Below, piece after piece: positions 1 to 64,000 of a stretch of DNA of 64,000 nt. Numbering within the stretch: the first letter of the stretch is position 1; each line of letters starts with the position of its first letter. A model generated the notes under the pieces. The model was not told the origin of the DNA. It ran no database searches and worked only from the letters and a program-made list of their open reading frames with translations. The position numbers were made by a program, and so were the translations under genes. The stretch covers positions 1-64,000 of the forward strand of contig NZ_JACJSA010000008.1 in NCBI RefSeq assembly GCF_014697545.1, read 5' to 3'. This DNA comes from Oscillatoria sp. FACHB-1407. Lineage in GTDB: Bacteria; Cyanobacteriota; Cyanobacteriia; Elainellales; Elainellaceae.

Positions 1-66
1 ATTCGTGACTGGAAACCTGCTCTCAATCGCTTCGCGATTGAATTCGGCGATCGCTTTCCAACTTGA
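1..66 (+). CDS. 3' tail of an ORF entering from the left edge
   Basis: An open frame runs from base 1 to a TGA at 64-66, giving about 21 residues (begins IRDWKPALNRF). Only the end is visible, so the family cannot be named. It could be the C-terminus of a transposase-like or other protein, or chance reading. Confidence 0.2.
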   Translation: MRDWKPALNRFAIEFGDRFPT

Positions 67-136
67 GTTTTTACCCTTGACACAATCTATTTGACATACC
101 CCTCAATTTCGGGGAATAGATACCCTAATAGACGCA

Positions 137-2335
137 ATGGTATTGGGTCAAGACTTGAATCGGCTCCTTAATGAAACGCCCAATTCCCGCAAAACTCTCT
201 ATTTGGATGACTATCCAGCCGTCAATCCCCTGCTGGCTCTCCGGATGGCAGTCAATCAAGTTTTAGAAATTAACCAACTTCCAGGAGGTTTCCCTAGCAT
301 CAGTGCCGATGGACAGCTCATTGTCACCTTATCCTTCGATCGCACTACCACCACTATCTACGATCGAGTTGGCAACCGTCTTTTGCAGGGACCCTTTTTC
401 AACTTCAGTGCTGATGGACAACTCATTGCCACCTCCTCCTCTGATAACACCACCAGCACTATCTACGATCGCACTGGCAACCTCATCCTCACCTTGCGGG
501 GGGGCTTTCCCAGCATTAGTACCGATGGACAGCTGATTGTCACTACCTCCCCTGATGGCAACAGCACTATCTACGATCGCACTGGCAACCCCATCCTCAC
601 AGTGCAGGGGAGATCTCCTAGCTTTAGTGCCGATGGACAGCTGATTGTCACTACCTCCCCTGATGGCAACAGCACTGTCTACGATCGCACTGGCAACCCC
701 ATCCTCACAGTGCAAGGGGTCAATCCCAGATTCAGTGCCGATGGACAGCTAATTGTCACTGACTCCCCCGAACGCACCACCAGCACTATCTATGATCGCG
801 CTGGCAATCGTCTTTTGCAGGGACCCTTTCCCAACTTCAGTTTGGATGGACAGCTGATTGTCACTACCTCCTCCGATGGCACCACCAGCATTGTCTACGA
901 TCGCACTAGCAACCGTACCCTCACCTTGCAGGGGGGCTATCCCAGATTTAGTGCGGATGGACAGCTGATTGGCACTACCTCCCCTGATGGCACCACCAGC
1001 ACTATCTACGATCGCACTGGCAACCCCATCTTCACCTTGCAGGGGGGTGGTCCTAGCTTTAGTGCGGATGGACAGCTGATTGGCATTACCTCCCCCAACT
1101 TCAACAGCACTATCTACGATCGCACTGGTAACCCCATCTTCACCTTACCGGGAGGCTATCCCAGCATCAGTGCCGATCGACGGCTGATTGGCACTACCTC
1201 CCCTGACGAAAACAGTTACATCTACGAGCGTACTGGCAACAGCACCCTCACCCTACAGGGGGTCAATCCCAGATTCAGTGCCGATGGACAGTTGATTGTC
1301 ACCGACTCCTCCGATGGCACCAGTTACATCTATGATCGCACTGATAATCGCACCCTCACCTTACAGAAGGGCTATTCCAGCATCAGTGCCGATGGACAAC
1401 TGATTGTCACCTCTACCCTCGATAACACCACTAGCACTATCTACGATCGCACTGGCAATCCTATCCTCACCTTGCAAGGGGGCTATTCCAGAATCAGTGC
1501 TGATGGACAGCTGATTGTCACTTCCTCCGATGGCAACAGCACTATCTACGATCGCACTGGCAATCCTATCCTCACCTTGCAAGGGAGCAATCCCAGCATC
1601 AGTGCCGATGGACAGATAATAGGCACTACTTCCTCCGATGGCAACAGCACTGTCTACGATCACACTAGCAACCGCCTCCTTACCTTACCAGGGTCTAATC
1701 CCAGCATCAGTGCTGATGGACAGCTCATTGGCACCACCTCCTTCCCCGATGGCAACAGCACTATCTACGATCGCACTGGCAACCCCATCCTCACAGTGCA
1801 GGGGAAATCTCCTAGCTTCAGTGCCGATGGACAGCTGATTGGCACTACCTACTCCGATAACACCACCAGCACTATCTACAATCGCGCTGGCAACCCCATC
1901 CTCACCTTGCAAGGGGGCTATCCCAGACTTAGTGCCGATGGACAGTTCATTATCACCTCCCCCGATTTCATCACCAGCTATATCTACGATCGCGCTGGCA
2001 ACCGTCTCTTTCAAGGAATCAATCCCAGCTTCAGTGCCGATGGGCAACTCATCGCGATTACCTCCTCCGATGGCACCACCAGCACGGTCTATGATCGCTC
2101 CTTCAAACCTGTTGCAGAATTTCCCGGTTCTAACCCGGTCTTTACTCCCGATGGTCGGTATCTCATCACCTCTGTCTCAGACAATCAAAGCCAGATGTGG
2201 CAAATCGATAATGGCTTAGATGACCTGCTAGCACGAGGTTGTAGCCTACTTCGCACCTACTTCAACACCTACCCAGAAGCCCTAGAGCAACTACCCGTCT
2301 GCCAAACCTCAACCCCAAATCGCCCCTCCTCATAG
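137..2335 (+). CDS. tandem-repeat beta-propeller (WD40/PD40-like) protein
   Basis: 732 aa. After a 50-residue N-terminal stretch there are about 18 near-identical repeats of some 33 residues, each with an F/I-S-A-DGQLI-T core followed by IYDRTGN; they predict stacked beta-propeller blades. The C-terminus (residues 690-732, LLARGCSLLRTYF) is the tail commonly found in cyanobacterial multidomain WD40 proteins, and the N-terminus resembles the linker just before the blades in such proteins. This looks like the separated repeat half of a larger signalling (NACHT or CHAT type) protein whose effector domain is missing. No signal peptide is seen. Two TTGACA boxes (77-82, 91-96) lie upstream, without a clear -10. 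Function unknown; probably a scaffold or sensor. Confidence 0.7.
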   Translation: MVLGQDLNRLLNETPNSRKTLYLDDYPAVNPLLALRMAVNQVLEINQLPGGFPSISADGQLIVTLSFDRTTTTIYDRVGNRLLQGPFFNFSADGQLIATSSSDNTTSTIYDRTGNLILTLRGGFPSISTDGQLIVTTSPDGNSTIYDRTGNPILTVQGRSPSFSADGQLIVTTSPDGNSTVYDRTGNPILTVQGVNPRFSADGQLIVTDSPERTTSTIYDRAGNRLLQGPFPNFSLDGQLIVTTSSDGTTSIVYDRTSNRTLTLQGGYPRFSADGQLIGTTSPDGTTSTIYDRTGNPIFTLQGGGPSFSADGQLIGITSPNFNSTIYDRTGNPIFTLPGGYPSISADRRLIGTTSPDENSYIYERTGNSTLTLQGVNPRFSADGQLIVTDSSDGTSYIYDRTDNRTLTLQKGYSSISADGQLIVTSTLDNTTSTIYDRTGNPILTLQGGYSRISADGQLIVTSSDGNSTIYDRTGNPILTLQGSNPSISADGQIIGTTSSDGNSTVYDHTSNRLLTLPGSNPSISADGQLIGTTSFPDGNSTIYDRTGNPILTVQGKSPSFSADGQLIGTTYSDNTTSTIYNRAGNPILTLQGGYPRLSADGQFIITSPDFITSYIYDRAGNRLFQGINPSFSADGQLIAITSSDGTTSTVYDRSFKPVAEFPGSNPVFTPDGRYLITSVSDNQSQMWQIDNGLDDLLARGCSLLRTYFNTYPEALEQLPVCQTSTPNRPSS
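285..2165 (+). repeat. array of ~100-bp tandem repeats inside the propeller gene
   Basis: The coding repeats are nearly identical at DNA level as well (for example GATGGACAGCTGATTGTCAC and CTACGATCGCACTGGCAAC recur many times), so the array has expanded or been homogenised recently. About 18 units of roughly 96-105 bp. Confidence 0.75.
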
Positions 2336-2476
2336 CCTCCGTACGGGCACAGCATTTGGCAGAGCTATCCTTGCACCACTCCCCAGTTCCTCGCCCAAAT
2401 ACTACGCCCTCCAAATCGTCCCCAAGCGTGCGGCTTCGCCGTTACCGCAAGGGTCGCCCCTCCTCATCCCCTCTTC

Positions 2477-2632
2477 TCCAGAAACACCCGCACTTGGCAC
2501 CGATGCGAAGCGCGTCTTCGGGTAAACCGAAACACCTTCTGCTAGGGGCTTTGGCTTTACCAAGCTCAATCCAGCGGGGAGGCAGTGGCGTCCCCCAATC
2601 AGGGGTTTGGGGAAGAATTCCCCAATGCCTGG
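2477..2632. repeat. dispersed repeat, copy A
   Basis: In the gene-free stretch 2336-2734. Contains CACTTGGCACCGATGCGAAG, a TTCGGGTAAACC block, CTTCTGCTAGGGG and a GCAGTGGCGTCCCCCAAT block. The same blocks, in the same order, recur at 25308-25440 and partly at 5143-5350. Nothing else recognisable was seen in this interval. Confidence 0.7.
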
Positions 2633-2734
2633 TTCTCCATCCTGTTTTGAGTGACATCCCCAATGGATATTTTGGAGCGAGTCCCCCAAATGCTCGGATT
2701 CTCAAAGTCCCCCAATTTTGGGGGATACAGGGGG

Positions 2735-4186
2735 CTAAAACGCTGAACCATACACCAACGCCCCCACATCACACACCATCACCACCGCATCCCCCGTATC
2801 AGGCGATCGCCCCAAACGTTTCTTAATCTCTGCCTTCTCCTCCACCTGAATCCCCCGGAGTGATAGGAACCAACGCGGAGCAGTCAAGTCTCCCAACAGT
2901 TTTGGATGTGGCGGCAGAGCCAGCGTAGCCCCATGCTCAGGGTCTAACATCTCTCTCAGTTTCCAATACGCCTCAGCTCGCTTATTCACAAAGCCAAATT
3001 GACCGCTACGGGTTCTGAGAGCCGATGCTGTAGAACCATTAAAGGCGTAGGGCTGATGACCTAACCCCTTCAAATGGTCATGACAAGAAGACCCCCAACC
3101 TATGACATCGATGCTCATCCGAGCATTACCCTGTCGATGCTGTAAAAGCTTACTAGCAGCGGTTGCCCCATCTGGTGTGTCTTTGCCGGGATAACCCCAC
3201 AGAAACACATTATCCCCGTGTCTGGTGGCAATCACTGTCTCATCCGTTCCACCTCTGGCAATGTCACCCGCGATCGCATCCTGAAGAATGTTGCGGATTG
3301 TGGGCATCGTCTCGTTAGTCCTGGTAGGGTCATACCCCGCGCCCCACCGTTGCCGCCATCGGTCTTGAGCCAGTTCTACCCATGCCGTAGGAATCACCTG
3401 ATACGGGTCATCCTGCATGGATGAGGCGAAGTCTGTTAATGCCGCCAGCTCTGGAGGCAGATTGGCTAACAGGCGATCATACCCCGTCGCCATCAGTAGA
3501 GCGTTGTCAGAGGTTTTTGACAGGATAAAGCATCGACTCATAGGGGTGATGCCCTGCTGCGGTTCAGGTCCGTCCACCTCATCGCGCCCGATGTAATACC
3601 TCACCTCCCCACTCATGGCAGGTCTAGGATGTTTCTTGTCCAACCACGGAGCCAGATAAGAAATGATCCATCTCTGCTCTGGAGAAGTCGGAGGGTTGAA
3701 GCTACAGACCGTGCGGCACCGTTGCCCCGGTTCTGCTGTACGGTTCCAAGTCTTGATGTAGGTGTATTGCGTTTCTAGAAACTGATTCACCTCGTCAAAT
3801 GCCTTCAGGTCATGCGCTTGACCCTGGTATTTATATTTGCTGCTCTCATCCTTACAGCCGCCCAATTGGATGTAGCGACCATTCACCCTAAACTCATTCG
3901 TTGGGACACGCCCCGTAATCTCAGCCAGTCTCACCTTGATCGCCGCCAGGTCGAGCGCACGACGACGCAGAATCAGCGATCGCCTATGTTGGGTCAGAGC
4001 CAGTCCCAGGATGAGATCTGATTTACCACCGCCAGGACTACCCCCATAAAACAGTTCATCCGCAGGACAGTGATACGCCAACGACTGAGAACCCGGCTGA
4101 GGTTGCCACTCCAACGTGACCTTAGCTGGAAACAGTTCATCCAACTCACGCAATTTACGCTGAATTCTCTTCAGACCTGACGGCAT
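2735..4186 (-). CDS. phage-type terminase large subunit
   Basis: 483 aa, the usual length for large terminases. The N-terminal ATPase has Walker A GGSPGGGKS near residue 50 and a Walker B-like segment FDEVNQF near 132. The C-terminal nuclease (RNase H fold) begins with the DIARGGTDETV motif near residue 310, with a later acidic/aromatic block. The protein would drive DNA packaging into a procapsid together with a small subunit; the candidate small subunit is at 7386-7754, separated by cargo genes. No portal, capsid or tail gene is present, so it may serve a satellite that borrows helper capsids or be a prophage remnant. Starts at ATG 4186. Confidence 0.8.
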   Translation of the reverse strand: MPSGLKRIQRKLRELDELFPAKVTLEWQPQPGSQSLAYHCPADELFYGGSPGGGKSDLILGLALTQHRRSLILRRRALDLAAIKVRLAEITGRVPTNEFRVNGRYIQLGGCKDESSKYKYQGQAHDLKAFDEVNQFLETQYTYIKTWNRTAEPGQRCRTVCSFNPPTSPEQRWIISYLAPWLDKKHPRPAMSGEVRYYIGRDEVDGPEPQQGITPMSRCFILSKTSDNALLMATGYDRLLANLPPELAALTDFASSMQDDPYQVIPTAWVELAQDRWRQRWGAGYDPTRTNETMPTIRNILQDAIAGDIARGGTDETVIATRHGDNVFLWGYPGKDTPDGATAASKLLQHRQGNARMSIDVIGWGSSCHDHLKGLGHQPYAFNGSTASALRTRSGQFGFVNKRAEAYWKLREMLDPEHGATLALPPHPKLLGDLTAPRWFLSLRGIQVEEKAEIKKRLGRSPDTGDAVVMVCDVGALVYGSAF

Positions 4187-4225
4187 TCGTGTACCACTTC
4201 CTCTTCGACCAAAAGAGTAGACACA

Positions 4226-4699
4226 CTATCGGTTAAGACTTGGATCAACTCCTTCTAGATAGTTGTGGAGAACCCGATGTGCAGACTTGTGATCTCCTTT
4301 TGGAGTTAAGTTACACATCCACCAAATCAATTTACTTTGATAGCATCTTGGTCTATCGGTAGCAACTAATCGAGCGAGATGTTCGCAGTTCCAGCCAGTT
4401 AGTGTGTATTCCCAATCTTTGAAAACATATAAAGCATGTTTGAGCCTTTCAATAGTTTGCTTTGGCTCAAACACTATGTGGTCTACGTTGATCACAAACT
4501 TGGCATCTAATTTTGAAAATGGACGCAAGCCACGACCTGTATCAAAAATATGTGTATCTGACAGTCCTATCCCATAGTGCCAAAACGGATCGAGAGGATT
4601 CTGCCAATTGAGTAAGGAACCATATCGACGACTGGATGAGTCAGCAAAACGGTCTACCGCTTCTATTCGTTGTTCAATTTCTTCTTGAGAGAGTGACAT
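4226..4699 (-). CDS. LRAT-like (NlpC/P60 superfamily) protein
   Basis: 157 aa. Contains HYGIGL (about residue 41), a downstream HIFDTG, and NCEHLARLV (about residue 104). The order H, H, N-C-E-H is that of lecithin:retinol acyltransferase-like thiol enzymes, with the Cys of NCEH as nucleophile. Family members act as acyltransferases or lipases; in phage and mobile DNA they may be effectors. No signal peptide or membrane segment is visible. The gene lies 24 bases downstream of the glycine-zipper gene on the same strand and is probably co-transcribed with it. Identification rests on motifs only; the substrate is unknown. Confidence 0.55.
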   Translation of the reverse strand: MSLSQEEIEQRIEAVDRFADSSSRRYGSLLNWQNPLDPFWHYGIGLSDTHIFDTGRGLRPFSKLDAKFVINVDHIVFEPKQTIERLKHALYVFKDWEYTLTGWNCEHLARLVATDRPRCYQSKLIWWMCNLTPKGDHKSAHRVLHNYLEGVDPSLNR

Positions 4700-4723
4700 A
4701 AAACGACAAAGGCAGTGGGGGAC

Positions 4724-4975
4724 TTAGATCATGAAGACATGACCGCAAGAGGGGCAACGTGTAAATTTAGTAATTCCCAAGCTTGCTATTGTTCCACCGA
4801 TAATTGCTCCTGGTACAGTTCCAGCAATTGCTCCTAACGGTCCCATTGCTATTCCGACACCTGGCCCAAAGTAAGCTCCTACTGCTGCACCTGCTGCTGC
4901 CGCTCCAGTGGTAACAAGATGGTTGCTTGCTTCAAACTGGTTGCTGCATCTTGAACATACTACTTGTGCCATATT
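4724..4975 (-). CDS. glycine-zipper protein flanked by zinc-ribbon CxxC pairs
   Basis: 83 aa from ATG 4975, chosen because GAGGG lies just upstream; an in-frame ATG at 4999 would add eight residues. CSRC at the N-terminus and CPSC near the C-terminus can together form one zinc ribbon. Between them is a Gly/Ala-rich hydrophobic stretch (GAAAAGAAVGAYFGPG, then GAIAGTVPGAIIGG) with GxxxG spacing, typical of glycine-zipper membrane segments. The split of a zinc ribbon by a membrane hairpin is unusual. Sits upstream of, and likely in an operon with, the LRAT-like gene. Function unknown; a membrane-active partner is an inference. Confidence 0.55.
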   Translation of the reverse strand, partial: NMAQVVCSRCSNQFEASNHLVTTGAAAAGAAVGAYFGPGVGIAMGPLGAIAGTVPGAIIGGTIASLGITKFTRCPSCGHVFMI

Positions 4976-5142
4976 GCCCTCAGAAATTAGATACTTCATG
5001 TCTAATTTCTCTTTTCGTAATCTTTTCGATCCGTCCGAAAGACAAATATTACTTTTTCAAGGTTGCGTCGGTTAGGTTCGGTATCTTAAATCCTGGTATT
5101 CCGTACAGCGATCGCCCCAACCTGCTTCCAAAATTCACCACC

Positions 5143-5350
5143 AGAGACACCCGCACTTGGCACCCGTAAGCGCGTGACAACCACCCCACTCACACCTGAT
5201 CGGAGGGGGTCTGGGGGACGCGCCTCGTCCTCCAGCAAGGGGGTTTGGGGGAAAGCTTCCCCCAAGTGCTCGAATTCCTCATCAACATCCGCACTTGGTA
5301 CAGATGCGAAGCGCGTTCTTGATTGACCGATAAGACCTTCTGTTATGGGC
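5143..5350. repeat. dispersed repeat, copy B (rearranged)
   Basis: Gene-free interval 5000-5647. Holds CCGCACTTGGCACCCGTAAG (about 5154), a GGGGGTTTGGGGGAAAGC block, and CCGCACTTGGTACAGATGCG followed by CCTTCTGTTATGGG. These are the blocks of copies A and C in altered order and with more divergence. Confidence 0.55.
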
Positions 5351-5647
5351 TTGAAAGCTTCTACAGCTAGAATCCGACCACAAGAAGAAATCATTAAGCC
5401 TGCCAATATATTTTTCTTTCTCAGTAATATAGCTATATAGCTATCAAACGATTTTTTACCCAGGCTTTTAGGTGACCAAAAAACAAAAGCTACCTGAATC
5501 CAGCGATCGCCTCAAGCTCGAATGCGTGGCTCTCAACTAAAACACAACCCCTCAAACACCATAGACCGCGTTCTGCCATGACCTGCAATTCTTGATCACC
5601 AGAAATTGCAGACATGGTCCGACCCAACGTTTCCACGAGGATTAAAT

Positions 5648-7363
5648 ATGGTAACGACCACTCCTGCTGCCGATCACGTTTCCACCGGAACAATTCCCTC
5701 ACTGACCTGGATCGATCAATTCGGAAGCTTACTCTCCGACGGTGCAACCAGCGTTGCCGTAGATGTCGCAGGCAATGTTTACATAGCCGGTTATAGCGAA
5801 GGTGAGTATGACCCTCGCAGACCCAGACCTACCCTCTACTACAACAACGACCTGTTCATCGTAAAGTACGACCGCAACGGTAATGAACTGTGGAGACAGG
5901 AACTGGGACACCTCAACTTAAGTGATCAAGCCAACGCGATCGCCGTTGATGGATTTGGCAACATCTACATCACAGGCTCAACCAATGACGCCTTACTAGG
6001 GTCTGGTGGAACCTCAGATGTCTTCCTGAAAAAGCTCAGCACGAACGGTAACATCCTCTGGGAAAAACAATTTGGTAGTTCTCGCAATGACACTGCCCGA
6101 GGCGTTGCAATCGATGCCACTGGCAACATCTACGTCACCGGAGAATTCGCAGGATACGGTAGCTTTAACCTGGGAAACGATAACGGCTTCCTGGCAAAAT
6201 ACGACCGCAATGGCAATCAACTCTGGGTACGAGAGACAGGCTTACCCAATAGCGATATTGCCTATGATGTTGCAGTTGATGCGGCTGGCAACATCTACAT
6301 TGCAGGCACAACAGGTGGCTCACTGCAAGGCACCACAGTTGGCTTTACAGACGCTTTTTTGATGAAGTATGACAGTGCAGGCAACGCTCTATGGCAGCAA
6401 AACTATGGAGGGAGTTACTCTGATGGTGCTCAAGGGGTTGCTATAGACTCTGCTGGAAATGCCTACATCACGGGGTATTCCCAATCTGGCATTGGACAGC
6501 CTAAAAACAGTTTCGTAGCCAAATACCGCAACGACGGTACTTTACTGTGGGCGAATACCTACAACTACTCAACCTCAAACGATCAGGCAACCGATATCGC
6601 AATTGATGCCACTGACAACATCTACGTCACAGGTCAGGCGTTCTACACCATCAGCGGTCTGCAAGGTGGCGATGATGATGTCTTTCTCTTCAGGCTTGAC
6701 CGAGATGGAAACTGGCTGGGTGACCACATTTTGGCAGCCCTGGGGACAGACCAACCCGGAAAACTAACAACCGATGTCTCTGGTAATGTCTACATTGCAG
6801 GCTACACCGAAGGAATATTCGGGGACGCCAGCGAAGGATACAACGATGCCTTTATCATCAAATTTGGTGCTAATCCCCTTCCAGTTAATCAGCTTCCATC
6901 CGAAGTTAATTCAACCCCTGGAGGTTCCTCCAATCCCATCCGGGGAAGTCGCAAACCCGAACGACTAAGCGGTACTGCTGACAACGACACCATTCTGGGT
7001 TTTGGTGGCAATGATCAACTGTTAGGAAATGCTGGAGACGATATTCTCAATGGTGGCGATGGCAACGATATCCTCCAGGGTGGAGCAGGTAACGATTATC
7101 TGAATGGTGGTAAAGGCAATAACCGGCTAACAGGTAACACAGGAAAAGATACATTTACCTTGACCAAAGATCGAAGGGCAGTAGATACCATTCAAGGCTT
7201 TCGCAACGGTGAAGACCAGTTTGACTTACCCCGTGGTGTCAGTTTTAGAGCGTTAGAGATTGTTCAAACAGGTAATCGCGTCACGCTCAGCTTCGGTAAT
7301 GACATCCTAGCCACCGTAACAGGCATAAGAGCGAATCAGATTAACGCGAGTGACTTCGTTTAG
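5648..7363 (+). CDS. SBBP-type beta-propeller protein with C-terminal RTX repeats
   Basis: 571 aa from ATG 5648, preferred to an upstream in-frame start at 5606 because ACGAGG precedes it. Residues ~20-400 hold seven to eight repeats with the D-A-x-GN-I/V-YI-x-G core typical of SBBP propellers. After a linker, residues ~450-500 carry RTX nonapeptides (GGNDQLLGN, AGDDILNGG, DGNDILQGG, AGNDYLNGG), followed by a C-terminal domain (TFTLTKDRRAVDTIQGF) common to type I secreted proteins. Expected to be exported and to fold on binding calcium outside the cell. It is on the plus strand between minus-strand terminase genes, so it looks like inserted cargo. Confidence 0.8.
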   Translation: MVTTTPAADHVSTGTIPSLTWIDQFGSLLSDGATSVAVDVAGNVYIAGYSEGEYDPRRPRPTLYYNNDLFIVKYDRNGNELWRQELGHLNLSDQANAIAVDGFGNIYITGSTNDALLGSGGTSDVFLKKLSTNGNILWEKQFGSSRNDTARGVAIDATGNIYVTGEFAGYGSFNLGNDNGFLAKYDRNGNQLWVRETGLPNSDIAYDVAVDAAGNIYIAGTTGGSLQGTTVGFTDAFLMKYDSAGNALWQQNYGGSYSDGAQGVAIDSAGNAYITGYSQSGIGQPKNSFVAKYRNDGTLLWANTYNYSTSNDQATDIAIDATDNIYVTGQAFYTISGLQGGDDDVFLFRLDRDGNWLGDHILAALGTDQPGKLTTDVSGNVYIAGYTEGIFGDASEGYNDAFIIKFGANPLPVNQLPSEVNSTPGGSSNPIRGSRKPERLSGTADNDTILGFGGNDQLLGNAGDDILNGGDGNDILQGGAGNDYLNGGKGNNRLTGNTGKDTFTLTKDRRAVDTIQGFRNGEDQFDLPRGVSFRALEIVQTGNRVTLSFGNDILATVTGIRANQINASDFV

Positions 7364-7385
7364 AAAATGGGGGGGCGATCGCCCA

Positions 7386-7754
7386 CTACTCACCCCCCTG
7401 CTGCCGTTGTTGAATCGCCGCCTGAATCACAAACACATCATTCAACGTCGCGATCGCCCCCGTTATCGCCTTCACCATATCAGGATTAGTCGTATCCCCC
7501 GTCCGTGCAGCACTGGCAATAAACCCGATCGCCAACTCCAACGAGTTTGGAATCTCCCCCACCCACTGACTTAATTTCTCGTTTGCCATCCTCCGAAACT
7601 CCCGCTGTAACTCCTCATCCACCTTCAGACGCGATCGCCATTGTTCGATCGTGCGGATGCTCACCCCAAATTCTATGGATACCTGCTTATCTGTTTTCAG
7701 TGTCGCCTCTACCAGAGCAGACGCAGCACGGACAACATTAAATCGTTTTGGCAT
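7386..7754 (-). CDS. HTH protein, putative terminase small subunit
   Basis: 122 aa. Residues ~20-45 (KTDKQVSIEFGVSIRTIEQWRSRL) form a helix-turn-helix of the kind that starts many small terminase subunits. The rest is helical and would fit an oligomerisation domain. It lies 4 bases from the upstream membrane-protein gene on the same strand and points toward the terminase large subunit gene. The assignment is by length, HTH position and context; a transcription factor is the alternative. Confidence 0.45.
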   Translation of the reverse strand: MPKRFNVVRAASALVEATLKTDKQVSIEFGVSIRTIEQWRSRLKVDEELQREFRRMANEKLSQWVGEIPNSLELAIGFIASAARTGDTTNPDMVKAITGAIATLNDVFVIQAAIQQRQQGGE

Positions 7755-7758
7755 CTAC

Positions 7759-8001
7759 TCATACCTGTCTCCCAATGGCACTAATCAATAAGGCTTCATG
7801 CTTTGTCAGGCGATCGCCCAACTCATCCACCTGATCCACCAAATCACGCAGCACTAAATTAGACTGCTCCTGATTCTTCAGGATATGTGCCAGCTCTCTT
7901 TCCCGTGCATACTGCGATCGCGCCAATGAACGATACCAGGCAAGCGCACCCGCGAGGGATGAAATCAAACCCACTAACAAACCAACATCCACACCAGCCA
8001 T
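7759..8001 (-). CDS. small membrane protein with coiled coil (holin-sized)
   Basis: 80 aa from ATG 8001 (a GTG at 8007 is possible). One hydrophobic segment at residues 5-24 (VGLLVGLISSLAGALAW) is followed by a charged helix, residues 30-75, with heptad spacing. Size and topology resemble XhlA/holin-like phage proteins, but no family signature is decisive. Adjacent to the putative small terminase gene. Confidence 0.5.
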   Translation of the reverse strand: MAGVDVGLLVGLISSLAGALAWYRSLARSQYARERELAHILKNQEQSNLVLRDLVDQVDELGDRLTKHEALLISAIGRQV

Positions 8002-8022
8002 AATCACTCCTCACCTCGTACA

Positions 8023-8040
8023 GGCGCGATTTATCGCGTC
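8023..8040. repeat. 20-bp palindrome family, member 1
   Basis: GGCGCGATTTATCGCGTC. It belongs to a dispersed palindrome family with consensus AGACGCGATTAATCGCGTCT, seen again near 22928, 37768, 39649, 44654 and 56334. Confidence 0.7.
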
Positions 8041-8082
8041 TCTCTCTATATCCACTATCTCCAAATCCAGAGCTAAAGAGGA

Positions 8083-8364
8083 TTAGCGATTCAGCGGCAT
8101 ATATGACCGGGAAACCATGAAGATTAAACGCTTTATTTGTGAAGGTCGGGAAAACTGCGAAGTACTCGTTGTTCTGGGGATAAGGACAATATGCCGACGG
8201 GCAATCTGTTCAAACAGTTCTGAACGGGTTAGACCATGCGCTTTAGCCAGGGAGTCTAGCATCGTGCGACCTGTCCGAGTCATCACGACTACCACTTGTT
8301 CTGTCTTCGTCTCGTTGTATATTTCCCCCACCCCACGAGTGGAGGTGATACCCTTTTTGCCCAT
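8083..8364 (-). CDS. ribbon-helix-helix-like DNA-binding protein
   Basis: 93 aa. Residues ~20-58 (EQVVVVMTRTGRTMLDSLAKAHGLTRSELFEQIAR, written here in part) have the beta-strand plus two-helix pattern of RHH/CopG-like regulators. The tail is basic. It is the first gene of the minus-strand terminase group and faces away from cas3, so it could repress its own promoter and possibly the cas3 promoter in the shared 313-base gap. The target is not known. Confidence 0.5.
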   Translation of the reverse strand: MGKKGITSTRGVGEIYNETKTEQVVVVMTRTGRTMLDSLAKAHGLTRSELFEQIARRHIVLIPRTTSTSQFSRPSQIKRLIFMVSRSYMPLNR

Positions 8365-8435
8365 TCAAGCTACAACAACTGCTACTCTCAACACCTTCCT
8401 ATCTGCAAGCTTATCCCAATTCCCAAAAGTAGACG

Positions 8436-8460
8436 GTAGGGGCGTTTCGCGAAACGCCCT
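8436..8460. repeat. REP-like palindrome
   Basis: GGGGCGTTTCGCGAAACGCC inside 8436-8460, a near-perfect palindrome. A second copy lies at 53357-53380 in the chromosomal part. It lies in the 8365-8695 gap upstream of cas3. Confidence 0.65.
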
Positions 8461-8627
8461 GACAAGAGCTTTTATGCATAGCTCAAATTTAGAGAAACGA
8501 TATAAGCGATCGCTCCCAAGTCCTCCCCACCCGCCACATGTACAAGCTCATACCAACCAATTGAGTCAAACCAAGTTGCAAGGGGGCACTTCTATCTACT
8601 GTTTCTATTAAGAGATCGCAACATAAC

Positions 8628-8646
8628 CTTATCTAAATTAGATAAG
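8628..8646. promoter_or_regulatory. 19-bp perfect palindrome upstream of cas3 (candidate operator)
   Basis: CTTATCTAA-A-TTAGATAAG, a perfect 9-1-9 inverted repeat centred on A8637, 50 bases before the cas3 start. The position fits a repressor site for the cas3 transcript. The binding protein is not identified; the RHH protein at 8083 and the unknown gene at 11463 are candidates by proximity only. Confidence 0.5.
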
Positions 8647-8695
8647 CAGAGCTAAATTCTAGAGAGCATTAGTTCAAATGTATTTCCTCTTGCTC

Positions 8696-11107
8696 ATGAA
8701 ACCTCCTTTTGCTGCTCACACCCCTTCAAAAGATTCAGATACATGGCATGAGTTAAAATTCCACCTCAATAAGGTTGCAGCTTTAACCAAGCGATTTGCA
8801 GAGAAGTTTGGAGCAGGTGAGCTAGGACACTATGCTGGACTATGGCATGACTTAGGCAAATACAACCCCGCTTTTCAGAGATATTTAGAGCAGTGCAACG
8901 CAGCATCTCAAACAGGAGATGCAGAACCGCGCGATCGCGTCCCTCATGCAATCTATGGGGCAATTTTGGCAGATGAGATTTGTCCTACGGTTGCACCCTT
9001 AATCTACGGACATCATGCTGGACTACCTAATTACTCAGACCTCGACAGCATTCTGGGTAACTTTTTAGAAGAATCTAGAAACGAGGCAAACTATCAAAGA
9101 GTTTTAAATCTGGCAAGCCACGAGATAGAGACTGACCCAAAACAAAATTTTGAAACTCATCTTGAATCCCTAGGTGATGATAGTTTTGCCCGGGAGGTTT
9201 TTGACCGCCTACTATTTTCCTGTCTCATTGATGCCGATCGCTTAGACACTGAAGCATTTGACAATCCTGAACAAGCTGATATACGAAAAATTGAACGCCC
9301 TCAACTTCAGCAACTTTGGCAAACTTTTGACCGCAAACAGCAGGAGTTCATTAAGGAGAAGGAAACTCAAAACATCAATTCATCAGTATTTCAAGTTCGG
9401 CAGGAAGTTTATACTCACTGCTTGCGATCGGCTCTACAGGAACCGGGAATTTTTCGATTAACAGTACCGACAGGCGGTGGCAAAACGCTGAGTGGATTAG
9501 GATTTGCCCTTAAACATGCAACTCATCACAACGAGACAAAATCTGAATTGGAGATCAACTTTGAGCGAATCATTGTAGCAGTGCCTTACACCAGCATTAT
9601 TGAGCAAACTATCAAGGTGTATCGGAGTGTGTTTAAAGAACAATTTGGTGAGAACTCTGTACTAGAACATCACAGTGCAGTGAGGTCAGATTTACAAGCG
9701 GAGCAACAACCAAATGAGGAGAAGCAAGAAGAACTTGATGAAAGTGCAAAACGTGCCCAAAGGCAAGCTCGATTAGCCACTCAAAATTGGGATGCCCCTC
9801 TAATCGTGACAACAACGGTGCAATTATTTGAGAGTTTGTTCTCTCATCGCACCAGTAAATGCCGCAAATTACACAACATTGTTGGTAGCGTCATCATTTT
9901 GGATGAGGTGCAAACACTACCGATCGCCCTGCGAATTCCAATTTGCAGCATGTTGCAGGAACTGGTCAAACGTTACCATGTGTCTGTTGTTCTTTGTACC
10001 GCAACTCAACCTGTGTTGGAGGGTAACAATGGCTATTTCCAGGGATTTGACTCCAGTTTGATATACGATGTTATCCCACGAGAAGATGTTACAGAACATT
10101 TCAAACAGTTGAGGCGAGTAACCTACAACCTGTCATCAATTCAAACTAAAACACGGTGGTCGTGGACAGATCTAGCCAGTAAGTTAAGTACTCATGAGCA
10201 AGCCCTAGTTGTGTTAAACACTCGTAAAGATGCGCTGAGGGTTCTAGATGCACTCCACGTTCAAACTCCAGACACCCTTGATTCCTCCTGGATTGAAGAT
10301 AAAGTCAATCTCACACTTCAACACTGCCCCATATTGCATCTTTCAACTTTGTTATGTGGTGCTCATCGGCAAACTGTGTTAGACGAGATTCGCGATCGCC
10401 TTAGGCAAAATAAGCACTGCCTTCTGGTTTCAACTCAGGTAGTTGAAGCTGGGGTAGACCTCGATTTTCCAGCCGTTTACCGTGCATTAGGTCCTTTAGA
10501 TCGAATTGTTCAAGCAGCTGGACGTTGTAATCGTGAAGGCAGGTTAGAAGTCGATGGTGTAAAATTTGCTGGGCAGGTGACTGTTTTTGAATTAGAGGAA
10601 GGTAGTATTCCCAAAAAAGGTAGCGAATATGCTAAGGCAACTGAGATAACTAATAGCCTACTGCAACAAGCCACAGCTGAAGATCTCCATGACCCAACAA
10701 TCTTTCAGGCTTATGGACGCAGCCTTTACCAAATTGAGCATCCTGATAAACACAAAATTCAGGACGATCGCGCTGAACAAAACTATCGAAAAGTTTCTGA
10801 GAAGTTCAAGCTGATTGAAGACGAAACAATCCCAGTAGTCATACGTTACAACCAAGCTGTGCAAGAATTGCTCGATGAAATTCGCGATCGCGGATTGCTG
10901 TCCAGCGATCACCGTGCTCTCCAACCCTATGTTGTCAGTCTCCGCCAGTGGGAATTTCAGAAGCATCGCAACAGTATCCTAGAATGGCAACCTAACTTCT
11001 ATGTTTGGGACCACGATAAAAGCTACGACCCCATTCGAGGATTACCGTTAATGGGCGATCCAAGTGATGCTATTTTGCTACCTGTCGAGCTACTCACAAG
11101 TTTTTAA
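8696..11107 (+). CDS. cas3: Cas3 helicase-nuclease, type I-C
   Basis: 803 aa from ATG 8696 (in-frame ATG 8678 would add MYFLLL). The N-terminal HD nuclease domain shows HYAGLWHDLGKY and later GHHAGL. The SF2 helicase domain has Walker A PTGGGKT (about residue 260), DEVQTLP in place of DEAD (about 400), TATQPVL, and the late motif AAGRCNREGR. Cascade recruits Cas3 after target binding; it unwinds and degrades invading DNA. The gene is separated from the rest of the cas genes by a 355-base region holding a CRISPR-like guide and a promoter, so cas3 and the effector genes are likely controlled separately. Confidence 0.95.
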   Translation: MKPPFAAHTPSKDSDTWHELKFHLNKVAALTKRFAEKFGAGELGHYAGLWHDLGKYNPAFQRYLEQCNAASQTGDAEPRDRVPHAIYGAILADEICPTVAPLIYGHHAGLPNYSDLDSILGNFLEESRNEANYQRVLNLASHEIETDPKQNFETHLESLGDDSFAREVFDRLLFSCLIDADRLDTEAFDNPEQADIRKIERPQLQQLWQTFDRKQQEFIKEKETQNINSSVFQVRQEVYTHCLRSALQEPGIFRLTVPTGGGKTLSGLGFALKHATHHNETKSELEINFERIIVAVPYTSIIEQTIKVYRSVFKEQFGENSVLEHHSAVRSDLQAEQQPNEEKQEELDESAKRAQRQARLATQNWDAPLIVTTTVQLFESLFSHRTSKCRKLHNIVGSVIILDEVQTLPIALRIPICSMLQELVKRYHVSVVLCTATQPVLEGNNGYFQGFDSSLIYDVIPREDVTEHFKQLRRVTYNLSSIQTKTRWSWTDLASKLSTHEQALVVLNTRKDALRVLDALHVQTPDTLDSSWIEDKVNLTLQHCPILHLSTLLCGAHRQTVLDEIRDRLRQNKHCLLVSTQVVEAGVDLDFPAVYRALGPLDRIVQAAGRCNREGRLEVDGVKFAGQVTVFELEEGSIPKKGSEYAKATEITNSLLQQATAEDLHDPTIFQAYGRSLYQIEHPDKHKIQDDRAEQNYRKVSEKFKLIEDETIPVVIRYNQAVQELLDEIRDRGLLSSDHRALQPYVVSLRQWEFQKHRNSILEWQPNFYVWDHDKSYDPIRGLPLMGDPSDAILLPVELLTSF

Positions 11108-11133
11108 TGGGTTTGAGGCAGTGATACAGTTAA

Positions 11134-11203
11134 ATAGCATTGCCTCTTAAGGCAGTGAGGATTGGAACATCTCAACGTTAGCTGACAGTGTACTTTGTCA
11201 AGT
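11134..11203 (+). ncRNA. degenerate CRISPR repeat plus spacer: CreR/CreA-like guide RNA
   Basis: Bases 11134-11168 align with the array repeat. TAGC near the 5' end is kept, the stem is replaced by a different but still paired hairpin (ATTGCC, loop TCTTAA, GGCAGT), and the 12-base 3' handle GAGGATTGGAAC is identical. A spacer-like sequence starts at 11169 (ATCTCAACGTTAGCTGACAG...). Its first 11 bases match the site at 11323-11333 at 10 of 11 positions, and that site has the PAM TTC directly 5' (11320-11322). Type I-C Cas5 could process the RNA at the handle. A hairpin near 11211-11245 followed by TTTT may end the transcript. Known precedents are CRISPR-resembling RNAs that guide Cascade for repression. 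Presence of the RNA itself is inferred. Confidence 0.75.
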
Positions 11204-11310
11204 TAAAGAGGACGGGGGATACGACCGATTGCGGTACGGTCTCCCATGTTTTATCTACCACTGACACAGAGTACAAGACTGATACCATGTACTATTCTTG
11301 CGGCTCCAGT

Positions 11311-11357
11311 GTTCCAATCTTCATCTCAATGTTGCTGAATTGTCTTATCAAGTAAAA
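11311..11357 (+). promoter_or_regulatory. Cascade target site (PAM TTC + seed match) upstream of a cas-operon promoter
   Basis: TTC at 11320-11322 is followed by ATCTCAATGTT, matching the guide seed (mismatch only at position 8). After one inserted base in the guide, GCTGA also aligns. The site ends a few bases before the -35 box at 11364, so bound Cascade would block RNA polymerase. The PAM-side bases 11311-11322 (GTTCCAATCTTC) are also the reverse complement of a repeat handle with one change (GAAGATTGGAAC). Confidence 0.7.
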
Positions 11358-11363
11358 ATGAAA

Positions 11364-11393
11364 TTGACATCTTTCTCTGAAGAAAGCTATAAA
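11364..11393 (+). promoter_or_regulatory. sigma-70-type promoter of the unknown gene and cas5-cas2 operon
   Basis: TTGACA at 11364-11369, 18-base spacer, TATAAA at 11388-11393; the strongest promoter-like match near the cas genes. Transcription would start near 11400, giving a ~60-base leader with a small hairpin (TCTC-TTAC-GAGA, about 11411-11422) before ATG 11463. Confidence 0.7.
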
Positions 11394-11462
11394 AAAAGAG
11401 GGAGCAACGATCTCTTACGAGACGACCCCCTTTCGTAAATATTATTCTTCCTCAATTGAACC

Positions 11463-11777
11463 ATGAAAACCGCGCTACTGCCAACTCTGGACAACTCCAA
11501 CGGGAATACTCAATCGCTGCTTGTTTATCGTCAAGGAAGTTGGTGTCCTAATCCTGAGCTCTTACCTCAAATTGGTCAAGTTACCAAAACCTACACAACC
11601 AAACAGGTGCAGGACTTATTAAACCTGCCCAATCCAGCACCCTTATACGCTGCCAAAAAGACGGGGTTGCCCTACCTACACCCAGTAGCAGATATAGAGT
11701 CAAATTGTGTTGCTGTTGCAGCAATCAAGCGGAATACCTGGATCGTTTCCAATCCTTTTAACCTCAATTTCTGCTAG
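11463..11777 (+). CDS. unknown 104-aa protein between cas3 and cas5
   Basis: 104 aa, no family recognised. Residues ~43-75 (YTTKQVQDLLNLPNPAPLYAA, then KKTGLPYLHP) resemble the helix-turn-helix of MerR/excisionase-like proteins, which would make it a DNA-binding regulator. There is no good Shine-Dalgarno before ATG 11463. It is the first gene after the promoter that the CRISPR-like guide appears to target and is followed by a strong hairpin (11804-11833) before cas5. It may be a cas regulator, an accessory protein, or the toxin-like gene held off by the guide. These are inferences. Confidence 0.5.
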   Translation: MKTALLPTLDNSNGNTQSLLVYRQGSWCPNPELLPQIGQVTKTYTTKQVQDLLNLPNPAPLYAAKKTGLPYLHPVADIESNCVAVAAIKRNTWIVSNPFNLNFC

Positions 11778-11803
11778 CGCAAATTACTTTGTAGGGAAGT
11801 TGA

Positions 11804-11833
11804 AGGAGGTTAGGGCATAGGCACTGACCTCCT
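11804..11833 (+). other. hairpin between the unknown gene and cas5
   Basis: AGGAGGTTAG (11804-11813) pairs with CTGACCTCCT (11824-11833), a 10-bp stem with one wobble and a 10-base loop. It hides a GGAGG. No T-run follows, so it is more likely an attenuator, RNA-processing or stability site than a full terminator. Confidence 0.5.
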
Positions 11834-11873
11834 ATCAAACCCTTCTTTGTCGATCTTTACCTATTCATCAATT

Positions 11874-12593
11874 ATGTCTAATGATTCCTTACTCAGTTTG
11901 AGGGTGAGGGGCGATTTTGCCTTATTTACCCGCCCAGAGTTTTCGGCTGAAAGGGTTACCTATGATGTCCCCACACCCAGCGCAATGCGAGGCGTGTTGG
12001 AGGCAGTGTTCTTTAAACCTGAGATATGTTGGGTTGTTCATGAGATCCATGTCCTAAACTCAATCCGCTACTTCTCGTTGTTGCGAAATGAAGTGAATTC
12101 TCACCAGAATGAACGCACCGCTCGCACTTGGGAGAACAGTGGGACAGGTGGTTATTACGCTGATGAAGATCGTTCGCAACGTCATGCCCTATGCCTGCGT
12201 AATGTGGATTACTTAATCAAAGCCGAGATTCGGCTCAAGCCTCATGCGGACGCTCACCCCGCTAAATATCGCGATCAGTTCCGACGACGGGTTGCTAGAG
12301 GGCAGTGTTATTACCAGCCCTACTTAGGGACGCGTGAGTTCAGTGCCTTCTTCAGCGAACCCGACGGCACTGAAACCCCCATTGACGATTCCCGTGATCT
12401 GGGATTGATGTTGTTCGACATGGAAATCACCGAGGCAACAGATGGTTCAATGCTGTATCTCAGTCACAGTGTTAACGGTGCCAGAGTTACAAAAGGCAAT
12501 GCTCAACCGAAATTTTTCCCAGCTCAACTACAGCAAGGCATTCTCAAAGTACCAACGCAGTTGTATCAGCGAGGAGAAGTCTTATGCTCCTAA
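11874..12593 (+). CDS. cas5c: Cas5 (type I-C, crRNA-processing)
   Basis: 239 aa from ATG 11874; a TTG-initiated extension from 11847 is less likely. The N-terminus (SLRVRGDFALFTRPEFSAER) and the YDVPTPSAMRGVLEAVF segment are typical of Cas5c/Cas5d. Type I-C has no Cas6, and none is seen here, so Cas5 should cut the pre-crRNA at the repeat hairpin and stay on the 5' handle. Overlaps cas8c by 10 bases. Confidence 0.93.
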   Translation: MSNDSLLSLRVRGDFALFTRPEFSAERVTYDVPTPSAMRGVLEAVFFKPEICWVVHEIHVLNSIRYFSLLRNEVNSHQNERTARTWENSGTGGYYADEDRSQRHALCLRNVDYLIKAEIRLKPHADAHPAKYRDQFRRRVARGQCYYQPYLGTREFSAFFSEPDGTETPIDDSRDLGLMLFDMEITEATDGSMLYLSHSVNGARVTKGNAQPKFFPAQLQQGILKVPTQLYQRGEVLCS

Positions 12594-14413
12594 AGCAGCT
12601 GTATGACCTGTCTCAACGCCCAGACATTAAAGCAAAATTGCCAATTGAAGGATATAACCTGGTTCCAGTAAAGTGGTTGGTTCATATTGACCTCGAAGGT
12701 AACTTCATCCGGTTTCAGGAGTTGGGCGATCGCGAAAAACGCATGGTTCCCGATTGTAAACGTTCATCGGGCATTAAACCCAAACTCTTAGCAGATAAAG
12801 GGGACTATGTGTTTGGCTATGCCGAAGCTGATGCACCTGCTGACAAAGTGGCAGAACGACATCGGCAGTTTAAAGCTTTAGTGCAGCAATGTGCTGAAGT
12901 GACACAAAATCCCAATGTTCTTGCAGTAGCTCGGTTTTTGGCAAAGTGGAACCCCGCTATAGATAATGCCAAATTAGTGGAGCAGAAGATTGAACCATCA
13001 CAAGTGTTGACCTTTTGTGTGAACCATCTAAACCATCCTGATTTTGATACGGTCATTCCCGCAGATGCTCAAGCTGGAGACGCTCAAGCTGGTTTATCAA
13101 CCGTGCAAAGCTTTTGGTCAAGTCAATTAACTGGCGAGGATTCTGATTCAGACCAGCGTGCAGTCATGACTTGTCTAGTGCTCGGTAATGACCCGCGCCC
13201 AGTTGAGGAACGGCTACCTATCTCAATCAAAGGCATTCCTAATGGACAAACTTCAGGAACGGCACTAGTTTCTGCAAACGCGGCACCCTTCACATCCTAC
13301 GGTCTGAAGAACTCTCTTACATCGCCTATTTGTCGAGAAGCGGGTGAAGGTTTTGGGAAAGCGTTGAATTATTTACTAGCAACAGAAGACTCTAGATTTA
13401 TCTTGAATAATGACGTTGCATATGTTTTTTGGACGCAGCATACCACACGCTTTCGAGCAGCAACATACAAAAATGACCAACCAAGTAAAATTCGCAATGT
13501 TTTAGTTAAAGCAATCAAAGGCGAAAAACGATTAGCACGGCTACAGGCAAATCGTTTTTATGCAGCCGCGTTAACTGCTAGTGGCGCACGAGTAGTCGTG
13601 CGGGATTGGATTGATACGACTTTGCACAATGCAATTGTCAACTTAGTTAATTGGTTTGACGCTCAAGATTTGGTTGATTCTTTTGGTGAGATTGATGACC
13701 AGCGGCGCTACTTGAGCATTTATCGGTTATCCCGTTGTCTATACCGCGACCCTAGTAAAGAAGACATTGCCCGCATCACTACTCGCTTAATGCACGTTGC
13801 GATTGCAGGTGGCACACTCACCCATGAAATGTTAGTACAACTCGTCAAACGCAATCGTGCTGAGAGAGAAGTGACGCGCGATCGTGCGGCTCTAATCAAG
13901 CTGATTCTTACTACTCAACTGAAAACTCCAGAGGAGAACCCAATGGCTGACATGCATTGTCTTAACCCAGACCCTCAATTCAAAAATCCACTCGACCGAG
14001 CAGCTTACCATTGTGGGCGATTACTAGCTCAATTGGAGCAAGTTCAATCTCAGGCATTGGGACGGGACGTGAACGCCACTTTAATTGATCGTTTTTATGG
14101 AGCAGCTTCTGCTACGCCAGGAAAAGTTTTAGGAAAACTGGTCGAAGATGCTCAACCTCATCTGGCACGTATTCGCAAGGATAGACGGGGAACCTACGAA
14201 GCTCTCCAGCAAAAGTTAGAAGACATATTGTGCAACATTTCTCCTGAATCTGGATTATTTCCCAATTCATTGAATAGTCAACAACAAAGCATTTTTGCCC
14301 TCGGTTACTATCATCAGCGTGCTCAAAATCGCAAAGATGCTAAGGATGGAGCAACAACTAGGAAGCAAGCTCAAACCGAATCTGATGACACTTTCGAGAC
14401 CAATCCAGAATAA
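12584..14413 (+). CDS. cas8c: Cas8c (Csd1), large Cascade subunit
   Basis: 609 aa, typical length. The start MLLKQLYDLSQRPDI resembles other Csd1 proteins. GAGGAG at 12571-12576 precedes ATG 12584. Cas8c recognises the PAM and recruits Cas3. The final ~156 residues are also translated separately as Cas11 from an internal start (13943). The sequence ends in a short low-complexity basic/acidic tail. Confidence 0.93.
   Translation: MLLKQLYDLSQRPDIKAKLPIEGYNLVPVKWLVHIDLEGNFIRFQELGDREKRMVPDCKRSSGIKPKLLADKGDYVFGYAEADAPADKVAERHRQFKALVQQCAEVTQNPNVLAVARFLAKWNPAIDNAKLVEQKIEPSQVLTFCVNHLNHPDFDTVIPADAQAGDAQAGLSTVQSFWSSQLTGEDSDSDQRAVMTCLVLGNDPRPVEERLPISIKGIPNGQTSGTALVSANAAPFTSYGLKNSLTSPICREAGEGFGKALNYLLATEDSRFILNNDVAYVFWTQHTTRFRAATYKNDQPSKIRNVLVKAIKGEKRLARLQANRFYAAALTASGARVVVRDWIDTTLHNAIVNLVNWFDAQDLVDSFGEIDDQRRYLSIYRLSRCLYRDPSKEDIARITTRLMHVAIAGGTLTHEMLVQLVKRNRAEREVTRDRAALIKLILTTQLKTPEENPMADMHCLNPDPQFKNPLDRAAYHCGRLLAQLEQVQSQALGRDVNATLIDRFYGAASATPGKVLGKLVEDAQPHLARIRKDRRGTYEALQQKLEDILCNISPESGLFPNSLNSQQQSIFALGYYHQRAQNRKDAKDGATTRKQAQTESDDTFETNPE
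13943..14413 (+). CDS. cas11c: Cas11c small subunit from an internal start in cas8c
   Basis: An in-frame ATG at 13943 (Met454 of Cas8c, MADMHCLNPDPQF) is preceded by GAGGAG at 13931-13936 with a 6-base spacer, the same hexamer used for cas8c. It would give a helical protein of 156 aa. Type I-C, I-B and I-D systems are known to make Cas11 in this way, so the internal site is expected; here it is plainly visible. Confidence 0.8.
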   Translation: MADMHCLNPDPQFKNPLDRAAYHCGRLLAQLEQVQSQALGRDVNATLIDRFYGAASATPGKVLGKLVEDAQPHLARIRKDRRGTYEALQQKLEDILCNISPESGLFPNSLNSQQQSIFALGYYHQRAQNRKDAKDGATTRKQAQTESDDTFETNPE

Positions 14414-14465
14414 TTTCTGATGCGTTTTTTCATCACTACAACTCTCATCGAATTTGGAGAATTTC

Positions 14466-15383
14466 ATGACTTTGCATACCAATCCTGAGCTACGGCATGA
14501 CTTCGTGTTGATCTTTGATGTAACAAATGGCAACCCAAATGGTGATCCGGATGGAGGCAACTTACCTCGCACCGATCCAGAAACGATGCGGGGTTTAGTT
14601 ACGGATGTGTGTCTGAAACGGAAGGTCCGTAATTATGTGGATATCTTATATGGTGAACATGAGACTACCAAGATCTACGTACAAGATCATGGGATTGCAT
14701 TAAATGAGATGAATGCTCGTGCATACAAAGCTTTGGGCATTAAATCGACTGGCACTAAGCAAAAACGTGAGGATGTCAACAGTGCTCGTGACTGGATGTG
14801 CCAAAACTTCTTTGACGTGCGAATGTTTGGTGCAGTGATGAGTACAGGAGTGAATTGTGGACAGGTACGCGGTCCTGTACAACTCACGTTCTCTCGCTCT
14901 ATTGATGCGATTATGCCCTTAGATGTCACTATCACTCGTCTGGCAATTACTGACCCCAAAGATGCAGAAGTAGTAATTGGCGAGGATGAGAAGGCAAAAT
15001 CAGGTGGAAAAACCTCTACGATGGGGCGTAAAGCGATTGTGCCTTACGCACTGTATGTAGGCTATGGTTTCTACTCCCCTCACCTGGCAGCCCAAACAGG
15101 AGTCACCGAAAAAGACTTAGAACTGTTTTGGGAAGCACTCGTCAAAATGTGGGAGTTCGATCGCTCTGCCAGTCGTGGCATGATGGCTCCCCGTGGATTG
15201 TATGTCTTCTCCCATGACAACAAACTCGGTCGCGCCCCAGCCCATAAACTCTTTGAACGCATCCAAATCCCACCCCTTCAAGAGCAGGGCATTGTTCCCC
15301 GGCAGTTCACAGATTACAGCGTTCAAGTAAACGAACAAGACCTACCCGATGGTGTCACCCTCACTCGCTTAATTGAGGGTTAA
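14466..15383 (+). CDS. cas7c: Cas7 (Csd2), Cascade backbone
   Basis: 305 aa from ATG 14466, with GGAGA at 14456-14460; an upstream TTG at 14454 is in frame but less likely. The N-terminal RRM-like start HDFVLIFDVTNGNPNGDPDG (about residues 11-30) and the later MSTGVNCGQVRGPVQL are typical of Csd2. Several copies coat the crRNA. Confidence 0.94.
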   Translation: MTLHTNPELRHDFVLIFDVTNGNPNGDPDGGNLPRTDPETMRGLVTDVCLKRKVRNYVDILYGEHETTKIYVQDHGIALNEMNARAYKALGIKSTGTKQKREDVNSARDWMCQNFFDVRMFGAVMSTGVNCGQVRGPVQLTFSRSIDAIMPLDVTITRLAITDPKDAEVVIGEDEKAKSGGKTSTMGRKAIVPYALYVGYGFYSPHLAAQTGVTEKDLELFWEALVKMWEFDRSASRGMMAPRGLYVFSHDNKLGRAPAHKLFERIQIPPLQEQGIVPRQFTDYSVQVNEQDLPDGVTLTRLIEG

Positions 15384-15387
15384 CCGT

Positions 15388-16011
15388 GTGGAACTTGATG
15401 ACTACGTTCTCATCAGTGCCCTCCAGCATCATGCCTATTGCCCTCGTCAGTGTGCGTTGATCCACGTCGAGCAAACCTTTGACGAAAATCTCTACACCTT
15501 GCGGGGGCATCGAGTTCACGAAACTGTCAATATTCCTGAATACGAGTTGATTGAAGGGGTCAGGGTTGAACGTGCCCTCCCCCTTTGGTCCCATCGATTG
15601 GGGTTAACAGGCATTGCGGATGTGGTGGAGTTTTATGTGGATGGCACTCCTTATCCCGTGGAATACAAATCCGGTCCACGCAAACCCCGTGAAGCAGACG
15701 AACTTCAACTATGTGCTCAGGCAATCTGTCTAGAAGAAATGACAGGTCACTCAGTGCCAACTGGAGCTATCTTTCACCACGCCTCCAGGCGACGGCGTGA
15801 GGTGCAGTTTGGTGATAAGTTGCGATCGCTTGTTGTCAAAACGACACAGCAAGTTCGAAGCTTACTCGCAACTGCCCAGCTCCCCCCACCTGTTGCAGAT
15901 GAACGCTGTCCAGATTGCTCTCTCATCGAAACCTGTATGCCCTACGCCATCACAGCGTTTACCCGTGTAAGCCAAGCTAATGACCTATTTCGCATAGAGG
16001 GTGATGCATGA
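15388..16011 (+). CDS. cas4: Cas4 Fe-S exonuclease for spacer acquisition
   Basis: 207 aa from GTG 15388, chosen because GAGGG (15375-15379) sits 8 bases before it. Cys residues in AYCPRQC near the N-terminus and CPDCSLIETC near the C-terminus would hold a 4Fe-4S cluster. GIADVVEF and PVEYKSG form the PD-(D/E)XK nuclease core. Cas4 trims prespacers and selects PAM-proximal ends with Cas1-Cas2. Overlaps cas1 by 4 bases (ATGA). Confidence 0.93.
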   Translation: MELDDYVLISALQHHAYCPRQCALIHVEQTFDENLYTLRGHRVHETVNIPEYELIEGVRVERALPLWSHRLGLTGIADVVEFYVDGTPYPVEYKSGPRKPREADELQLCAQAICLEEMTGHSVPTGAIFHHASRRRREVQFGDKLRSLVVKTTQQVRSLLATAQLPPPVADERCPDCSLIETCMPYAITAFTRVSQANDLFRIEGDA

Positions 16012-17039
16012 AACAACTCCTGAATACCCTCTACGTCCAAACTCAGGGCACCTATGTTCATCTTGACCACGATACGCTCAGGCTCGAAGTTGAACGCAGC
16101 ACTAAATTTCAGATGCCTCTACACCACCTGGGAAGCATTGTCGTTTTTGGCAATGTTCTAGTCAGTCCATTTCTGATTCATCGCTGTGCCGATGATGGAC
16201 GCGATCTCGTTTGGCTTTCTGAATACGGACGGTTTAGAGCAAGGTTATCCGGTTCAACCACTGGCAATGTGCTACTACGGCGATCGCAACACGCAGCACT
16301 CGATAATGCTGATTCCACTCTGCTCATTGCCCGTCATGTTGTGGCAGGCAAGCTGCAAAATGCTCGCAGTGTCCTAATGCGAGCGGCACGAGAAGCCAAC
16401 GATGAGGGTGATCGCGCCGCTTTGTCCAAAGCAGCTAAAGTTCATGCCGATGCAATTCGAGGCACAGAGCAAGCAGAAGACCTTGAAAAATTACGAGGTA
16501 TCGAAGGGTACGCTGCTAAAGCTTACTTTGCCGCCTTTACCCCCATGATCCGCACGAATCGTACCGCATTTGCACTAACTGAGCGATCGCGCCGACCACC
16601 CCGCGATCCAATTAATGCACTGCTTTCGTTTGTTTACACGTTGCTCGTAGGGGAATGTATTGCAGCTTGTGAAGGGGTTGGATTAGACCCCCAAATGGGA
16701 TTCCTTCATGCACTTCGCCCTGGTAGACCTGCACTGGCACTTGACCTGATGGAAGAACTGCGAAGTCCACTAGCCGACCGTTTAATCCTGACTCTAATTA
16801 ATCGAGGGCAGATTAAGCCGGATGATTTTATCGAACGACCAGGCGGAGCAATTCATCTCACTGAAGACGCTCGAAAAGCCTTACTTAATGCTTACCAGAA
16901 ACGAAAGCAGGAAGAAGTCTTACACCCTGTTGTTGGTTCTAAAACTCCATTAGGATTAATCGCTCATGTCCAAGCCCGTTTGCTAGCACGACACCTGCGA
17001 GGCGATCTACCGACTTATCAACCATTCGTTCAACGTTAG
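16008..17039 (+). CDS. cas1: Cas1 integrase of CRISPR adaptation
   Basis: 343 aa, usual length for type I-C. The metal-binding residues are visible as E in LRGIEGYAAKAYF (about 165), H in GFLHALRPGRP (about 233) and the acidic DLMEE (about 246). With Cas2 it inserts spacers at the leader end of the array. Translationally coupled to cas4. Confidence 0.95.
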   Translation: MKQLLNTLYVQTQGTYVHLDHDTLRLEVERSTKFQMPLHHLGSIVVFGNVLVSPFLIHRCADDGRDLVWLSEYGRFRARLSGSTTGNVLLRRSQHAALDNADSTLLIARHVVAGKLQNARSVLMRAAREANDEGDRAALSKAAKVHADAIRGTEQAEDLEKLRGIEGYAAKAYFAAFTPMIRTNRTAFALTERSRRPPRDPINALLSFVYTLLVGECIAACEGVGLDPQMGFLHALRPGRPALALDLMEELRSPLADRLILTLINRGQIKPDDFIERPGGAIHLTEDARKALLNAYQKRKQEEVLHPVVGSKTPLGLIAHVQARLLARHLRGDLPTYQPFVQR

Positions 17040-17051
17040 ACTCTAATCCTT

Positions 17052-17342
17052 GTGAACATCCTTGTCGCCTACGATGTCAATACTGAAACTCCAGCAGGTA
17101 AACGTCGCTTGAGAAAAGTGGCTACCGTTTGCAAAAATTATGGTCAACGGGTTCAATTTTCAGTGTTTGAGTGCCAGCTTGATGAAGCTCAATACGAGGC
17201 ATTTCAGGCACAGTTAGTTAAAATCATCGACCCAAAGCTTGATAACCTCCGCTTCTACAGACTGCCGAATCCAAGAGAGCAGCATATTAAGTGCTATGGC
17301 ATAGATAAGTATGTCGATTACAATGACACCCTCATTGTTTAA
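17052..17342 (+). CDS. cas2: Cas2
   Basis: 96 aa from GTG 17052. The MNILVAYDVNTET start has the conserved Asp of the Cas2 ferredoxin fold, with RVQFSVFEC later. Dimer that bridges two Cas1 dimers. Last cas gene, 12 bases after cas1 and 174 bases before the array. Confidence 0.95.
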   Translation: MNILVAYDVNTETPAGKRRLRKVATVCKNYGQRVQFSVFECQLDEAQYEAFQAQLVKIIDPKLDNLRFYRLPNPREQHIKCYGIDKYVDYNDTLIV

Positions 17343-17516
17343 GTTCAGCGCGAACCTAGAGCAACGTTTAAAAAGCTGTGAGGTTCGCGCACTCGTTCTA
17401 TCAAGGGTTTTAGAGATTTTGATGGGGATACAACAGATAACAGCAGTGCGATCGCTCAAAGGTTCGCGTTACTGGCACCCGAATCCCTTACTGGATAAGG
17501 GTTTGCTATAATCGCC
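17343..17516 (+). promoter_or_regulatory. CRISPR leader with extended -10 promoter
   Basis: Gap between cas2 and the first repeat. It has an inverted pair GCGCGAACC (17348-17356) and GGTTCGCGC (17382-17390), and a third GGTTCGCG at 17461-17468, which may be recognition motifs for integration. TGCTATAAT (17505-17512 region) is an extended -10 box, leaving only four bases before the first repeat, so the transcript would begin inside repeat 1. Confidence 0.65.
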
Positions 17517-20500
17517 GTAGCGTTCAGCCTTCGGGCTGGACGAGGATTGGAACTCTTCCATTGCTGCCCAAAACTCAGGGTTTTCATTGCGTAGCGTTCA
17601 GCCTTCGGGCTGGACGAGGATTGGAACAATCCCTACTCTCACATCCAATGATGCAGGGTTGAGCGTAGCGTTCAGCCTTCGGGCTGGACGAGGATTGGAA
17701 CTTGTTCAACCAGGCGATCGCGCAGAGCACGGGCTTGGTAGCGTTCAGCCTTCGGGCTGGACGAGGATTGGAACAGGGTCAAGTTCGGTTAGCAGTCGAT
17801 AGGGCACAATGTAGCGTTCAGCCTTCGGGCTGGACGAGGATTGGAACTAGTAAGACCTGTCGGTACTGGCAAGAAACACTCTGTAGCGTTCAGCCTTCGG
17901 GCTGGACGAGGATTGGAACAGAGCCACTGGACGAGGTAGGCGCGTACATGGAAAGGTAGGTAGCGTTCAGCCTTCGGGCTGGACGAGGATTGGAACTTTA
18001 GAGGCACGTCAGGTACACCCAAGGACTCAATGTAGCGTTCAGCCTTCGGGCTGGACGAGGATTGGAACTTTGCAATCCTGGTAGCGCAATTGGACGCACT
18101 ACTTGTAGCGTTCAGCCTTCGGGCTGGACGAGGATTGGAACTAGTAGCTGTGAGAAGTTGTAGCCCATTGACTGGAGTAGCGTTCAGCCTTCGGGCTGGA
18201 CGAGGATTGGAACCCTTGCTCATAAAGCTGAACCAGATCCTGCCAGCAGGTAGCGTTCAGCCTTCGGGCTGGACGAGGATTGGAACTTGATAGAAGAGTT
18301 GCTCAAGCTAATGTGCAACCGTGTAGCGTTCAGCCTTCGGGCTGGACGAGGATTGGAACTCTTCAACAGGTGTGTCAGCGACAAATAACATCCCGTAGCG
18401 TTCAGCCTTCGGGCTGGACGAGGATTGGAACTTGAGCGATTCTCAGTTCGTTGCGTGCTGAATCAAGTAGCGTTCAGCCTTCGGGCTGGACGAGGATTGG
18501 AACCTCCTCATGGGCTTCGACGACCTGCGTGGGAGCAAGTAGCGTTCAGCCTTCGGGCTGGACGAGGATTGGAACTTGCCCCTTGCCTAGTTGTTGCTCT
18601 ACTTCTTCCGTAGCGTTCAGCCTTCGGGCTGGACGAGGATTGGAACAGGTGAGTTGCTGCCAGGTTCCCAAGTTGCAAAGGTAGCGTTCAGCCTTCGGGC
18701 TGGACGAGGATTGGAACAGTCGGATGTGGCACGTCAAACCAGGAGCCAGGTCGTAGCGTTCAGCCTTCGGGCTGGACGAGGATTGGAACAATCATGATAA
18801 GACCTCGATGGCATTAAAAACAACCGTAGCGTTCAGCCTTCGGGCTGGACGAGGATTGGAACATCTGATAGGCACAACCTGCCTCCCCATTGCCCGGGTA
18901 GCGTTCAGCCTTCGGGCTGGACGAGGATTGGAACAGAGGTTTGTTTTCCTGTGTAGTCGTCGGGATCTGCGTAGCGTTCAGCCTTCGGGCTGGACGAGGA
19001 TTGGAACTTCTTTGCGCTTGTCATGGCGTTAGACTCCCACCAAGTAGCGTTCAGCCTTCGGGCTGGACGAGGATTGGAACATGATCGCCGCTTCACTCGT
19101 TGCCCCAGTATCAGGTAGCGTTCAGCCTTCGGGCTGGACGAGGATTGGAACTGGATAGTAGACAAACAGCAACGGGTGCAAGACGTGTAGCGTTCAGCCT
19201 TCGGGCTGGACGAGGATTGGAACAGTCCCAAACATCTCTTGCCATAGTCTCAGCAAGTAGCGTTCAGCCTTCGGGCTGGACGAGGATTGGAACCTTGTGC
19301 GTCCTGGTATCCCAGCACATTAGTCAGGTAGCGTTCAGCCTTCGGGCTGGACGAGGATTGGAACAAATTGTGTTTGCGAGGATTGTCGGGGAAGTTGGCA
19401 GTAGCGTTCAGCCTTCGGGCTGGACGAGGATTGGAACTGTGATGATGACCTACGAGCCAAAATTGAACCGGGTGTAGCGTTCAGCCTTCGGGCTGGACGA
19501 GGATTGGAACACTTCAATCATGCTGCACACTCCTCCTCATACTTGGTAGCGTTCAGCCTTCGGGCTGGACGAGGATTGGAACCTTTAATTAACTCAAATC
19601 GATGTGGCTCCTGAAGTAGCGTTCAGCCTTCGGGCTGGACGAGGATTGGAACCATCGTGACTTCGATTTCAGGCAGTTCGATCGATGTAGCGTTCAGCCT
19701 TCGGGCTGGACGAGGATTGGAACAAGAAGTGCTTGCGCGACCTCTTCGCCTTCGGGTAGCGTTCAGCCTTCGGGCTGGACGAGGATTGGAACTAGAATCC
19801 CTGATGGCATGGCAAAACTCCCCCAGGTAGCGTTCAGCCTTCGGGCTGGACGAGGATTGGAACACAACTTAAAAACCGCACTGCCGCAGGGGTTTGAGGT
19901 AGCGTTCAGCCTTCGGGCTGGACGAGGATTGGAACCCTGATTTCAGTAAAACCCTCGCAGTACCACTGTGTAGCGTTCAGCCTTCGGGCTGGACGAGGAT
20001 TGGAACAATGTCACGAGTAAACCTGCCTTTTTGCAACTCAAGGATGTAGCGTTCAGCCTTCGGGCTGGACGAGGATTGGAACCATCGGATGTGCCAGAAG
20101 GTGAAAGAGTTGTCTTAGTAGCGTTCAGCCTTCGGGCTGGACGAGGATTGGAACAGGTCAAGAAATGGAATTACAGTGTGTTTCAACTGGTAGCGTTCAG
20201 CCTTCGGGCTGGACGAGGATTGGAACCTATTAAACGCGATCGCCCCCAAATGGTAAAGCTGGTAGCGTTCAGCCTTCGGGCTGGACGAGGATTGGAACTA
20301 CATGTCCTGTTTCGTAGTTCAGTTGTGGGCGGCAATCGTGTAGCGTTCAGCCTTCGGGCTGGACGAGGATTGGAACAGGGGTGATGGGGGCATCAAACAC
20401 CCAATAGCTGGTAGCGTTCAGCCTTCGGGCTGGACGAGGATTGGAACCAGTTCTTCGCGGTCAAGAATTGGCTCCCCATCTGTGTAGCGTTCAGCCTTCG

Positions 20501-21319
20501 GGCTGGACGAGGATTGGAACTCTGCATCAACTTCAAATTCCTCATAGCCAACATTCCGCGTAGCGTTCAGCCTTCGGGCTGGACGAGGATTGGAACTTTG
20601 TTGATGTGTTGCGAGTACTTCAGCAGTTGCGTAGCGTTCAGCCTTCGGGCTGGACGAGGATTGGAACCTTTACCAAAAGCCCAAGTATTCTGTAGCACTC
20701 CTGTAGCGTTCAGCCTTCGGGCTGGACGAGGATTGGAACTCGCTTTTCAGAATGGCGAGATTAGAGCACTGATGTAGCGTTCAGCCTTCGGGCTGGACGA
20801 GGATTGGAACCTATTGTCGCGATCGCTCCAGAATGTACTATTACGGTAGCGTTCAGCCTTCGGGCTGGACGAGGATTGGAACAGGGCATGGCGAAAGACC
20901 ATCTTCGGCAACTCGTCGAGTAGCGTTCAGCCTTCGGGCTGGACGAGGATTGGAACTGACCCTTATCACCCTTCAATCCAGGTCTACCTTCAGGTAGCGT
21001 TCAGCCTTCGGGCTGGACGAGGATTGGAACTTATCACCCTCAAATTGCACCGGGGTATCGGGCTTGTAGCGTTCAGCCTTCGGGCTGGACGAGGATTGGA
21101 ACAACACCACTTCAACATATTGGGTCAAAACCAAGGTAGCGTTCAGCCTTCGGGCTGGACGAGGATTGGAACTCAACCCTTCCTTGCTCGCTCCAATTCC
21201 CGGACTGATGTAGCGTTCAGCCTTCGGGCTGGACGAGGATTGGAACATTTCCGTGCGATCACGCCATCCATGGAGCACCCGCGTAGCGTTCAGCCTTCGG
21301 GCTGGACGAGGATTGGAAC
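17517..21319 (+). CRISPR. type I-C CRISPR array, 53 repeats and 52 spacers
   Basis: 37-base repeat: 5' GTAGC, then GTTCAGCC and GGCTGGAC as an 8-bp stem (one wobble) around a TTCG tetraloop, then the 3' handle GAGGATTGGAAC. I located 53 repeat starts from 17517 to 21283, mean spacing 72.4 bases, spacers about 32-38 bases. Repeats look identical, including the last, so no decayed trailer end is seen. The ATTGGAAC 3' end and cas-side leader set the orientation as plus. No spacer was recognised in this window by eye. Confidence 0.97.
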
Positions 21320-21479
21320 ACTGGTGGGGGCGATCGCCTCCAAACACCTTTGAGCCAACTGAGGTTGTTACCAGTGAGCAAACAGAATGTTTGAGCATTT
21401 CAACACTGCACTGGTAGTGGAAGAAGAACTGAGATCCAAACTGATAGTTCACAACCAAAGTGGGCACTTTAAAATTAAT

Positions 21480-21531
21480 CCCCCTCCTAGTCATAGATGC
21501 ACCCTGAAGGTTTACGTAGAGGGGGTTTTTT
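21480..21531 (+). terminator. possible terminator after the array
   Basis: CCCCCTC (21480-21486) pairs with GAGGGGG (21519-21525), followed by six T (21526-21531). The 32-base loop is long, so strength is uncertain. The 21320-21542 gap holds nothing else recognised. Confidence 0.4.
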
Positions 21532-21542
21532 CATGCCTACAC

Positions 21543-21809
21543 TCAGGCAGTCCTTAGCTTCGCCAACAGTTTCTTAAACAACAGATTTGCCGCACGCCGA
21601 TCGCCCGGTCTAACACTCACCACCACAGCCGCGATCGCATCCTTAATCTCTTGCTCAGTCAATCGGGTTAAGGATTCTGAATCAGAATCTAGAGCCTTTG
21701 CAAAATCAACAATCTGAGTCTCAAACCGTGCAGGCAACCGCATCATCTTAGTAGGCGATCGCCACGCACTCTTACGCCCCGCCCCCGGTCGCTTACCCCC
21801 GATCGCCAT
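21543..21809 (-). CDS. small protein with GKRPGAGRKS motif
   Basis: 88 aa. The N-terminal GGKRPGAGRKSAWRSPTKMMRLP stretch (given here in part as its motif GKRPGAGRKS) is a basic leader seen in small proteins of cyanobacterial plasmids and islands and in phage genes; it may contact DNA. The rest is helical and contains the acidic run DSDSES, encoded by a DNA palindrome (21673-21689). Function unknown. Confidence 0.5.
   Translation of the reverse strand: MAIGGKRPGAGRKSAWRSPTKMMRLPARFETQIVDFAKALDSDSESLTRLTEQEIKDAIAAVVVSVRPGDRRAANLLFKKLLAKLRTA
21673..21689. promoter_or_regulatory. 17-bp palindrome GATTCTGAATCAGAATC
   Basis: Perfect 8-1-8 inverted repeat. A second perfect copy with central T is at 36433-36449 in the integrase gene, a partial copy (GATTCTGATTCAGA) is in cas8c near 13138, and half-sites occur at about 21809 and 21863. 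All are within the island. Candidate binding site for an island regulator; it may be only a codon effect of Ser-Asp-Ser runs. Confidence 0.35.
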
Positions 21810-21871
21810 GATTCTGATACAAATTCAACGGCTTCACTCTACCATGCAATCTAGTAACACAAGATTCTGAA

Positions 21872-22528
21872 TCAATTTCTGAGAACCGCGCTGAGTGTCG
21901 AATTCTGAAGTAAACGATACTCCACTCGTCGCTCCACCGCCACAAGCCCCCCATCCTGCAACCGGGTTAACACCCGCTTTACCGTCCTAACATCGATGCC
22001 CAATCTTGTAGCAATCTTCGCATCACTCAAATCACCATCCTGGTTTTGATGCAGTAACGCCAGCACCCTCAGTTCAGCGCGAGTTAAGTCAGAGTTGAGC
22101 AGGAGGTCAATAACAGGATCAGGTGAGGAAGTGGGAATAGGGGATGGGTAACGAGTGGCATATCCTCCAGTTTTACGAATGGAGGGCAGGACTTCGTGGA
22201 ATACCCAACGTCGAAACGCTTTAGCTCCTGGCTTACGAGATGTGAAAACTAGACGGTAAAGACCCGGTTCAGTGACCGTTAAAAATGGCTGAGGTCGATT
22301 AAGGGCATCGGTAATAGCTATATTACCCTCAGCCAGAGAATAATATCCCTTCTCGTCATCATCAAAATTTGCCAGGGCATCACTAACATTTTTTATCCCC
22401 AGAACAGCCGCCACATCTTGAGCAATCCATTCTGGGTTATCTAAATTGCCATTCCAGCGAATCTCGTAATTCTCAAACGCGCCAAACAGAGCGACCCCTT
22501 GCGGGTATCTCGGAGAAATCGCATTCAT
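21872..22528 (-). CDS. BRO-N antirepressor with C-terminal winged helix
   Basis: 218 aa. Residues ~12-115 match the BRO-N domain pattern (WIAQDVAAVLGIKNVSDAL, LTVTEPGLYRLVFTSRKPGA, FRRWVFHEVLPSIRKTGGY). Residues ~145-205 form a winged helix (DGDLSDAKIATRLGIDVRTV). BRO/Ant proteins lift repression in phages and mobile elements. Two bases separate it from the upstream gene on the same strand; GAGGAAT precedes ATG 22528. Confidence 0.8.
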   Translation of the reverse strand: MNAISPRYPQGVALFGAFENYEIRWNGNLDNPEWIAQDVAAVLGIKNVSDALANFDDDEKGYYSLAEGNIAITDALNRPQPFLTVTEPGLYRLVFTSRKPGAKAFRRWVFHEVLPSIRKTGGYATRYPSPIPTSSPDPVIDLLLNSDLTRAELRVLALLHQNQDGDLSDAKIATRLGIDVRTVKRVLTRLQDGGLVAVERRVEYRLLQNSTLSAVLRN

Positions 22529-22530
22529 GG

Positions 22531-22836
22531 CTATTCCTCGCTATCGATATCCACTGACTCAATCGATACCTTGCGTAATTTGCCATCAACCAACTTGAAA
22601 CCCTGATGGTCAATCAGTTCTAATGCCGCCTTTACCAATAGCGTGATTTGACGAGCTACGGGACGCTCTTCTTGATCAGCCATCGCCTCAACTCGTTCCA
22701 AGGTTTCCCGATCAAAGGGAACCGTTACACGCTCATCTTTTCGCGCCACATCTACTGCTAAATCCTGCATCTGAATCTTACCCAAAAAAACTCTTGTCGC
22801 TGAGTATGACATTTTTTGGATGTCATTGACATCCAT
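22531..22836 (-). CDS. ribbon-helix-helix-type regulator
   Basis: 101 aa. Residues ~35-75 (RVTVPFDRETLERVEAMADQ, then EERPVARQITLLVKAALEL) fit the Arc/CopG fold. First gene of the pair with the BRO protein. Its start codon lies in a 17-bp palindrome (22818-22834), which suggests autoregulation. Confidence 0.6.
   Translation of the reverse strand: MDVNDIQKMSYSATRVFLGKIQMQDLAVDVARKDERVTVPFDRETLERVEAMADQEERPVARQITLLVKAALELIDHQGFKLVDGKLRKVSIESVDIDSEE
22818..22834. promoter_or_regulatory. palindrome over the RHH start codon
   Basis: GGATGTCA-T-TGACATCC, a perfect 8-1-8 inverted repeat overlapping the start of the minus-strand gene; TTGGATGCC just beyond looks like a third half-site. Likely autoregulatory operator. 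Confidence 0.5.
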
Positions 22837-22880
22837 TGGATGCCATTCTAAATTCGATTAGGAAACAGGAAATTTCTCAG

Positions 22881-22895
22881 AACTTCCGAGAAGTT
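22881..22895. promoter_or_regulatory. inverted repeat in the divergent promoter region
   Basis: AACTTC-CGA-GAAGTT between the RHH gene (minus) and the HTH gene (plus), flanked by TTCTC-type repeats. A possible operator for either gene. Confidence 0.35.
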
Positions 22896-22927
22896 TTCTC
22901 ACATTTCCCCATTTCCCCATCCAGCAC

Positions 22928-22947
22928 AGGCGCGATTCATCGCGTCT
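22928..22947. repeat. 20-bp palindrome family, member 2
   Basis: AGGCGCGATTCATCGCGTCT; same family as 8023-8040. Confidence 0.7.
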
Positions 22948-22969
22948 CCCTTCCATCTCAGGAGAGGAG

Positions 22970-23710
22970 ATGACCCATCATGACCTGACCCTAGAAGAGA
23001 CAGGCTACAACGACGCACGCCTACAGCGATCCAGAGCCAGTTCCAATGCTCATTACCTCCGAGGTTATCGCCAGGGCACCCGCGACCACCTCACCTTCCA
23101 GGGGTTCTGGGAAGCCCACCTTCTCAGAACCAATCCCATAGAGGCGCAACTGAGCGCGTCTGACATTTCTCCCACTTCCTCCAAGGAGCTAACAATGACT
23201 ACCACCCTAGAACTTTCCACCGCCGAACTCGCAGAACGATTAGGCGTCACACCGCGCATGGTCAATATGTACCGCGCCGCTGCCGAGCGCACTGCACAAC
23301 GTCCCCTCGGAACCAAACGCGGCAAAACCAAATACTTCAACGCCGAAGAGATAGAGCTAATCCGCAAAGCTCAAATTCTCGGAGCCACTGAAGGCGATCG
23401 CCAGCAGCAAAAACCCGCCGACTTCACCCAGCAAAACACCGAAGCCGAAGCCGAGATCTGCGACGGCATGAGTGACATCGTAGCCGCAGGCGACAGAAAC
23501 GCTCTCATGATGGGGCGATCGCTCGGTAAACGCTGGAATGACTTAATGTGGACAGCTGCACTCCGCGAAATGCAAACCGGAATGCTGACCATGCAGAGCC
23601 AGTTCAACGAAATGCACGCCAGCATCGCCACCTCCCTCGATGCCGACTACCTCCCCCAACTCACAGGCAACCACAGCGGCACACCCCAACTCGAAGGAGT
23701 CGAAGACTGA
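22970..23710 (+). CDS. MerR-like HTH protein
   Basis: 246 aa from ATG 22970 with GGAGAGGAG directly before it. Residues ~84-130 (LSTAELAERLGVTPRMVNMY...) form a MerR/HTH-17 domain followed by a wing ending YFNAEEIELIRKAQ. A second in-frame ATG at 23195 (Met76) has its own AAGGAG, so a 171-aa form that starts just before the HTH may also be made. The N-terminal 75 residues have no recognised fold. Upstream of small membrane and lipoprotein genes. Role unknown, probably an island regulator. Confidence 0.6.
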   Translation: MTHHDLTLEETGYNDARLQRSRASSNAHYLRGYRQGTRDHLTFQGFWEAHLLRTNPIEAQLSASDISPTSSKELTMTTTLELSTAELAERLGVTPRMVNMYRAAAERTAQRPLGTKRGKTKYFNAEEIELIRKAQILGATEGDRQQQKPADFTQQNTEAEAEICDGMSDIVAAGDRNALMMGRSLGKRWNDLMWTAALREMQTGMLTMQSQFNEMHASIATSLDADYLPQLTGNHSGTPQLEGVED

Positions 23711-23826
23711 TTCAGGAAATCGGGAAATACGAGAAACCTTCCCCCATTTCTCAGACCAGAGGTGAGGTTAGCATCACCACCCCTCACCCTGGATCACCCC
23801 CAGAACAAATAGGAGCTTTTTTAAGT

Positions 23827-24012
23827 ATGAAGGAAAACACTCTAGACCGAGGGTTAACCATTCTCGCTACACTGCTCACCCTCGTTACTCTAACCGTCGT
23901 CCTGGTTTACATCTTCAGGTTTCAGCCGAGGTCATGTGTGGTCGAACCCGTTGGAGCCAACACGAAGGAGGCGGCGATCGCTTTGCGTTATCCACCAGGA
24001 GTCGCAGGATGA
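23827..24012 (+). CDS. small single-pass membrane protein
   Basis: 61 aa from ATG 23827, preceded by AGGAG. A hydrophobic helix at residues 9-31 (GLTILATLLTLVTLTVVLVY) is followed by a short polar tail. Stop overlaps the next start (ATGA). Not recognised. Confidence 0.5.
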   Translation: MKENTLDRGLTILATLLTLVTLTVVLVYIFRFQPRSCVVEPVGANTKEAAIALRYPPGVAG

Positions 24013-24392
24013 AAGACTATTTCAGGCAACAGGTTACGAGTGAAATCGCCCTTTGGATGTGCGGAAATATCCTGTTTGTCGCCTTGGTTAGCACGACCCC
24101 ACCTGGAATCGTTCATGGTCTAGAGCCAAACTCCAAACAGTACTACAACGACTCAAGCCTGATGGTAGCCGCCGAAGAAACGGGACTGAACGGTACAGTG
24201 AACGCGGCAGAGCTAACCGCCATCATGTATCTCCGCTTTCCCCAGCGATACCGCTCTATCATCAATCGCTTTGGAATGCCCTATTCCCGCGATCGCTACC
24301 GAGATTTCTACAAAATCGCTGGAGCCAGAAACTGGGTAGCGATCGAATATCGCGGAACGACCGCCGTTGGATACATCCTCATCAGCGACTAA
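24009..24392 (+). CDS. exported or membrane-anchored hypothetical protein
   Basis: 127 aa. Hydrophobic segment at residues 13-32 (IALWMCGNILFVALVST) could be a signal anchor. The rest is globular, with an AEETGLNGTVNAAELTAIMY segment that resembles the core of plasmid or phage lytic-transglycosylase-like proteins, but not clearly enough to assign. Translationally coupled to the preceding gene. Confidence 0.45.
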   Translation: MKDYFRQQVTSEIALWMCGNILFVALVSTTPPGIVHGLEPNSKQYYNDSSLMVAAEETGLNGTVNAAELTAIMYLRFPQRYRSIINRFGMPYSRDRYRDFYKIAGARNWVAIEYRGTTAVGYILISD

Positions 24393-24422
24393 CAGAATTT
24401 GAATCAAAATCAAAAGTACACT

Positions 24423-24812
24423 ATGAAACACGCAATCATGGTTGGAGCAATCACCATCTCAGGGTTACTCTCATCCTGTATGGCAATGCCCGGAGACAGT
24501 GTCTATGAGCAGCGACCACCGATGGTTCCTTACGTCCCGGACGTAGGACAACACACCGATACAATGCCCATGTTGTTAGACCCAGAAGCAGAAAACGAAG
24601 AATGGACAGAAGAAGTTTTCGCTCCAGACCTGGCAACCGCTCAAAACAGATGTCAGAATATCGCTAACAAAGGCGGATTGACCGAAGTTATCAACGTTAC
24701 CCAAGCAACCAAAACCCTTAACCGCCAAGGAAACTACAAGTTTGTGTGTTGGTTCAAATCCGAAACAGGAGGCTCAAGCAGTGCAACAGACAACGATAAT
24801 CCCCAATATTAA
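24423..24812 (+). CDS. putative lipoprotein
   Basis: 129 aa from ATG 24423. Signal peptide with lipobox LLSSC at residues 15-19, so Cys19 would be lipidated. The mature part has two Cys (near residues 81 and 111) that could form a disulfide, and a low-complexity Ser/Asp tail. No family recognised. The next gene starts inside its 3' end. Confidence 0.55.
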   Translation: MKHAIMVGAITISGLLSSCMAMPGDSVYEQRPPMVPYVPDVGQHTDTMPMLLDPEAENEEWTEEVFAPDLATAQNRCQNIANKGGLTEVINVTQATKTLNRQGNYKFVCWFKSETGGSSSATDNDNPQY

Positions 24813-25110
24813 GCAGTTGCCCCGCATTCCCAAAAGAGGAACCATCTATGTATCAGTTAATCTGGCGATCGCTGACCCTGGCAAGGTTTGGGAACTGGCA
24901 AAGCAACTCGGTTTCAGTCCAGAACTGGCTTATCTAGAAACTCGCGCAGGTATCGAGATTCATGCTCTACTGCATGAAAGCGAACTACAAATTCAATCTC
25001 TCGCTGAAAGTCACGGACTAGATCCGCAGATTGAAGGCTTGATGGATGGAGGCATTGACCCTGAAGCACTCCGTATCGCCTACGGCAACAGAACGGTTAA
25101 AGCAGCCTAA
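24781..25110 (+). CDS. hypothetical helical protein
   Basis: 109 aa from GTG 24781, chosen because AGGAGG lies 8 bases upstream; overlaps the lipoprotein gene by 32 bases. Residues 20-70 form amphipathic helices (ADPGKVWELAKQLGFSPELAY). No family recognised. A strong terminator follows. Confidence 0.5.
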   Translation: MQQTTIIPNIKQLPRIPKRGTIYVSVNLAIADPGKVWELAKQLGFSPELAYLETRAGIEIHALLHESELQIQSLAESHGLDPQIEGLMDGGIDPEALRIAYGNRTVKAA

Positions 25111-25140
25111 GCAGATTCACTCCTGCCTCTAAATACACTA

Positions 25141-25168
25141 ACCCTGGTAGGGGCTACCAGGGTTTTTT
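25141..25168 (+). terminator. strong intrinsic terminator
   Basis: CCCTGGTAG-GGG-CTACCAGGG, a perfect 9-bp stem, followed by six T (25163-25168). Ends the 22970-25110 gene group. Confidence 0.9.
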
Positions 25169-25307
25169 AGTGCCCTCTCATCCCTCTTCTTTCTTCCTTC
25201 ATCCCAACTCTCCAGTACAGACCTACCCTGTACACACGAGTCCTCTCAGACCCCTAAATTCCCTAACTTTGGAAGACTTTGAGCCTTTGCCAAAGGTCTT
25301 GACCCCA

Positions 25308-25440
25308 CCAGAAACACCCGGACTTGGAACCGATGCGAAGCGCGCCTTCGGGTAAACCAAAACATCTTCTGCTAGGGGGTTTGGGGGAGGCAGTGGCGTC
25401 CCCCAATGGGGGTTTGGGGGAGACTCCCCCAATGCCTGAT
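25308..25440. repeat. dispersed repeat, copy C
   Basis: Closest relative of copy A (2477-2632), with CCGATGCGAAGCGCGCCTTC and GGAGGCAGTGGCGTCCCCCA. The interval 25169-25884 otherwise shows only GC-rich, low-confidence sequence and no gene I would call. Confidence 0.7.
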
Positions 25441-25884
25441 TTTCACACATTTGAAACAGCCATGCACCTCATTTGGAAGCAAGCAGAGATTTGTGTACAC
25501 AGTAGCCCAGCTCAAGAGGGACGCAATCGCAGGAAGGAAGATACTCAATCATCAGAAACAGACAACGCCCAGGCGATCTCGCCAGCAACAGACACTCATT
25601 GCCTAAATAGTTGCCGGGCACAGCCCGACGCGGGGGAAGAAAGCTTTCCCCCCGTGCCCCCCTTCCGCGCCGCCGCAGGGGTTTTTAGTCTACGGGGTGG
25701 CGGGTTCGGGTCTAGGGTGTCCGTTCCTCGCTTCGCTCCGGTACTCCTGACAACGGGGGCTGATATCGTGCTTTGCGCTTGTCCTATGGGGAGTGCCCCA
25801 CACCCCCACCCGTTGCCCTTGCCCCTCCCCTCTATGCCACCCCGTACCCCCCGCTTCGCGTGGCGGCGTTTTGCGCTACTCGTT

Positions 25885-25915
25885 GTTTTTTTCACTTGTC
25901 GTGGGAGGTTCACTC
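25885..25915 (+). promoter_or_regulatory. shared leader element, copy 1
   Basis: TTTTTTTCACTTGTCGT, then GGGAGG, then GTG 25916. One of four copies (others at 26453, 27050 and 27768), each directly upstream of a gene. Confidence 0.65.
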
Positions 25916-26410
25916 GTGATTCTTGCGCTTCGTTTCTTGTCTCAGTTGTTTTGGGCGTTTCGGGTCGTGGGCTTTTGCGGCTCTCGCTCCGGTTGCCCTG
26001 AGTTGCCCCTGCTCTCGTTGGTTGCCTTGTGTGCGGGGTTGCGTGTCCTGGTGGGTGATGCGCGGGGTGTTGATGCGCTGGTGCGTTCTGCGTTGCCCTC
26101 TGCTGAGGTGTTCTCGGTGGTTGGCTCCGGTCGGGGTGCGTTTGTGGCTCGCTCCATTCGGTTTATTCGGGCGTTAGTCGCGGCTGGTGGGGTGTTGGTG
26201 TCTTTCCCCGGTCAGCCTTGTCCTGTTGGGTTGGCTCCTTCTCCCCTGTCCTCTCGTTGCTTTTGTGGCTTGGGGTCTGGTTCGTGGGCTTCGGTTGCGT
26301 TCGCTTGTGGGCTTCGGTTGCCCGTTGTGGTGTGGGTTGCTTGTCCGTCGTGGGTTCCCACTTGGGGCTTCCGCTCCATTGGTGCTGGGTTCTGGGTTGC
26401 TGGTGCGTGA
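25916..26410 (+). CDS. SLOG/DprA-like Rossmann protein
   Basis: 164 aa from GTG 25916 with GGGAGG seven bases upstream. VGFCGSRS at the start, VLVGDARGVDALVRSALP at ~44-61, and GSGSWASVAFACGLRLPVVVW near the C-terminus give the pattern of SLOG-superfamily (DprA/YspA-like) nucleotide- or nucleic-acid-binding proteins found in cyanobacterial mobile DNA. The coding strand is strikingly T+G rich compared with neighbours, suggesting a separate origin. Role unknown; could relate to DNA uptake, nucleotide signalling or defence. Confidence 0.6.
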   Translation: MILALRFLSQLFWAFRVVGFCGSRSGCPELPLLSLVALCAGLRVLVGDARGVDALVRSALPSAEVFSVVGSGRGAFVARSIRFIRALVAAGGVLVSFPGQPCPVGLAPSPLSSRCFCGLGSGSWASVAFACGLRLPVVVWVACPSWVPTWGFRSIGAGFWVAGA

Positions 26411-26430
26411 GTTGGTTTCGTCCGTTTGTG

Positions 26431-26459
26431 GCTGAGGGCTTCGGCTCTCAGCTTTTTTT
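26431..26459 (+). terminator. strong intrinsic terminator with TTCG loop
   Basis: GCTGAGGGC-TTCG-GCTCTCAGC followed by seven T. Its T-run is the beginning of the leader element of the next gene. Confidence 0.9.
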
Positions 26460-26484
26460 CACTTGTCGTTTTGAGGTATTTCCC
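26453..26484 (+). promoter_or_regulatory. shared leader element, copy 2 (ardA)
   Basis: TTTTTTTCACTTGTCGT, then TTTGAGG, then ATG 26485. Directly joined to the terminator stem before it. Confidence 0.65.
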
Positions 26485-27018
26485 ATGTCTAATCCATCCA
26501 TCTATGTGGCTTGCCTTGCCAGTTACAACGCAGGCAAGCTCTATGGAGTTCACATCGAGTTTGTCGAGGGGCTAACCCCAGATGAGGTTCAGTTTGCGAT
26601 CGACACGATGCTCAAAAAGTCTCCAGTTCCAGATGCTGAGGAGTGGGAGATTCACGACTCAGAAGGGTTTGCAGGTTTCAGTAGCAACAATCTAGACCTG
26701 CTGTGCGAGGTTGCAACCCTGATCCACCAGCATGGCGAGGGAGCAGTTAAGGGCTTCATAGGTCATGCAGGGGCAGAGATGCTCGATGAGTTCTCCACTC
26801 TCTACTGCGGTTGCTTCAAGTCAGAAGCTGACTTCTGCCAAGCGCACTTAGGCGAGGAAGGCGGCATCTGTGAAGCCGCTACCAGCATCCAGGTGTTCGA
26901 CTGGGCAACCCTCGACCAGTACATCGACTGGGAGGCAATTGCCAACGATGCCTTCATCAACAGCTACTACTCCTACGAAGAGAGCTACGAAACGGTTCAC
27001 GTCTACGGACGGCAATAG
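26485..27018 (+). CDS. ardA: ArdA antirestriction protein
   Basis: 177 aa from ATG 26485; ArdA proteins are usually ~165-170 aa. PSIYVACLASYNAGKLYGVHIE at the start (shown in part) and WEAIANDAFINSYYS near the end are the hallmark segments, and the protein is very acidic. ArdA mimics DNA and blocks type I restriction enzymes when a mobile element enters a new host. Its presence with the integrase supports a transferable island. Confidence 0.9.
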   Translation: MSNPSIYVACLASYNAGKLYGVHIEFVEGLTPDEVQFAIDTMLKKSPVPDAEEWEIHDSEGFAGFSSNNLDLLCEVATLIHQHGEGAVKGFIGHAGAEMLDEFSTLYCGCFKSEADFCQAHLGEEGGICEAATSIQVFDWATLDQYIDWEAIANDAFINSYYSYEESYETVHVYGRQ

Positions 27019-27049
27019 TTTCAAGTCCTGAGCACGACGTTAAAAGGCT

Positions 27050-27094
27050 CATTTGTCGTTTTGTTCACTTGTCGTTTTTTGAGGTTTACCGTCT
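27050..27094 (+). promoter_or_regulatory. shared leader element, copy 3 (partly doubled)
   Basis: CATTTGTCGT (27050-27059) and CACTTGTCGT (27066-27075), then TTTTTGAGG and ATG 27095. The core is present twice, once with one change. Confidence 0.6.
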
Positions 27095-27358
27095 ATGACC
27101 TACTTTGACCGTTTTGATGTCGTGGCAGCTTATCACCACTTTGCATTCCTCACGCTTTATCGAGGGATGCACTACGACTATGAGCGAGTGAGTAGGCTTC
27201 AGTTTGCGATCGCCGCCCGTTTAGAACTGGTGTTGAGGTATAAGCCAGGGTTGAGCGATTCCAGGCTACGCACCATCAGCCCCAACGCTAAAGCGATTTA
27301 TACGGGGTTGGTCCGCAAGCATTTAGGGGTCAGTGGAGATAAGCCATGCAAGGTGTAG
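27095..27358 (+). CDS. hypothetical protein
   Basis: 87 aa, ATG 27095. Aromatic-rich N-terminus (YFDRFDVVAAYHHFAFLTLY) then a basic helical part. No family recognised. Overlaps the next gene by 13 bases, so the two are likely translated together. Confidence 0.55.
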   Translation: MTYFDRFDVVAAYHHFAFLTLYRGMHYDYERVSRLQFAIAARLELVLRYKPGLSDSRLRTISPNAKAIYTGLVRKHLGVSGDKPCKV

Positions 27359-27672
27359 GCATCATCAAAAACTTTGAACCACTGGGCAAACCAAGCAGGC
27401 ATGTTGTCTCTCAAATCAATAAGTTGCACAGAGAGGCAACAGCAGCCCAGAGGCGAGCCATCATCGGCTTTGAGCGCGATTACTGGGTAGTCGATGCAAG
27501 CCGACTCAAGACCAGTAAAACACTCTGGCTAGTGACGTTTGAGCGCACGGTTCACTATGTCGTTAACAACGAATCAAAGACCGTTGACGTTGAGCGATTC
27601 ACAGTAACGCTCAAACCAGACGGAGCGATCGCAGAATACCGACGAATGCTACGTGAGAGAGTCATCGGTTGA
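27346..27672 (+). CDS. hypothetical protein
   Basis: 108 aa from ATG 27346; GGAG lies in the end of the preceding gene. Basic N-terminal helix (HREATAAQRRAIIGFERD) and a beta-rich middle (WLVTFERTVHYVV). No family recognised. Confidence 0.5.
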   Translation: MQGVGIIKNFEPLGKPSRHVVSQINKLHREATAAQRRAIIGFERDYWVVDASRLKTSKTLWLVTFERTVHYVVNNESKTVDVERFTVTLKPDGAIAEYRRMLRERVIG

Positions 27673-27725
27673 TGCCACAACGCCGAGCCACAGGCGTTTC
27701 ATAAATTGGCTCATGGCATATAGAA

Positions 27726-27774
27726 AAGCGATCGCCCAGGTACGTACAGGTCCAGGCGATCGCTTCGTTTTTTT
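27726..27774 (+). terminator. intrinsic terminator with HIP1-containing stem
   Basis: AAGCGATCGCC (27726-27736) pairs perfectly with GGCGATCGCTT (27755-27765), followed by CG and seven T. It merges with leader copy 4. Confidence 0.75.
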
Positions 27775-27801
27775 CACTTGTCGTGAATTGGAGTTCACAA
27801 C
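27768..27801 (+). promoter_or_regulatory. shared leader element, copy 4
   Basis: TTTTTTTCACTTGTCGT, then GAATTGGAG, then ATG 27802. Confidence 0.65.
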
Positions 27802-28023
27802 ATGTCTAGTCTTACACAAACTGACTCGATTGAGTCAGAACTTCATGCTGTCTGTGGGCAGTGTATTCACTTTCGCCCAGCCAGGACGCTGACCTATCTC
27901 GAAGGCACGCAGCAGGTTCATACACCGAGCTATTGCAAGCTCAGAGCCTCCGTTGATCTGCCCTGCTTATTCAAGGCAGACAGCCACGCGGACACATGCC
28001 CCTGGTTCACGGAGGTGCAGTGA
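27802..28023 (+). CDS. Cys-rich small protein
   Basis: 73 aa. CGQC near residue 18 and three more Cys (YCKL, LPCLF, TCPW) suggest a zinc- or Fe-S-binding site. No family recognised. Its TGA overlaps the next ATG. Confidence 0.55.
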   Translation: MSSLTQTDSIESELHAVCGQCIHFRPARTLTYLEGTQQVHTPSYCKLRASVDLPCLFKADSHADTCPWFTEVQ

Positions 28024-28211
28024 TGAACCGTGATTTTCTACACGCCTATTTGCGTTTGCAGGAGGCACACAAAGAGTTGCACAAGCTACTCAAGGCATTT
28101 GAAACCGATGCCAGCAATGAGGAGCTTAGACGCTTGTTGGGCGAGACTTACCGACTCCTCAACATGGTTGAAACCGTTGTTCTGGGAGACAGAGACAATG
28201 TGCAACTTTAA
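28023..28211 (+). CDS. small helical hypothetical protein
   Basis: 62 aa from ATG 28023 (overlap TGATG with the previous gene). Almost entirely charged helix, probably coiled coil. Overlaps the next gene by 14 bases. Confidence 0.5.
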   Translation: MNRDFLHAYLRLQEAHKELHKLLKAFETDASNEELRRLLGETYRLLNMVETVVLGDRDNVQL

Positions 28212-28392
28212 CCGCCCAAAAGCCGACTGGCAGTGCCAGCAGTGTTTCTCCTACAGACCGGAGACAGAGCACTACGGCATCTGCACAGCCCAGGTCGTGA
28301 GCGATCGCAACGGATACGGCGAGCCAAAACCGTTTAATCCGCCAGTATTCGCAAATCAGAAAGCCTGCTTCCGATTCAGCCACAACCAATAG
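28198..28392 (+). CDS. small CxxC protein
   Basis: 64 aa from ATG 28198 with GGGAG upstream. CQQC near residue 13, then single Cys at ~29 and ~58, resembling the Cys pattern of the protein at 27802. No family recognised. Confidence 0.5.
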   Translation: MCNFNRPKADWQCQQCFSYRPETEHYGICTAQVVSDRNGYGEPKPFNPPVFANQKACFRFSHNQ

Positions 28393-28507
28393 TTAGCGTA
28401 TTGCCGGGAGTCGCGCCCCGGCAGCGATCGCTAAAAGTAGCTGTAACGACTCAGAACATTAGCCGCGTAGGGTGGCGTCAGCGTAACGCACCGCATATTT
28501 AGGCTAA

Positions 28508-28569
28508 CCTGGTGAGTCAATACAATTAGCCGCTAGACATCACCAGGGATTAGCTTCTAAGCTAGTCCC
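28508..28569. other. inverted-repeat region between small genes and nuclease gene
   Basis: The gap 28393-28666 has no gene. CCTGGTGA pairs with TCACCAGG across about 30 bases (28508-28546), and GGGATTAGC (28546-28554) pairs with GCTAGTCCC (28561-28569) around a TTCTAA loop. No T-run. A structured leader or repeat remnant is possible. Confidence 0.35.
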
Positions 28570-28666
28570 TACGATGGGTTCACCTCAACTTGCAACGCAC
28601 TCCAGAGATTTTGAGCGACATTAAGGATGGGGCAACTACTCAACCAGTTGGAAAGAGGGACGCATA

Positions 28667-29302
28667 ATGGCAAGAATCATCGCCGTCACCGATGCGGTCA
28701 AGAGTCTATCCGAAGTGGAAGCTCGGTTTGGCTTGCGTCGAGCCGAGGATGAGCAGTTTTTTAACGAGTGGCAGCAAGACCTACCCGAACTGAATGATGC
28801 CGAGCGGAGCAAGCTACAAATTCTGCGTCAACGGCTACTCTATCACCGGGCAGAGGGCGATTTGTTAGAAGGCTCCGTCATGCTGTTAGTGGCGTCTCCC
28901 CTACTAGAGTTGCCCGGATTCTATGACCCGCCATTTCGGATGCAGGCAGAGGCGGGCATCGAAGTCACCGTAGCAGATGGGCAAGAGATTTTACGCGGCA
29001 GAATCGACGTATTGATTATGCAGCGGCAGTTTTGGACGCTGGTCTTAGAGTCAAAGAAAACTACCATCTCAACGCGGTCAGCACTCCCTCAAGCGTTGGC
29101 ATATATGATGGCAACCCCCGACCCCGAAAAAGCTCAATTTGGCATGTTGACCAATGGGGATGATGTCCTGTTTATCAAACTCGTCCTCCAACCCGAAAAG
29201 CAGTACAGCCTATCGCGAGTATTTTCACTCTATACACTGACCCAGGAGTGGCAAGCCGCGCTGCAAGTGTTAAAGAAACTAGCAACGTTAATTTCGGGGT
29301 GA
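28667..29302 (+). CDS. PD-(D/E)XK nuclease-like protein
   Basis: 211 aa. GRIDVL at ~107 followed by LVLESKK at ~122 fits the D and E-x-K of the PD-(D/E)XK fold; upstream acidic helices are also typical. Similar cyanobacterial proteins are often annotated as restriction-endonuclease-like. No methylase is adjacent, so a classical restriction pair is not shown. Preceded by GGAAAGAGGG. Confidence 0.6.
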   Translation: MARIIAVTDAVKSLSEVEARFGLRRAEDEQFFNEWQQDLPELNDAERSKLQILRQRLLYHRAEGDLLEGSVMLLVASPLLELPGFYDPPFRMQAEAGIEVTVADGQEILRGRIDVLIMQRQFWTLVLESKKTTISTRSALPQALAYMMATPDPEKAQFGMLTNGDDVLFIKLVLQPEKQYSLSRVFSLYTLTQEWQAALQVLKKLATLISG

Positions 29303-29361
29303 AACGACTCCCCAATCTACCCTTGAGCGACCCTGACAATAACAGCACGACCCCTTCAATA

Positions 29362-29375
29362 GGGGCTTTAGCCCC
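29362..29375. terminator. short palindromic hairpin between convergent genes
   Basis: GGGGCT-TT-AGCCCC. Weak T content on both sides. Could end the convergent transcripts at 29302 and 29439. Confidence 0.3.
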
Positions 29376-29438
29376 TTGCCCTAATTTCTCTGGATAGGGT
29401 TATAAATTGTGAGTGAGCATCAGCTGTGCTGGATTCAT

Positions 29439-29693
29439 CTAGTCCTCAGACGACAAGTTCTTAGAGGGCAACGGCACACGATCCTCCTGCTTGTCGAGCA
29501 CCAACAACAACATATATTCCCGCGCCTCCAGGGGTAGAGCTTCTAAAATTCGCTCTACGGAGTCAATTCGCAAATTTTCACCGTTACGGAATTTGCTGAC
29601 TTGCGATGCGGTGAGTCCACTCTTTTGAGCCAAGTCAGTGCCCTTGATGTTGTAACGAAACAACGTCTCCCGAAACGCCTCAGAAAAACGCAT
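29439..29693 (-). CDS. XRE-family regulator
   Basis: 84 aa. HTH at residues ~18-40 (TDLAQKSGLTASQVSKFRNG), typical Cro/CI type. Divergent from the regulator at 29838 with paired inverted repeats between; the arrangement resembles a phage lysis-lysogeny switch. Confidence 0.75.
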   Translation of the reverse strand: MRFSEAFRETLFRYNIKGTDLAQKSGLTASQVSKFRNGENLRIDSVERILEALPLEAREYMLLLVLDKQEDRVPLPSKNLSSED

Positions 29694-29723
29694 CGCTAAT
29701 ATTCTTTCATAAATAAAAAAGTT

Positions 29724-29783
29724 GCATAAATTACAGATTCCTGCAATTTATGCTAATTTCGTGAAAGTTCAAATATCACGAAA
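29724..29783. promoter_or_regulatory. two operator-like inverted repeats in the regulator switch
   Basis: GCATAAATT (29724-29732) with AATTTATGC (29745-29753), and TTTCGTG (29757-29763) with CACGAAA (29777-29783). Both are perfect and sit in the AT-rich gap between divergent regulators. Confidence 0.55.
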
Positions 29784-29837
29784 GTATAATTTCTACTATT
29801 TATGTGCTATTTTTTATATGTAAAAGTAATTTATTAC

Positions 29838-30101
29838 ATGAAAATTCGTGGACTTATGCTGACTGCTGAAGAATTTCGCTTCGCGCGAGCGATCGATCTC
29901 GAAAGGTTGACCGGAATCGACGCCTCCTGCTTCGCCGCCTGGAGCAAGACCCGCCAAATCTCCGAGCGCAATCTAGAGGCGATCGCCACTGCCCTTAGCA
30001 TGACCAAGGGTGAAGTTTTGCGTGGCTTCGAGTTACGCCGACAAGACACCCAACTTGCTACCCAGGTTTCCAGTCGCCTCAAAGAACTCACCGCTTCGTA
30101 A
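29838..30101 (+). CDS. Cro-like HTH regulator
   Basis: 87 aa from ATG 29838 (in-frame ATG 29802 possible). Residues ~18-58 (IDLERLTGIDASCFAAWSKT and following) match the helical pattern of XRE-like domains. Divergent partner of the gene at 29439. Confidence 0.6.
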   Translation: MKIRGLMLTAEEFRFARAIDLERLTGIDASCFAAWSKTRQISERNLEAIATALSMTKGEVLRGFELRRQDTQLATQVSSRLKELTAS

Positions 30102-30170
30102 AAACCCATGAAAAAACCCCCCGTCTTCCACAACGAGAGGGCTAAAAACGTCTAAAACGCTTTTGCAATC

Positions 30171-31160
30171 ATGACTGATTCAAGCACGTCCCCCGAAAGT
30201 AGTACATCACAGATTGCGGAATTTGTTCAAATCCCCACAAAACTTCTCCAATACGTCAGATCCCTTCACCTGACTGGAACCCAATACGATTTGTGGCTCT
30301 ACCTCTACGAACTTGACCCCTACGGCAACCGCTGGATCGAAGTTCCACCTCCCGCCGAAATCGCCCAAATCCTGCAAGTAGACCCCCGCACCATCCAACG
30401 TTGTGCTCAACGGCTTGCAGATTGCGAACTTTTTGAATTTCAGATCAATCGCTGGAAAGCCCGGAACACAACCGTTACAAGCAAAATACGCGATTTTTCT
30501 ACGGGCAAAGAGATCCATTTGCGGACAAACAGATCCAAATGTCACCAAATGGATCAAAAGATCCAAAATGGTACAAATACTCAGAGCCTAAAACCCTTGC
30601 AAAATCAGGGTTTTGCTAATGAGCCATGTACCAATAACAGAAAGAAAGAATATTCAGAACAGATTGGTACTTCGTACTGCAATGAACAGGAAGGGAACCT
30701 GGTACACCTCCAAAACCCCTTATTAGAAAGAGTTGCAGCCGCAGGACTAAGCCCGAACAAAACAATCCAGAGAGCGATCGCCACACTGCAACAACAACTC
30801 GACCCCACCACCGCCGCAAAAGCTGTGGAAAACGCCCTCAGTGCCCTCCAGGAACAACAACAACAAGGAACCGTACGCAACCCCGGAGGCTTTTTTATGG
30901 CGGCTCTCAAAGGCAACTTCACCGCCAATACAGCCAAACGCAATGCCAAACACAAACGCGCCAGCCCCACCCCCCGCGATAGTCCACCCCCCGACCCGAT
31001 CGCCGTTAGTCAACAAATTGACACCTACCTGCTAAACGGACGGCGAGATTGGGCGATCGCCAAACTCAACCAGCTTTACAGCAACCACCCCAACCACATC
31101 ACAGAACTGCTCTCTATCCGCAACGATTGGCAGATCAGCATTACAGAACTCGGAGTATGA
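30171..31160 (+). CDS. winged-helix protein, possible replication initiator
   Basis: 329 aa. The N-terminal winged helix (residues ~25-100: TGTQYDLWLYLYELDPYGNR, VDPRTIQRCAQRLADCELFE) is of the type found in plasmid and phage replication or primase-adaptor proteins. A low-complexity polar linker and a helical C-terminal domain follow. Its place after the regulator switch is where replication genes usually lie in phages and integrative elements. The assignment is tentative. Confidence 0.45.
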   Translation: MTDSSTSPESSTSQIAEFVQIPTKLLQYVRSLHLTGTQYDLWLYLYELDPYGNRWIEVPPPAEIAQILQVDPRTIQRCAQRLADCELFEFQINRWKARNTTVTSKIRDFSTGKEIHLRTNRSKCHQMDQKIQNGTNTQSLKPLQNQGFANEPCTNNRKKEYSEQIGTSYCNEQEGNLVHLQNPLLERVAAAGLSPNKTIQRAIATLQQQLDPTTAAKAVENALSALQEQQQQGTVRNPGGFFMAALKGNFTANTAKRNAKHKRASPTPRDSPPPDPIAVSQQIDTYLLNGRRDWAIAKLNQLYSNHPNHITELLSIRNDWQISITELGV

Positions 31161-31175
31161 CCCAGGAGTATTCAC

Positions 31176-31334
31176 ATGACAGGCATCTACATCGAACTGC
31201 CCAACGACCTCTATGACCTCCTCACAGCCCACCTGGAAAATAGCCAGGACGACCTCTACACCCTCGTTGCCCAGGCAATTACCGCAGCAATAGCCGAAGG
31301 CACAGCCCAACACCTGGAGGAGAAGCCATGCTGA
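31176..31334 (+). CDS. short hypothetical protein
   Basis: 52 aa: MTGIYIELPNDLYDLLTAH then a helix, ending EEKPC. CAGGAG lies before ATG 31176. The start of the next gene overlaps by 7 bases. The pattern of a beta strand then helices resembles small antitoxin or RHH-like proteins, but it is too short to assign. Confidence 0.5.
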   Translation: MTGIYIELPNDLYDLLTAHLENSQDDLYTLVAQAITAAIAEGTAQHLEEKPC

Positions 31335-31933
31335 GAGGTTTACAGCTTTCCTTCGTCTCAGATATTGAGCCATACGAGATCACCAACCCACCCCCCAACA
31401 CACTCCAAACCCCATCAGGAACGGCGATTGTAACCCGCATAGAAGGCGAGATTATTTGGGCAAGATACGGCAACGGCACAGAGCAACCCCATGTTCTGGA
31501 GCGATCGCCAAGCGATCTCTGCCAAGAGAAATCATCCCCAGAACAACCCAACCAGACCTGCCAACATCTTCTAAACGCAACACCAACACCAGAGCCGACA
31601 AAACGCCAACGGCGGCATTCCCCCAAAGGCAAAGCATCAGGAACCATCAAAGAGCGACGAGGCAACACCAGGCGCAAGAAGCCCAGTATCAGTTACTTTT
31701 ACGAGTGGTTCGAGAAGGGCAAAAAGCGCACACTCTACATCCCCACCCGCCAGATCGAGCAAGTCAGGACGATGATCGACAGCCGCTGTTCTGTCAATGA
31801 AATCCTACACGCGATCTCCACCCCCACTTCTCACAACCCGCAAAATCCCACATTTATCGGTAAAGATAAATCCATCAACTTACAGCGGTTTTCAGACGAG
31901 TGCCACACAGCAAATGCCTGTGGGCTGAGGTGA
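31328..31933 (+). CDS. basic hypothetical protein of mobile DNA
   Basis: 201 aa. N-terminal ~45 residues beta-rich, then a disordered basic middle (KRQRRHSPKGKASG) and a conserved-looking segment YFYEWFEKGKKRTLYIP near residue 125, followed by a helix. Possibly DNA-binding. GGAGGAG precedes ATG 31328. Confidence 0.5.
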   Translation: MLRGLQLSFVSDIEPYEITNPPPNTLQTPSGTAIVTRIEGEIIWARYGNGTEQPHVLERSPSDLCQEKSSPEQPNQTCQHLLNATPTPEPTKRQRRHSPKGKASGTIKERRGNTRRKKPSISYFYEWFEKGKKRTLYIPTRQIEQVRTMIDSRCSVNEILHAISTPTSHNPQNPTFIGKDKSINLQRFSDECHTANACGLR

Positions 31934-32012
31934 TACATAAGATTGATGTGGCATACACAAATGAAAATTGCTGTAGCAACTCGCTGTAACTATCACCCGG
32001 AGGTGAACAACG

Positions 32013-32198
32013 ATGAAGTTAACGGTTGAGATCGATATCATCCTGTTTAACTGCATCGAACGATTTCTAGAATCCCAACTTCCTAACCCAGAAGCCGCCG
32101 TCATTCTACAAGCCTTAGAGGATGTTGCAATTAAACATACCGCCAAGGCACTCAGAGAGCGAATCACTATCTCAGAGCCGCCACAGATAGACCTATGA
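32013..32198 (+). CDS. small hypothetical protein
   Basis: 61 aa, ATG 32013 with a strong GGAGGTG upstream. Starts with a beta strand (KLTVEIDIILF) then helices. Overlaps the next gene by 4 bases (ATGA). Possibly a small DNA-binding protein. Confidence 0.5.
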   Translation: MKLTVEIDIILFNCIERFLESQLPNPEAAVILQALEDVAIKHTAKALRERITISEPPQIDL

Positions 32199-32455
32199 AA
32201 ACCACCACCAAAGCCAAACTCAAACAATTTCCCCGCATCCCTGACAACGCCGAACTCGTAGACATCAACCAGGCATCCCAAGCTCTGGGGAAAGGCTACA
32301 GCCGCCGCTCCATCTACCGCCGCATCAAATCCGGTGAATGGGTCGAAGGCATCCACTGGATAGACGATCGCGCCCGTGACAGCGCAAAAGCCATCATCAA
32401 AATCAACCTCACTGCGGTTAATGAATTACGGGCAGTCCCAGCCGCTTACCGTTAG
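32195..32455 (+). CDS. excisionase/AlpA-like HTH protein
   Basis: 86 aa. Residues ~22-62 (VDINQASQALGKGYSRRSIY, then RRIKSGEWVEGIHWI) fit the winged HTH of recombination directionality factors or AlpA-type activators. It lies in the same island as the tyrosine recombinase, 3 kb away, so it may help excision. Function inferred from size, fold and context. Confidence 0.55.
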   Translation: MKTTTKAKLKQFPRIPDNAELVDINQASQALGKGYSRRSIYRRIKSGEWVEGIHWIDDRARDSAKAIIKINLTAVNELRAVPAAYR

Positions 32456-32491
32456 ATAGATCATGGATTAGGTGAGACTAAAAGTCTTTGC

Positions 32492-33895
32492 TTATTTTGA
32501 GCAATCTCGATTTCGATCTAGTTCACTCCCCTCTGGAAGTTGAGTTTTACAAAGCTTGGCAGCGTTCAATTGTTCATCTGTCAAATTCTTGGCATCGCTG
32601 AGATCAGTCCCTCTTAAAATAGTACCGTTAAGGTTAGCTTCACTAAGGTTGGCACCGTCGAGGTAGGTATTGCTAAGGTCAGCATAAGTGAGGTCAGCAT
32701 TGCTTAGATCGGCATTACTAAGGTAGGCATTACTGAGGTTAGTGCCGCTAAGGAAGGCTCTGCTAAAGTTGGCATTGCTAAGACTGGCACCGTTAAGGTT
32801 AGCACCGTTAAGGTTAGCGTTGTTGAGATTACTATTCCTGAGATCAGCCACAACAAGGTCAGCCCCGCTGAGATTGGCTTCAGTGAGGTTAGCACCTTTT
32901 AGGAGAGCGTTGTTGAGCTTGGCGTAACCGAGGTTGGCATTACTCAAGTTAACTCCAATAAGGTTGGCATTACTAAGATCCACATTTCCAAAGTTGGCAT
33001 CACTAACCCTCTCATTAACAATTCTCCAGACCAAATGCCATTTATCATCAAGCTTTGTCTCTCCGTTAATATGAACCCCATTGAGATTGGCAAAGCTAAG
33101 GTTGGTGTTGCTGAGGTTAGCTTCAGTGAGAACAGCGTTGCTGAGATCGGTGTAACTGAGGTTAGCTTCAGTGAGAACGGCTCCGGTAAGATCGGTGTTG
33201 TTAAGTTTAACTCCGGTTAGGTTAGCTTTATTGAAAATAGTGTTGCTGAGGTTAGCAAAGCTAAGGTTGGTGTTGCTGAGGTTGGCTCCAGTTAGGTTGG
33301 TGTTGCTGAGGTTAGCTCCGGTGAGTTTGGCACCATTAAGATCCAAATGTTTTTCTTTAGGGTCATTGCTAATCTCCCTTTCTCCTATCACGTTGAGGGC
33401 TGCTTGAATGTCGGTAGTGACGCTTGCGAAACGTTGAGAATAATCGGCTTCATCCTCCGACTTAAGCATCTGGACTCCAGCTTTTTCTCGGATAAAAGCA
33501 GTTAATACTTCCATCACTGTCCAGTGGTCTTCAGGTGAATCTCTGGCAATGCGCGCTAAGACATAAATTCCACCTAGACGAACCTCAATTAGGCTGTTTC
33601 CAAGCATCTCAACAGCTTTACTAAAGCGTTCCGTAATTTGCTTATCCTCACTAATTTGAAGGTTTTTCCATGAGAGATAAGCGGTAACTAAGAAAAAGAG
33701 CCCACCGATCGCTTGCAGCCAAGTTTGTCGATAAGCATTCTCTACATCCGCTTGATCTTTACCACTAAGCCCCAAATCTGACGTTTGCCATTTGGGTACT
33801 TGCCAAGCCAATAGCAGAATGAGAATACCTAAAAGAACAGCGGTTCTTACAGAGAAGGGAGTAGCAATCGAGCGAACGTGTTTACTTTTTTTCAT
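32492..33895 (-). CDS. pentapeptide-repeat membrane protein
   Basis: 467 aa. Hydrophobic segments at ~15-31 and ~62-77 anchor it in the membrane. Residues ~170-445 are pentapeptide repeats (A(N/D)LSN, ANLTG and similar) that form a right-handed quadrilateral beta helix; a short non-repeat insert at ~275-305 breaks the helix. Cyanobacteria carry many such proteins of unknown role. No neighbour suggests a pathway. Confidence 0.85.
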   Translation of the reverse strand: MKKSKHVRSIATPFSVRTAVLLGILILLLAWQVPKWQTSDLGLSGKDQADVENAYRQTWLQAIGGLFFLVTAYLSWKNLQISEDKQITERFSKAVEMLGNSLIEVRLGGIYVLARIARDSPEDHWTVMEVLTAFIREKAGVQMLKSEDEADYSQRFASVTTDIQAALNVIGEREISNDPKEKHLDLNGAKLTGANLSNTNLTGANLSNTNLSFANLSNTIFNKANLTGVKLNNTDLTGAVLTEANLSYTDLSNAVLTEANLSNTNLSFANLNGVHINGETKLDDKWHLVWRIVNERVSDANFGNVDLSNANLIGVNLSNANLGYAKLNNALLKGANLTEANLSGADLVVADLRNSNLNNANLNGANLNGASLSNANFSRAFLSGTNLSNAYLSNADLSNADLTYADLSNTYLDGANLSEANLNGTILRGTDLSDAKNLTDEQLNAAKLCKTQLPEGSELDRNRDCSK

Positions 33896-34077
33896 GACTC
33901 TGGGTGCCGTCGAACCCTACCTGTAAAACTTGTTGCCAATTAAACTTCTGGCTTTTAAAGCTCTCAACCTATAGGCAAATCAGAAACAGAGCGATCGCCC
34001 CACTCAATACCCTTTAGATAGATGTAAGCCTGTGTACCGATTAATCGCTGATCTTGGCACTTCCTGAAACTTTTTGC

Positions 34078-34123
34078 CATAATCTGACACAGTTGATTAT
34101 CCCCAGAACATAAGCCTGTCAAC
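34078..34123. repeat. direct repeat near the integrase, copy 1
   Basis: CATAATCTGACACA, then GATTATCCCCAGAACA, then GCCTGT and AAC. Matches 36776-36822 with few changes and the same orientation. Each copy contains ATAATC and GATTAT as an inverted pair. The gap 33896-34244 holds nothing else clear. Confidence 0.65.
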
Positions 34124-34244
34124 TCTTGTATGTAAGAGTGTGAGGGAGCAGTATCTTCATCGGTGTTATTTAACCGAATCAGGACAGCTTGAAAAAGACA
34201 GACGACTGTGGCGTGGACTTATTGAACCAATTAAGGAGATGGCA

Positions 34245-34712
34245 ATGAGTCTAGAAAAACTTAGATTTGTTAAAAACATTGATGATTCCGGTTGGGCATA
34301 CAAAGACTGGCAAAAGGGCAGCCAGCAACATCTGCATTGGTCAAAGGGGGGTGAGGCGAATGCAAACAAAGCTCAACTCGGAGATCTCGTTTTACTGGTG
34401 CAAAAACCGAATCATATTCAAGAAGCAAGAGCCACGCACCTCGTTGAGGTCACCAGCAGTGCAGCTGAAACGATCGCTGATGACAACTGGGGAATTGTCA
34501 GACAAGTTTCAGTCATTTGGGTGGCTGACTTCACCCACGAGGCATCCATTCCCAGAGATAGAGATCTGTTTGGCTGGAAACGCCAGCGACCTCAAGGCAC
34601 CAACCTGGTTGAGTTAGAGAAGGTTAAAGATGGAACATTATTCCAGTTCTGGCATTCCCCAAATATCTTTCAGCGACACGTCGCAGGAATGCTGAGACTG
34701 ATTGAGGAGTAA
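34245..34712 (+). CDS. hypothetical protein, possible PUA/EVE-like fold
   Basis: 155 aa from ATG 34245 with AAGGAG six bases upstream (other in-frame starts at 34239 and 34140). GDLVLLVQKP and ATHLVEVTS, then IWVADF and FQFWHSPNIFQRH, recall the beta barrel of EVE/PUA-like domains that read modified bases. This is a weak resemblance by eye only. Confidence 0.4.
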   Translation: MSLEKLRFVKNIDDSGWAYKDWQKGSQQHLHWSKGGEANANKAQLGDLVLLVQKPNHIQEARATHLVEVTSSAAETIADDNWGIVRQVSVIWVADFTHEASIPRDRDLFGWKRQRPQGTNLVELEKVKDGTLFQFWHSPNIFQRHVAGMLRLIEE

Positions 34713-34731
34713 GTAGCAACTTATAATCAAA

Positions 34732-34737
34732 ACACCC
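34732..34737 (+). promoter_or_regulatory. -10 box of the first antitoxin gene
   Basis: TTATAATCAAAACACCC. The same stretch (TTATAATCAAGACACCC) is at 35232 before the second antitoxin gene, so the two share a promoter or operator design. Confidence 0.45.
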
Positions 34738-34778
34738 CTCTAACTAATCGAAGCTGCGGACAATGACAGGCGATCGCC

Positions 34779-35135
34779 ATGCAAATCACAATCGACATCC
34801 CCGATGATATCGCCTCGCGCTTAGAGCCACTTAAGGATCAACTGCCTCAAATTCTGACACTTGGGTTACAAGAATTCACCGCCAATCCCTCCACTGGCTT
34901 TTCAGGGTTGACGGAAATCCTAGAGTTTTTTGCCAAGCTGCCCACCGCCCAAGAAATTCTTGATTTGCGCCTCTCCCCAACTGTTCAAGCCGAGATCGAA
35001 ACACTGCTCGAAAAGAATCGCACCGAAGGGTTCAACGAGCGCGATCGCCAACTGTGGCAGCACTATGAATTTGTCGAACATCTTGTTCGGTTGGCTAAAG
35101 CTCAAGCTTTGCTGAGACTGCAACAAGCCACATGA
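34779..35135 (+). CDS. antitoxin-like protein with orphaned partner
   Basis: 118 aa. MQITIDIPDDIASRLEPL is a typical antitoxin beta strand plus helix. The C-terminal half (EFVEHLVRLAKAQALLRLQQ) matches cyanobacterial antitoxin-like proteins usually followed by an HNH nuclease gene. Here only a 30-codon stub follows (35132-35224). Confidence 0.55.
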   Translation: MQITIDIPDDIASRLEPLKDQLPQILTLGLQEFTANPSTGFSGLTEILEFFAKLPTAQEILDLRLSPTVQAEIETLLEKNRTEGFNERDRQLWQHYEFVEHLVRLAKAQALLRLQQAT

Positions 35136-35224
35136 GCAGAACTTACATCCCCTCCCATCAGCGGTCAAGTATTTGCGTTGTCATTCCTGATTTGAGACCA
35201 GCATCACTTACGACAGGTATTTAA
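35132..35224 (+). pseudogene. truncated HNH-nuclease-like stub
   Basis: ATG overlaps the antitoxin stop (ATGA). MSRTYIPSHQR resembles the MS-TYIP start of HNH proteins, and a later CVVIPD may be the degraded CxxC-LIP segment. The frame stops after 30 codons and no HNH motif is seen. Confidence 0.4.
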
Positions 35225-35232
35225 CGGCAAAT

Positions 35233-35238
35233 TATAAT
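35233..35238 (+). promoter_or_regulatory. -10 box of the second antitoxin gene
   Basis: TATAAT, followed by CAAGACACCC as in the copy at 34732. Confidence 0.45.
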
Positions 35239-35265
35239 CAAGACACCCGCTGTCTCTAGCCCATC

Positions 35266-35517
35266 ATGAGTCGCATCCAAATCAACATCCCTGAAGAAGT
35301 CTTGATCAGCCTTAAGCAAACCCCTGACACCCTTTCTCGTGAATTGTGTTTGCTGGCTGCGGTCAAATTGTTTGAGCTAGGTCGGCTCTCATCGGGTCGA
35401 GCAGCTCAACTGGCAGGTATTTCACGAGTCGAATTCCTCAACATCCTGGGGCGTTATCAGGTTTCCCCCTTTGCCCAGAGTGCCGAAGAACTTGCTCAGG
35501 ATGTTCAAAATGCCTGA
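35266..35517 (+). CDS. UPF0175-family antitoxin
   Basis: 83 aa. Typical UPF0175 pattern: IQINIPEEVL at the start, ELCLLAAVKLFELGRLSSGRAAQLAGISR in the middle with the HTH (shown as one motif region, residues ~26-54), and F-AQSAEEL near the end. These antitoxins normally precede a PIN-like DUF3368 toxin. Here the following frame is only 16 codons. Confidence 0.8.
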   Translation: MSRIQINIPEEVLISLKQTPDTLSRELCLLAAVKLFELGRLSSGRAAQLAGISRVEFLNILGRYQVSPFAQSAEELAQDVQNA

Positions 35518-35560
35518 CCGTCAAGTTATCGTCAATACCTCGCCCTTGTCTTACCTGTAA
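35510..35560 (+). pseudogene. truncated DUF3368 (PIN-like) toxin stub
   Basis: MPDRQVIVNTSPLSYL then TAA. The VIVNTSPL-YL start, with the first catalytic Asp usually seen as D-T-S here N, is the N-terminus of DUF3368 toxins, which are ~150 aa or more. The ATG overlaps the antitoxin gene end as in intact modules. The remainder is gone; the integrase stop follows at 35607. Confidence 0.6.
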
Positions 35561-35606
35561 CCACACACCAGCCCTGGCAATTCTACGCAGTATCCCTTAG
35601 CCTCAC

Positions 35607-36737
35607 CTACAACGGTGCTTTCGGTGCGTTCTCCCGATTGATCAATGCCTCATACGCCCGTCGATACGTCGCTCTGTCAATCCACGCTCGATACGTCTGG
35701 ATGTGGACCTGAATCGAGTGACCCATCAAACCCGCCGCCAGATCCGGAGGCAACGAGAACTCAAAACACCGCCGAGCGTAGCAGTGTCGCAGGTCATACG
35801 GTTTGAAAGGGAGCTTGCGATCGTAAAACTCCCCCGATATCTTCGTGCCAATCTTCGCATTAGACAAATTCTCGACATTTTGCAGATTGGGCAGTTTGCG
35901 ATCGCCCAACCCCCACTTCTCAGCCCACTCAGGATAAAGCGGATAGACAAATCGCTCCGTCTTCGTCTTATTGCTATCCGGCACAATGATGACCGGGAAC
36001 TCAGACAAATCCGCTAAAAACACCTCATGCGGACGCAACCCATAACAGGCAATCATCCCCAAAACCCAACGCCACCCCTCATGCTTCAGCCCATCTCTCA
36101 CCTGCACAATCAACGAATCTGGAGGCAGCGATCGCGGGTTAACACGCTTTGCAGAATAAGAGCCAACCAAATGCCCAAACTCAACCGACAGACCCGCAAA
36201 CTTAGCCAAACGCGATAAAACCTGCACCGTTCGCTTACGATTACGAGAGTCAGCAGGAGTCTGTTCTATAACTTGTATCAGTAATTCCGTTGTCAGTGAC
36301 TTGTTAGCAGGCAGTTTGTTAAACGTGGTGCGATAGTCCTTGTTCCACGTCGTTTGACTTTGAGAATTGCGATCGCGCCGATTCCAATAATCCTCCTCAT
36401 ATCGCCTCACCCATTCAGCCACAGATATTCTAGATTCTGATTCAGAATCATCCTGCTCTAACCAATCCTTCCAAGCAAAACGCCCCGCATCCAAATCATT
36501 CGCCAGCTCCCGCGCCCGTCGCTCCGCAAACTGTAACCCAGCAGGCGTTGCCTTCACCCCCAATGCTATCTTCTGCCTGTAAGGTTGCCGCCCTGCCTCC
36601 TTCGCTGGCAACGTCGCTCGTAGGGAAAGCGTACCGCCACGACGTTCGATCGCCACTTTAATCAGCGCAGATTTCAGCCGCCCATTAGCCTGATTAATTC
36701 GCTTGTCGATTTCCACTGGGTACAAATTTGTGTACAA
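35607..36737 (-). CDS. tyrosine recombinase (island integrase)
   Basis: 376 aa from TTG 36737 (a GTG at 36716 is possible). Catalytic set visible: Arg in CYGLRPHE (~245), H-x-x-R in YDLRHCYARR (~318), His in MGHS (~341) and Tyr in HIQTYRAWI (~350). The N-terminus carries an arm-binding-like region. The start of the gene is 99 bases from the 3' end of tRNA-Cys, the usual layout for tRNA-targeting islands. The palindrome GATTCTGATTCAGAATC lies inside the gene. Confidence 0.85.
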   Translation of the reverse strand: MYTNLYPVEIDKRINQANGRLKSALIKVAIERRGGTLSLRATLPAKEAGRQPYRQKIALGVKATPAGLQFAERRARELANDLDAGRFAWKDWLEQDDSESESRISVAEWVRRYEEDYWNRRDRNSQSQTTWNKDYRTTFNKLPANKSLTTELLIQVIEQTPADSRNRKRTVQVLSRLAKFAGLSVEFGHLVGSYSAKRVNPRSLPPDSLIVQVRDGLKHEGWRWVLGMIACYGLRPHEVFLADLSEFPVIIVPDSNKTKTERFVYPLYPEWAEKWGLGDRKLPNLQNVENLSNAKIGTKISGEFYDRKLPFKPYDLRHCYARRCFEFSLPPDLAAGLMGHSIQVHIQTYRAWIDRATYRRAYEALINRENAPKAPL

Positions 36738-36775
36738 ATTGCTGGCTAATTATGGCATTATTCACCACTTTCAGA

Positions 36776-36822
36776 CATAATCTGACACACTGAGATTATC
36801 CCCAGAACACTTGCCCTGTAAC
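36776..36822. repeat. direct repeat near the integrase, copy 2
   Basis: CATAATCTGACACA, GATTATCCCCAGAACA and CCCTGTAAC; partner of 34078-34123. It sits between the integrase start and tRNA-Cys, so it could be an arm-type recombinase site or an operator of int. Confidence 0.65.
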
Positions 36823-36835
36823 GTTTTTCCTTAAA

Positions 36836-36906
<71 letters not shown>

Positions 36907-36960
36907 ATGATTTCACAGTCTATCATTATATCTGAATTCTTCTTCTTTCTGACGCAAATC

Positions 36961-37734
36961 ATGATTTTTCACTCGGCAAAACCATCACTTTGCATTGCCC
37001 AAATTAGCGATACTCATCTATTTGCGACCGAAGGCCAAAAAATGTTAGGAGTAGCAACTGCCCTGTCTTGTCAGGTTGTGGTGCGATCGCTTCAGGCGTT
37101 GCAGCCTCAACCAGATGTGTTGCTGATGACGGGAGACTTATCTCAGGACGAGACTCCTGAATCCTATAAACGGTTATGCCAAATGATCTCGCCATTAGGG
37201 ATTCCGGCTTACTGGATACCGGGGAATCATGACGTTCCGATGGTGATGCAGGAGGTGTTGCAGAGCGACTCAATCTCAGCAGACAAGAGTTTTCAAGCGG
37301 GGGGATGGAGTTTCGTCCTGCTTGATTCAGCGGTTGCCGGACAGACCGACGGAGCGTTGTCGGTTGAGACGCTGGCGTGGTTAGAGGCGCAGTTAGAGGC
37401 AGAGCGCGATCGCCCCACACTGGTAGCCCTCCATCATCCACCACTGCCAATCGCCTCCGAGTGGATGGATAGAATCGGGTTGCAAAACCCAGCGGATCTG
37501 TTTCAAGTGCTCGATCGCCATCCACAAGTCAAAGTGGTGGTGTTTGGTCACATTCACCAGGCATTTGAGGCAGACCGCAATGGGGTGAAATATTTGGGCG
37601 TACCATCAACCTGTGTGCAGTTTGAGCCAAAGGCGAGGGATTTCACAGTGGATGAAATGCAACCAGGATTTCGCCTGTTGACACTGCACTCGGATGGTAG
37701 TTTTGCCACACGGGTAGAGCGGGTCAATTTGTAG
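36961..37734 (+). CDS. CpdA-like metallophosphoesterase
   Basis: 257 aa from ATG 36961; longer in-frame starts run into the tRNA. Metal-binding motifs in order: QISDTHL, TGDLSQD, GNHD, ALHHPP and FGHIHQ. This is the pattern of 3',5'-cyclic AMP phosphodiesterases and relatives. First chromosomal gene outside the island. Confidence 0.85.
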   Translation: MIFHSAKPSLCIAQISDTHLFATEGQKMLGVATALSCQVVVRSLQALQPQPDVLLMTGDLSQDETPESYKRLCQMISPLGIPAYWIPGNHDVPMVMQEVLQSDSISADKSFQAGGWSFVLLDSAVAGQTDGALSVETLAWLEAQLEAERDRPTLVALHHPPLPIASEWMDRIGLQNPADLFQVLDRHPQVKVVVFGHIHQAFEADRNGVKYLGVPSTCVQFEPKARDFTVDEMQPGFRLLTLHSDGSFATRVERVNL

Positions 37735-37787
37735 GGGAGTGGGGAATGGGGAATGGGGAGTAGGGAGAGGCGCGATTGATCGCGTCT
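37734..37787. repeat. GGGGAAT/GGGGAGT heptamer repeats plus palindrome
   Basis: A run of GGGGAGT/GGGGAAT-type heptamers is followed directly by AGGCGCGATTGATCGCGTCT (37768-37787), member 3 of the palindrome family. The same composite occurs near 50826 and 56286. Confidence 0.65.
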
Positions 37788-37876
37788 GTAAGGCAATGAG
37801 GGGTAGAGGAGTAGAGGGGGAGAAGCCAATCTCTATCACTCCCCTAATCCATTACTTAGTCTTTAGCATTCAGTCC

Positions 37877-39433
37877 TCAACGCACGCTGACAAATCGTTC
37901 TTGAGCGATCGCCCGCAAATTTTCGACTTCTTCACGACGCGATACAGAAAGGGGAATCGTGGATTTGATGGTTTGCAACAGCAGGTTAGTGTCGAGGGGT
38001 TGATTCAAATACAACGCATGGTAGAGGGACGCAATCACTACCTGTTCGATTTCGGCACCGCTAAAACCATCGGTTGCCGCGACCAGAGCAGCAAAGTCAA
38101 ACTGTCTTGGGGTTTGTTTGCGGCGCAGCAGGTGCGTTTGCAGAATGACGCCCCGCTCCTGTTCGTTGGGCAGATCAACAAAGAAAACTTCATCAAAGCG
38201 TCCTTTTCGGAGCAGTTCGGGGGGTACCTGAGACAGGTCATTGGCAGTCGCGACGACGAACACCTCCTGGGATTTTTCTTGCATCCAGGTGAGCAGTGAG
38301 CCAAACAAGCGACGACTCAAGCCACCATCAGAATCACCTGTGCTAGTGGTAAAGCTTTTCTCAATTTCGTCAATCCACAACACGGCAGGTGCCATAGTTT
38401 CAGCCAGGGCGATTGCCTGTCGAAAGTTCTTTTCCGATTCGCCGATGTATTTGTCATAGAGCCTTCCAGCATCAAGTTTGAGCAGGGGCAGTCTCCAGGA
38501 CTGGGCAATGGTTTTGGCAGCCAGAGATTTGCCGCACCCCTGAATGCCAACAATCAGAATCCCTTTGGGAGGGGTCAGGTTTAGCTCTTGTGCCTGTTCG
38601 CTGAAGCCGACCTTGGCGTGATCAAGCCAGCGTTTGAGTCCGGCAAAGCCTCCCAGATTCACGGGTTTCTCATTGACCGGGAAATATTCTAAAACGCCCC
38701 CTTCCCGAATCATCTGGGCTTTGCGGTGCAAGATTCTACCGACATCATCAATACTTAATTTGCCATCCTCTAAAGCGGCAAAAGTAATTGCCTGTCGGGC
38801 TTGCTTGAGGGTCATGCCGACCAATGCTTTGACCAACGACTGCATTTCTAGCTCGATCGGTTCTGACTGCAAGCGGTTTCGGCTTTTCAGCGATCGCATC
38901 ACTTCTAACACGGCTTGATGCAATTCATCCAAACCAGGCAGCTTGAGATCAAAGTAGACCGCATCGTGGGCAATCTCTGGTGGCAGTTGCACGGTGTCAC
39001 CCGACACGACGAGGGCTGAAGCAGACTGGGAAAACTGCTGAGTGATCTCCCGAAACTGTCGCACCAACACAGGGTCGTCTTCCAGGTGGGGCGCAAAGTC
39101 CTTCAACCAAAACACTGCTTTGGTGGTCATATCTTGAATATGTTTCAGAGCTTTGAGGGGATCATCCGTTCCCTCGACCGCAGCAGGGCGATTTTGCCCA
39201 GGGGGAGCGCACTCATTGACCCACGGAGCTTGCATGGAACCGGGCGATCGTACGATGCCTTGCGTCGCACTCCACTCAAACAGGGGCATATTCATATCGC
39301 GTGTCACCGCTTGTAACAGAGCCTGCGCCCGCTCTTCTTCAACCGTCTCAATCACAATCAACGGATGAAAGGACATGATCAACGTTTGAATGTTGCGAAT
39401 GCTGTTGGAGAGCAGAGTGCTAGAAGACGGCAT
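37877..39433 (-). CDS. ycf46: Ycf46-type AAA+ ATPase
   Basis: 518 aa. N-terminal ~250 residues are the Ycf46-specific region; the AAA+ module has Walker A GIQGCGKS (~295), Walker B VLWIDEIE (~352) and the arginine-containing RKGRFDEVFF segment (~410). Ycf46 is conserved in cyanobacteria and some plastids and has been linked to inorganic carbon use. Starts at ATG 39433, though inner Met are possible. Confidence 0.85.
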   Translation of the reverse strand: MPSSSTLLSNSIRNIQTLIMSFHPLIVIETVEEERAQALLQAVTRDMNMPLFEWSATQGIVRSPGSMQAPWVNECAPPGQNRPAAVEGTDDPLKALKHIQDMTTKAVFWLKDFAPHLEDDPVLVRQFREITQQFSQSASALVVSGDTVQLPPEIAHDAVYFDLKLPGLDELHQAVLEVMRSLKSRNRLQSEPIELEMQSLVKALVGMTLKQARQAITFAALEDGKLSIDDVGRILHRKAQMIREGGVLEYFPVNEKPVNLGGFAGLKRWLDHAKVGFSEQAQELNLTPPKGILIVGIQGCGKSLAAKTIAQSWRLPLLKLDAGRLYDKYIGESEKNFRQAIALAETMAPAVLWIDEIEKSFTTSTGDSDGGLSRRLFGSLLTWMQEKSQEVFVVATANDLSQVPPELLRKGRFDEVFFVDLPNEQERGVILQTHLLRRKQTPRQFDFAALVAATDGFSGAEIEQVVIASLYHALYLNQPLDTNLLLQTIKSTIPLSVSRREEVENLRAIAQERFVSVR

Positions 39434-39648
39434 AGGGGAAATGGGTAAGGGGAGTGGACTACTCTCAAAATTCCCCTCTGTCTCACAAAATTCCGTACTA
39501 TCTACGATAATTTTTGGCTGAGTCGCCTTCTATAGCTACCGCCACTTGATTTAGGACAGTTAACCAGGTGCATTCCTGGCTAGAAGCAGCCTTGCGGCAA
39601 AATATATAGCCGTAGTCATCTCAGTTAAGACAAGGCACTCAACAGGAC

Positions 39649-39668
39649 AGACGCGATTAATCGCGTCT
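39649..39668. repeat. 20-bp palindrome family, member 4 (perfect)
   Basis: AGACGCGATTAATCGCGTCT, perfect 20-bp palindrome. In the 39434-39995 gene-free interval. Confidence 0.75.
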
Positions 39669-39710
39669 CTCTCGACAGGGCTCAAATTCAATGTCGTAAG
39701 GGTTTTGGCG

Positions 39711-39819
39711 ATCGCTGTAGCTTTGGTCAGAAAGCTTAAGGCAATGGCAATGGATCAAACCCTGATGCTGGGAAAGCTTTCTGACTCACCTCCACCCCAT
39801 CAAATGGGGCTACGGCTAT
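39711..39819 (-). repeat. MITE-like repeat, copy 1 (inverted)
   Basis: GCTTTGGTCAGAAAGCTTAAG (first 20 bases) near one end and GACTCACCTCCACCCCATC near the other, with an internal GCTTTCTGAC. It is the reverse complement of the elements at 44402-44498 and 62158-62260. Confidence 0.65.
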
Positions 39820-39995
39820 ACTCCCCCCTCCCAAGTGATTAATAGAAACATGATTCCCATGCCTCATTGCCTGAAGCCTTCTGTTTGGCGGCTGGGAGCG
39901 TCAGCCCACTTCCTATTTCCTCAAGATCTCTCACCGAAACACCACTAATCGTTCGTTGATCGTTAATATGTCATTAGAGTTTTGGGAAGTGTGCC

Positions 39996-40871
39996 GTGTT
40001 TAACAAGCGATATCGTTGGCTAACCGTGACTATATTGGCGATCGCCACCCTCGCTTTTTCAGGATTTTTGCTCCTGTCGATCTTTGCGCCGTTGTTTGGA
40101 GGGGGTCTAGCCGGATCTCCATCTCCAGCGGCGTCAAGGGCTGCGTCGCCGCAAGCCGATCTGGAGGCACAAGCGAAGGGATACGAACTAGTCCTACAAC
40201 GAGAACCCGACAATCAAACGGCACTGAGAGGGTTAATCGACATTCGCATCCAACAGGGCAACATTGAGGCGACGATCGCCCCTCTGGAAAAGCTGGCGGA
40301 GTTGAATCCTGATCAGCCGGAATATCAGGTATTGCTGGCACAGGCAAAACAACGCATTGGCGATCGCGAAGGGGCAGCGCAAGCCTATCGCAGCATCTTG
40401 TCAACTCGTCCGGGTGACTTGAATGCGTTGCAAGGATTGGTGGATTTGATGTTAGAGCAAGACCGTCCACAGGCGGCGATCGGCTTGTTGCAAGACACGC
40501 TCAAAACCGCTGACGAAGCGAATCGCATCCAACCGGGCAGCGTAGATGTTACCTCTGTGCAACTGCTGTTAGGGCGGGTCTACGCCGAGGAGGGACGCTT
40601 TGAAGAGGCGATCGCGGTGTATGACCAATCGATTGAGAGCGATGGGCAAGACTTCCGTCCGGTGTTAGGCAAAGCTCTCGTCTTACAAAGCCAGGGCAAA
40701 AATGAAGAAGCACAGCCCCTGTTTGTCAGTGCGGCGGCTCTGGCTCCAGCCCAATACAAAGACCAGATTAATCAAATTGCGGCGGGTGCGTCTCCGTCTC
40801 CGGCAGCGGCTCCCAGTTCTGCTCCCAGTGCTGAAGCCAGCCCTGCCCCCGCTGAGTCTCCTGCTCCCTAG
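39996..40871 (+). CDS. membrane-anchored TPR protein
   Basis: 291 aa from GTG 39996. N-terminal membrane helix (residues 8-34), then four to five TPR units from ~60 (KGYELVLQREPDNQTALRGL) to ~250, and a Pro/Ala/Ser-rich tail. A shorter paralogue is at 49379-49735 (shared ELVLQREPN-N-TAL-GL and AIAPLEKL). Likely a protein-interaction scaffold on the cytoplasmic or thylakoid membrane. Followed closely by the aldolase gene. Confidence 0.75.
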   Translation: MFNKRYRWLTVTILAIATLAFSGFLLLSIFAPLFGGGLAGSPSPAASRAASPQADLEAQAKGYELVLQREPDNQTALRGLIDIRIQQGNIEATIAPLEKLAELNPDQPEYQVLLAQAKQRIGDREGAAQAYRSILSTRPGDLNALQGLVDLMLEQDRPQAAIGLLQDTLKTADEANRIQPGSVDVTSVQLLLGRVYAEEGRFEEAIAVYDQSIESDGQDFRPVLGKALVLQSQGKNEEAQPLFVSAAALAPAQYKDQINQIAAGASPSPAAAPSSAPSAEASPAPAESPAP

Positions 40872-40880
40872 ATTGGTGTT

Positions 40881-41936
40881 ATGAATTTTGCTAGTGACAA
40901 CGTAACTGGAGTGTCTCCAGAAATCATGGCAGCACTCGCGGCTGCCAACGAGGGTAGTTCCATGCCCTATGGGGCAGATGCCATCAGCCAGCGGCTCAAT
41001 GCCCAATTCTCAGAGTTATTTGAGACAGAGGTGGTCGTCTTTCCGGTGGCAACGGGTTCTGCGGCTAATGCATTGGCTCTGTCAGTCATGTCGCCGCCCT
41101 ATGGCGCGATATACTGTCACCCGGAGGCTCACATCAATGTGGATGAGTGCGGTGCGCCCGAACTCTATACAGGTGGAGCAAAGCTGGTGTTGTTGCCCGG
41201 TGTGAATGGCAAGATAGACGCGGCTACGCTGGAAAGCACCGTGAGCCAAGCCGGAGCGGGGGTGGTGCATAGCGTTCAACCTGCGGCGGTGAGTCTGACC
41301 CAGGCAACAGAAGCGGGGACGGTCTATTCCGTCACAGAGGTACAGGCGATCGCTCAGGTTGCCCATGCTCATCACCTGTCGCTGCACATGGATGGAGCCC
41401 GATTTGCCAATGCCGTTGTCCGGTTGGGATGCGCTCCAGCGGATATCACCTGGCGAGCCGGGGTGGATGTGCTTTCGTTTGGAGCCACCAAAAATGGAGC
41501 CATGGCAGCGGAAGCAGTGGTTTTCTTTAACTCGGCTCTCAGCGAAACCTTTGGTTATCGGCGCAAACGGGGCGGACACCTGTTCTCCAAGATGCGGTTC
41601 CTCTCAGCCCAACTGGAGGCTTACATTACCAATGATCTCTGGCTCAAAAACGCCACCCACGCCAATCAGATGGCGGCGAAGCTGTCTCACGGCTTATCCA
41701 CGGTTCCCCAGGTGGAGTTGTGCTACCCCGTTGAGGCAAACGAGATCTTTGTCCGCTTTCCAGAGGCGATCGCCAACGGTCTACTCAGTCAGGGCTTCCG
41801 GTTCTATCATCAACCTACCCCCAATCACACGATTACGGCTCGACTGGTCACCGCCTTTAACACCCGCGAAGCTGACGTAACCGCCTTTGTCGAAGCGGCT
41901 CATCGCTATGCCACTCCGGTTGAAGCCCTCAGTTAA
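40881..41936 (+). CDS. low-specificity threonine aldolase
   Basis: 351 aa. PLP enzyme; the Lys is in SFGATKNGAM (~198), with HMDGARFANAV (~170) upstream for cofactor contacts and PYGADAISQRLN at the start. Splits L-threonine or related beta-hydroxy amino acids into glycine and aldehyde. Nine bases after the TPR gene stop, so probably co-transcribed. Confidence 0.85.
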   Translation: MNFASDNVTGVSPEIMAALAAANEGSSMPYGADAISQRLNAQFSELFETEVVVFPVATGSAANALALSVMSPPYGAIYCHPEAHINVDECGAPELYTGGAKLVLLPGVNGKIDAATLESTVSQAGAGVVHSVQPAAVSLTQATEAGTVYSVTEVQAIAQVAHAHHLSLHMDGARFANAVVRLGCAPADITWRAGVDVLSFGATKNGAMAAEAVVFFNSALSETFGYRRKRGGHLFSKMRFLSAQLEAYITNDLWLKNATHANQMAAKLSHGLSTVPQVELCYPVEANEIFVRFPEAIANGLLSQGFRFYHQPTPNHTITARLVTAFNTREADVTAFVEAAHRYATPVEALS

Positions 41937-42037
41937 AAAATTCACAATTCTATAAACCACAGATCTAGTAGTGGACTAGACTTAAAACCATGATTAAATA
42001 GCCAAGTATAACCATATCTGGAGGTCTAGATAAGGCT

Positions 42038-44326
42038 ATGGGGTTTTGGGAATTTCTCATCCAAAAAGAAGGCGATCGCTCCTGGCTGCCTCTAGAGTCT
42101 CCAGACGTCGAAATTCTGGAGGGACGGTATCGCGTTGTCGCCCGCTCCAATCGGGTCAACACCCCTGTTGAGATTCAAGTGACTCACATTGCGATCGCTG
42201 AAACTCCGCCCAAACGCCGCACCCAAAAGCGATCGAGTCAGACCAACCCAGATGGACTGGTGGTCGTGATTCCCTTTACCCGCCTGCAACCAGGCATCTG
42301 GGAACTCAGTTGTAGTGGAGATTTGATGGCAGATTTTGCCGGAGAGGGTTGGCAATACACGGTGAAGTTGCAGGTGTTGTCCCACGCCAGCGAGGCAACG
42401 GAGGAGTGGGAGCCCGACTGGCAAGCAGATGCCCCAGAGTCCCAATCGACTGTTCAGGCGGCTGTTCAGGCTGACCCTCCACCCCCGGAGAACAGTGCTT
42501 CTGCGGTTGCTCAACCGACCTCACCTCCGACTCCACCGGAAGCTGTTTTGCCCCCAGAGCCAGTTTCGCCGCCACCAGAGTTAGAGCGGTTAACAATCGT
42601 GCCCCCTGTTCCCCACCTGGAGGTAGACTCAGACGCGGACGCGCCACGAGCCAACCTCAGCGAAGAAATTGCGGCTTCTGACATTTTTCAGATGGCGACA
42701 CGCCTCTCTCAAGAGGTTGTAGACTCGGTCTTTCAAGATTTAGAAGCAACGGCGGAACCGCCTATCGAGAACATCCCTGCCACAGGGACAGAGACTCCCG
42801 TGCGATCGCAACCGCCTGATGTGGCTCCCGTTGTGGAGCCAACGCCCGCTTCAGTGGATACGCCCGTGTTGCATGAGGCGTCCACTGCCGACTATCCTCC
42901 GGTGCAACTGGCCCTCAATCGGGACACTTACACCGCCCGTCGGGGACAAACGCTGACCCTGACAGGACAGGTCGAGCGATCGCCCGTCAATTCCTCTCCT
43001 GTGGCTATTCCTGCCGTCGAGCTACGAATTCGGTTGAGCGATCCCCAGACGGCTCAAACCCTGGTGAATGTGGGGCGATCGCTGCCGATTCAGACAGTGC
43101 CATCACCCTTTGAGTGCACCATCACCATTCCCGACGGCTACCAGACGCGCCTGCTGTTGGGAGACATTACGCTCGTGGCGGGAACAACCGAATTAGCCAC
43201 CCATCCCTTTAGCGTCACAGCCGATCTGACGGAGTTGCTAGAGGCACTGGCTAACGCCTACCCCGAATCTGATCTCGTCCAACCGCCACTAGAGTTCACT
43301 GCACCGGCTACGGTTGCTGACCTGGATCTGACGTTTTTGGAGTTTCTGCAATCGCCCAAACCGATGTTGCAGTTTCAACCAGCAGACAAGCAAGCTATTC
43401 CCCCTCAATTGAACCCAGCAAAGTCTGCTCAACGGACGCCTGCTAAGTCGCCGATGACCGTTGGTGTAACCGGAAGCGCATCGCCCACCAGTTCCCCCAC
43501 TGCTGCCTCAGAACCGTCCTTACCCCCACCTCCTGCCACGTCTGCTGGGTTTTCTGGGTCAACCGAGATGCCTCCAGAGGCAACACCTCCCCTCAGTCTG
43601 TCAGAGCTAGTGTTGGATGATGACACCATTTCTCCGCAAGACTGGCAATCTCCTGCGTCAACCGTGCCGCCACGATCGCCCAAAGCTAAAAAGGCTCCTT
43701 CTCCCGAAGACCAGGCATTCCAATCCCTGAATCTGCAAAACCGATTTTTCTCACGGCTCAACGCCCTCGCCAGCGACTCAGAACTGTCCAGTTGGCTGCA
43801 CCAAGACCCGATTGAGGCGTTGCCCGTTAATGAGGCTCCGTTAGGGCTAGATACCGATTTAGCGGCTCACGAGGTAGTCGTTGAGGATGAACCCCTCACT
43901 CCTTCTTACGCGCGGCAGGTGGCACCCGTCGAGCCTCCAGCAGAACTGGTGCTACCTGAAGATGAACCAGTGCCAGAGCCACAATTAAGCATCCCCGCTG
44001 GAGAGTTGGTGTCGGGTCAGTCTATCTTTGTGACGGTAAAGCTGCCCGATGTGAAGTCGCGGATTTACGTCAAGATGTGGGTGCTCGATCGCCAGACCCG
44101 TTCGCTATTGGATGGACCCCGATGGTTCATGGCATTTGTGCCTGATGGGTTTGGGCATTTAGAGACGCGCACCCAGGTGACAGTGCCCTATGGTTGCCTG
44201 GAAGCCGTGTTTGAGGCGATCGCGATTGAGATGATGACCAAGCGGGAAAGTCATAAAGTCGTGATCAGCCGCACAATCATCCCTCCAGATCTACCACTGC
44301 TAGCGGAAACAGATTTGGAGATTTAG
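42038..44326 (+). CDS. large Pro-rich cyanobacterial protein
   Basis: 762 aa. A folded beta-rich N-terminal domain (~1-125), a long Pro/Glu/Ala-rich disordered region, an Ig-like segment (~285-420), more disorder, and a beta-rich C-terminal domain (~645-755, KLPDVKSRIYVKMWVLDRQT). No signal peptide. Family role unknown. ATG 42038 is preceded by GGAGG. Confidence 0.65.
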   Translation: MGFWEFLIQKEGDRSWLPLESPDVEILEGRYRVVARSNRVNTPVEIQVTHIAIAETPPKRRTQKRSSQTNPDGLVVVIPFTRLQPGIWELSCSGDLMADFAGEGWQYTVKLQVLSHASEATEEWEPDWQADAPESQSTVQAAVQADPPPPENSASAVAQPTSPPTPPEAVLPPEPVSPPPELERLTIVPPVPHLEVDSDADAPRANLSEEIAASDIFQMATRLSQEVVDSVFQDLEATAEPPIENIPATGTETPVRSQPPDVAPVVEPTPASVDTPVLHEASTADYPPVQLALNRDTYTARRGQTLTLTGQVERSPVNSSPVAIPAVELRIRLSDPQTAQTLVNVGRSLPIQTVPSPFECTITIPDGYQTRLLLGDITLVAGTTELATHPFSVTADLTELLEALANAYPESDLVQPPLEFTAPATVADLDLTFLEFLQSPKPMLQFQPADKQAIPPQLNPAKSAQRTPAKSPMTVGVTGSASPTSSPTAASEPSLPPPPATSAGFSGSTEMPPEATPPLSLSELVLDDDTISPQDWQSPASTVPPRSPKAKKAPSPEDQAFQSLNLQNRFFSRLNALASDSELSSWLHQDPIEALPVNEAPLGLDTDLAAHEVVVEDEPLTPSYARQVAPVEPPAELVLPEDEPVPEPQLSIPAGELVSGQSIFVTVKLPDVKSRIYVKMWVLDRQTRSLLDGPRWFMAFVPDGFGHLETRTQVTVPYGCLEAVFEAIAIEMMTKRESHKVVISRTIIPPDLPLLAETDLEI

Positions 44327-44401
44327 GGAATGCTCTAAAGGGCAAAGCTGTTGTTGTCCTTCATTCATCACACAACGTGCAATTTTACAGCCATAGCCAG
44401 C

Positions 44402-44498
44402 CATAGCCACATGCGATGGGGCGGAGGCGAGTCAGAAAGCCTTTCCAGACCGTGTTTGAAACATTGTCTTTGTCTTAAGCTTTCTGACCAAAGCTATA
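44402..44498 (+). repeat. MITE-like repeat, copy 2
   Basis: TGGGGCGGAGGCGAGTCAGA near one end and CTTAAGCTTTCTGACCAAAG near the other, so GTCAGAAAGC and GCTTTCTGAC form an internal inverted pair. The 44327-44798 interval holds this and the palindrome but no clear gene. Confidence 0.65.
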
Positions 44499-44653
44499 TT
44501 TATCCGCAACGTGAGTTGCCGGATACCAAAGCCGAGCTTGTGGCTCAACTGAGCTTTGCCAAACACAAAACGCCTGCGACTTACGTCAAAGCCTGCGGAT
44601 CTATCGCCGTAGTTTGTTCGGTCAGGACAACCCATCAACAGAATAGACAGAAT

Positions 44654-44673
44654 AGATGCGATTAATCGTGTCT
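44654..44673. repeat. 20-bp palindrome family, member 5
   Basis: AGATGCGATTAATCGTGTCT; two changes from the perfect copy at 39649. Confidence 0.65.
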
Positions 44674-44798
44674 TTCTGGTTAACCCTCAGGGATCAATGC
44701 CCTCATTGAAGGGACAATAGCGATAAACGCCAAGTGCAAACAAGCTCAAACATGCCAACAAGCTCAAACCTATAGTTGCAAATCCCGTCACTCATCCA

Positions 44799-47225
44799 AT
44801 GTCCTCTGACCTACCCATCCACTTTTTCACGATTGTCTTAAACGGCGAACCCTTCATTCGCTACCATCTCAACATCTTTCAACAGCTTCCCTTTACCTGG
44901 CACTGGCACATTGTTGAGGGAGTCGCTGATTTAAAGCACGACACTGCCTGGAGTGTGCAATTGGGTGGACAGGTCACCTCCGACATTCACCAACAGGGAC
45001 GCAGCCTCGATGGCACGAGTGAATATCTCGATGAGGTAGCCGCACAGCATCCAGACCGTATCACCGTTTATCGCAAGCCCTTGGGCGAGTTTTGGGATGG
45101 CAAACGGGAAATGGTCAATGCGCCGTTGGTCAACATCCAGGAAGAGTGCCTTTTATGGCAGGTCGATGTTGATGAACTGTGGACAGTTGAACAGTTGGTA
45201 ACGGCTCACCAGATGTTTGCGACTCACCCCGAAAAAACCGCCGCCTTTTATTGGTGCTGGTATTTTGTGGGAGCAGACCTGATCATCAGTACGCGCAATT
45301 GCTATGCACAAAACCCAGAGCAGGACTGGCTCCGTACCTGGCGATACCGTCCAGGGTATGTATGGGCAGCACACGAACCGCCCCAACTGGCGGAACCTCT
45401 ACCCGATGGAACCTGGCGCGATGTCGCCGGAGTCAACCCTTTTCGTCATGCAGAAACCGAGGCAAATGGGTTGATCTTTCAGCACTTCGCCTATGTGTTG
45501 CCAGCACAACTGCAATTCAAGGAGCGGTATTACGGCTACGCAGGGGCACTGTCTCAATGGCAGACCTTACAACATGAAACCCATTTTCCGGTGCGGTTGC
45601 GGCGTTACTTCTCTTGGGTTCACGACCTGACTATGGTCGATCGCGCAGCGACAAAGGGAGTCGTGCCGATCGCCCACCCAGACCCGACCGGAGCATGGCA
45701 GTTCCGCTCCTCTGATGCGTTACATGCTGAGGTCAAGACTCCATCCAGCTTTACACCGCTTGTTGCGATCGATGGTGTGTTCTTTCAACTCTATAAAACG
45801 GGAATTGCGCGAGTGTGGCGATCGCTCCTGGAGGAGTGGGTAGCGAATGGCTTTGCTAACAACCTGGTGGTACTCGATCGAGCAGGCACCGCACCAGAAA
45901 TTCCCGGCATTCACTACTACCCGATACAACCCTACAACGCTAAAGACAGTGAAGGCGATCGCCAGATGTTGCAACGAGTCTGCGACACATTGGGGGTAGA
46001 GGTATTTATCTCAACCTATTTCACCACACCGCTGTCAACGCCTTCAGTGGTACTGGTTTACGACATGATCCCAGAGGTGATGGGAGAAGGACAAACCCAC
46101 CCCATTGTGCAAGCAAAACAACGGGCGATCGCCCAGGCTACAAGGCATCTGGCAATTTCTCAAAACACAGCAGAGGACGTTGTGCGATTTTCGCCCCAAC
46201 CGTTAGCAAGTCCGGTTGAGGTGGCGTATTGTGCAGTCAGCAAGACCTTTAGACCGGCGGGGGAAGCGGCGATCGCTCAATTTCGGCGCAAGTACGGCGT
46301 TAACAAGCCTTACTTCGTGGTGATCGGAGCAGATAACCCCAGCGTTTACAAAAACAATCAGCTATTCTTTCAGGCATTTGCCAATCTCGCCAGCAAGACC
46401 GGGTTTGACCTCGTGTGTACGGCATTTGAACCCCAACTTCCCGACGGGTGGCGAGCAAGCACCACCGGAGTTACAGTTCACTTGCTGCGGCTCACCGATG
46501 CTGAACTCGCTGTTGCCTATAGCGGAGCGATCGCCCTGGTGTATCCCTCCAAATATGAGGGCTTTGGGATGCCGATTTTAGAGGCGATGGCGTGTGGTTG
46601 TCCAGTGATTACCTGTCCCAATTCTTCTATTCCTGAAGTCGCCGGAGAAGCCGCCTTGTATGTAGATGACACCGATGCCGATGCACTGGCAGAAGCTCTG
46701 TGCGATGTCCAGAAACCGAAGATTCGTCACGCCCTGATTGAGTCAGGATTGCAGCGATCGCACCTGTTTTCCTGGGCGACCATGGCAACGATTGTGCAAT
46801 CGGTGTTGATGGAGGTTACTCTGCGTGACTTACCCCTGCGCGACACCAACATTCTGGTGCTGGTTGACTGGCAACAACCAGAAGATGTGCTGTATGAGCA
46901 ATTGGGAGAGGCGATCGCTGCCCTGTTAACCCATCCCAATCAGGAAACCATGACCTTCTTGATCGACATCAGCGACTTACCAGAGGCGATCGATGTGGAC
47001 TTTTTGTTGGCCGATGTAGTGGTGGCGATCGCCATGCAGTATGACCTCGACATTGAGGAACCCGGTGTCGCTCCATTGCCATACTTGACGGCACCTCAAT
47101 GGCAGGTACTAACACCTCGCTTGAGCGGATTTATCCAACTGGGGAAAGTATCTTCAGCGATCGCTACTCAGATCGAGCAATCCCAATTACGGCAATTGGC
47201 ATTAACTCAGGACTTACGCTACTAA
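44799..47225 (+). CDS. two-domain glycosyltransferase
   Basis: 808 aa. The N-terminal ~280 residues have a GT-A-like pattern (FFTIVLNGEPFIRYHLN; WQVDVDELW as the metal-binding D-x-D). The C-terminal ~330-690 is a GT4 (GT-B) domain: VLVYDMIPEVMGEG, FVVIGADNPSVYKNN and YPSKYEGFGMPILEAMACG with the E-x7-E signature. A short extra domain follows. Likely adds two sugars during surface glycan or exopolysaccharide assembly. Its stop overlaps the convergent gene stop by four bases; FkbM genes are next door. Confidence 0.75.
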   Translation: MSSDLPIHFFTIVLNGEPFIRYHLNIFQQLPFTWHWHIVEGVADLKHDTAWSVQLGGQVTSDIHQQGRSLDGTSEYLDEVAAQHPDRITVYRKPLGEFWDGKREMVNAPLVNIQEECLLWQVDVDELWTVEQLVTAHQMFATHPEKTAAFYWCWYFVGADLIISTRNCYAQNPEQDWLRTWRYRPGYVWAAHEPPQLAEPLPDGTWRDVAGVNPFRHAETEANGLIFQHFAYVLPAQLQFKERYYGYAGALSQWQTLQHETHFPVRLRRYFSWVHDLTMVDRAATKGVVPIAHPDPTGAWQFRSSDALHAEVKTPSSFTPLVAIDGVFFQLYKTGIARVWRSLLEEWVANGFANNLVVLDRAGTAPEIPGIHYYPIQPYNAKDSEGDRQMLQRVCDTLGVEVFISTYFTTPLSTPSVVLVYDMIPEVMGEGQTHPIVQAKQRAIAQATRHLAISQNTAEDVVRFSPQPLASPVEVAYCAVSKTFRPAGEAAIAQFRRKYGVNKPYFVVIGADNPSVYKNNQLFFQAFANLASKTGFDLVCTAFEPQLPDGWRASTTGVTVHLLRLTDAELAVAYSGAIALVYPSKYEGFGMPILEAMACGCPVITCPNSSIPEVAGEAALYVDDTDADALAEALCDVQKPKIRHALIESGLQRSHLFSWATMATIVQSVLMEVTLRDLPLRDTNILVLVDWQQPEDVLYEQLGEAIAALLTHPNQETMTFLIDISDLPEAIDVDFLLADVVVAIAMQYDLDIEEPGVAPLPYLTAPQWQVLTPRLSGFIQLGKVSSAIATQIEQSQLRQLALTQDLRY

Positions 47226-49327
47226 ATTGTGCAGGTAAACTGACCATGGTATTGAGCGAAAAATGTGTGAATGCGATCGCGCACTTCGTCAGGTGAGAGA
47301 TGTAACCACTCTTCTACGTCAGCATTCCAGGGAAACTTCTCCTGGCGATCGCCCCGTTCCACATAACCCTGTTGGTAGGCATCTTCTGGCGAGAGGGCAG
47401 GTAACGGATTCAACTCTGATGGAATCAAAAATGCGTTGTTGTAGTGCAACTCAACTAAGTCGTAGTTGTATTTCTGGCAGAGTAGATACAACTGACAAAT
47501 ACTTTGTCCATAAAAGTGATCACCTGTGTATACATGGTTCTCATCCCAATTCACCGTAAATTTCACAGGAGGAGGAACCTTTTCGTTAATCTCAGCACAA
47601 ATTAGCAACGGGCGAAAGTCCTTCAGCAGTTCTTCTAGAACGTAATAGTCATAACTATCAATGTCCAGATTTAAGAAGCTAAATTGTTTTGGGACTTGAT
47701 GGGCTGTGAGGAGTGAAACGACATTTTTTGGAGTGACAAAACACTTACTGAGATCAACACTGGGGAATTCGCGATAGCGTAAAGCCAGTTGAGCAAATCG
47801 TTCGCGATCGCCTTCCACAGCTAACCCTGACCACCCCTGCTTAAACAAAAAATAGGTATTAGACATCGTAATGCCATCACTGGCTGCAATGTCTACACAA
47901 TACGGAGATTCCTGATCTAACTCATTGAGGCGATCGAGGTAATATTCAATTCGGCTCTCCTCATCTAAATAGGAATATTTAACTCGCTCCTCACGAGCAG
48001 GCTCCACAAAATACTGAGGAGCCAATTCCCGCAAATGCTGCTCAATGGCCCAGGCGATCGCCCCATCATCCACAGCAATCCGTCGCTGATATTCCACAAA
48101 CAAAATATCAACTAGCTCACCTGTCCAGGCTTCAAGTTCTGCCTCAGTAGCATCTGCCATCCTGAGAAACCAGGTGGTCTGCGCTTCAGCCTCGTGACCT
48201 TGCAACAGCAAGATTAAACCCAAATACCAGTAACTGGATCGGATCTCAGGGGCTAACTCAATTAATTGCTCGTACTGTTGCGTGGCTTGCTCATACTCGT
48301 CCAGCAGAAAAGCTGTCAACGCGCGTTGTTGTAAGTGGTCTACTGAATTGCTAACCGCCCCTGAGCCAGCGCAGGTATCATTAAACGCCAGCATAGCTTG
48401 AACCGTGGGGAGCGATCGCACGCCCTGCCTCACCAGTTCAGGAATTTGAGACAGACTCTCTAAAATTTCGTTAGTGAAGTTGTAACGTGTCTCTTGCCCA
48501 TAGTTGAGCGTTAGATACACCAGCAATTCCAGAGCATAGTCGGGAAAGTCCGTGATATCTGCAATACACGCCAACTTGAGCAACTTGTCAGGATCTTGAA
48601 TTGGGGTTTGAATCCAATCGCGAAAGTAAAAAGCATCTGCCCAAATCAACCCACCCGGATGGGTCTCAGACGCTACGGGAACTCGTCGCAGTCCATGATT
48701 CAAGTTGCTCAAATCAAACAGCGAAAACCCTTGTTGGCGCAGGTGTTGATCCATATCGCCAAACAGCGATTGCCCGACATAGAGTTCTGTAAATTCCACT
48801 TCAGTACGAATGGCTGAAACACGCTCTAGAATTGCGGTTGCGCCCTGTAATACCTGCAACTCTCCACCCTGTACATCCAGTTGAATGAAGTCAATCTCGT
48901 GAACTGCCTCGGACTGGCAAAACGCATCTAGCGTTGTGGTTTTAATGTCAGTCGTAGACGCTAATCGAATTGCCTCTGCATTTGCCAGATAACGATTGAT
49001 ATAGGCTTCACTGGGTGGATACAGCGAACTGCAAGCAGGCTCTTGAGTGATATACAGGGTTTGTTGTCCCGATGTACTCCACAACGCCAGTGGAATATGC
49101 TTTTCAACCCAGTTAACCTGCCTCACTTGCAAATTGTCGTTCGCCCGTTGACAGGCTTCCTCATCGGGATCAAATCCGTATATCGTCAGATTTGGGGCAA
49201 AAACGCTCCACCCCTGGCTGCCATAATCATCCTCGATCGCCAGCTTCCGAGAACCGACTAAGCAAACTGTGACGTGTAAGGTGTCTAACCGTCCATTGCG
49301 CTTGAGACTGGGAAGAAATATAGCCAT
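47222..49327 (-). CDS. double FkbM-type methyltransferase with middle TPR region
   Basis: 701 aa. The N-terminal ~230 residues are FkbM-like (VCLVGSRK...APNLTIYGFDPD; IDFIQLDVQGGELQVLQGA). The middle has a TPR-like stretch (~310-400). The C-terminal ~465-700 resembles a second SAM-dependent fold (YCVDIAASDGITMSNTYFLF; FLNLDIDSYDYYVLEEL). FkbM enzymes O-methylate sugars or other hydroxyls. The N-terminal part is a clear paralogue of the protein at 49829. Confidence 0.7.
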   Translation of the reverse strand: MAIFLPSLKRNGRLDTLHVTVCLVGSRKLAIEDDYGSQGWSVFAPNLTIYGFDPDEEACQRANDNLQVRQVNWVEKHIPLALWSTSGQQTLYITQEPACSSLYPPSEAYINRYLANAEAIRLASTTDIKTTTLDAFCQSEAVHEIDFIQLDVQGGELQVLQGATAILERVSAIRTEVEFTELYVGQSLFGDMDQHLRQQGFSLFDLSNLNHGLRRVPVASETHPGGLIWADAFYFRDWIQTPIQDPDKLLKLACIADITDFPDYALELLVYLTLNYGQETRYNFTNEILESLSQIPELVRQGVRSLPTVQAMLAFNDTCAGSGAVSNSVDHLQQRALTAFLLDEYEQATQQYEQLIELAPEIRSSYWYLGLILLLQGHEAEAQTTWFLRMADATEAELEAWTGELVDILFVEYQRRIAVDDGAIAWAIEQHLRELAPQYFVEPAREERVKYSYLDEESRIEYYLDRLNELDQESPYCVDIAASDGITMSNTYFLFKQGWSGLAVEGDRERFAQLALRYREFPSVDLSKCFVTPKNVVSLLTAHQVPKQFSFLNLDIDSYDYYVLEELLKDFRPLLICAEINEKVPPPVKFTVNWDENHVYTGDHFYGQSICQLYLLCQKYNYDLVELHYNNAFLIPSELNPLPALSPEDAYQQGYVERGDRQEKFPWNADVEEWLHLSPDEVRDRIHTFFAQYHGQFTCTI

Positions 49328-49378
49328 GCTTTAACGTCACTCAACTCTGAGTTAGCCCCACCACCTGCCCAGCATTCG

Positions 49379-49735
49379 CTATGGATTGCCCGCTTGTTGG
49401 CGTGCCTCAGCGAGTTGTGCTGCGTAGTCAGCGTTATCAGGATTCAGTTTAACCAGTTTTTCGAGAGGTGCGATCGCCCCTTTAGGATCGTTCATCTCTA
49501 ACCGTGTGTTGGCTAGCCCTTCTAAAGCAGTAATATTGTTAGGTTCTCGTTGCAAGACCAGTTCATATCCCCGTACTTGCGCCTCGATGGATGACTCTTC
49601 GCTGACGACAGGAGCAGACTCGGTTGGCAAAAGACCTGTCACAACCAGATTAACCGTGCTCGCCGCCATAGAGCCTAAAAACAGGACACCCGAAACGAAT
49701 ATGAACGTCCGTCGTTGCGTTTGAGTCAGAGCCAT
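49379..49735 (-). CDS. short membrane-anchored TPR protein
   Basis: 118 aa. Membrane helix at residues 9-31, then about two TPR units (QVRGYELVLQREPNNITALE; GAIAPLEKLVKLNPDN). Shortened paralogue of the protein at 39996; both have the same domain order. Confidence 0.7.
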   Translation of the reverse strand: MALTQTQRRTFIFVSGVLFLGSMAASTVNLVVTGLLPTESAPVVSEESSIEAQVRGYELVLQREPNNITALEGLANTRLEMNDPKGAIAPLEKLVKLNPDNADYAAQLAEARQQAGNP

Positions 49736-49828
49736 AACTGTGTGTGAGTAATGAGTATAGTGTTAACTTACCCAGTTGAGCGCAGACAGAGATCAGGGAG
49801 AAGCGTTGAGGTAGAGCGCAGGTTGCTC

Positions 49829-50827
49829 TTACGACTTCAACAGGGCGATCGCACTGTCACTCAAGTATTGCCGCACATTTTCCACAATCGGTAATTGCTC
49901 CAATCCCTGAGCTTTGAGTTCTGAGAAATTAGCAAGCCCCATCACAATGGCATCAGCACAGTTGTAGTCGGGGTTGTCGCCGTATTGCAGTGTCAGGGCT
50001 TCTAGCAATTCCAGGGCATAGTCAGGAAAGTCCATAACATCAGCGATACATGCCAGTTTGAACAGTTGCTCTGGTGTTTTGAGTTGGGTGCGGTCAAAGT
50101 CAGAGCGCAGCAAATCGCGGAAGTAAAACGCATCTGCCCACAACAATTGCCCCGGATGAGAGAAGGATTGAATGGGCGATCGCATTCTTACCCGATGAGA
50201 CGACGCCAGATGAAATAAGCTGAAATCGCGCGATCGCAAGAAGGTATCCACATCGCTGAACAGCGGTTGATTACTGTAGAGCGGACTGAACTCAACCTCA
50301 ATCTGCACGGCTAAAACGCTGCGTTCCAGCAGATTCTGCCCCCCCTGCAACACCAACAGGTCTGCCCCCTGCACATCAATTTGCAGAAAATCAATATCAG
50401 TAACGGCTTCTTGCTGACAAAACTCATCCAGAGTTGTGGTTTCGATTTCAACAGTGAAGTCTAAATTAACCAACTCTGGCAATCCACTAAAGCGGCTCAA
50501 ATAAGGTTCGTTAGGGGGATACAACGAACTGCACATGGGGTGCTGAGTGACATAGAGCGTGCTTTCTCCGGGAGCGTTGCTCAACGCCAGAGGAACATGC
50601 TTTTCAATCCAGTTGACCTGGCGAGCCTCTAAGTCAGCATTGGCCGCATCGCAAGCTTCGGGATCAGCGTCAAACCCATAGATGGTGAGATTGGGAGCAA
50701 AAATATTCCAACCCACGCTGGCATAGTCGTCTTGAGTATTGATTTTGCGAGAGCCAACATTGCAAACGGTGATGTGGAGTTGATTGAGTTGACCGCTGCT
50801 TTTCAAGATGGGAAGAAAAATTGGCAT
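49829..50827 (-). CDS. FkbM-family methyltransferase
   Basis: 332 aa. VCNVGSRK, APNLTIYGFDAD, IDFLQIDVQGADLLVLQGG mark the SAM-binding fold. The start (FLPILKSSGQLNQLHITVCN) and C-terminal helices match the N-terminal part of the 701-aa protein at 47222, so one is a duplicate or truncation of the other. Confidence 0.75.
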   Translation of the reverse strand: MPIFLPILKSSGQLNQLHITVCNVGSRKINTQDDYASVGWNIFAPNLTIYGFDADPEACDAANADLEARQVNWIEKHVPLALSNAPGESTLYVTQHPMCSSLYPPNEPYLSRFSGLPELVNLDFTVEIETTTLDEFCQQEAVTDIDFLQIDVQGADLLVLQGGQNLLERSVLAVQIEVEFSPLYSNQPLFSDVDTFLRSRDFSLFHLASSHRVRMRSPIQSFSHPGQLLWADAFYFRDLLRSDFDRTQLKTPEQLFKLACIADVMDFPDYALELLEALTLQYGDNPDYNCADAIVMGLANFSELKAQGLEQLPIVENVRQYLSDSAIALLKS

Positions 50828-50876
50828 ATCGGGGGAGTGGGGAATGGGGAGTGCGATTCGTCGTGTTTGGACTGGA

Positions 50877-52475
50877 TTAGGCTTTGGGTAGAGCTACTAT
50901 ATTGAGGTTGCCCCGCAATTCGTGAATCGAGTCAATTGGAATTAATTCTTTGACAAAGGGACGATAACGGAAGAGTTGATACCCCTTAGACATGAGATAT
51001 TCAGCGACGATGGTGTTGCTGGCATCTTCATCTTCTGCGCTTAAGCCCGCCACGTTCTCGTAAAGGATTTTGGGAGCAAAGTCTGTGAGGAGGCGATCGC
51101 TCCCTTGTAGCACCTGCAACTCATGTCCTTCGGCATCAATCTTGAGCCAATCGACTCGACTCAGATTTTCCCGCTCAATCAGGTGATCCAGGGTAAAGCA
51201 GGGAATCTCTTCAAACTCGCTGGTTTCCAGCTCCTCATCTGCGGTGACAACGCGATTGAGTTCACTGGCAGAGCGGAGAGAGAGGCGCAGGGTAGTGTTG
51301 CGATCGCTGGCGGCTCCGGCACACACGGTCACCCAGGGCAAGTCGTTCGTTTTACAGGTTTCCTGCAAACAGCGCACACATCCAGAGAAGGGTTCTACCG
51401 CCAACACTCGCCCCGTTGCCCCCACTCGCTGAGCCGCACTGAAGGTATAGACCCCTACGTTTGCCCCCACATCAATCACGGTCATGCCGGGTTCAATCTG
51501 CTCTCGCCAAAACTCCATCTCCGCTTCAAACCAGTCTCCTTCAGCCAGCAACACACTGGTGACAATACTGCGGAGATTCGGTTCCACCGCTAGTGCCATC
51601 TGTTCAAAGGGCACATAGGTCATGGGGCTTTCCGCTGGAAGTTGTGCCCATTTCCATACGTTGGCTTCTGGATGGCGTTGGGCATGGTTACGAGCAAGGT
51701 TGAGCCAATATTCTCCCGCTTTGGGATGCTCTGGCTCCCGATAGGCGAGATACATTGCTTGCAACACAGCCGGATGATCAAAGGCAAGCTTGCGGGCTCG
51801 TTGCAGATATAACAAGCCTTCCCATTGTTGTTGAATCAGACTGGCTAGCCCCAGTTTGAAATTGACGTAGGCGGTTTGCGGAGAGAGTTGACTGGCAAGT
51901 TGCAGAAATCGCAAGCCAACAGTGTTGTAAAACACAACTTGCGCCTGACACAACACTTCAATAAACAGCAAAATTGCCTGATTGTAGCCATCTTCAACAT
52001 GCAACAGTTGATGGAATTGCTCCTGGCGGGCGATCGCCAGATTGCGCCACTGCAACGGCAAATATACCAACCCCAATGGCAGTCGATCCACTGAGTTAAA
52101 CAGGGGTTGCAGCGTTGAAATCAACTGAGAATAGGCACTGTGAGCCGCTGCCTCGCGATCGCCTAACATACACTGAGCGATCGCCAGATGAGCCGCACAG
52201 AGGGGATGTTGATTTAGAGCTACCCCCCTTTGCAGCGCATCGATAGCCATCTCCAGGTTAATAGCGCGTAACTCCGGGCTATCACTTTGCTCCGCTTCAA
52301 TTAACGCTAAAACGGCAAGATTGTTCAGTTCGATCGCGGTGGTGGGTTCATCCCAACTGACCGACTCCAGGTCGGTCGCGAGATTAATAATGGAGTGAAT
52401 CGTTAATTCAGGGCAATTGTCATGCACGTATTGCCAATACGGCTCAATGGCAGGAGTTGATGAAGATGGGGTCAT
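50877..52475 (-). CDS. TPR-FkbM methyltransferase fusion
   Basis: 532 aa. Residues ~1-280 are helical repeats (TPR-like); ~300-520 form an FkbM methyltransferase (TVIDVGANVGVYTFSAAQRV; VDWLKIDAEGHELQVLQGS). Third methyltransferase in the cluster; sequence differs from the other two. Likely modifies the same glycan as the neighbouring glycosyltransferase. Confidence 0.75.
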   Translation of the reverse strand: MTPSSSTPAIEPYWQYVHDNCPELTIHSIINLATDLESVSWDEPTTAIELNNLAVLALIEAEQSDSPELRAINLEMAIDALQRGVALNQHPLCAAHLAIAQCMLGDREAAAHSAYSQLISTLQPLFNSVDRLPLGLVYLPLQWRNLAIARQEQFHQLLHVEDGYNQAILLFIEVLCQAQVVFYNTVGLRFLQLASQLSPQTAYVNFKLGLASLIQQQWEGLLYLQRARKLAFDHPAVLQAMYLAYREPEHPKAGEYWLNLARNHAQRHPEANVWKWAQLPAESPMTYVPFEQMALAVEPNLRSIVTSVLLAEGDWFEAEMEFWREQIEPGMTVIDVGANVGVYTFSAAQRVGATGRVLAVEPFSGCVRCLQETCKTNDLPWVTVCAGAASDRNTTLRLSLRSASELNRVVTADEELETSEFEEIPCFTLDHLIERENLSRVDWLKIDAEGHELQVLQGSDRLLTDFAPKILYENVAGLSAEDEDASNTIVAEYLMSKGYQLFRYRPFVKELIPIDSIHELRGNLNIVALPKA

Positions 52476-52520
52476 ATAGGAGTTGGGGAATTATACTGGT
52501 TACACTTAAGGTCAAAAATA

Positions 52521-53342
52521 TTGCATTGGAATTCGCGATCTGTGTCGGCTAAATCTCACCACAGTTGGCAACAGCTTTTAGGCACGTCCATCGTAGCACT
52601 GGTATGTGTTCTGGCGATTGGCTTACTGCAAGTTCCTCAACTTGCCGAATTGCAGCGTCAAGCCACCACCCCCAGTGTTGCGACCCTGCGCCAGCAACTA
52701 GAGGCTCAAAAAGTGCAGTTGAATTTACTAGAGAAGATTCCCACCTTTGGCTTTGACAACCTCATCGCTGATTGGGCTTTTCTCAACTTTTTACAATACT
52801 TTGGCGATGAACCCGCGCGACAACAAACCGACTATTCTCTCAGTCCTGAGTTTTTTGATGTCGTTTTGACTCACAATCCCCGGTTTTTAGAGGCGTATAC
52901 ATTTCTCTCAACCAGTACCGCGCTCTATGCAGGTGAACCGGAGCGATCGGTCGCTCTGATGGATCAGGGGCTAGAGTCTCTTTCACCCACCGTGCCACCG
53001 GGTTCCTTTTTTGTCTGGCGCAACAAAGGCATTGATGAGTTGCTGTTTTTAGGCGATTCACAAGCAGCACGGCGATCGTTTGAAACGGCTGCCGAGTGGG
53101 CAAGCCAGTCCAACATACCGGGGAGCGATCAGGTCGCCCAACTCTCTCGACAAACCGCTCAATTTCTCGCTAACAACCCCGACAGTAAAACTGCTCAGGT
53201 CGCTGCCTGGGCAATGGTGCTAGAAAATGCGCCTGACGATCGCACCCGTCGCACTGCCGTCGATCGCATTCGGCTTTTGGGGGGAGACGTGGTCGCCAGC
53301 CCCGATGGTGGATTTCAGATTATGCCACCGTCGAGTGATTAA
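52521..53342 (+). CDS. membrane-anchored hypothetical protein
   Basis: 273 aa from TTG 52521, or 266 aa from GTG 52542. One membrane helix (~25-42, IVALVCVLAIGLLQVP), then a helical, TPR-like region with DNLIADWAFLNFLQYFGD. Similar proteins occur in other cyanobacteria; role unknown. Confidence 0.6.
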   Translation: MHWNSRSVSAKSHHSWQQLLGTSIVALVCVLAIGLLQVPQLAELQRQATTPSVATLRQQLEAQKVQLNLLEKIPTFGFDNLIADWAFLNFLQYFGDEPARQQTDYSLSPEFFDVVLTHNPRFLEAYTFLSTSTALYAGEPERSVALMDQGLESLSPTVPPGSFFVWRNKGIDELLFLGDSQAARRSFETAAEWASQSNIPGSDQVAQLSRQTAQFLANNPDSKTAQVAAWAMVLENAPDDRTRRTAVDRIRLLGGDVVASPDGGFQIMPPSSD

Positions 53343-53356
53343 TGTAGGAATCTCGC

Positions 53357-53380
53357 AGGGGCATTTCGCGAAACGCCCCT
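53357..53380. repeat. REP-like palindrome, second copy
   Basis: AGGGGCATTTCGCGAAACGC and CCCT; partner of 8436-8460. In the gap between convergent genes, where it may also act in termination. Confidence 0.65.
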
Positions 53381-53460
53381 ACAGCCGTGGTGCGTTCTCA
53401 AGGATCATACCTGCCTTCAGCAACGCCCATGCTTCATCCCTTCTTCCTCTTCCCAGCCAT

Positions 53461-54249
53461 CTATCTTCTCGACCCGTTACTTGCAGCCGAGCCTCGATAG
53501 ATCCGTTCCTCTTGCTCTGGGGAAAGCCAGGTCAACGGAAACGCATCGGGTTCTGGAATGGGGCAGGTGACAGGCGACTTGTTGATCTGAATGGGAGGAA
53601 GCTTGATCGACATTTCGGCTGGAGTAGCCGTGTGTTGAATGGGGACAAACGCATGTTGGTCAACGTTGTATTCCAGCACTTCACCCATTTCAATGTTGTA
53701 GATCCACCCGTAGAGCCGAAGTTTGCCCTGGTAGATACGGGAGTGAACGATGGGGTAGGTTTTGAGGTTTTCGAGTTGGGTCAGGACATTTTCAGCGATC
53801 GCCACTTCGATCAGCTCTTCCCCTTCATAGCTGCTGTAATGGTCTTTAACTAACCGTCGAGTGGCTTCTGCATGTTTGAGCCAGTTATGCACCAGGGGCA
53901 TACTGGCCTCCAGGGATTCCAGCTTTAACAGCCCTTTCATTGCGCCGCAGTGAGAGTGACCACAAACAATGACCTGCTCAATCCCTAAAGCGTTGATGGC
54001 GTACTCGATCGCTGCCCCTTCACCCCCGTTAGCTGCACCATAGGGGGGGATGATATTACCTGCGTTACGAACCACAAACAGATCGCCGGGTTGTGCCTGA
54101 GTGATGAGATTTGGATCGACCCGCGAATCAGAACAGGTAATAAACAAGACTTTGGGGGTTTGCCCATGAGCCAGTTGCTCAAATAGCTCGAAGTTGCTAC
54201 AGAAATAACTATCCCGAAATTCTCGTAGCCCTTGAATCAGGTCTTTCAT
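53461..54249 (-). CDS. ccaA: beta-carbonic anhydrase, carboxysomal type
   Basis: 262 aa. Zinc ligands in ITCSDSRVD (~39) and CGHSHCGAM (~97-100). The ~65-residue C-terminal extension beyond the catalytic domain is a feature of cyanobacterial CcaA, where it binds carboxysome shell-adaptor proteins. Converts bicarbonate to CO2 for Rubisco. No other carboxysome genes are nearby. Confidence 0.85.
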   Translation of the reverse strand: MKDLIQGLREFRDSYFCSNFELFEQLAHGQTPKVLFITCSDSRVDPNLITQAQPGDLFVVRNAGNIIPPYGAANGGEGAAIEYAINALGIEQVIVCGHSHCGAMKGLLKLESLEASMPLVHNWLKHAEATRRLVKDHYSSYEGEELIEVAIAENVLTQLENLKTYPIVHSRIYQGKLRLYGWIYNIEMGEVLEYNVDQHAFVPIQHTATPAEMSIKLPPIQINKSPVTCPIPEPDAFPLTWLSPEQEERIYRGSAASNGSRR

Positions 54250-54477
54250 AATCTAGTTCCCTTCCAGTGCGACTCATCCCACGATGAGTGATCGTCCATT
54301 TGAGAATCGGGAGCAGCCACCCATAGCTGAGCATCCCAAAACGCCAAACTCTCTTCTATTCTCCCACCGAAACGGAGCCTGTTCACGACAAGAACCTAGA
54401 TTTTCATCCTGATTCCCATGCGGGTTATTGATTAATTGGATTAAGCAGATTTATCGGATAGGGCACGTCTGCCCCAG

Positions 54478-54504
54478 AAACAGGTTTTACAATCACCTGT
54501 TTTT
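54478..54504 (+). other. hairpin upstream of the response regulator
   Basis: AAACAGGT pairs with ACCTGTTT around TTTACAATC, followed by T. About 45 bases before ATG 54550; a leader attenuator is possible. Confidence 0.35.
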
Positions 54505-54549
54505 CATGTTTATGGGGCTTAACAGAGAACGATTACTGGGATTGGCTGC

Positions 54550-55560
54550 ATGATTCGGATTTTATTGGTCGATGACCAGGCTATTATTCGCGAAGCTCTC
54601 AAGGTGTTGCTGGAACAACAGCAAGACTTTGAGATCGTAGGAACTGCCAATGACGGACAGGGGGCGATCGCTCAAGTTGAGGCACTCAAGCCTGATGTGT
54701 TGCTGATCGACATCCTCATGCCAGGAATGGATGGCATCACAGCGACCCAAATCATTTACGACCGATTTCCAGATGTCAAAGTCATCGTGCTCAGTGGGCA
54801 TGACGATGAACGCTATTTGTCTCAAGCGTTGCGGTCGGGGGCAAAAGGGTATTTGCTGAAAAATACCGCTGCCGAAGATTTAGCCAACACAATTCGATCG
54901 GTCTATCGCGGACATACCCAACTCGGGCCTGGACTGGTCGAAAAAATTATTGCTCGTGTGCCCGATTCCGCTTCCAGTGCTGCGACAACCCCTTCTACGC
55001 CGCAATCGGCGATCGCAGAATCGGACTTATTGCTGTTGTTAGACAGCTTTGATGTAGAAGCATTAACCGAATTTGTCAATTATGCCGCTCAGCAAAATAT
55101 TGAGAATGATGCTCTCGGTTATGTAGGGCGATTGCTCAAAGAGAACCCTACCAATTTGTCAGCTTTGTATTTGACCGGAACATTTTTGGGTGGCATTCAG
55201 GGACGACAGAAGACGGCTTTGCAATATCTCAAATTTGGTTTTAAGGAAGGAATTCGCCAGAAATTAGGACGGGAAGGTCTGCTGTTGTTTTATCGGCAGG
55301 GATTGCAGTTAGAACCAGAAACCGCATTTTCGTGGCTGACACAACCTGGAAGCCCCTGGAATAGTGAGGATGGCTGGGTGTTTCTCTTTAGCGAGGCGAC
55401 AGAGCGGTTTGGTAAAAACTCCGCCCCCTACCGCTCTCTCCTGGTGCTGCGTCGCATCAGAGCACTGTACACCATGGCTAGGGTTTGTACCTCCCTGAAT
55501 TCCAAATTGCTAACGCTACAACAAGGTTTTGAACGGTTGGATAGGGCAGTACAACGGTGA
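54550..55560 (+). CDS. response regulator with helical output region
   Basis: 336 aa. REC domain ~1-120: acidic pair in LLVDDQ, phospho-acceptor Asp in VLLIDILMPGMDG (~54), S in VIVLSGH (~83) and K in YLLKN (~105). No HTH is seen after it; residues ~165-336 are helical with a repeat-like NLSALYLTGTFLGG. So output is probably by protein contact, not DNA binding. No sensor kinase is adjacent. Confidence 0.75.
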   Translation: MIRILLVDDQAIIREALKVLLEQQQDFEIVGTANDGQGAIAQVEALKPDVLLIDILMPGMDGITATQIIYDRFPDVKVIVLSGHDDERYLSQALRSGAKGYLLKNTAAEDLANTIRSVYRGHTQLGPGLVEKIIARVPDSASSAATTPSTPQSAIAESDLLLLLDSFDVEALTEFVNYAAQQNIENDALGYVGRLLKENPTNLSALYLTGTFLGGIQGRQKTALQYLKFGFKEGIRQKLGREGLLLFYRQGLQLEPETAFSWLTQPGSPWNSEDGWVFLFSEATERFGKNSAPYRSLLVLRRIRALYTMARVCTSLNSKLLTLQQGFERLDRAVQR

Positions 55561-55585
55561 GGTTTGACTAATTATGGAGAGAACA

Positions 55586-56287
55586 ATGGCAGATTTAACT
55601 CAAGTTGAGCGAGAACTAGCAGAATTAGCGAATCAACTGAGACAGTCATTTAAGGTTTTAGATGGGTTGGCTCAAGTTCAAGGTCGATTTGAGGAGTTGT
55701 CTCAAACTCATCAAAAGATGAAGGACTATTTGGAGAAAAATGGCTCAGCTAACGGGAACACACAAGCCCTTAACGATCGCCTGATGCAACTGGAGATGGG
55801 CATTCAGGCAGGGTGGGAAGATCTGCGGCGAGAGATCGCGATCGCCCAAAATGACCTCACCCTTGCCGACCGCAATATCAATGCAGAACTCCAGACCTAT
55901 AAACAGGAAATAGAACATCGGCTCGATGCCTTTTTGCAGGAGTGGGAGGAACAGCGTGAAGCGTTGCAAGTACCCATCGAAGACTTTGAGGCTCGCCTGA
56001 GAGCAGAGATGAAGGCAGCCATGAATTGGGTAACCCAATCGGGGGTGAACTCTAACCAGGTCGAGATGTTGGATAACCAGATGCGCGGAACACGAACCTC
56101 CATTCAGGTTCTGGAAAAGCAACTCCGCACCATGCGGAACTGGCTAGTGTTTACAGTGATTTTGATTGTGATGTTGGCGTTGGGGTTGCCCCTGATGTTG
56201 TTTACAACAAGACAAAACGATGCCAATCGGGTTCCCGTCATGCCAAGAACGCCCAGTTCCAGGCAAGCGGAGCCATTGCAGGAATAA
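55586..56287 (+). CDS. coiled-coil membrane protein
   Basis: 233 aa from ATG 55586 with GGAGA upstream (in-frame ATG 55574 possible). Long coiled coil (~5-190) and a membrane helix near 192-212 (WLVFTVILIVMLALGLPLML), with a short tail. 25 bases after the response regulator gene and likely co-transcribed; may be its partner. Confidence 0.65.
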   Translation: MADLTQVERELAELANQLRQSFKVLDGLAQVQGRFEELSQTHQKMKDYLEKNGSANGNTQALNDRLMQLEMGIQAGWEDLRREIAIAQNDLTLADRNINAELQTYKQEIEHRLDAFLQEWEEQREALQVPIEDFEARLRAEMKAAMNWVTQSGVNSNQVEMLDNQMRGTRTSIQVLEKQLRTMRNWLVFTVILIVMLALGLPLMLFTTRQNDANRVPVMPRTPSSRQAEPLQE

Positions 56288-56353
56288 GGGAGTAGGGAAT
56301 AGGGAGTAGGGAGTAGAGAATAGAGAGGGAAAGAGACGCGATCAATCGCATCT
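56286..56353. repeat. heptamer repeats plus palindrome
   Basis: GGGAGTAGGGAATAGGGAGT-type run, then AGACGCGATCAATCGCATCT (56334-56353), member 6 of the palindrome family. Directly upstream of the biotin operon. Confidence 0.6.
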
Positions 56354-56465
56354 GTACGGATGTTTGGTTCCTCGTGGGGCTAATTGCGATCGCCCATACT
56401 GGAGGTGTAGGGAATGCTAAAATCATTTCCTGAATCAATCTCCAGTTCAAAAGCTGAGTTGTGGT

Positions 56466-57650
56466 GTGGTCGAGGCAAAGCTGTTTAATAAGTTCGAGTT
56501 TGTAGAGCAGAAATTGCAGCAACGCCGCGAAGCGCATCAGTTTCGAGTGGTTGCTGCCTTTGATCCAGATAGCAGTGTTCAAGGCACAAGAGGCGATCGC
56601 TCCTTCCTGAATTTCAGTTCTAATGACTATTTGGGCTTATCAAAGCATCCCCATCTGATTGAAACCGCCCAACGCTATACTCAACGCTATGGCACAGGAG
56701 CAACCGCTTCTCGTCTGGTGACAGGCACTTACCCGATTCATCAACAGTTAGAGCACCAGTTAGCGATCGCCTGTGGATACGAAGCCACTCTGCTGTTTAG
56801 TTCTGGTTTTCAAGCCAACTCAACGGTTTTGCCTGCATTACTGGATGCCTCGGCGTTGGTGTTGTGCGATCGCCTGGTACACAACAGCTTAATTCAGGGC
56901 ATTCTCGCCAGTCATGCCCGGTTCATGCGCTATCGACATAATGATCTGACCCATCTCAAAAGCCTATTGGAAAAAGCTGCTCGGCAGTCTTATAGTCGCA
57001 TCATGATCGTCTCTGAAACGGTCTTTAGCATGGATGGCGATCGCAGTGATGTGACCGCTTTGGTGCAATTAGCGCAAGACTACAATGCCATTCTTTACCT
57101 TGATGATGCTCATGCGTTGGGGGTGATGGGCAAACAGGGCATGGGTCTGGCAGCCCATCAACCCGGAATTGATATTGTAGTCGGCACCTTTGGCAAGGCA
57201 TTTGGGGCGTTTGGAGCCTTTGTCGCGTGCTCTCAAAAACTTCGGGATTACCTGGTAAACTATTGCCCCGGATTTATCTACACGACGGCTTTGCCACCTG
57301 CGGTGGTTGGAGCGATCGCCGCAGCCCTGGAGCTAGTTCCCACACTGGGCGCAGAACGGCAGCATCTCAACCACCTTGCCGACCATTTGCGGCAGCAGTT
57401 GAGCCAGTTAAACTACGACCCCGGCAACTCCAGTTCGCAAATTGTGCCTGTGATGGTGGGTGACGAAGCAAAGACCCTGCGTCTGTCCCAATGGCTCGAA
57501 CAACGCGGTATGTTGGCGATCGCCATTCGTCCTCCAACCGTTGAACCGGGAACAGCCCGTTTGCGGGTTGCTCTGTCAAGCCAGCACACCGTTGCACAGG
57601 TTGATGCGTTGATTCATGCGATCGGGGAGTGGCATGAGTCAAGCCATTGA
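56466..57650 (+). CDS. bioF: 8-amino-7-oxononanoate synthase
   Basis: 394 aa from GTG 56466. PLP Lys in GTFGKAFGAFGAF (~243), HNSLIQGI and DDAHALGVMG for cofactor and substrate contacts. Condenses pimeloyl-ACP with alanine. First gene of the biotin operon; overlaps the esterase gene by 17 bases. Confidence 0.93.
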   Translation: MVEAKLFNKFEFVEQKLQQRREAHQFRVVAAFDPDSSVQGTRGDRSFLNFSSNDYLGLSKHPHLIETAQRYTQRYGTGATASRLVTGTYPIHQQLEHQLAIACGYEATLLFSSGFQANSTVLPALLDASALVLCDRLVHNSLIQGILASHARFMRYRHNDLTHLKSLLEKAARQSYSRIMIVSETVFSMDGDRSDVTALVQLAQDYNAILYLDDAHALGVMGKQGMGLAAHQPGIDIVVGTFGKAFGAFGAFVACSQKLRDYLVNYCPGFIYTTALPPAVVGAIAAALELVPTLGAERQHLNHLADHLRQQLSQLNYDPGNSSSQIVPVMVGDEAKTLRLSQWLEQRGMLAIAIRPPTVEPGTARLRVALSSQHTVAQVDALIHAIGEWHESSH

Positions 57651-58305
57651 AGCGATCGCCTATCATGGTTGGGGTTTTGACCAACAGTGTTGGGCATCCT
57701 GGAAAACGCACTTTGCCGAGCACGGGATTGCGCTGCAAACGTTCGATCGTGGCTATTTTGGCGAATCTCATGCTGCCAAATTTGCAAATCACTCCCACAA
57801 AGTAGTGATGGTGCACTCGTATGGATTGCATCTGTGTCCTCCAGAGCACCTGTCTCAGGCGGATCTATTAGTCATCTTCGCCAGTTTTGTGCAGTTTCAT
57901 CCCCAGGGCGAGCGGGATAAGCGGCGATCGCAACGGGTCTTGCAACAGATGATTCAAGGATGTCAACAGCATCCTCAAGCTGTGTTAGACCAGTTTTATA
58001 CAAACTGTGGTCTACCGCCAGACCACGACTTGAGAAACCGCACTGTGACAAATCACGATCAGTTAGTGATCGATTTGCAAGGGTTAAATACAGCCCGTTT
58101 TGAGATCCATCAATTAAACTCTATTCCTAACATCGTTATTTTTCATGGGGTGATGGATCAGATCGTGCCACACAGTAAAGGAGAAGAGTGGTTGGAGTCA
58201 TTGCCGAATCAAACTGATCTCTTTTTAATTTCAAACGCAGAACATGCATTGCCATTTACCCACACGCACGAGTGTTGGCAAACTTTGAGTGAAAAGTTTC
58301 TATAA
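57634..58305 (+). CDS. alpha/beta hydrolase, likely pimeloyl-ACP methyl ester esterase
   Basis: 223 aa from ATG 57634 with GGGGAG four bases upstream. HGWGFDQQCW near the start forms the oxyanion-hole loop; the nucleophile is Ser in VMVHSYGLH (~55), so the elbow reads H-S-Y-G; late Asp in HGVMDQIVPH and His in NAEHALPF complete a triad. Located between bioF and bioC, it should remove the methyl ester that BioC adds. It is not a close BioH by eye; cyanobacteria are known to use alternative esterases (BioG, BioK types). Confidence 0.75.
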   Translation: MSQAIEAIAYHGWGFDQQCWASWKTHFAEHGIALQTFDRGYFGESHAAKFANHSHKVVMVHSYGLHLCPPEHLSQADLLVIFASFVQFHPQGERDKRRSQRVLQQMIQGCQQHPQAVLDQFYTNCGLPPDHDLRNRTVTNHDQLVIDLQGLNTARFEIHQLNSIPNIVIFHGVMDQIVPHSKGEEWLESLPNQTDLFLISNAEHALPFTHTHECWQTLSEKFL

Positions 58306-58324
58306 CTGACCTGTATTTTTAAGA

Positions 58325-59140
58325 GTGAGATTAATTCAACCATCCGACGTGAATTACAAACATCAAGTCGCAGACAGCTTTAGTCACGCAACATCAACCT
58401 ACGACACTAACGCCATCGTGCAACAACAGTGTGCCCGTGAGTTAATGACACTGTTGCGATCGCACCAATGCCATTTACCACCCGGAGATGTTTTAGAGAT
58501 CGGCTGTGGTACAGGATTTGTAACTCAACAGTTAATTGAATGTTGTGGCGATCGCACGTTAGAGATCACAGACATTTCTCTAAATATGTTGAATCAATGT
58601 CAACAAAACTTGCGATTAACTTCTGAACAACGCCAGCAGATTGTGTTTAAGCAGTTGGACGGTGAAGCCATTGATGTGAATCCAGATCAGTATGCGATCA
58701 TAGTCAGCAACTTTGTAGTGCAATGGTTTGAGCAACCTGCTCAAAGTCTCAAGAAACTGATGGCAACGCTAAAGCCCAATGGATTGCTTTTAGTCTCTTT
58801 TCCAACGCATCGCAGTTTTCCAGAATGGCAACACCTCTGTCAACAAATGGATTTGCCATTTACCGCTAATCCAATGCCTGATCCAAAAGATTTGACGCAG
58901 CAGCTTACTGATCCAACCGTGAATTGTGTGTGTTACGAGCAGACCATGAGTGTGTTTTACAATCGGGCGATCGATTTCTTTAGAAGTTTGAAGTTGATCG
59001 GTGCAGGTTTAAGTCGATGTCAACAAAAGCTTTCTTCTCTACAAATGAAACAGTTAATTCGCGGTTGGAATGAGACCAATCCAACTGGAATTCAAGTGTC
59101 TTATCACATTGCTTTTTTAGTGGTTCAACGCTCTCAATAA
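58325..59140 (+). CDS. bioC: malonyl-ACP O-methyltransferase
   Basis: 271 aa from GTG 58325 (GTG 58349 also possible). SAM motif I VLEIGCGTGFVTQQ (~56), then LEITDIS, and the N-terminal FSHATSTYD typical of BioC. Masks malonyl-ACP so the fatty-acid enzymes can build pimeloyl. 19 bases after the esterase gene. Confidence 0.88.
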   Translation: MRLIQPSDVNYKHQVADSFSHATSTYDTNAIVQQQCARELMTLLRSHQCHLPPGDVLEIGCGTGFVTQQLIECCGDRTLEITDISLNMLNQCQQNLRLTSEQRQQIVFKQLDGEAIDVNPDQYAIIVSNFVVQWFEQPAQSLKKLMATLKPNGLLLVSFPTHRSFPEWQHLCQQMDLPFTANPMPDPKDLTQQLTDPTVNCVCYEQTMSVFYNRAIDFFRSLKLIGAGLSRCQQKLSSLQMKQLIRGWNETNPTGIQVSYHIAFLVVQRSQ

Positions 59141-59250
59141 ATCTCACACCCACGTCTGTCCTAATTGATTCCCCATGGCCATATCAGAAATTAGGTGTTA
59201 GGGGAGCGATATAGTTGTAAGTCGATAGTCCTTACGCCATATCCCTACCC

Positions 59251-59886
59251 GTGAATTCTTTTCAATTTCCCGATCGCTTTTTTGTTACAGGTACCGATAC
59301 CAACGTCGGCAAAACGGTCGTTTCTGCCATGTTGACCCTTGGACTAGAGGGCACCTACTGGAAGCCCGTTCAATCCGGTTTAGAACCGATGACTGATACC
59401 GACTATGTGCGATCGGTGACGCAACTCGACGAAACTCACTTCCTACCCGAACGGTTTCGCCTGACGCAACCCCTCTCACCCCATCGCTCGGCTGAACTGG
59501 ATGGGGTCGAGATTCACCTGGCTGACTTTCAGTTTCCCAAGGTTCTTCCAACCTATCCCCTGATTGTGGAAGGGGCAGGAGGGCTGCTGGTGCCGCTCAA
59601 CAAAACCGACCTGATCATTGATCTGATCCAACATTTGAGCCTGCCCGTTTGCCTGGTGGCTCGTACCCAGTTGGGAACCATTAACCACACCCTGCTCTCG
59701 ATTAGACAACTGCAACAAGCCAACATTCCCATTCTGGGTGTCATTATGAATGGGGAACTCAACCCCTCTAACCGAGAGGCGATCGCTCACTATGGGCAAG
59801 TTCCTATTTTAGGAGAGTTGGAACCGCTGACGGTCGTTACACCAAGTACGCTCAAATCGGCTTTCAAGAAATTATTCGGCTCTTGA
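59251..59886 (+). CDS. bioD: dethiobiotin synthetase
   Basis: 211 aa from GTG 59251. P-loop GTDTNVGKT (~13), YWKPVQSGL, and IVEGAGGLLVPL. Closes the ureido ring with CO2 and ATP. 14 bases before bioA. Confidence 0.92.
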   Translation: MNSFQFPDRFFVTGTDTNVGKTVVSAMLTLGLEGTYWKPVQSGLEPMTDTDYVRSVTQLDETHFLPERFRLTQPLSPHRSAELDGVEIHLADFQFPKVLPTYPLIVEGAGGLLVPLNKTDLIIDLIQHLSLPVCLVARTQLGTINHTLLSIRQLQQANIPILGVIMNGELNPSNREAIAHYGQVPILGELEPLTVVTPSTLKSAFKKLFGS

Positions 59887-59899
59887 TTTTTTTCATTCC

Positions 59900-61165
59900 A
59901 TGCAGCACATCTGGTATCCCTTCACTCAAGCAAAGACGGCTCCCCCACCCCTCAAGGTCAAATCGGCTCATGGAGCATGGCTCGAACTAGACAACGGTCA
60001 GCGCATTCTCGACTGTATTTCAAGCTGGTGGGTTAACTTACATGGGCATTCTCATCCTGCGATCGCCGCTGCTATCTATGAGCAAGCCAAACAGCTGGAA
60101 CACGTCATCTTTGCCGGGTTCACCCACGATCCTGCGGAACAGTTAGCCAACCTCCTATTGCAACGCCTGCCCGAACCTCTGAGCCGAGTTTTTTTCTCAG
60201 ACAACGGCTCCACAGCGGTTGAAGTAGCCCTCAAAATGGCGTACCAGTATTGGCACAACCAACGGCAGACCCGGACGACGTTCATTGCTTTTGAGGGGGC
60301 TTATCACGGAGATACCGTTGGGGCGATGTCGGTAGGGGCGCGATCGCTCTTTTCCGAGGTCTTCTCCGATCTGCTGTTTGATGTGAAATATGTCCCGTTT
60401 CCGGGAATCCACATCGGGGATGATCAGGTGCAAGCCAGAGAAGAGGAGGCATTGGCGAAACTTGAAACTGTGTTGCAGCAAGGGGGCGATCGCGTTGCCG
60501 CCATTCTGATCGAACCTCTGGTACAGGGAGTCGCTGGAATGCAGATTTGTAGACCAGCGTTTTTGCAACAGGTGCAACAACTCGCCCACCGTCACGGCAC
60601 GCTGCTGATTTTTGACGAAGTGATGACCGGGTTTGGGCGCACCGGAGATTGGTTTGCCTGCCTCAAAGCCGGGGTGACTCCCGATATCATTTGCCTCTCC
60701 AAAGGATTAACAGGTGGCTCATTGCCTCTAGCTCTCACCGTTTGCACAGAGCAAATCTACAACGCTTTCTACAGCGATGATCCGATGCACACCTTCTATC
60801 ACGGGCATAGCTACACCGCAAATCCCCTCGGTTGTGCCGCAGCGATCGCCTCCTGGCAACTGATGCACGAGAACGAACCCCGATTTAAGGGAATGGAAGC
60901 CCTGCATCGACAGCATTTAAGCGACCTGCAAGACCATCCTCGTTTGGAGAAACTGCGCGTCATCGGGACGATCGCCGCAATGGATATCGTCACTGATGAC
61001 GAACCTGGATACCTCAACCAAATTTCTCACGTCATTCGCGAAAAGGCGATCGCGGCAGGTCTATTCCTGCGTCCGTTAGGGGAAGTACTCTACCTGATGC
61101 CGCCCTATTGCATCACGGAGGATGAACTGGCGTTTGTGTATAGCCGCATCAAGGCTATGATTTGA
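59900..61165 (+). CDS. bioA: adenosylmethionine-8-amino-7-oxononanoate aminotransferase
   Basis: 421 aa. FSDNGSTAVEVALKMA, FDEVMTGFGRTG and the PLP Lys in CLSKGLTGG (~265). Uses an amino donor, usually SAM, to make DAPA. Confidence 0.93.
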   Translation: MQHIWYPFTQAKTAPPPLKVKSAHGAWLELDNGQRILDCISSWWVNLHGHSHPAIAAAIYEQAKQLEHVIFAGFTHDPAEQLANLLLQRLPEPLSRVFFSDNGSTAVEVALKMAYQYWHNQRQTRTTFIAFEGAYHGDTVGAMSVGARSLFSEVFSDLLFDVKYVPFPGIHIGDDQVQAREEEALAKLETVLQQGGDRVAAILIEPLVQGVAGMQICRPAFLQQVQQLAHRHGTLLIFDEVMTGFGRTGDWFACLKAGVTPDIICLSKGLTGGSLPLALTVCTEQIYNAFYSDDPMHTFYHGHSYTANPLGCAAAIASWQLMHENEPRFKGMEALHRQHLSDLQDHPRLEKLRVIGTIAAMDIVTDDEPGYLNQISHVIREKAIAAGLFLRPLGEVLYLMPPYCITEDELAFVYSRIKAMI

Positions 61166-61204
61166 AATTGCACTCTGTTTAACCCCTACGTTTAACCTCA
61201 CCCC

Positions 61205-62161
61205 ATGACTGCACTGCGCCACGACTGGACAACTGCTGAAATTCTGGATCTGCTGCAACAACCCTTACTGGATTTGGTCTACCAGGCTCAAACCGTGCAT
61301 CGTCAGCACAATCCCAGCAACGAGGTGCAGTTAGCGACTCTAATGAGTGTCAAAACGGGGGGATGTGCCGAAAATTGCGCCTATTGCCCTCAATCGGCTC
61401 ACTATCAGACTGAGGTGGAGAAAACAGCGATCGCCCAGGTTGAAGAAGTCCTCAACCGAGCACAGCAAGCCAAAACCCTGGGGGCAAGTCGGTTTTGCAT
61501 GGGTTGGGCATGGCGCGAGATTCGCGAAGGCGCATCCTTTGACGCCATGTTAGATATGGTTCGGGGAGTCCGGGAATTGGGGCTAGAAGCCTGTGTCACA
61601 GCGGGAATGTTGACCGACTCTCAAGCGCAGCGATTGGCAGAGGCAGGGCTAACCGCCTATAACCACAACCTCGACACCAGCCCAGAATACTACGACCAAA
61701 TCATCACCACTCGCACTTATAGCGATCGCCTGCAAACCCTAGACCGTGTACGGCAGGCAGGCATGACCGTCTGTTGTGGTGGCATCATTGGCATGGGCGA
61801 AACCTTGAGCGATCGCGCCCGTTTGTTAGAAGTGTTGGCGAATCTCGATCCCCATCCAGAGAGCGTGCCCATTAATGCACTGGTAGCCGTGGCAGGAACC
61901 CCGTTAGAGCAGCAACCCCCGATTGATTCCTTTGAGTTGGTGCGGATGTGCGCCACCGCTCGAATTCTCATGCCCACCAGTCGCATTCGCCTCAGTGCCG
62001 GACGGACTCAACTCAACCGGGAAGCACAAGCCCTATGCTTTTTAGCCGGGGTCAACTCCATCTTTTATGGCGAGCAACTGCTGACCACCGCCAACCCAGA
62101 GATTCAGAGCGATCGCCAACTGTTAGCCGACCTCAACCTCAAAGCCACTGAGTTGGTATAG
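61205..62161 (+). CDS. bioB: biotin synthase
   Basis: 318 aa. Radical-SAM cluster in [13 protein letters not shown] (CxxxCxxC, ~53-60); RLSAGR near 260 holds the Arg that binds the 2Fe-2S sulfur donor cluster. Last step of the pathway and last gene of the operon. Confidence 0.95.
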
Positions 62162-62260
62162 CCGTAGCCACACTTGATGGGGCGGAGGCGAGTCAGGAAG
62201 CTCCCCCAGAATTAGCATTTGAGCCATTGCCTTTGTCCTAAGCTTTCTGACCAAAGCGAT
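62158..62260 (+). repeat. MITE-like repeat, copy 3
   Basis: GATGGGGCGGAGGCGAGTCA near one end and CCTAAGCTTTCTGACCAAAG near the other. Starts at the bioB stop and ends before the Uma2 gene; may carry a termination signal for the biotin operon. Confidence 0.65.
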
Positions 62261-62323
62261 ATCACGGCTCATTCTGTCAAATCAGGTCAGAATGATGATA
62301 TGCGTTTAAGGGCGATCGCTCCT

Positions 62324-63046
62324 ATGACCAGCCTCTTACCTATCTCTCAATCCGTGGATGTCGTTTACCCCAGTTCAGATGGTGAACCTGTGGCAGAAAC
62401 CTATCTCCATTTCTACGCTTTGCTGGTCACATTAGAAGTTTTACGACAATATCTGGAAGGGCAGCAAGCCACCATTTTGGGAAATCAGTTTCTTTACTAT
62501 GCTCAGGGATATCCCAAACTACGGGTTGCCCCAGATGTCATGGTGATTTTTGATGTGGCTCCGGGTGGGCGCGACAACTACAAAATTTGGGAAGAAGGTC
62601 AAACGCCATCCGTCATCTTTGAGATGACCTCAGAGGGCACAAAAAATCAGGATGAAACCTTCAAAAAAACCCTGTATGAGCAACTGGAGGTCAAGGAGTA
62701 CTGGCTGTTTGACCCCAAAGGTGAATGGATTCCTGAACAGTTGCGGGGCTATCGTTTACGGGGTGACATCTACGAGCCAATTACCGATGGACGCAGCGAT
62801 CCCCTTAAATTACGGCTAGAGGTCGATGGGCAGTTGATCGCCTTCTACCGAGAAGACACTGGAGAAAAGCTTCTGATTCCAGGCGAGTTGGCACAGGCAC
62901 TGCGAGAAGAGAGCAAAGCACGCCAGGAAGCCGAAGCACGGGCAGAAGAAGCTCGTCAACGGGCAGAACAGGCTGAATTGCAGGTGCAACAGCTTAAGGA
63001 ACAGTTGCGATCGCTCGGCGTTGATCCAGATAACCTACCGGGATAG
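62324..63046 (+). CDS. Uma2-family PD-(D/E)XK nuclease
   Basis: 240 aa from ATG 62324 (ATG 62300 possible; the open frame even enters the MITE-like repeat). VAPDVMVIFDV (~68) and SVIFEMTSEGT (~93) give the nuclease core. A C-terminal coiled coil (~190-230) is common in this cyanobacterial group. These genes are very abundant in cyanobacteria; role not settled. Confidence 0.8.
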   Translation: MTSLLPISQSVDVVYPSSDGEPVAETYLHFYALLVTLEVLRQYLEGQQATILGNQFLYYAQGYPKLRVAPDVMVIFDVAPGGRDNYKIWEEGQTPSVIFEMTSEGTKNQDETFKKTLYEQLEVKEYWLFDPKGEWIPEQLRGYRLRGDIYEPITDGRSDPLKLRLEVDGQLIAFYREDTGEKLLIPGELAQALREESKARQEAEARAEEARQRAEQAELQVQQLKEQLRSLGVDPDNLPG

Positions 63047-63197
63047 CCGTTTTTGCATCCCTCATCTGAAGCCAAAAAACTCCTCTACGTTTATGCAAAG
63101 GAGCTAAACATTTGATTCAATTCGTGCAGCACTTGCTTGGTTTAGCGGCACGATTTTCTGGATGTACATCAAATCTGATTAACAACCGCGAAATTGC

Positions 63198-63258
63198 AGG
63201 GGTGGGTTTAGCAGACAACACTTGAATTCAGCGAAGTTTAATAGCAAAACCCACCCCT
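63198..63258. repeat. 12-bp inverted pair
   Basis: AGGGGTGGGTTT (63198-63209) and AAACCCACCCCT (63247-63258), perfect, 37 bases apart. In the 63047-63285 gap between convergent genes; could act as a bidirectional hairpin. Confidence 0.6.
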
Positions 63259-63285
63259 ACAGTGGTTAATTAAACGGATTTGATG

Positions 63286-63921
63286 TTATTTGTTGGGCTG
63301 AGGAGTCATCCGCAGGTAAGGCTTCACTTCGGTCAGACCCTTAGGAAACTTCTGCTTGGCTTCCTCAGTCGGAATCGAAGGAACCACAACCACATCATCA
63401 CCATCCTTCCAGTTGACTGGAGTTGCAACACCATAGTTGTCGGTCAGTTGCAACGAGTCGATCACCCGGAGAATTTCTTCAAAATTACGTCCAGTGCTGG
63501 GTGGATAGGTGATTGTCAACCGCAATTTCTTTTGAGGGTCAATCACAAACACCGAGCGAACAGTCACCTTGGCGTTCGCATTGGGGTGAATCATGCCATA
63601 CAGGTCAGACACTGCCTTGTCTGCGTCCGCCAGAATGGGATAGTTAACCGTGGTGTTTTGAGTTTCATTGATGTCGCTAATCCAACCTGCATGGGAGTTA
63701 GCATCGTCAACGCTAAGTGCAATTACTTTAACGTTGCGCTTGTCAAATTCAGGCTTGAGTTTTGCAACTTCGCCTAATTCAGTTGTGCAAACAGGGGTGT
63801 AGTCTGCGGGGTGAGAGAACAACACGACCCAACTATCACCTGCCCACTCATAAAAATTGATATCCCCTTCACTAGAGGATTGAGTAAAATTGGGCACCGT
63901 ATCACCAAGTTGAAGAGCCAT
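63286..63921 (-). CDS. 1-Cys peroxiredoxin (Prx6 type)
   Basis: 211 aa, ATG 63921 with AGGAAG upstream. Peroxidatic Cys in PVCTTE (~45), preceded by FSHPADYT, and the long C-terminal domain of the Prx6 group. Reduces peroxides. A TATATT box lies about 20 bases before the start on the minus strand. Confidence 0.9.
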   Translation of the reverse strand: MALQLGDTVPNFTQSSSEGDINFYEWAGDSWVVLFSHPADYTPVCTTELGEVAKLKPEFDKRNVKVIALSVDDANSHAGWISDINETQNTTVNYPILADADKAVSDLYGMIHPNANAKVTVRSVFVIDPQKKLRLTITYPPSTGRNFEEILRVIDSLQLTDNYGVATPVNWKDGDDVVVVPSIPTEEAKQKFPKGLTEVKPYLRMTPQPNK

Positions 63922-64000
63922 AGCCGACTTCCTGTAATATAGAGAACAGATTTTTGGGGTTACTCAAGATATCTTCCCACAAAACCCCACTAACCCGCCC

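Follow-up and report, generated by a model that had tools for sequence, protein, structure and literature searches.

The type I-C CRISPR-Cas locus of Oscillatoria sp. FACHB-1407 probably encodes a CreR-type cas-regulating RNA, a crRNA-like guide with which Cascade would repress its own operon. Because the same design recurs in nine other loci with different guides and targets, we regard RNA-based feedback control of the CRISPR proteins as very probable. The locus lies inside the 64-kb stretch of this 8.13-Mb genome that we analyzed (the window). NCBIfam models identified cas3-cas5c-cas8c-cas7-cas4-cas1-cas2 with I-C models and an operon without cas6. The order is cas3, a gap of about 770 bases that holds one 104-codon ORF, cas5-8-7-4-1-2 and then a 53-repeat array, with the following features:

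8678-11107 (+), cas3 with HD and helicase domains, upstream of the module (NCBIfam TIGR01587, TIGR01596)
11134-11168 (+), degenerate repeat (psi-repeat): stem 11138-11145/11150-11157, loop CTTA, 11-nt handle AGGATTGGAAC at 11158-11168
11169-11185 (+), psi-spacer guide core ATCTCAACGTTAGCTGA
11214-11245 (+), hairpin 3' of the psi-spacer (folding)
11320-11338 (+), target: PAM TTC at 11320-11322, then ATCTCAATGTT-GCTGA at 11323-11338
11364-11393 (+), putative promoter TTGACA (11364-11369)-N18-TATAAA (11388-11393) (sequence, alignment)
11397-11432 (+), 5' UTR hairpin ahead of the small ORF (folding)
11463-11777 (+), small ORF (104 aa) of family F1; helix-turn-helix core and beta wing predicted
11874-12593 (+), cas5c (TIGR01876)
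12584-14413 (+), cas8c (TIGR01863)
14466-15383 (+), cas7 (TIGR02589)
15388-16011 (+), cas4 (TIGR00372)
16008-17039 (+), cas1, I-C model (TIGR03640)
17052-17342 (+), cas2 (TIGR01573)
17517-21319 (+), CRISPR array, 53 repeats of GTAGCGTTCAGCCTTCGGGCTGGACGAGGATTGGAAC

The initial annotation had described 11134-11168 as a degenerate copy of the array repeat with a replaced but paired stem and an intact handle; its coordinates were right and folding confirmed the structure. Relative to the array repeat the stem letters are replaced in pairs, and the resulting 8-bp stem directly abuts the 11-nt handle. The shape is that of the 37-nt array repeat, with a folding energy of -10.9 kcal/mol for the psi-repeat versus -15.9 kcal/mol for the array repeat. 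Across the related loci described below, nine of eleven psi-repeats have the stem immediately adjoining the 11-nt handle, with base pairs that vary between loci. A strong hairpin follows the psi-spacer on its 3' side in all eight loci folded (the window and seven relatives), and the one at 11214-11245 is probably the 3' end of the guide RNA. Four other exact copies of the handle occur in the genome outside the array; these were rejected as further psi-repeats, because none of them has a stem like that of the repeat directly next to the handle. The sequence GTTCCAATCTTC at 11311-11322 is an inverted copy of the handle (11/12 identical) that overlaps the target PAM and ends exactly with it. About 0.0026 such copies are expected by chance in a gap of this kind, as judged from the shuffle rate. 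We rejected a second, inverted repeat at this place, since it has no stem and, by reading, no equivalent beside the other targets, and treated the copy as chance or a relic.

The guide core matches a site in the same gap. Positions 11169-11179 (ATCTCAACGTT) are identical to 11323-11333 at 10 of 11 bases, and the site is preceded by TTC, both as the initial annotation had claimed. Its further statement that the match ends after the seed was wrong: provided that guide nt 12 has no partner, guide nt 13-17 (GCTGA) equal target positions 11334-11338, so that potential pairing continues through nt 17. Pairing thus covers guide nt 1-5, 7-11, and 13-17, with nt 12 unpaired and one mismatch at nt 8 (C against A). 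TTC followed by ATCTCAANGTT occurs once in the whole 8.13-Mb genome, at the target site. The observed score of 14/15 in the gap was reached by none of the 188 real array spacers and by none of 20,000 random 17-mers from the window, and the match is therefore more than chance.

Searches with Cas8c and Cas5c yielded a set of type I-C loci, ten of which contain the module, consisting of handle, guide, TTC, and matching site. Besides the window these are eight cyanobacterial loci, L015 (genome G416), L055 (Alkalinema RU_4_3), L056 (Synechococcales bin59), L062 (uncultured cyanobacterium), L083 and L044 (two Chamaesiphon), L054 (Spirulina), and L061 (Spirulinaceae), and one from Rubrobacteraceae (L047, Actinomycetota). 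Guides and promoter sites vary among the ten loci, yet they agree in sequence within each of them, and the PAM is TTC in all ten. When eight guides were cross-scored against eight gaps, the result was a diagonal matrix. A comparison of related I-C gaps had been proposed in the initial annotation; it found handle, seed match, and TTC kept together in ten loci with guides and targets covarying, which argues for that annotation's central claim of a CreR/CreA-like guide RNA aimed at the adjacent cas promoter. In the cyanobacterial loci, handle and target share a strand, and the distance from the handle to the downstream target start is 67-154 nt. L047 has an apparent two-repeat mini-CRISPR before cas3 (2554-2700). 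Its guide matches a TTC site 75 nt upstream of it, in the region preceding the mini-CRISPR itself, except at nt 1, 6, 12, and 17; this suggests that the design extends past cyanobacteria.

An identical scan with reversed handles gave no match. Complemented handles matched at one place, in L082, which we read as array sequence, and scans with PAMs other than TTC returned repeat remnants or single stray matches. A search of viral contigs yielded three distant Cas5 proteins and no psi-guide, no cyanobacterial record was among the Cas5 matches listed for the plasmid collection, and further draws of whole genomes brought no additional module.

Agreement between guide and target follows a positional rule. 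Over guide positions 1-17, the numbers of matching loci among the ten were 9, 10, 10, 9, 10, 2, 9, 9, 10, 10, 9, 1, 10, 10, 10, 8, and 7. Positions 6 and 12 were matched in 3 of 20 cells and all other positions in 140 of 150 (Fisher 8e-14, an indicative value because the loci are partly related). A score that ignores nt 6 and 12 had been used to detect L056 and L047, and L044 was first recognized by eye, gaps being allowed at these positions. The six loci detected by counting matches over nt 1-11 without gaps are unbiased from nt 12 onward; among these, nt 12 agreed in 0/6 and nt 13-15 in 6/6. Within Cascade, the crRNA has one flipped-out base in every six (PMC5904413). The haloarchaeal I-B CreA, which also uses TTC, needs pairing at nt 1-5 and 7-11, not at 6 or 12 (PMC8501985), and the guides reported here show the same 1-5/7-11 pairing; the Acinetobacter I-F CreA depends on nt 2-5, 7-9, and 13-17 and leaves nt 6 unpaired (PMC10097628). 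Together with the flipped-out bases and the CreA precedent, the pattern at nt 6 and 12 indicates that the sequences record selection for pairing inside Cascade and do not simply resemble each other. The target base is missing altogether in three loci, opposite nt 12 in the window, nt 6 in L015, and nt 6 (or 5) and 12 in L044. We found no report of targets lacking a base opposite nt 6 or 12 in the open literature.

The module is not essential, as at least 11 cyanobacterial I-C loci are without it. In loci without the module the distance from cas3 to cas5 is mostly 12-150 bp (larger gaps occur in L038, L046, L052, and L063), indicating that it is the module that sets cas3 and the Cascade operon apart. 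Its distribution on the Cas5 tree is patchy, and in the sister pairs L083/L063 and L054/L052 the block is present or absent between conserved ends. L057 has kept the psi-repeat; no target was found there and the small ORF is missing.

A small ORF lies downstream of the target in every intact cyanobacterial locus, and these ORFs belong to at least two unrelated families. Family F1 comprises the ORFs of the window, L044, and L056, and in L055 a copy with an in-frame stop. An AlphaFold2 model built from three sequences predicted a helix-turn-helix core with a beta wing for F1 (pLDDT about 83-87 over residues 41-70), and Foldseek gave no significant fold match in the PDB. Family F2 (L015, L062, L083) is predicted to form one long helix. 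F3 (L054, L061) is a weak pair with 23% identity and may not be one family. Pfam gave no match for F1 or F3 and weak, sub-threshold coiled-coil-like matches for F2. A match of the 104-codon ORF in genome G093 was rejected as spurious, because it lies inside a thioredoxin-like gene. One F1 homologue is encoded outside any CRISPR locus (L125, 6813-7085, 90 aa); it adjoins a 1024-codon gene with a helix-turn-helix-like start.

These ORFs bring in the main competing explanation, a guard of the CreTA or CrePA type, in which the guide RNA would silence a small ORF that is harmful once Cascade is lost or blocked, with any effect on cas genes secondary. A tally made by hand, which ignores kinship, counted an intact small ORF in eight of the ten cyanobacterial guide-RNA loci (the nine with a target, and L057) and in 0 of 11 lacking the guide RNA. 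L055 and L057 kept the guide RNA with the small ORF broken or missing, and the reverse was never seen. This co-occurrence, with unrelated families standing after the target, indicates that the small ORF belongs to the module and favors a guard, as does the fact that I-F loci are known to carry guard modules at this same place, between cas3 and the effector genes (PMC10097628). However, the co-occurrence may only reflect a block gained or lost as a unit. None of F1, F2, and F3 has a toxin or KilA-N match, and F1 is helix-turn-helix-like by prediction and has a homologue away from CRISPR. Moreover, the small ORF ends about 10-30 bp from cas5 in L083 and L062; it is almost joined to cas5, and the repressed transcript therefore most likely includes cas5. 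CreTA resembles the present module in that CreA also lies in a cas intergenic gap, but CreT is a tiny RNA toxin, whereas the ORFs here have 61-104 codons and conserved protein sequence and are followed by cas genes on the same strand. As summarized in a review (PMC12737573), CrePA (Shu et al. 2025) likewise places a crRNA-like RNA upstream of a protein gene and is possibly regulated by Cascade; its CreP typically carries a KilA-N domain, unlike F1, F2, and F3. We consider a guard unlikely. L063, which has no module, retains a remnant of a small ORF.

The putative promoter TTGACA-N18-TATAAA is present at 11364-11393 with the target just before it, as originally annotated; our consensus promoter scan, which demanded T as the last base of the second hexamer, did not list it. 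The protospacer starts 41 nt (window), 52 nt (L044), and 47 nt (L055) before TTGACA, and in these F1 loci it thus lies just upstream of the -35 box and not on it. A 5' UTR hairpin folds at the corresponding place in L044 and L055. A protospacer upstream of the -35 box may repress less or act otherwise, which speaks against a CreR-type repressor, as does the unpaired base at nt 8 of the window seed. Cascade with its RNA might instead aid transcription or merely fine-tune it, and the spacing of 41-52 nt in the three F1 loci would suit this. By inspection, however, the F2 and F3 target sites overlap the likely promoter itself, and we know of no Cascade-guided activator in nature, which makes activation or fine-tuning highly improbable. 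Between the small ORF and cas5, at 11804-11833, there is an inverted repeat with 13-nt arms that are 85% complementary, possibly a terminator or attenuator; this hairpin may point to some separate transcription of cas5, a further point against the CreR reading.

A decayed repeat or a self-matching spacer without function would account for a psi-repeat that is degenerate and solitary, and for single loci such as L057 that hold a psi-repeat without a target, but covariation over ten loci and the rule at nt 6 and 12 cannot arise in this way and the stems are kept by paired changes, so we give decay even less credence than activation. A decoy that mimics the repeat and sequesters Cas proteins, like the phage Racr RNAs, would fit one repeat-like element outside the array and can practically be dismissed, as it needs no guide-target match, the most conserved relation here, and the element sits in the host's own cas locus.

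For the preferred reading, a CreR-type repressor, we infer transcription, processing, binding, repression, and a response to the crRNA level as follows. An RNA would be transcribed across 11134-11245 and cleaved by Cas5c at the foot of the psi-repeat stem, leaving the 11-nt handle. Cascade loaded with the psi-guide would bind the TTC-flanked site 11320-11338 through guide nt 1-5, 7-11, and 13-17. Placed at 11320-11357, adjoining the -35 box, it would hinder RNA polymerase at the promoter, and transcription of the small ORF and cas5-8-7-4-1-2 would drop. The chromosome would remain uncut because a hybrid of at most 17 nt would be too short to engage Cas3. The E. coli I-E Cascade has maximal affinity with a match of up to 18 bp and needs extensive pairing for interference (PMC5904413), a difference that fits binding without cutting by so short a hybrid. 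Free Cascade would thereby keep its own production down. Repression would be relieved when array crRNAs or anti-CRISPRs occupy or disable the complex.

According to open reviews (PMC12737573, PMC12948488, PMC13131331), CreR (Liu et al. 2023, Cell Host Microbe 31:1481) has been reported for subtypes I-B, I-E, and V-A, and the I-C case is therefore a variant of a known regulator. As described there, CreR is a crRNA-like RNA inside the cas locus with a degenerate repeat and a limited PAM-proximal match to the cas promoter. The loci studied here likewise combine a degenerate repeat that has a stem and the system's own handle, a limited PAM-proximal spacer match with the correct PAM at a cas promoter predicted from sequence, and a design conserved across loci with covarying guide and target. 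In contrast to CreR as covered by these reviews, the subtype is I-C and processing would be by Cas5c, not Cas6; most loci have one psi-repeat and a hairpin in place of a second repeat, a small ORF stands between target and cas5, and some targets lack the base at nt 6 or 12.

Type I-C and cyanobacteria would thus join the range of Cascade-guided self-control, and the ten covarying loci offer natural cases of how much pairing may suffice for binding without cutting. A wider and tentative idea is that guide RNA, Cascade-repressed promoter, and a small lineage-specific protein acting as a second sensor or guard form a cassette that is gained and lost as a unit and, in cyanobacterial I-C loci, splits cas3 and the Cascade operon from each other, and that Cascade reads joined 5-mers at targets without a base opposite the flipped-out nt 6 and/or 12. 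We found no description of Cascade tolerance for target deletions in the open literature; the missing-base targets (window nt 12, L015 nt 6, L044 nt 6 and 12) make its tolerance at the kink positions directly testable, and the role of the small proteins linked to the module becomes directly testable as well.

Several other elements were observed in or near these loci. Directly past the CRISPR array of the window, 21872-22528 (-) encodes a protein with a BRO-N domain and a winged helix, and a scan of the start region of this gene for a guide gave no good match. KilA-N is a phage-derived domain, like BRO-N. CreP toxins are said to bear a KilA-N domain in the review cited above (PMC12737573). L061 has a second degenerate repeat with the handle GAGGGTTGAAAC just before cas5 (4815-4868), for which no target was detected. 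Two loci that lack the guide RNA, L046 (4308-4919) and L038 (about 6980-7600 in the gap region, -), encode between cas3 and cas5 a protein of roughly 200 aa that resembles a restriction enzyme on visual inspection and has no Pfam match. By reading, a HicA/HicB-like toxin-antitoxin pair lies in the cas3-cas5 gap of L055 (about 3320-3900) and of L057 (about 4310-4930, -), where it occupies the place of the promoter and small ORF.
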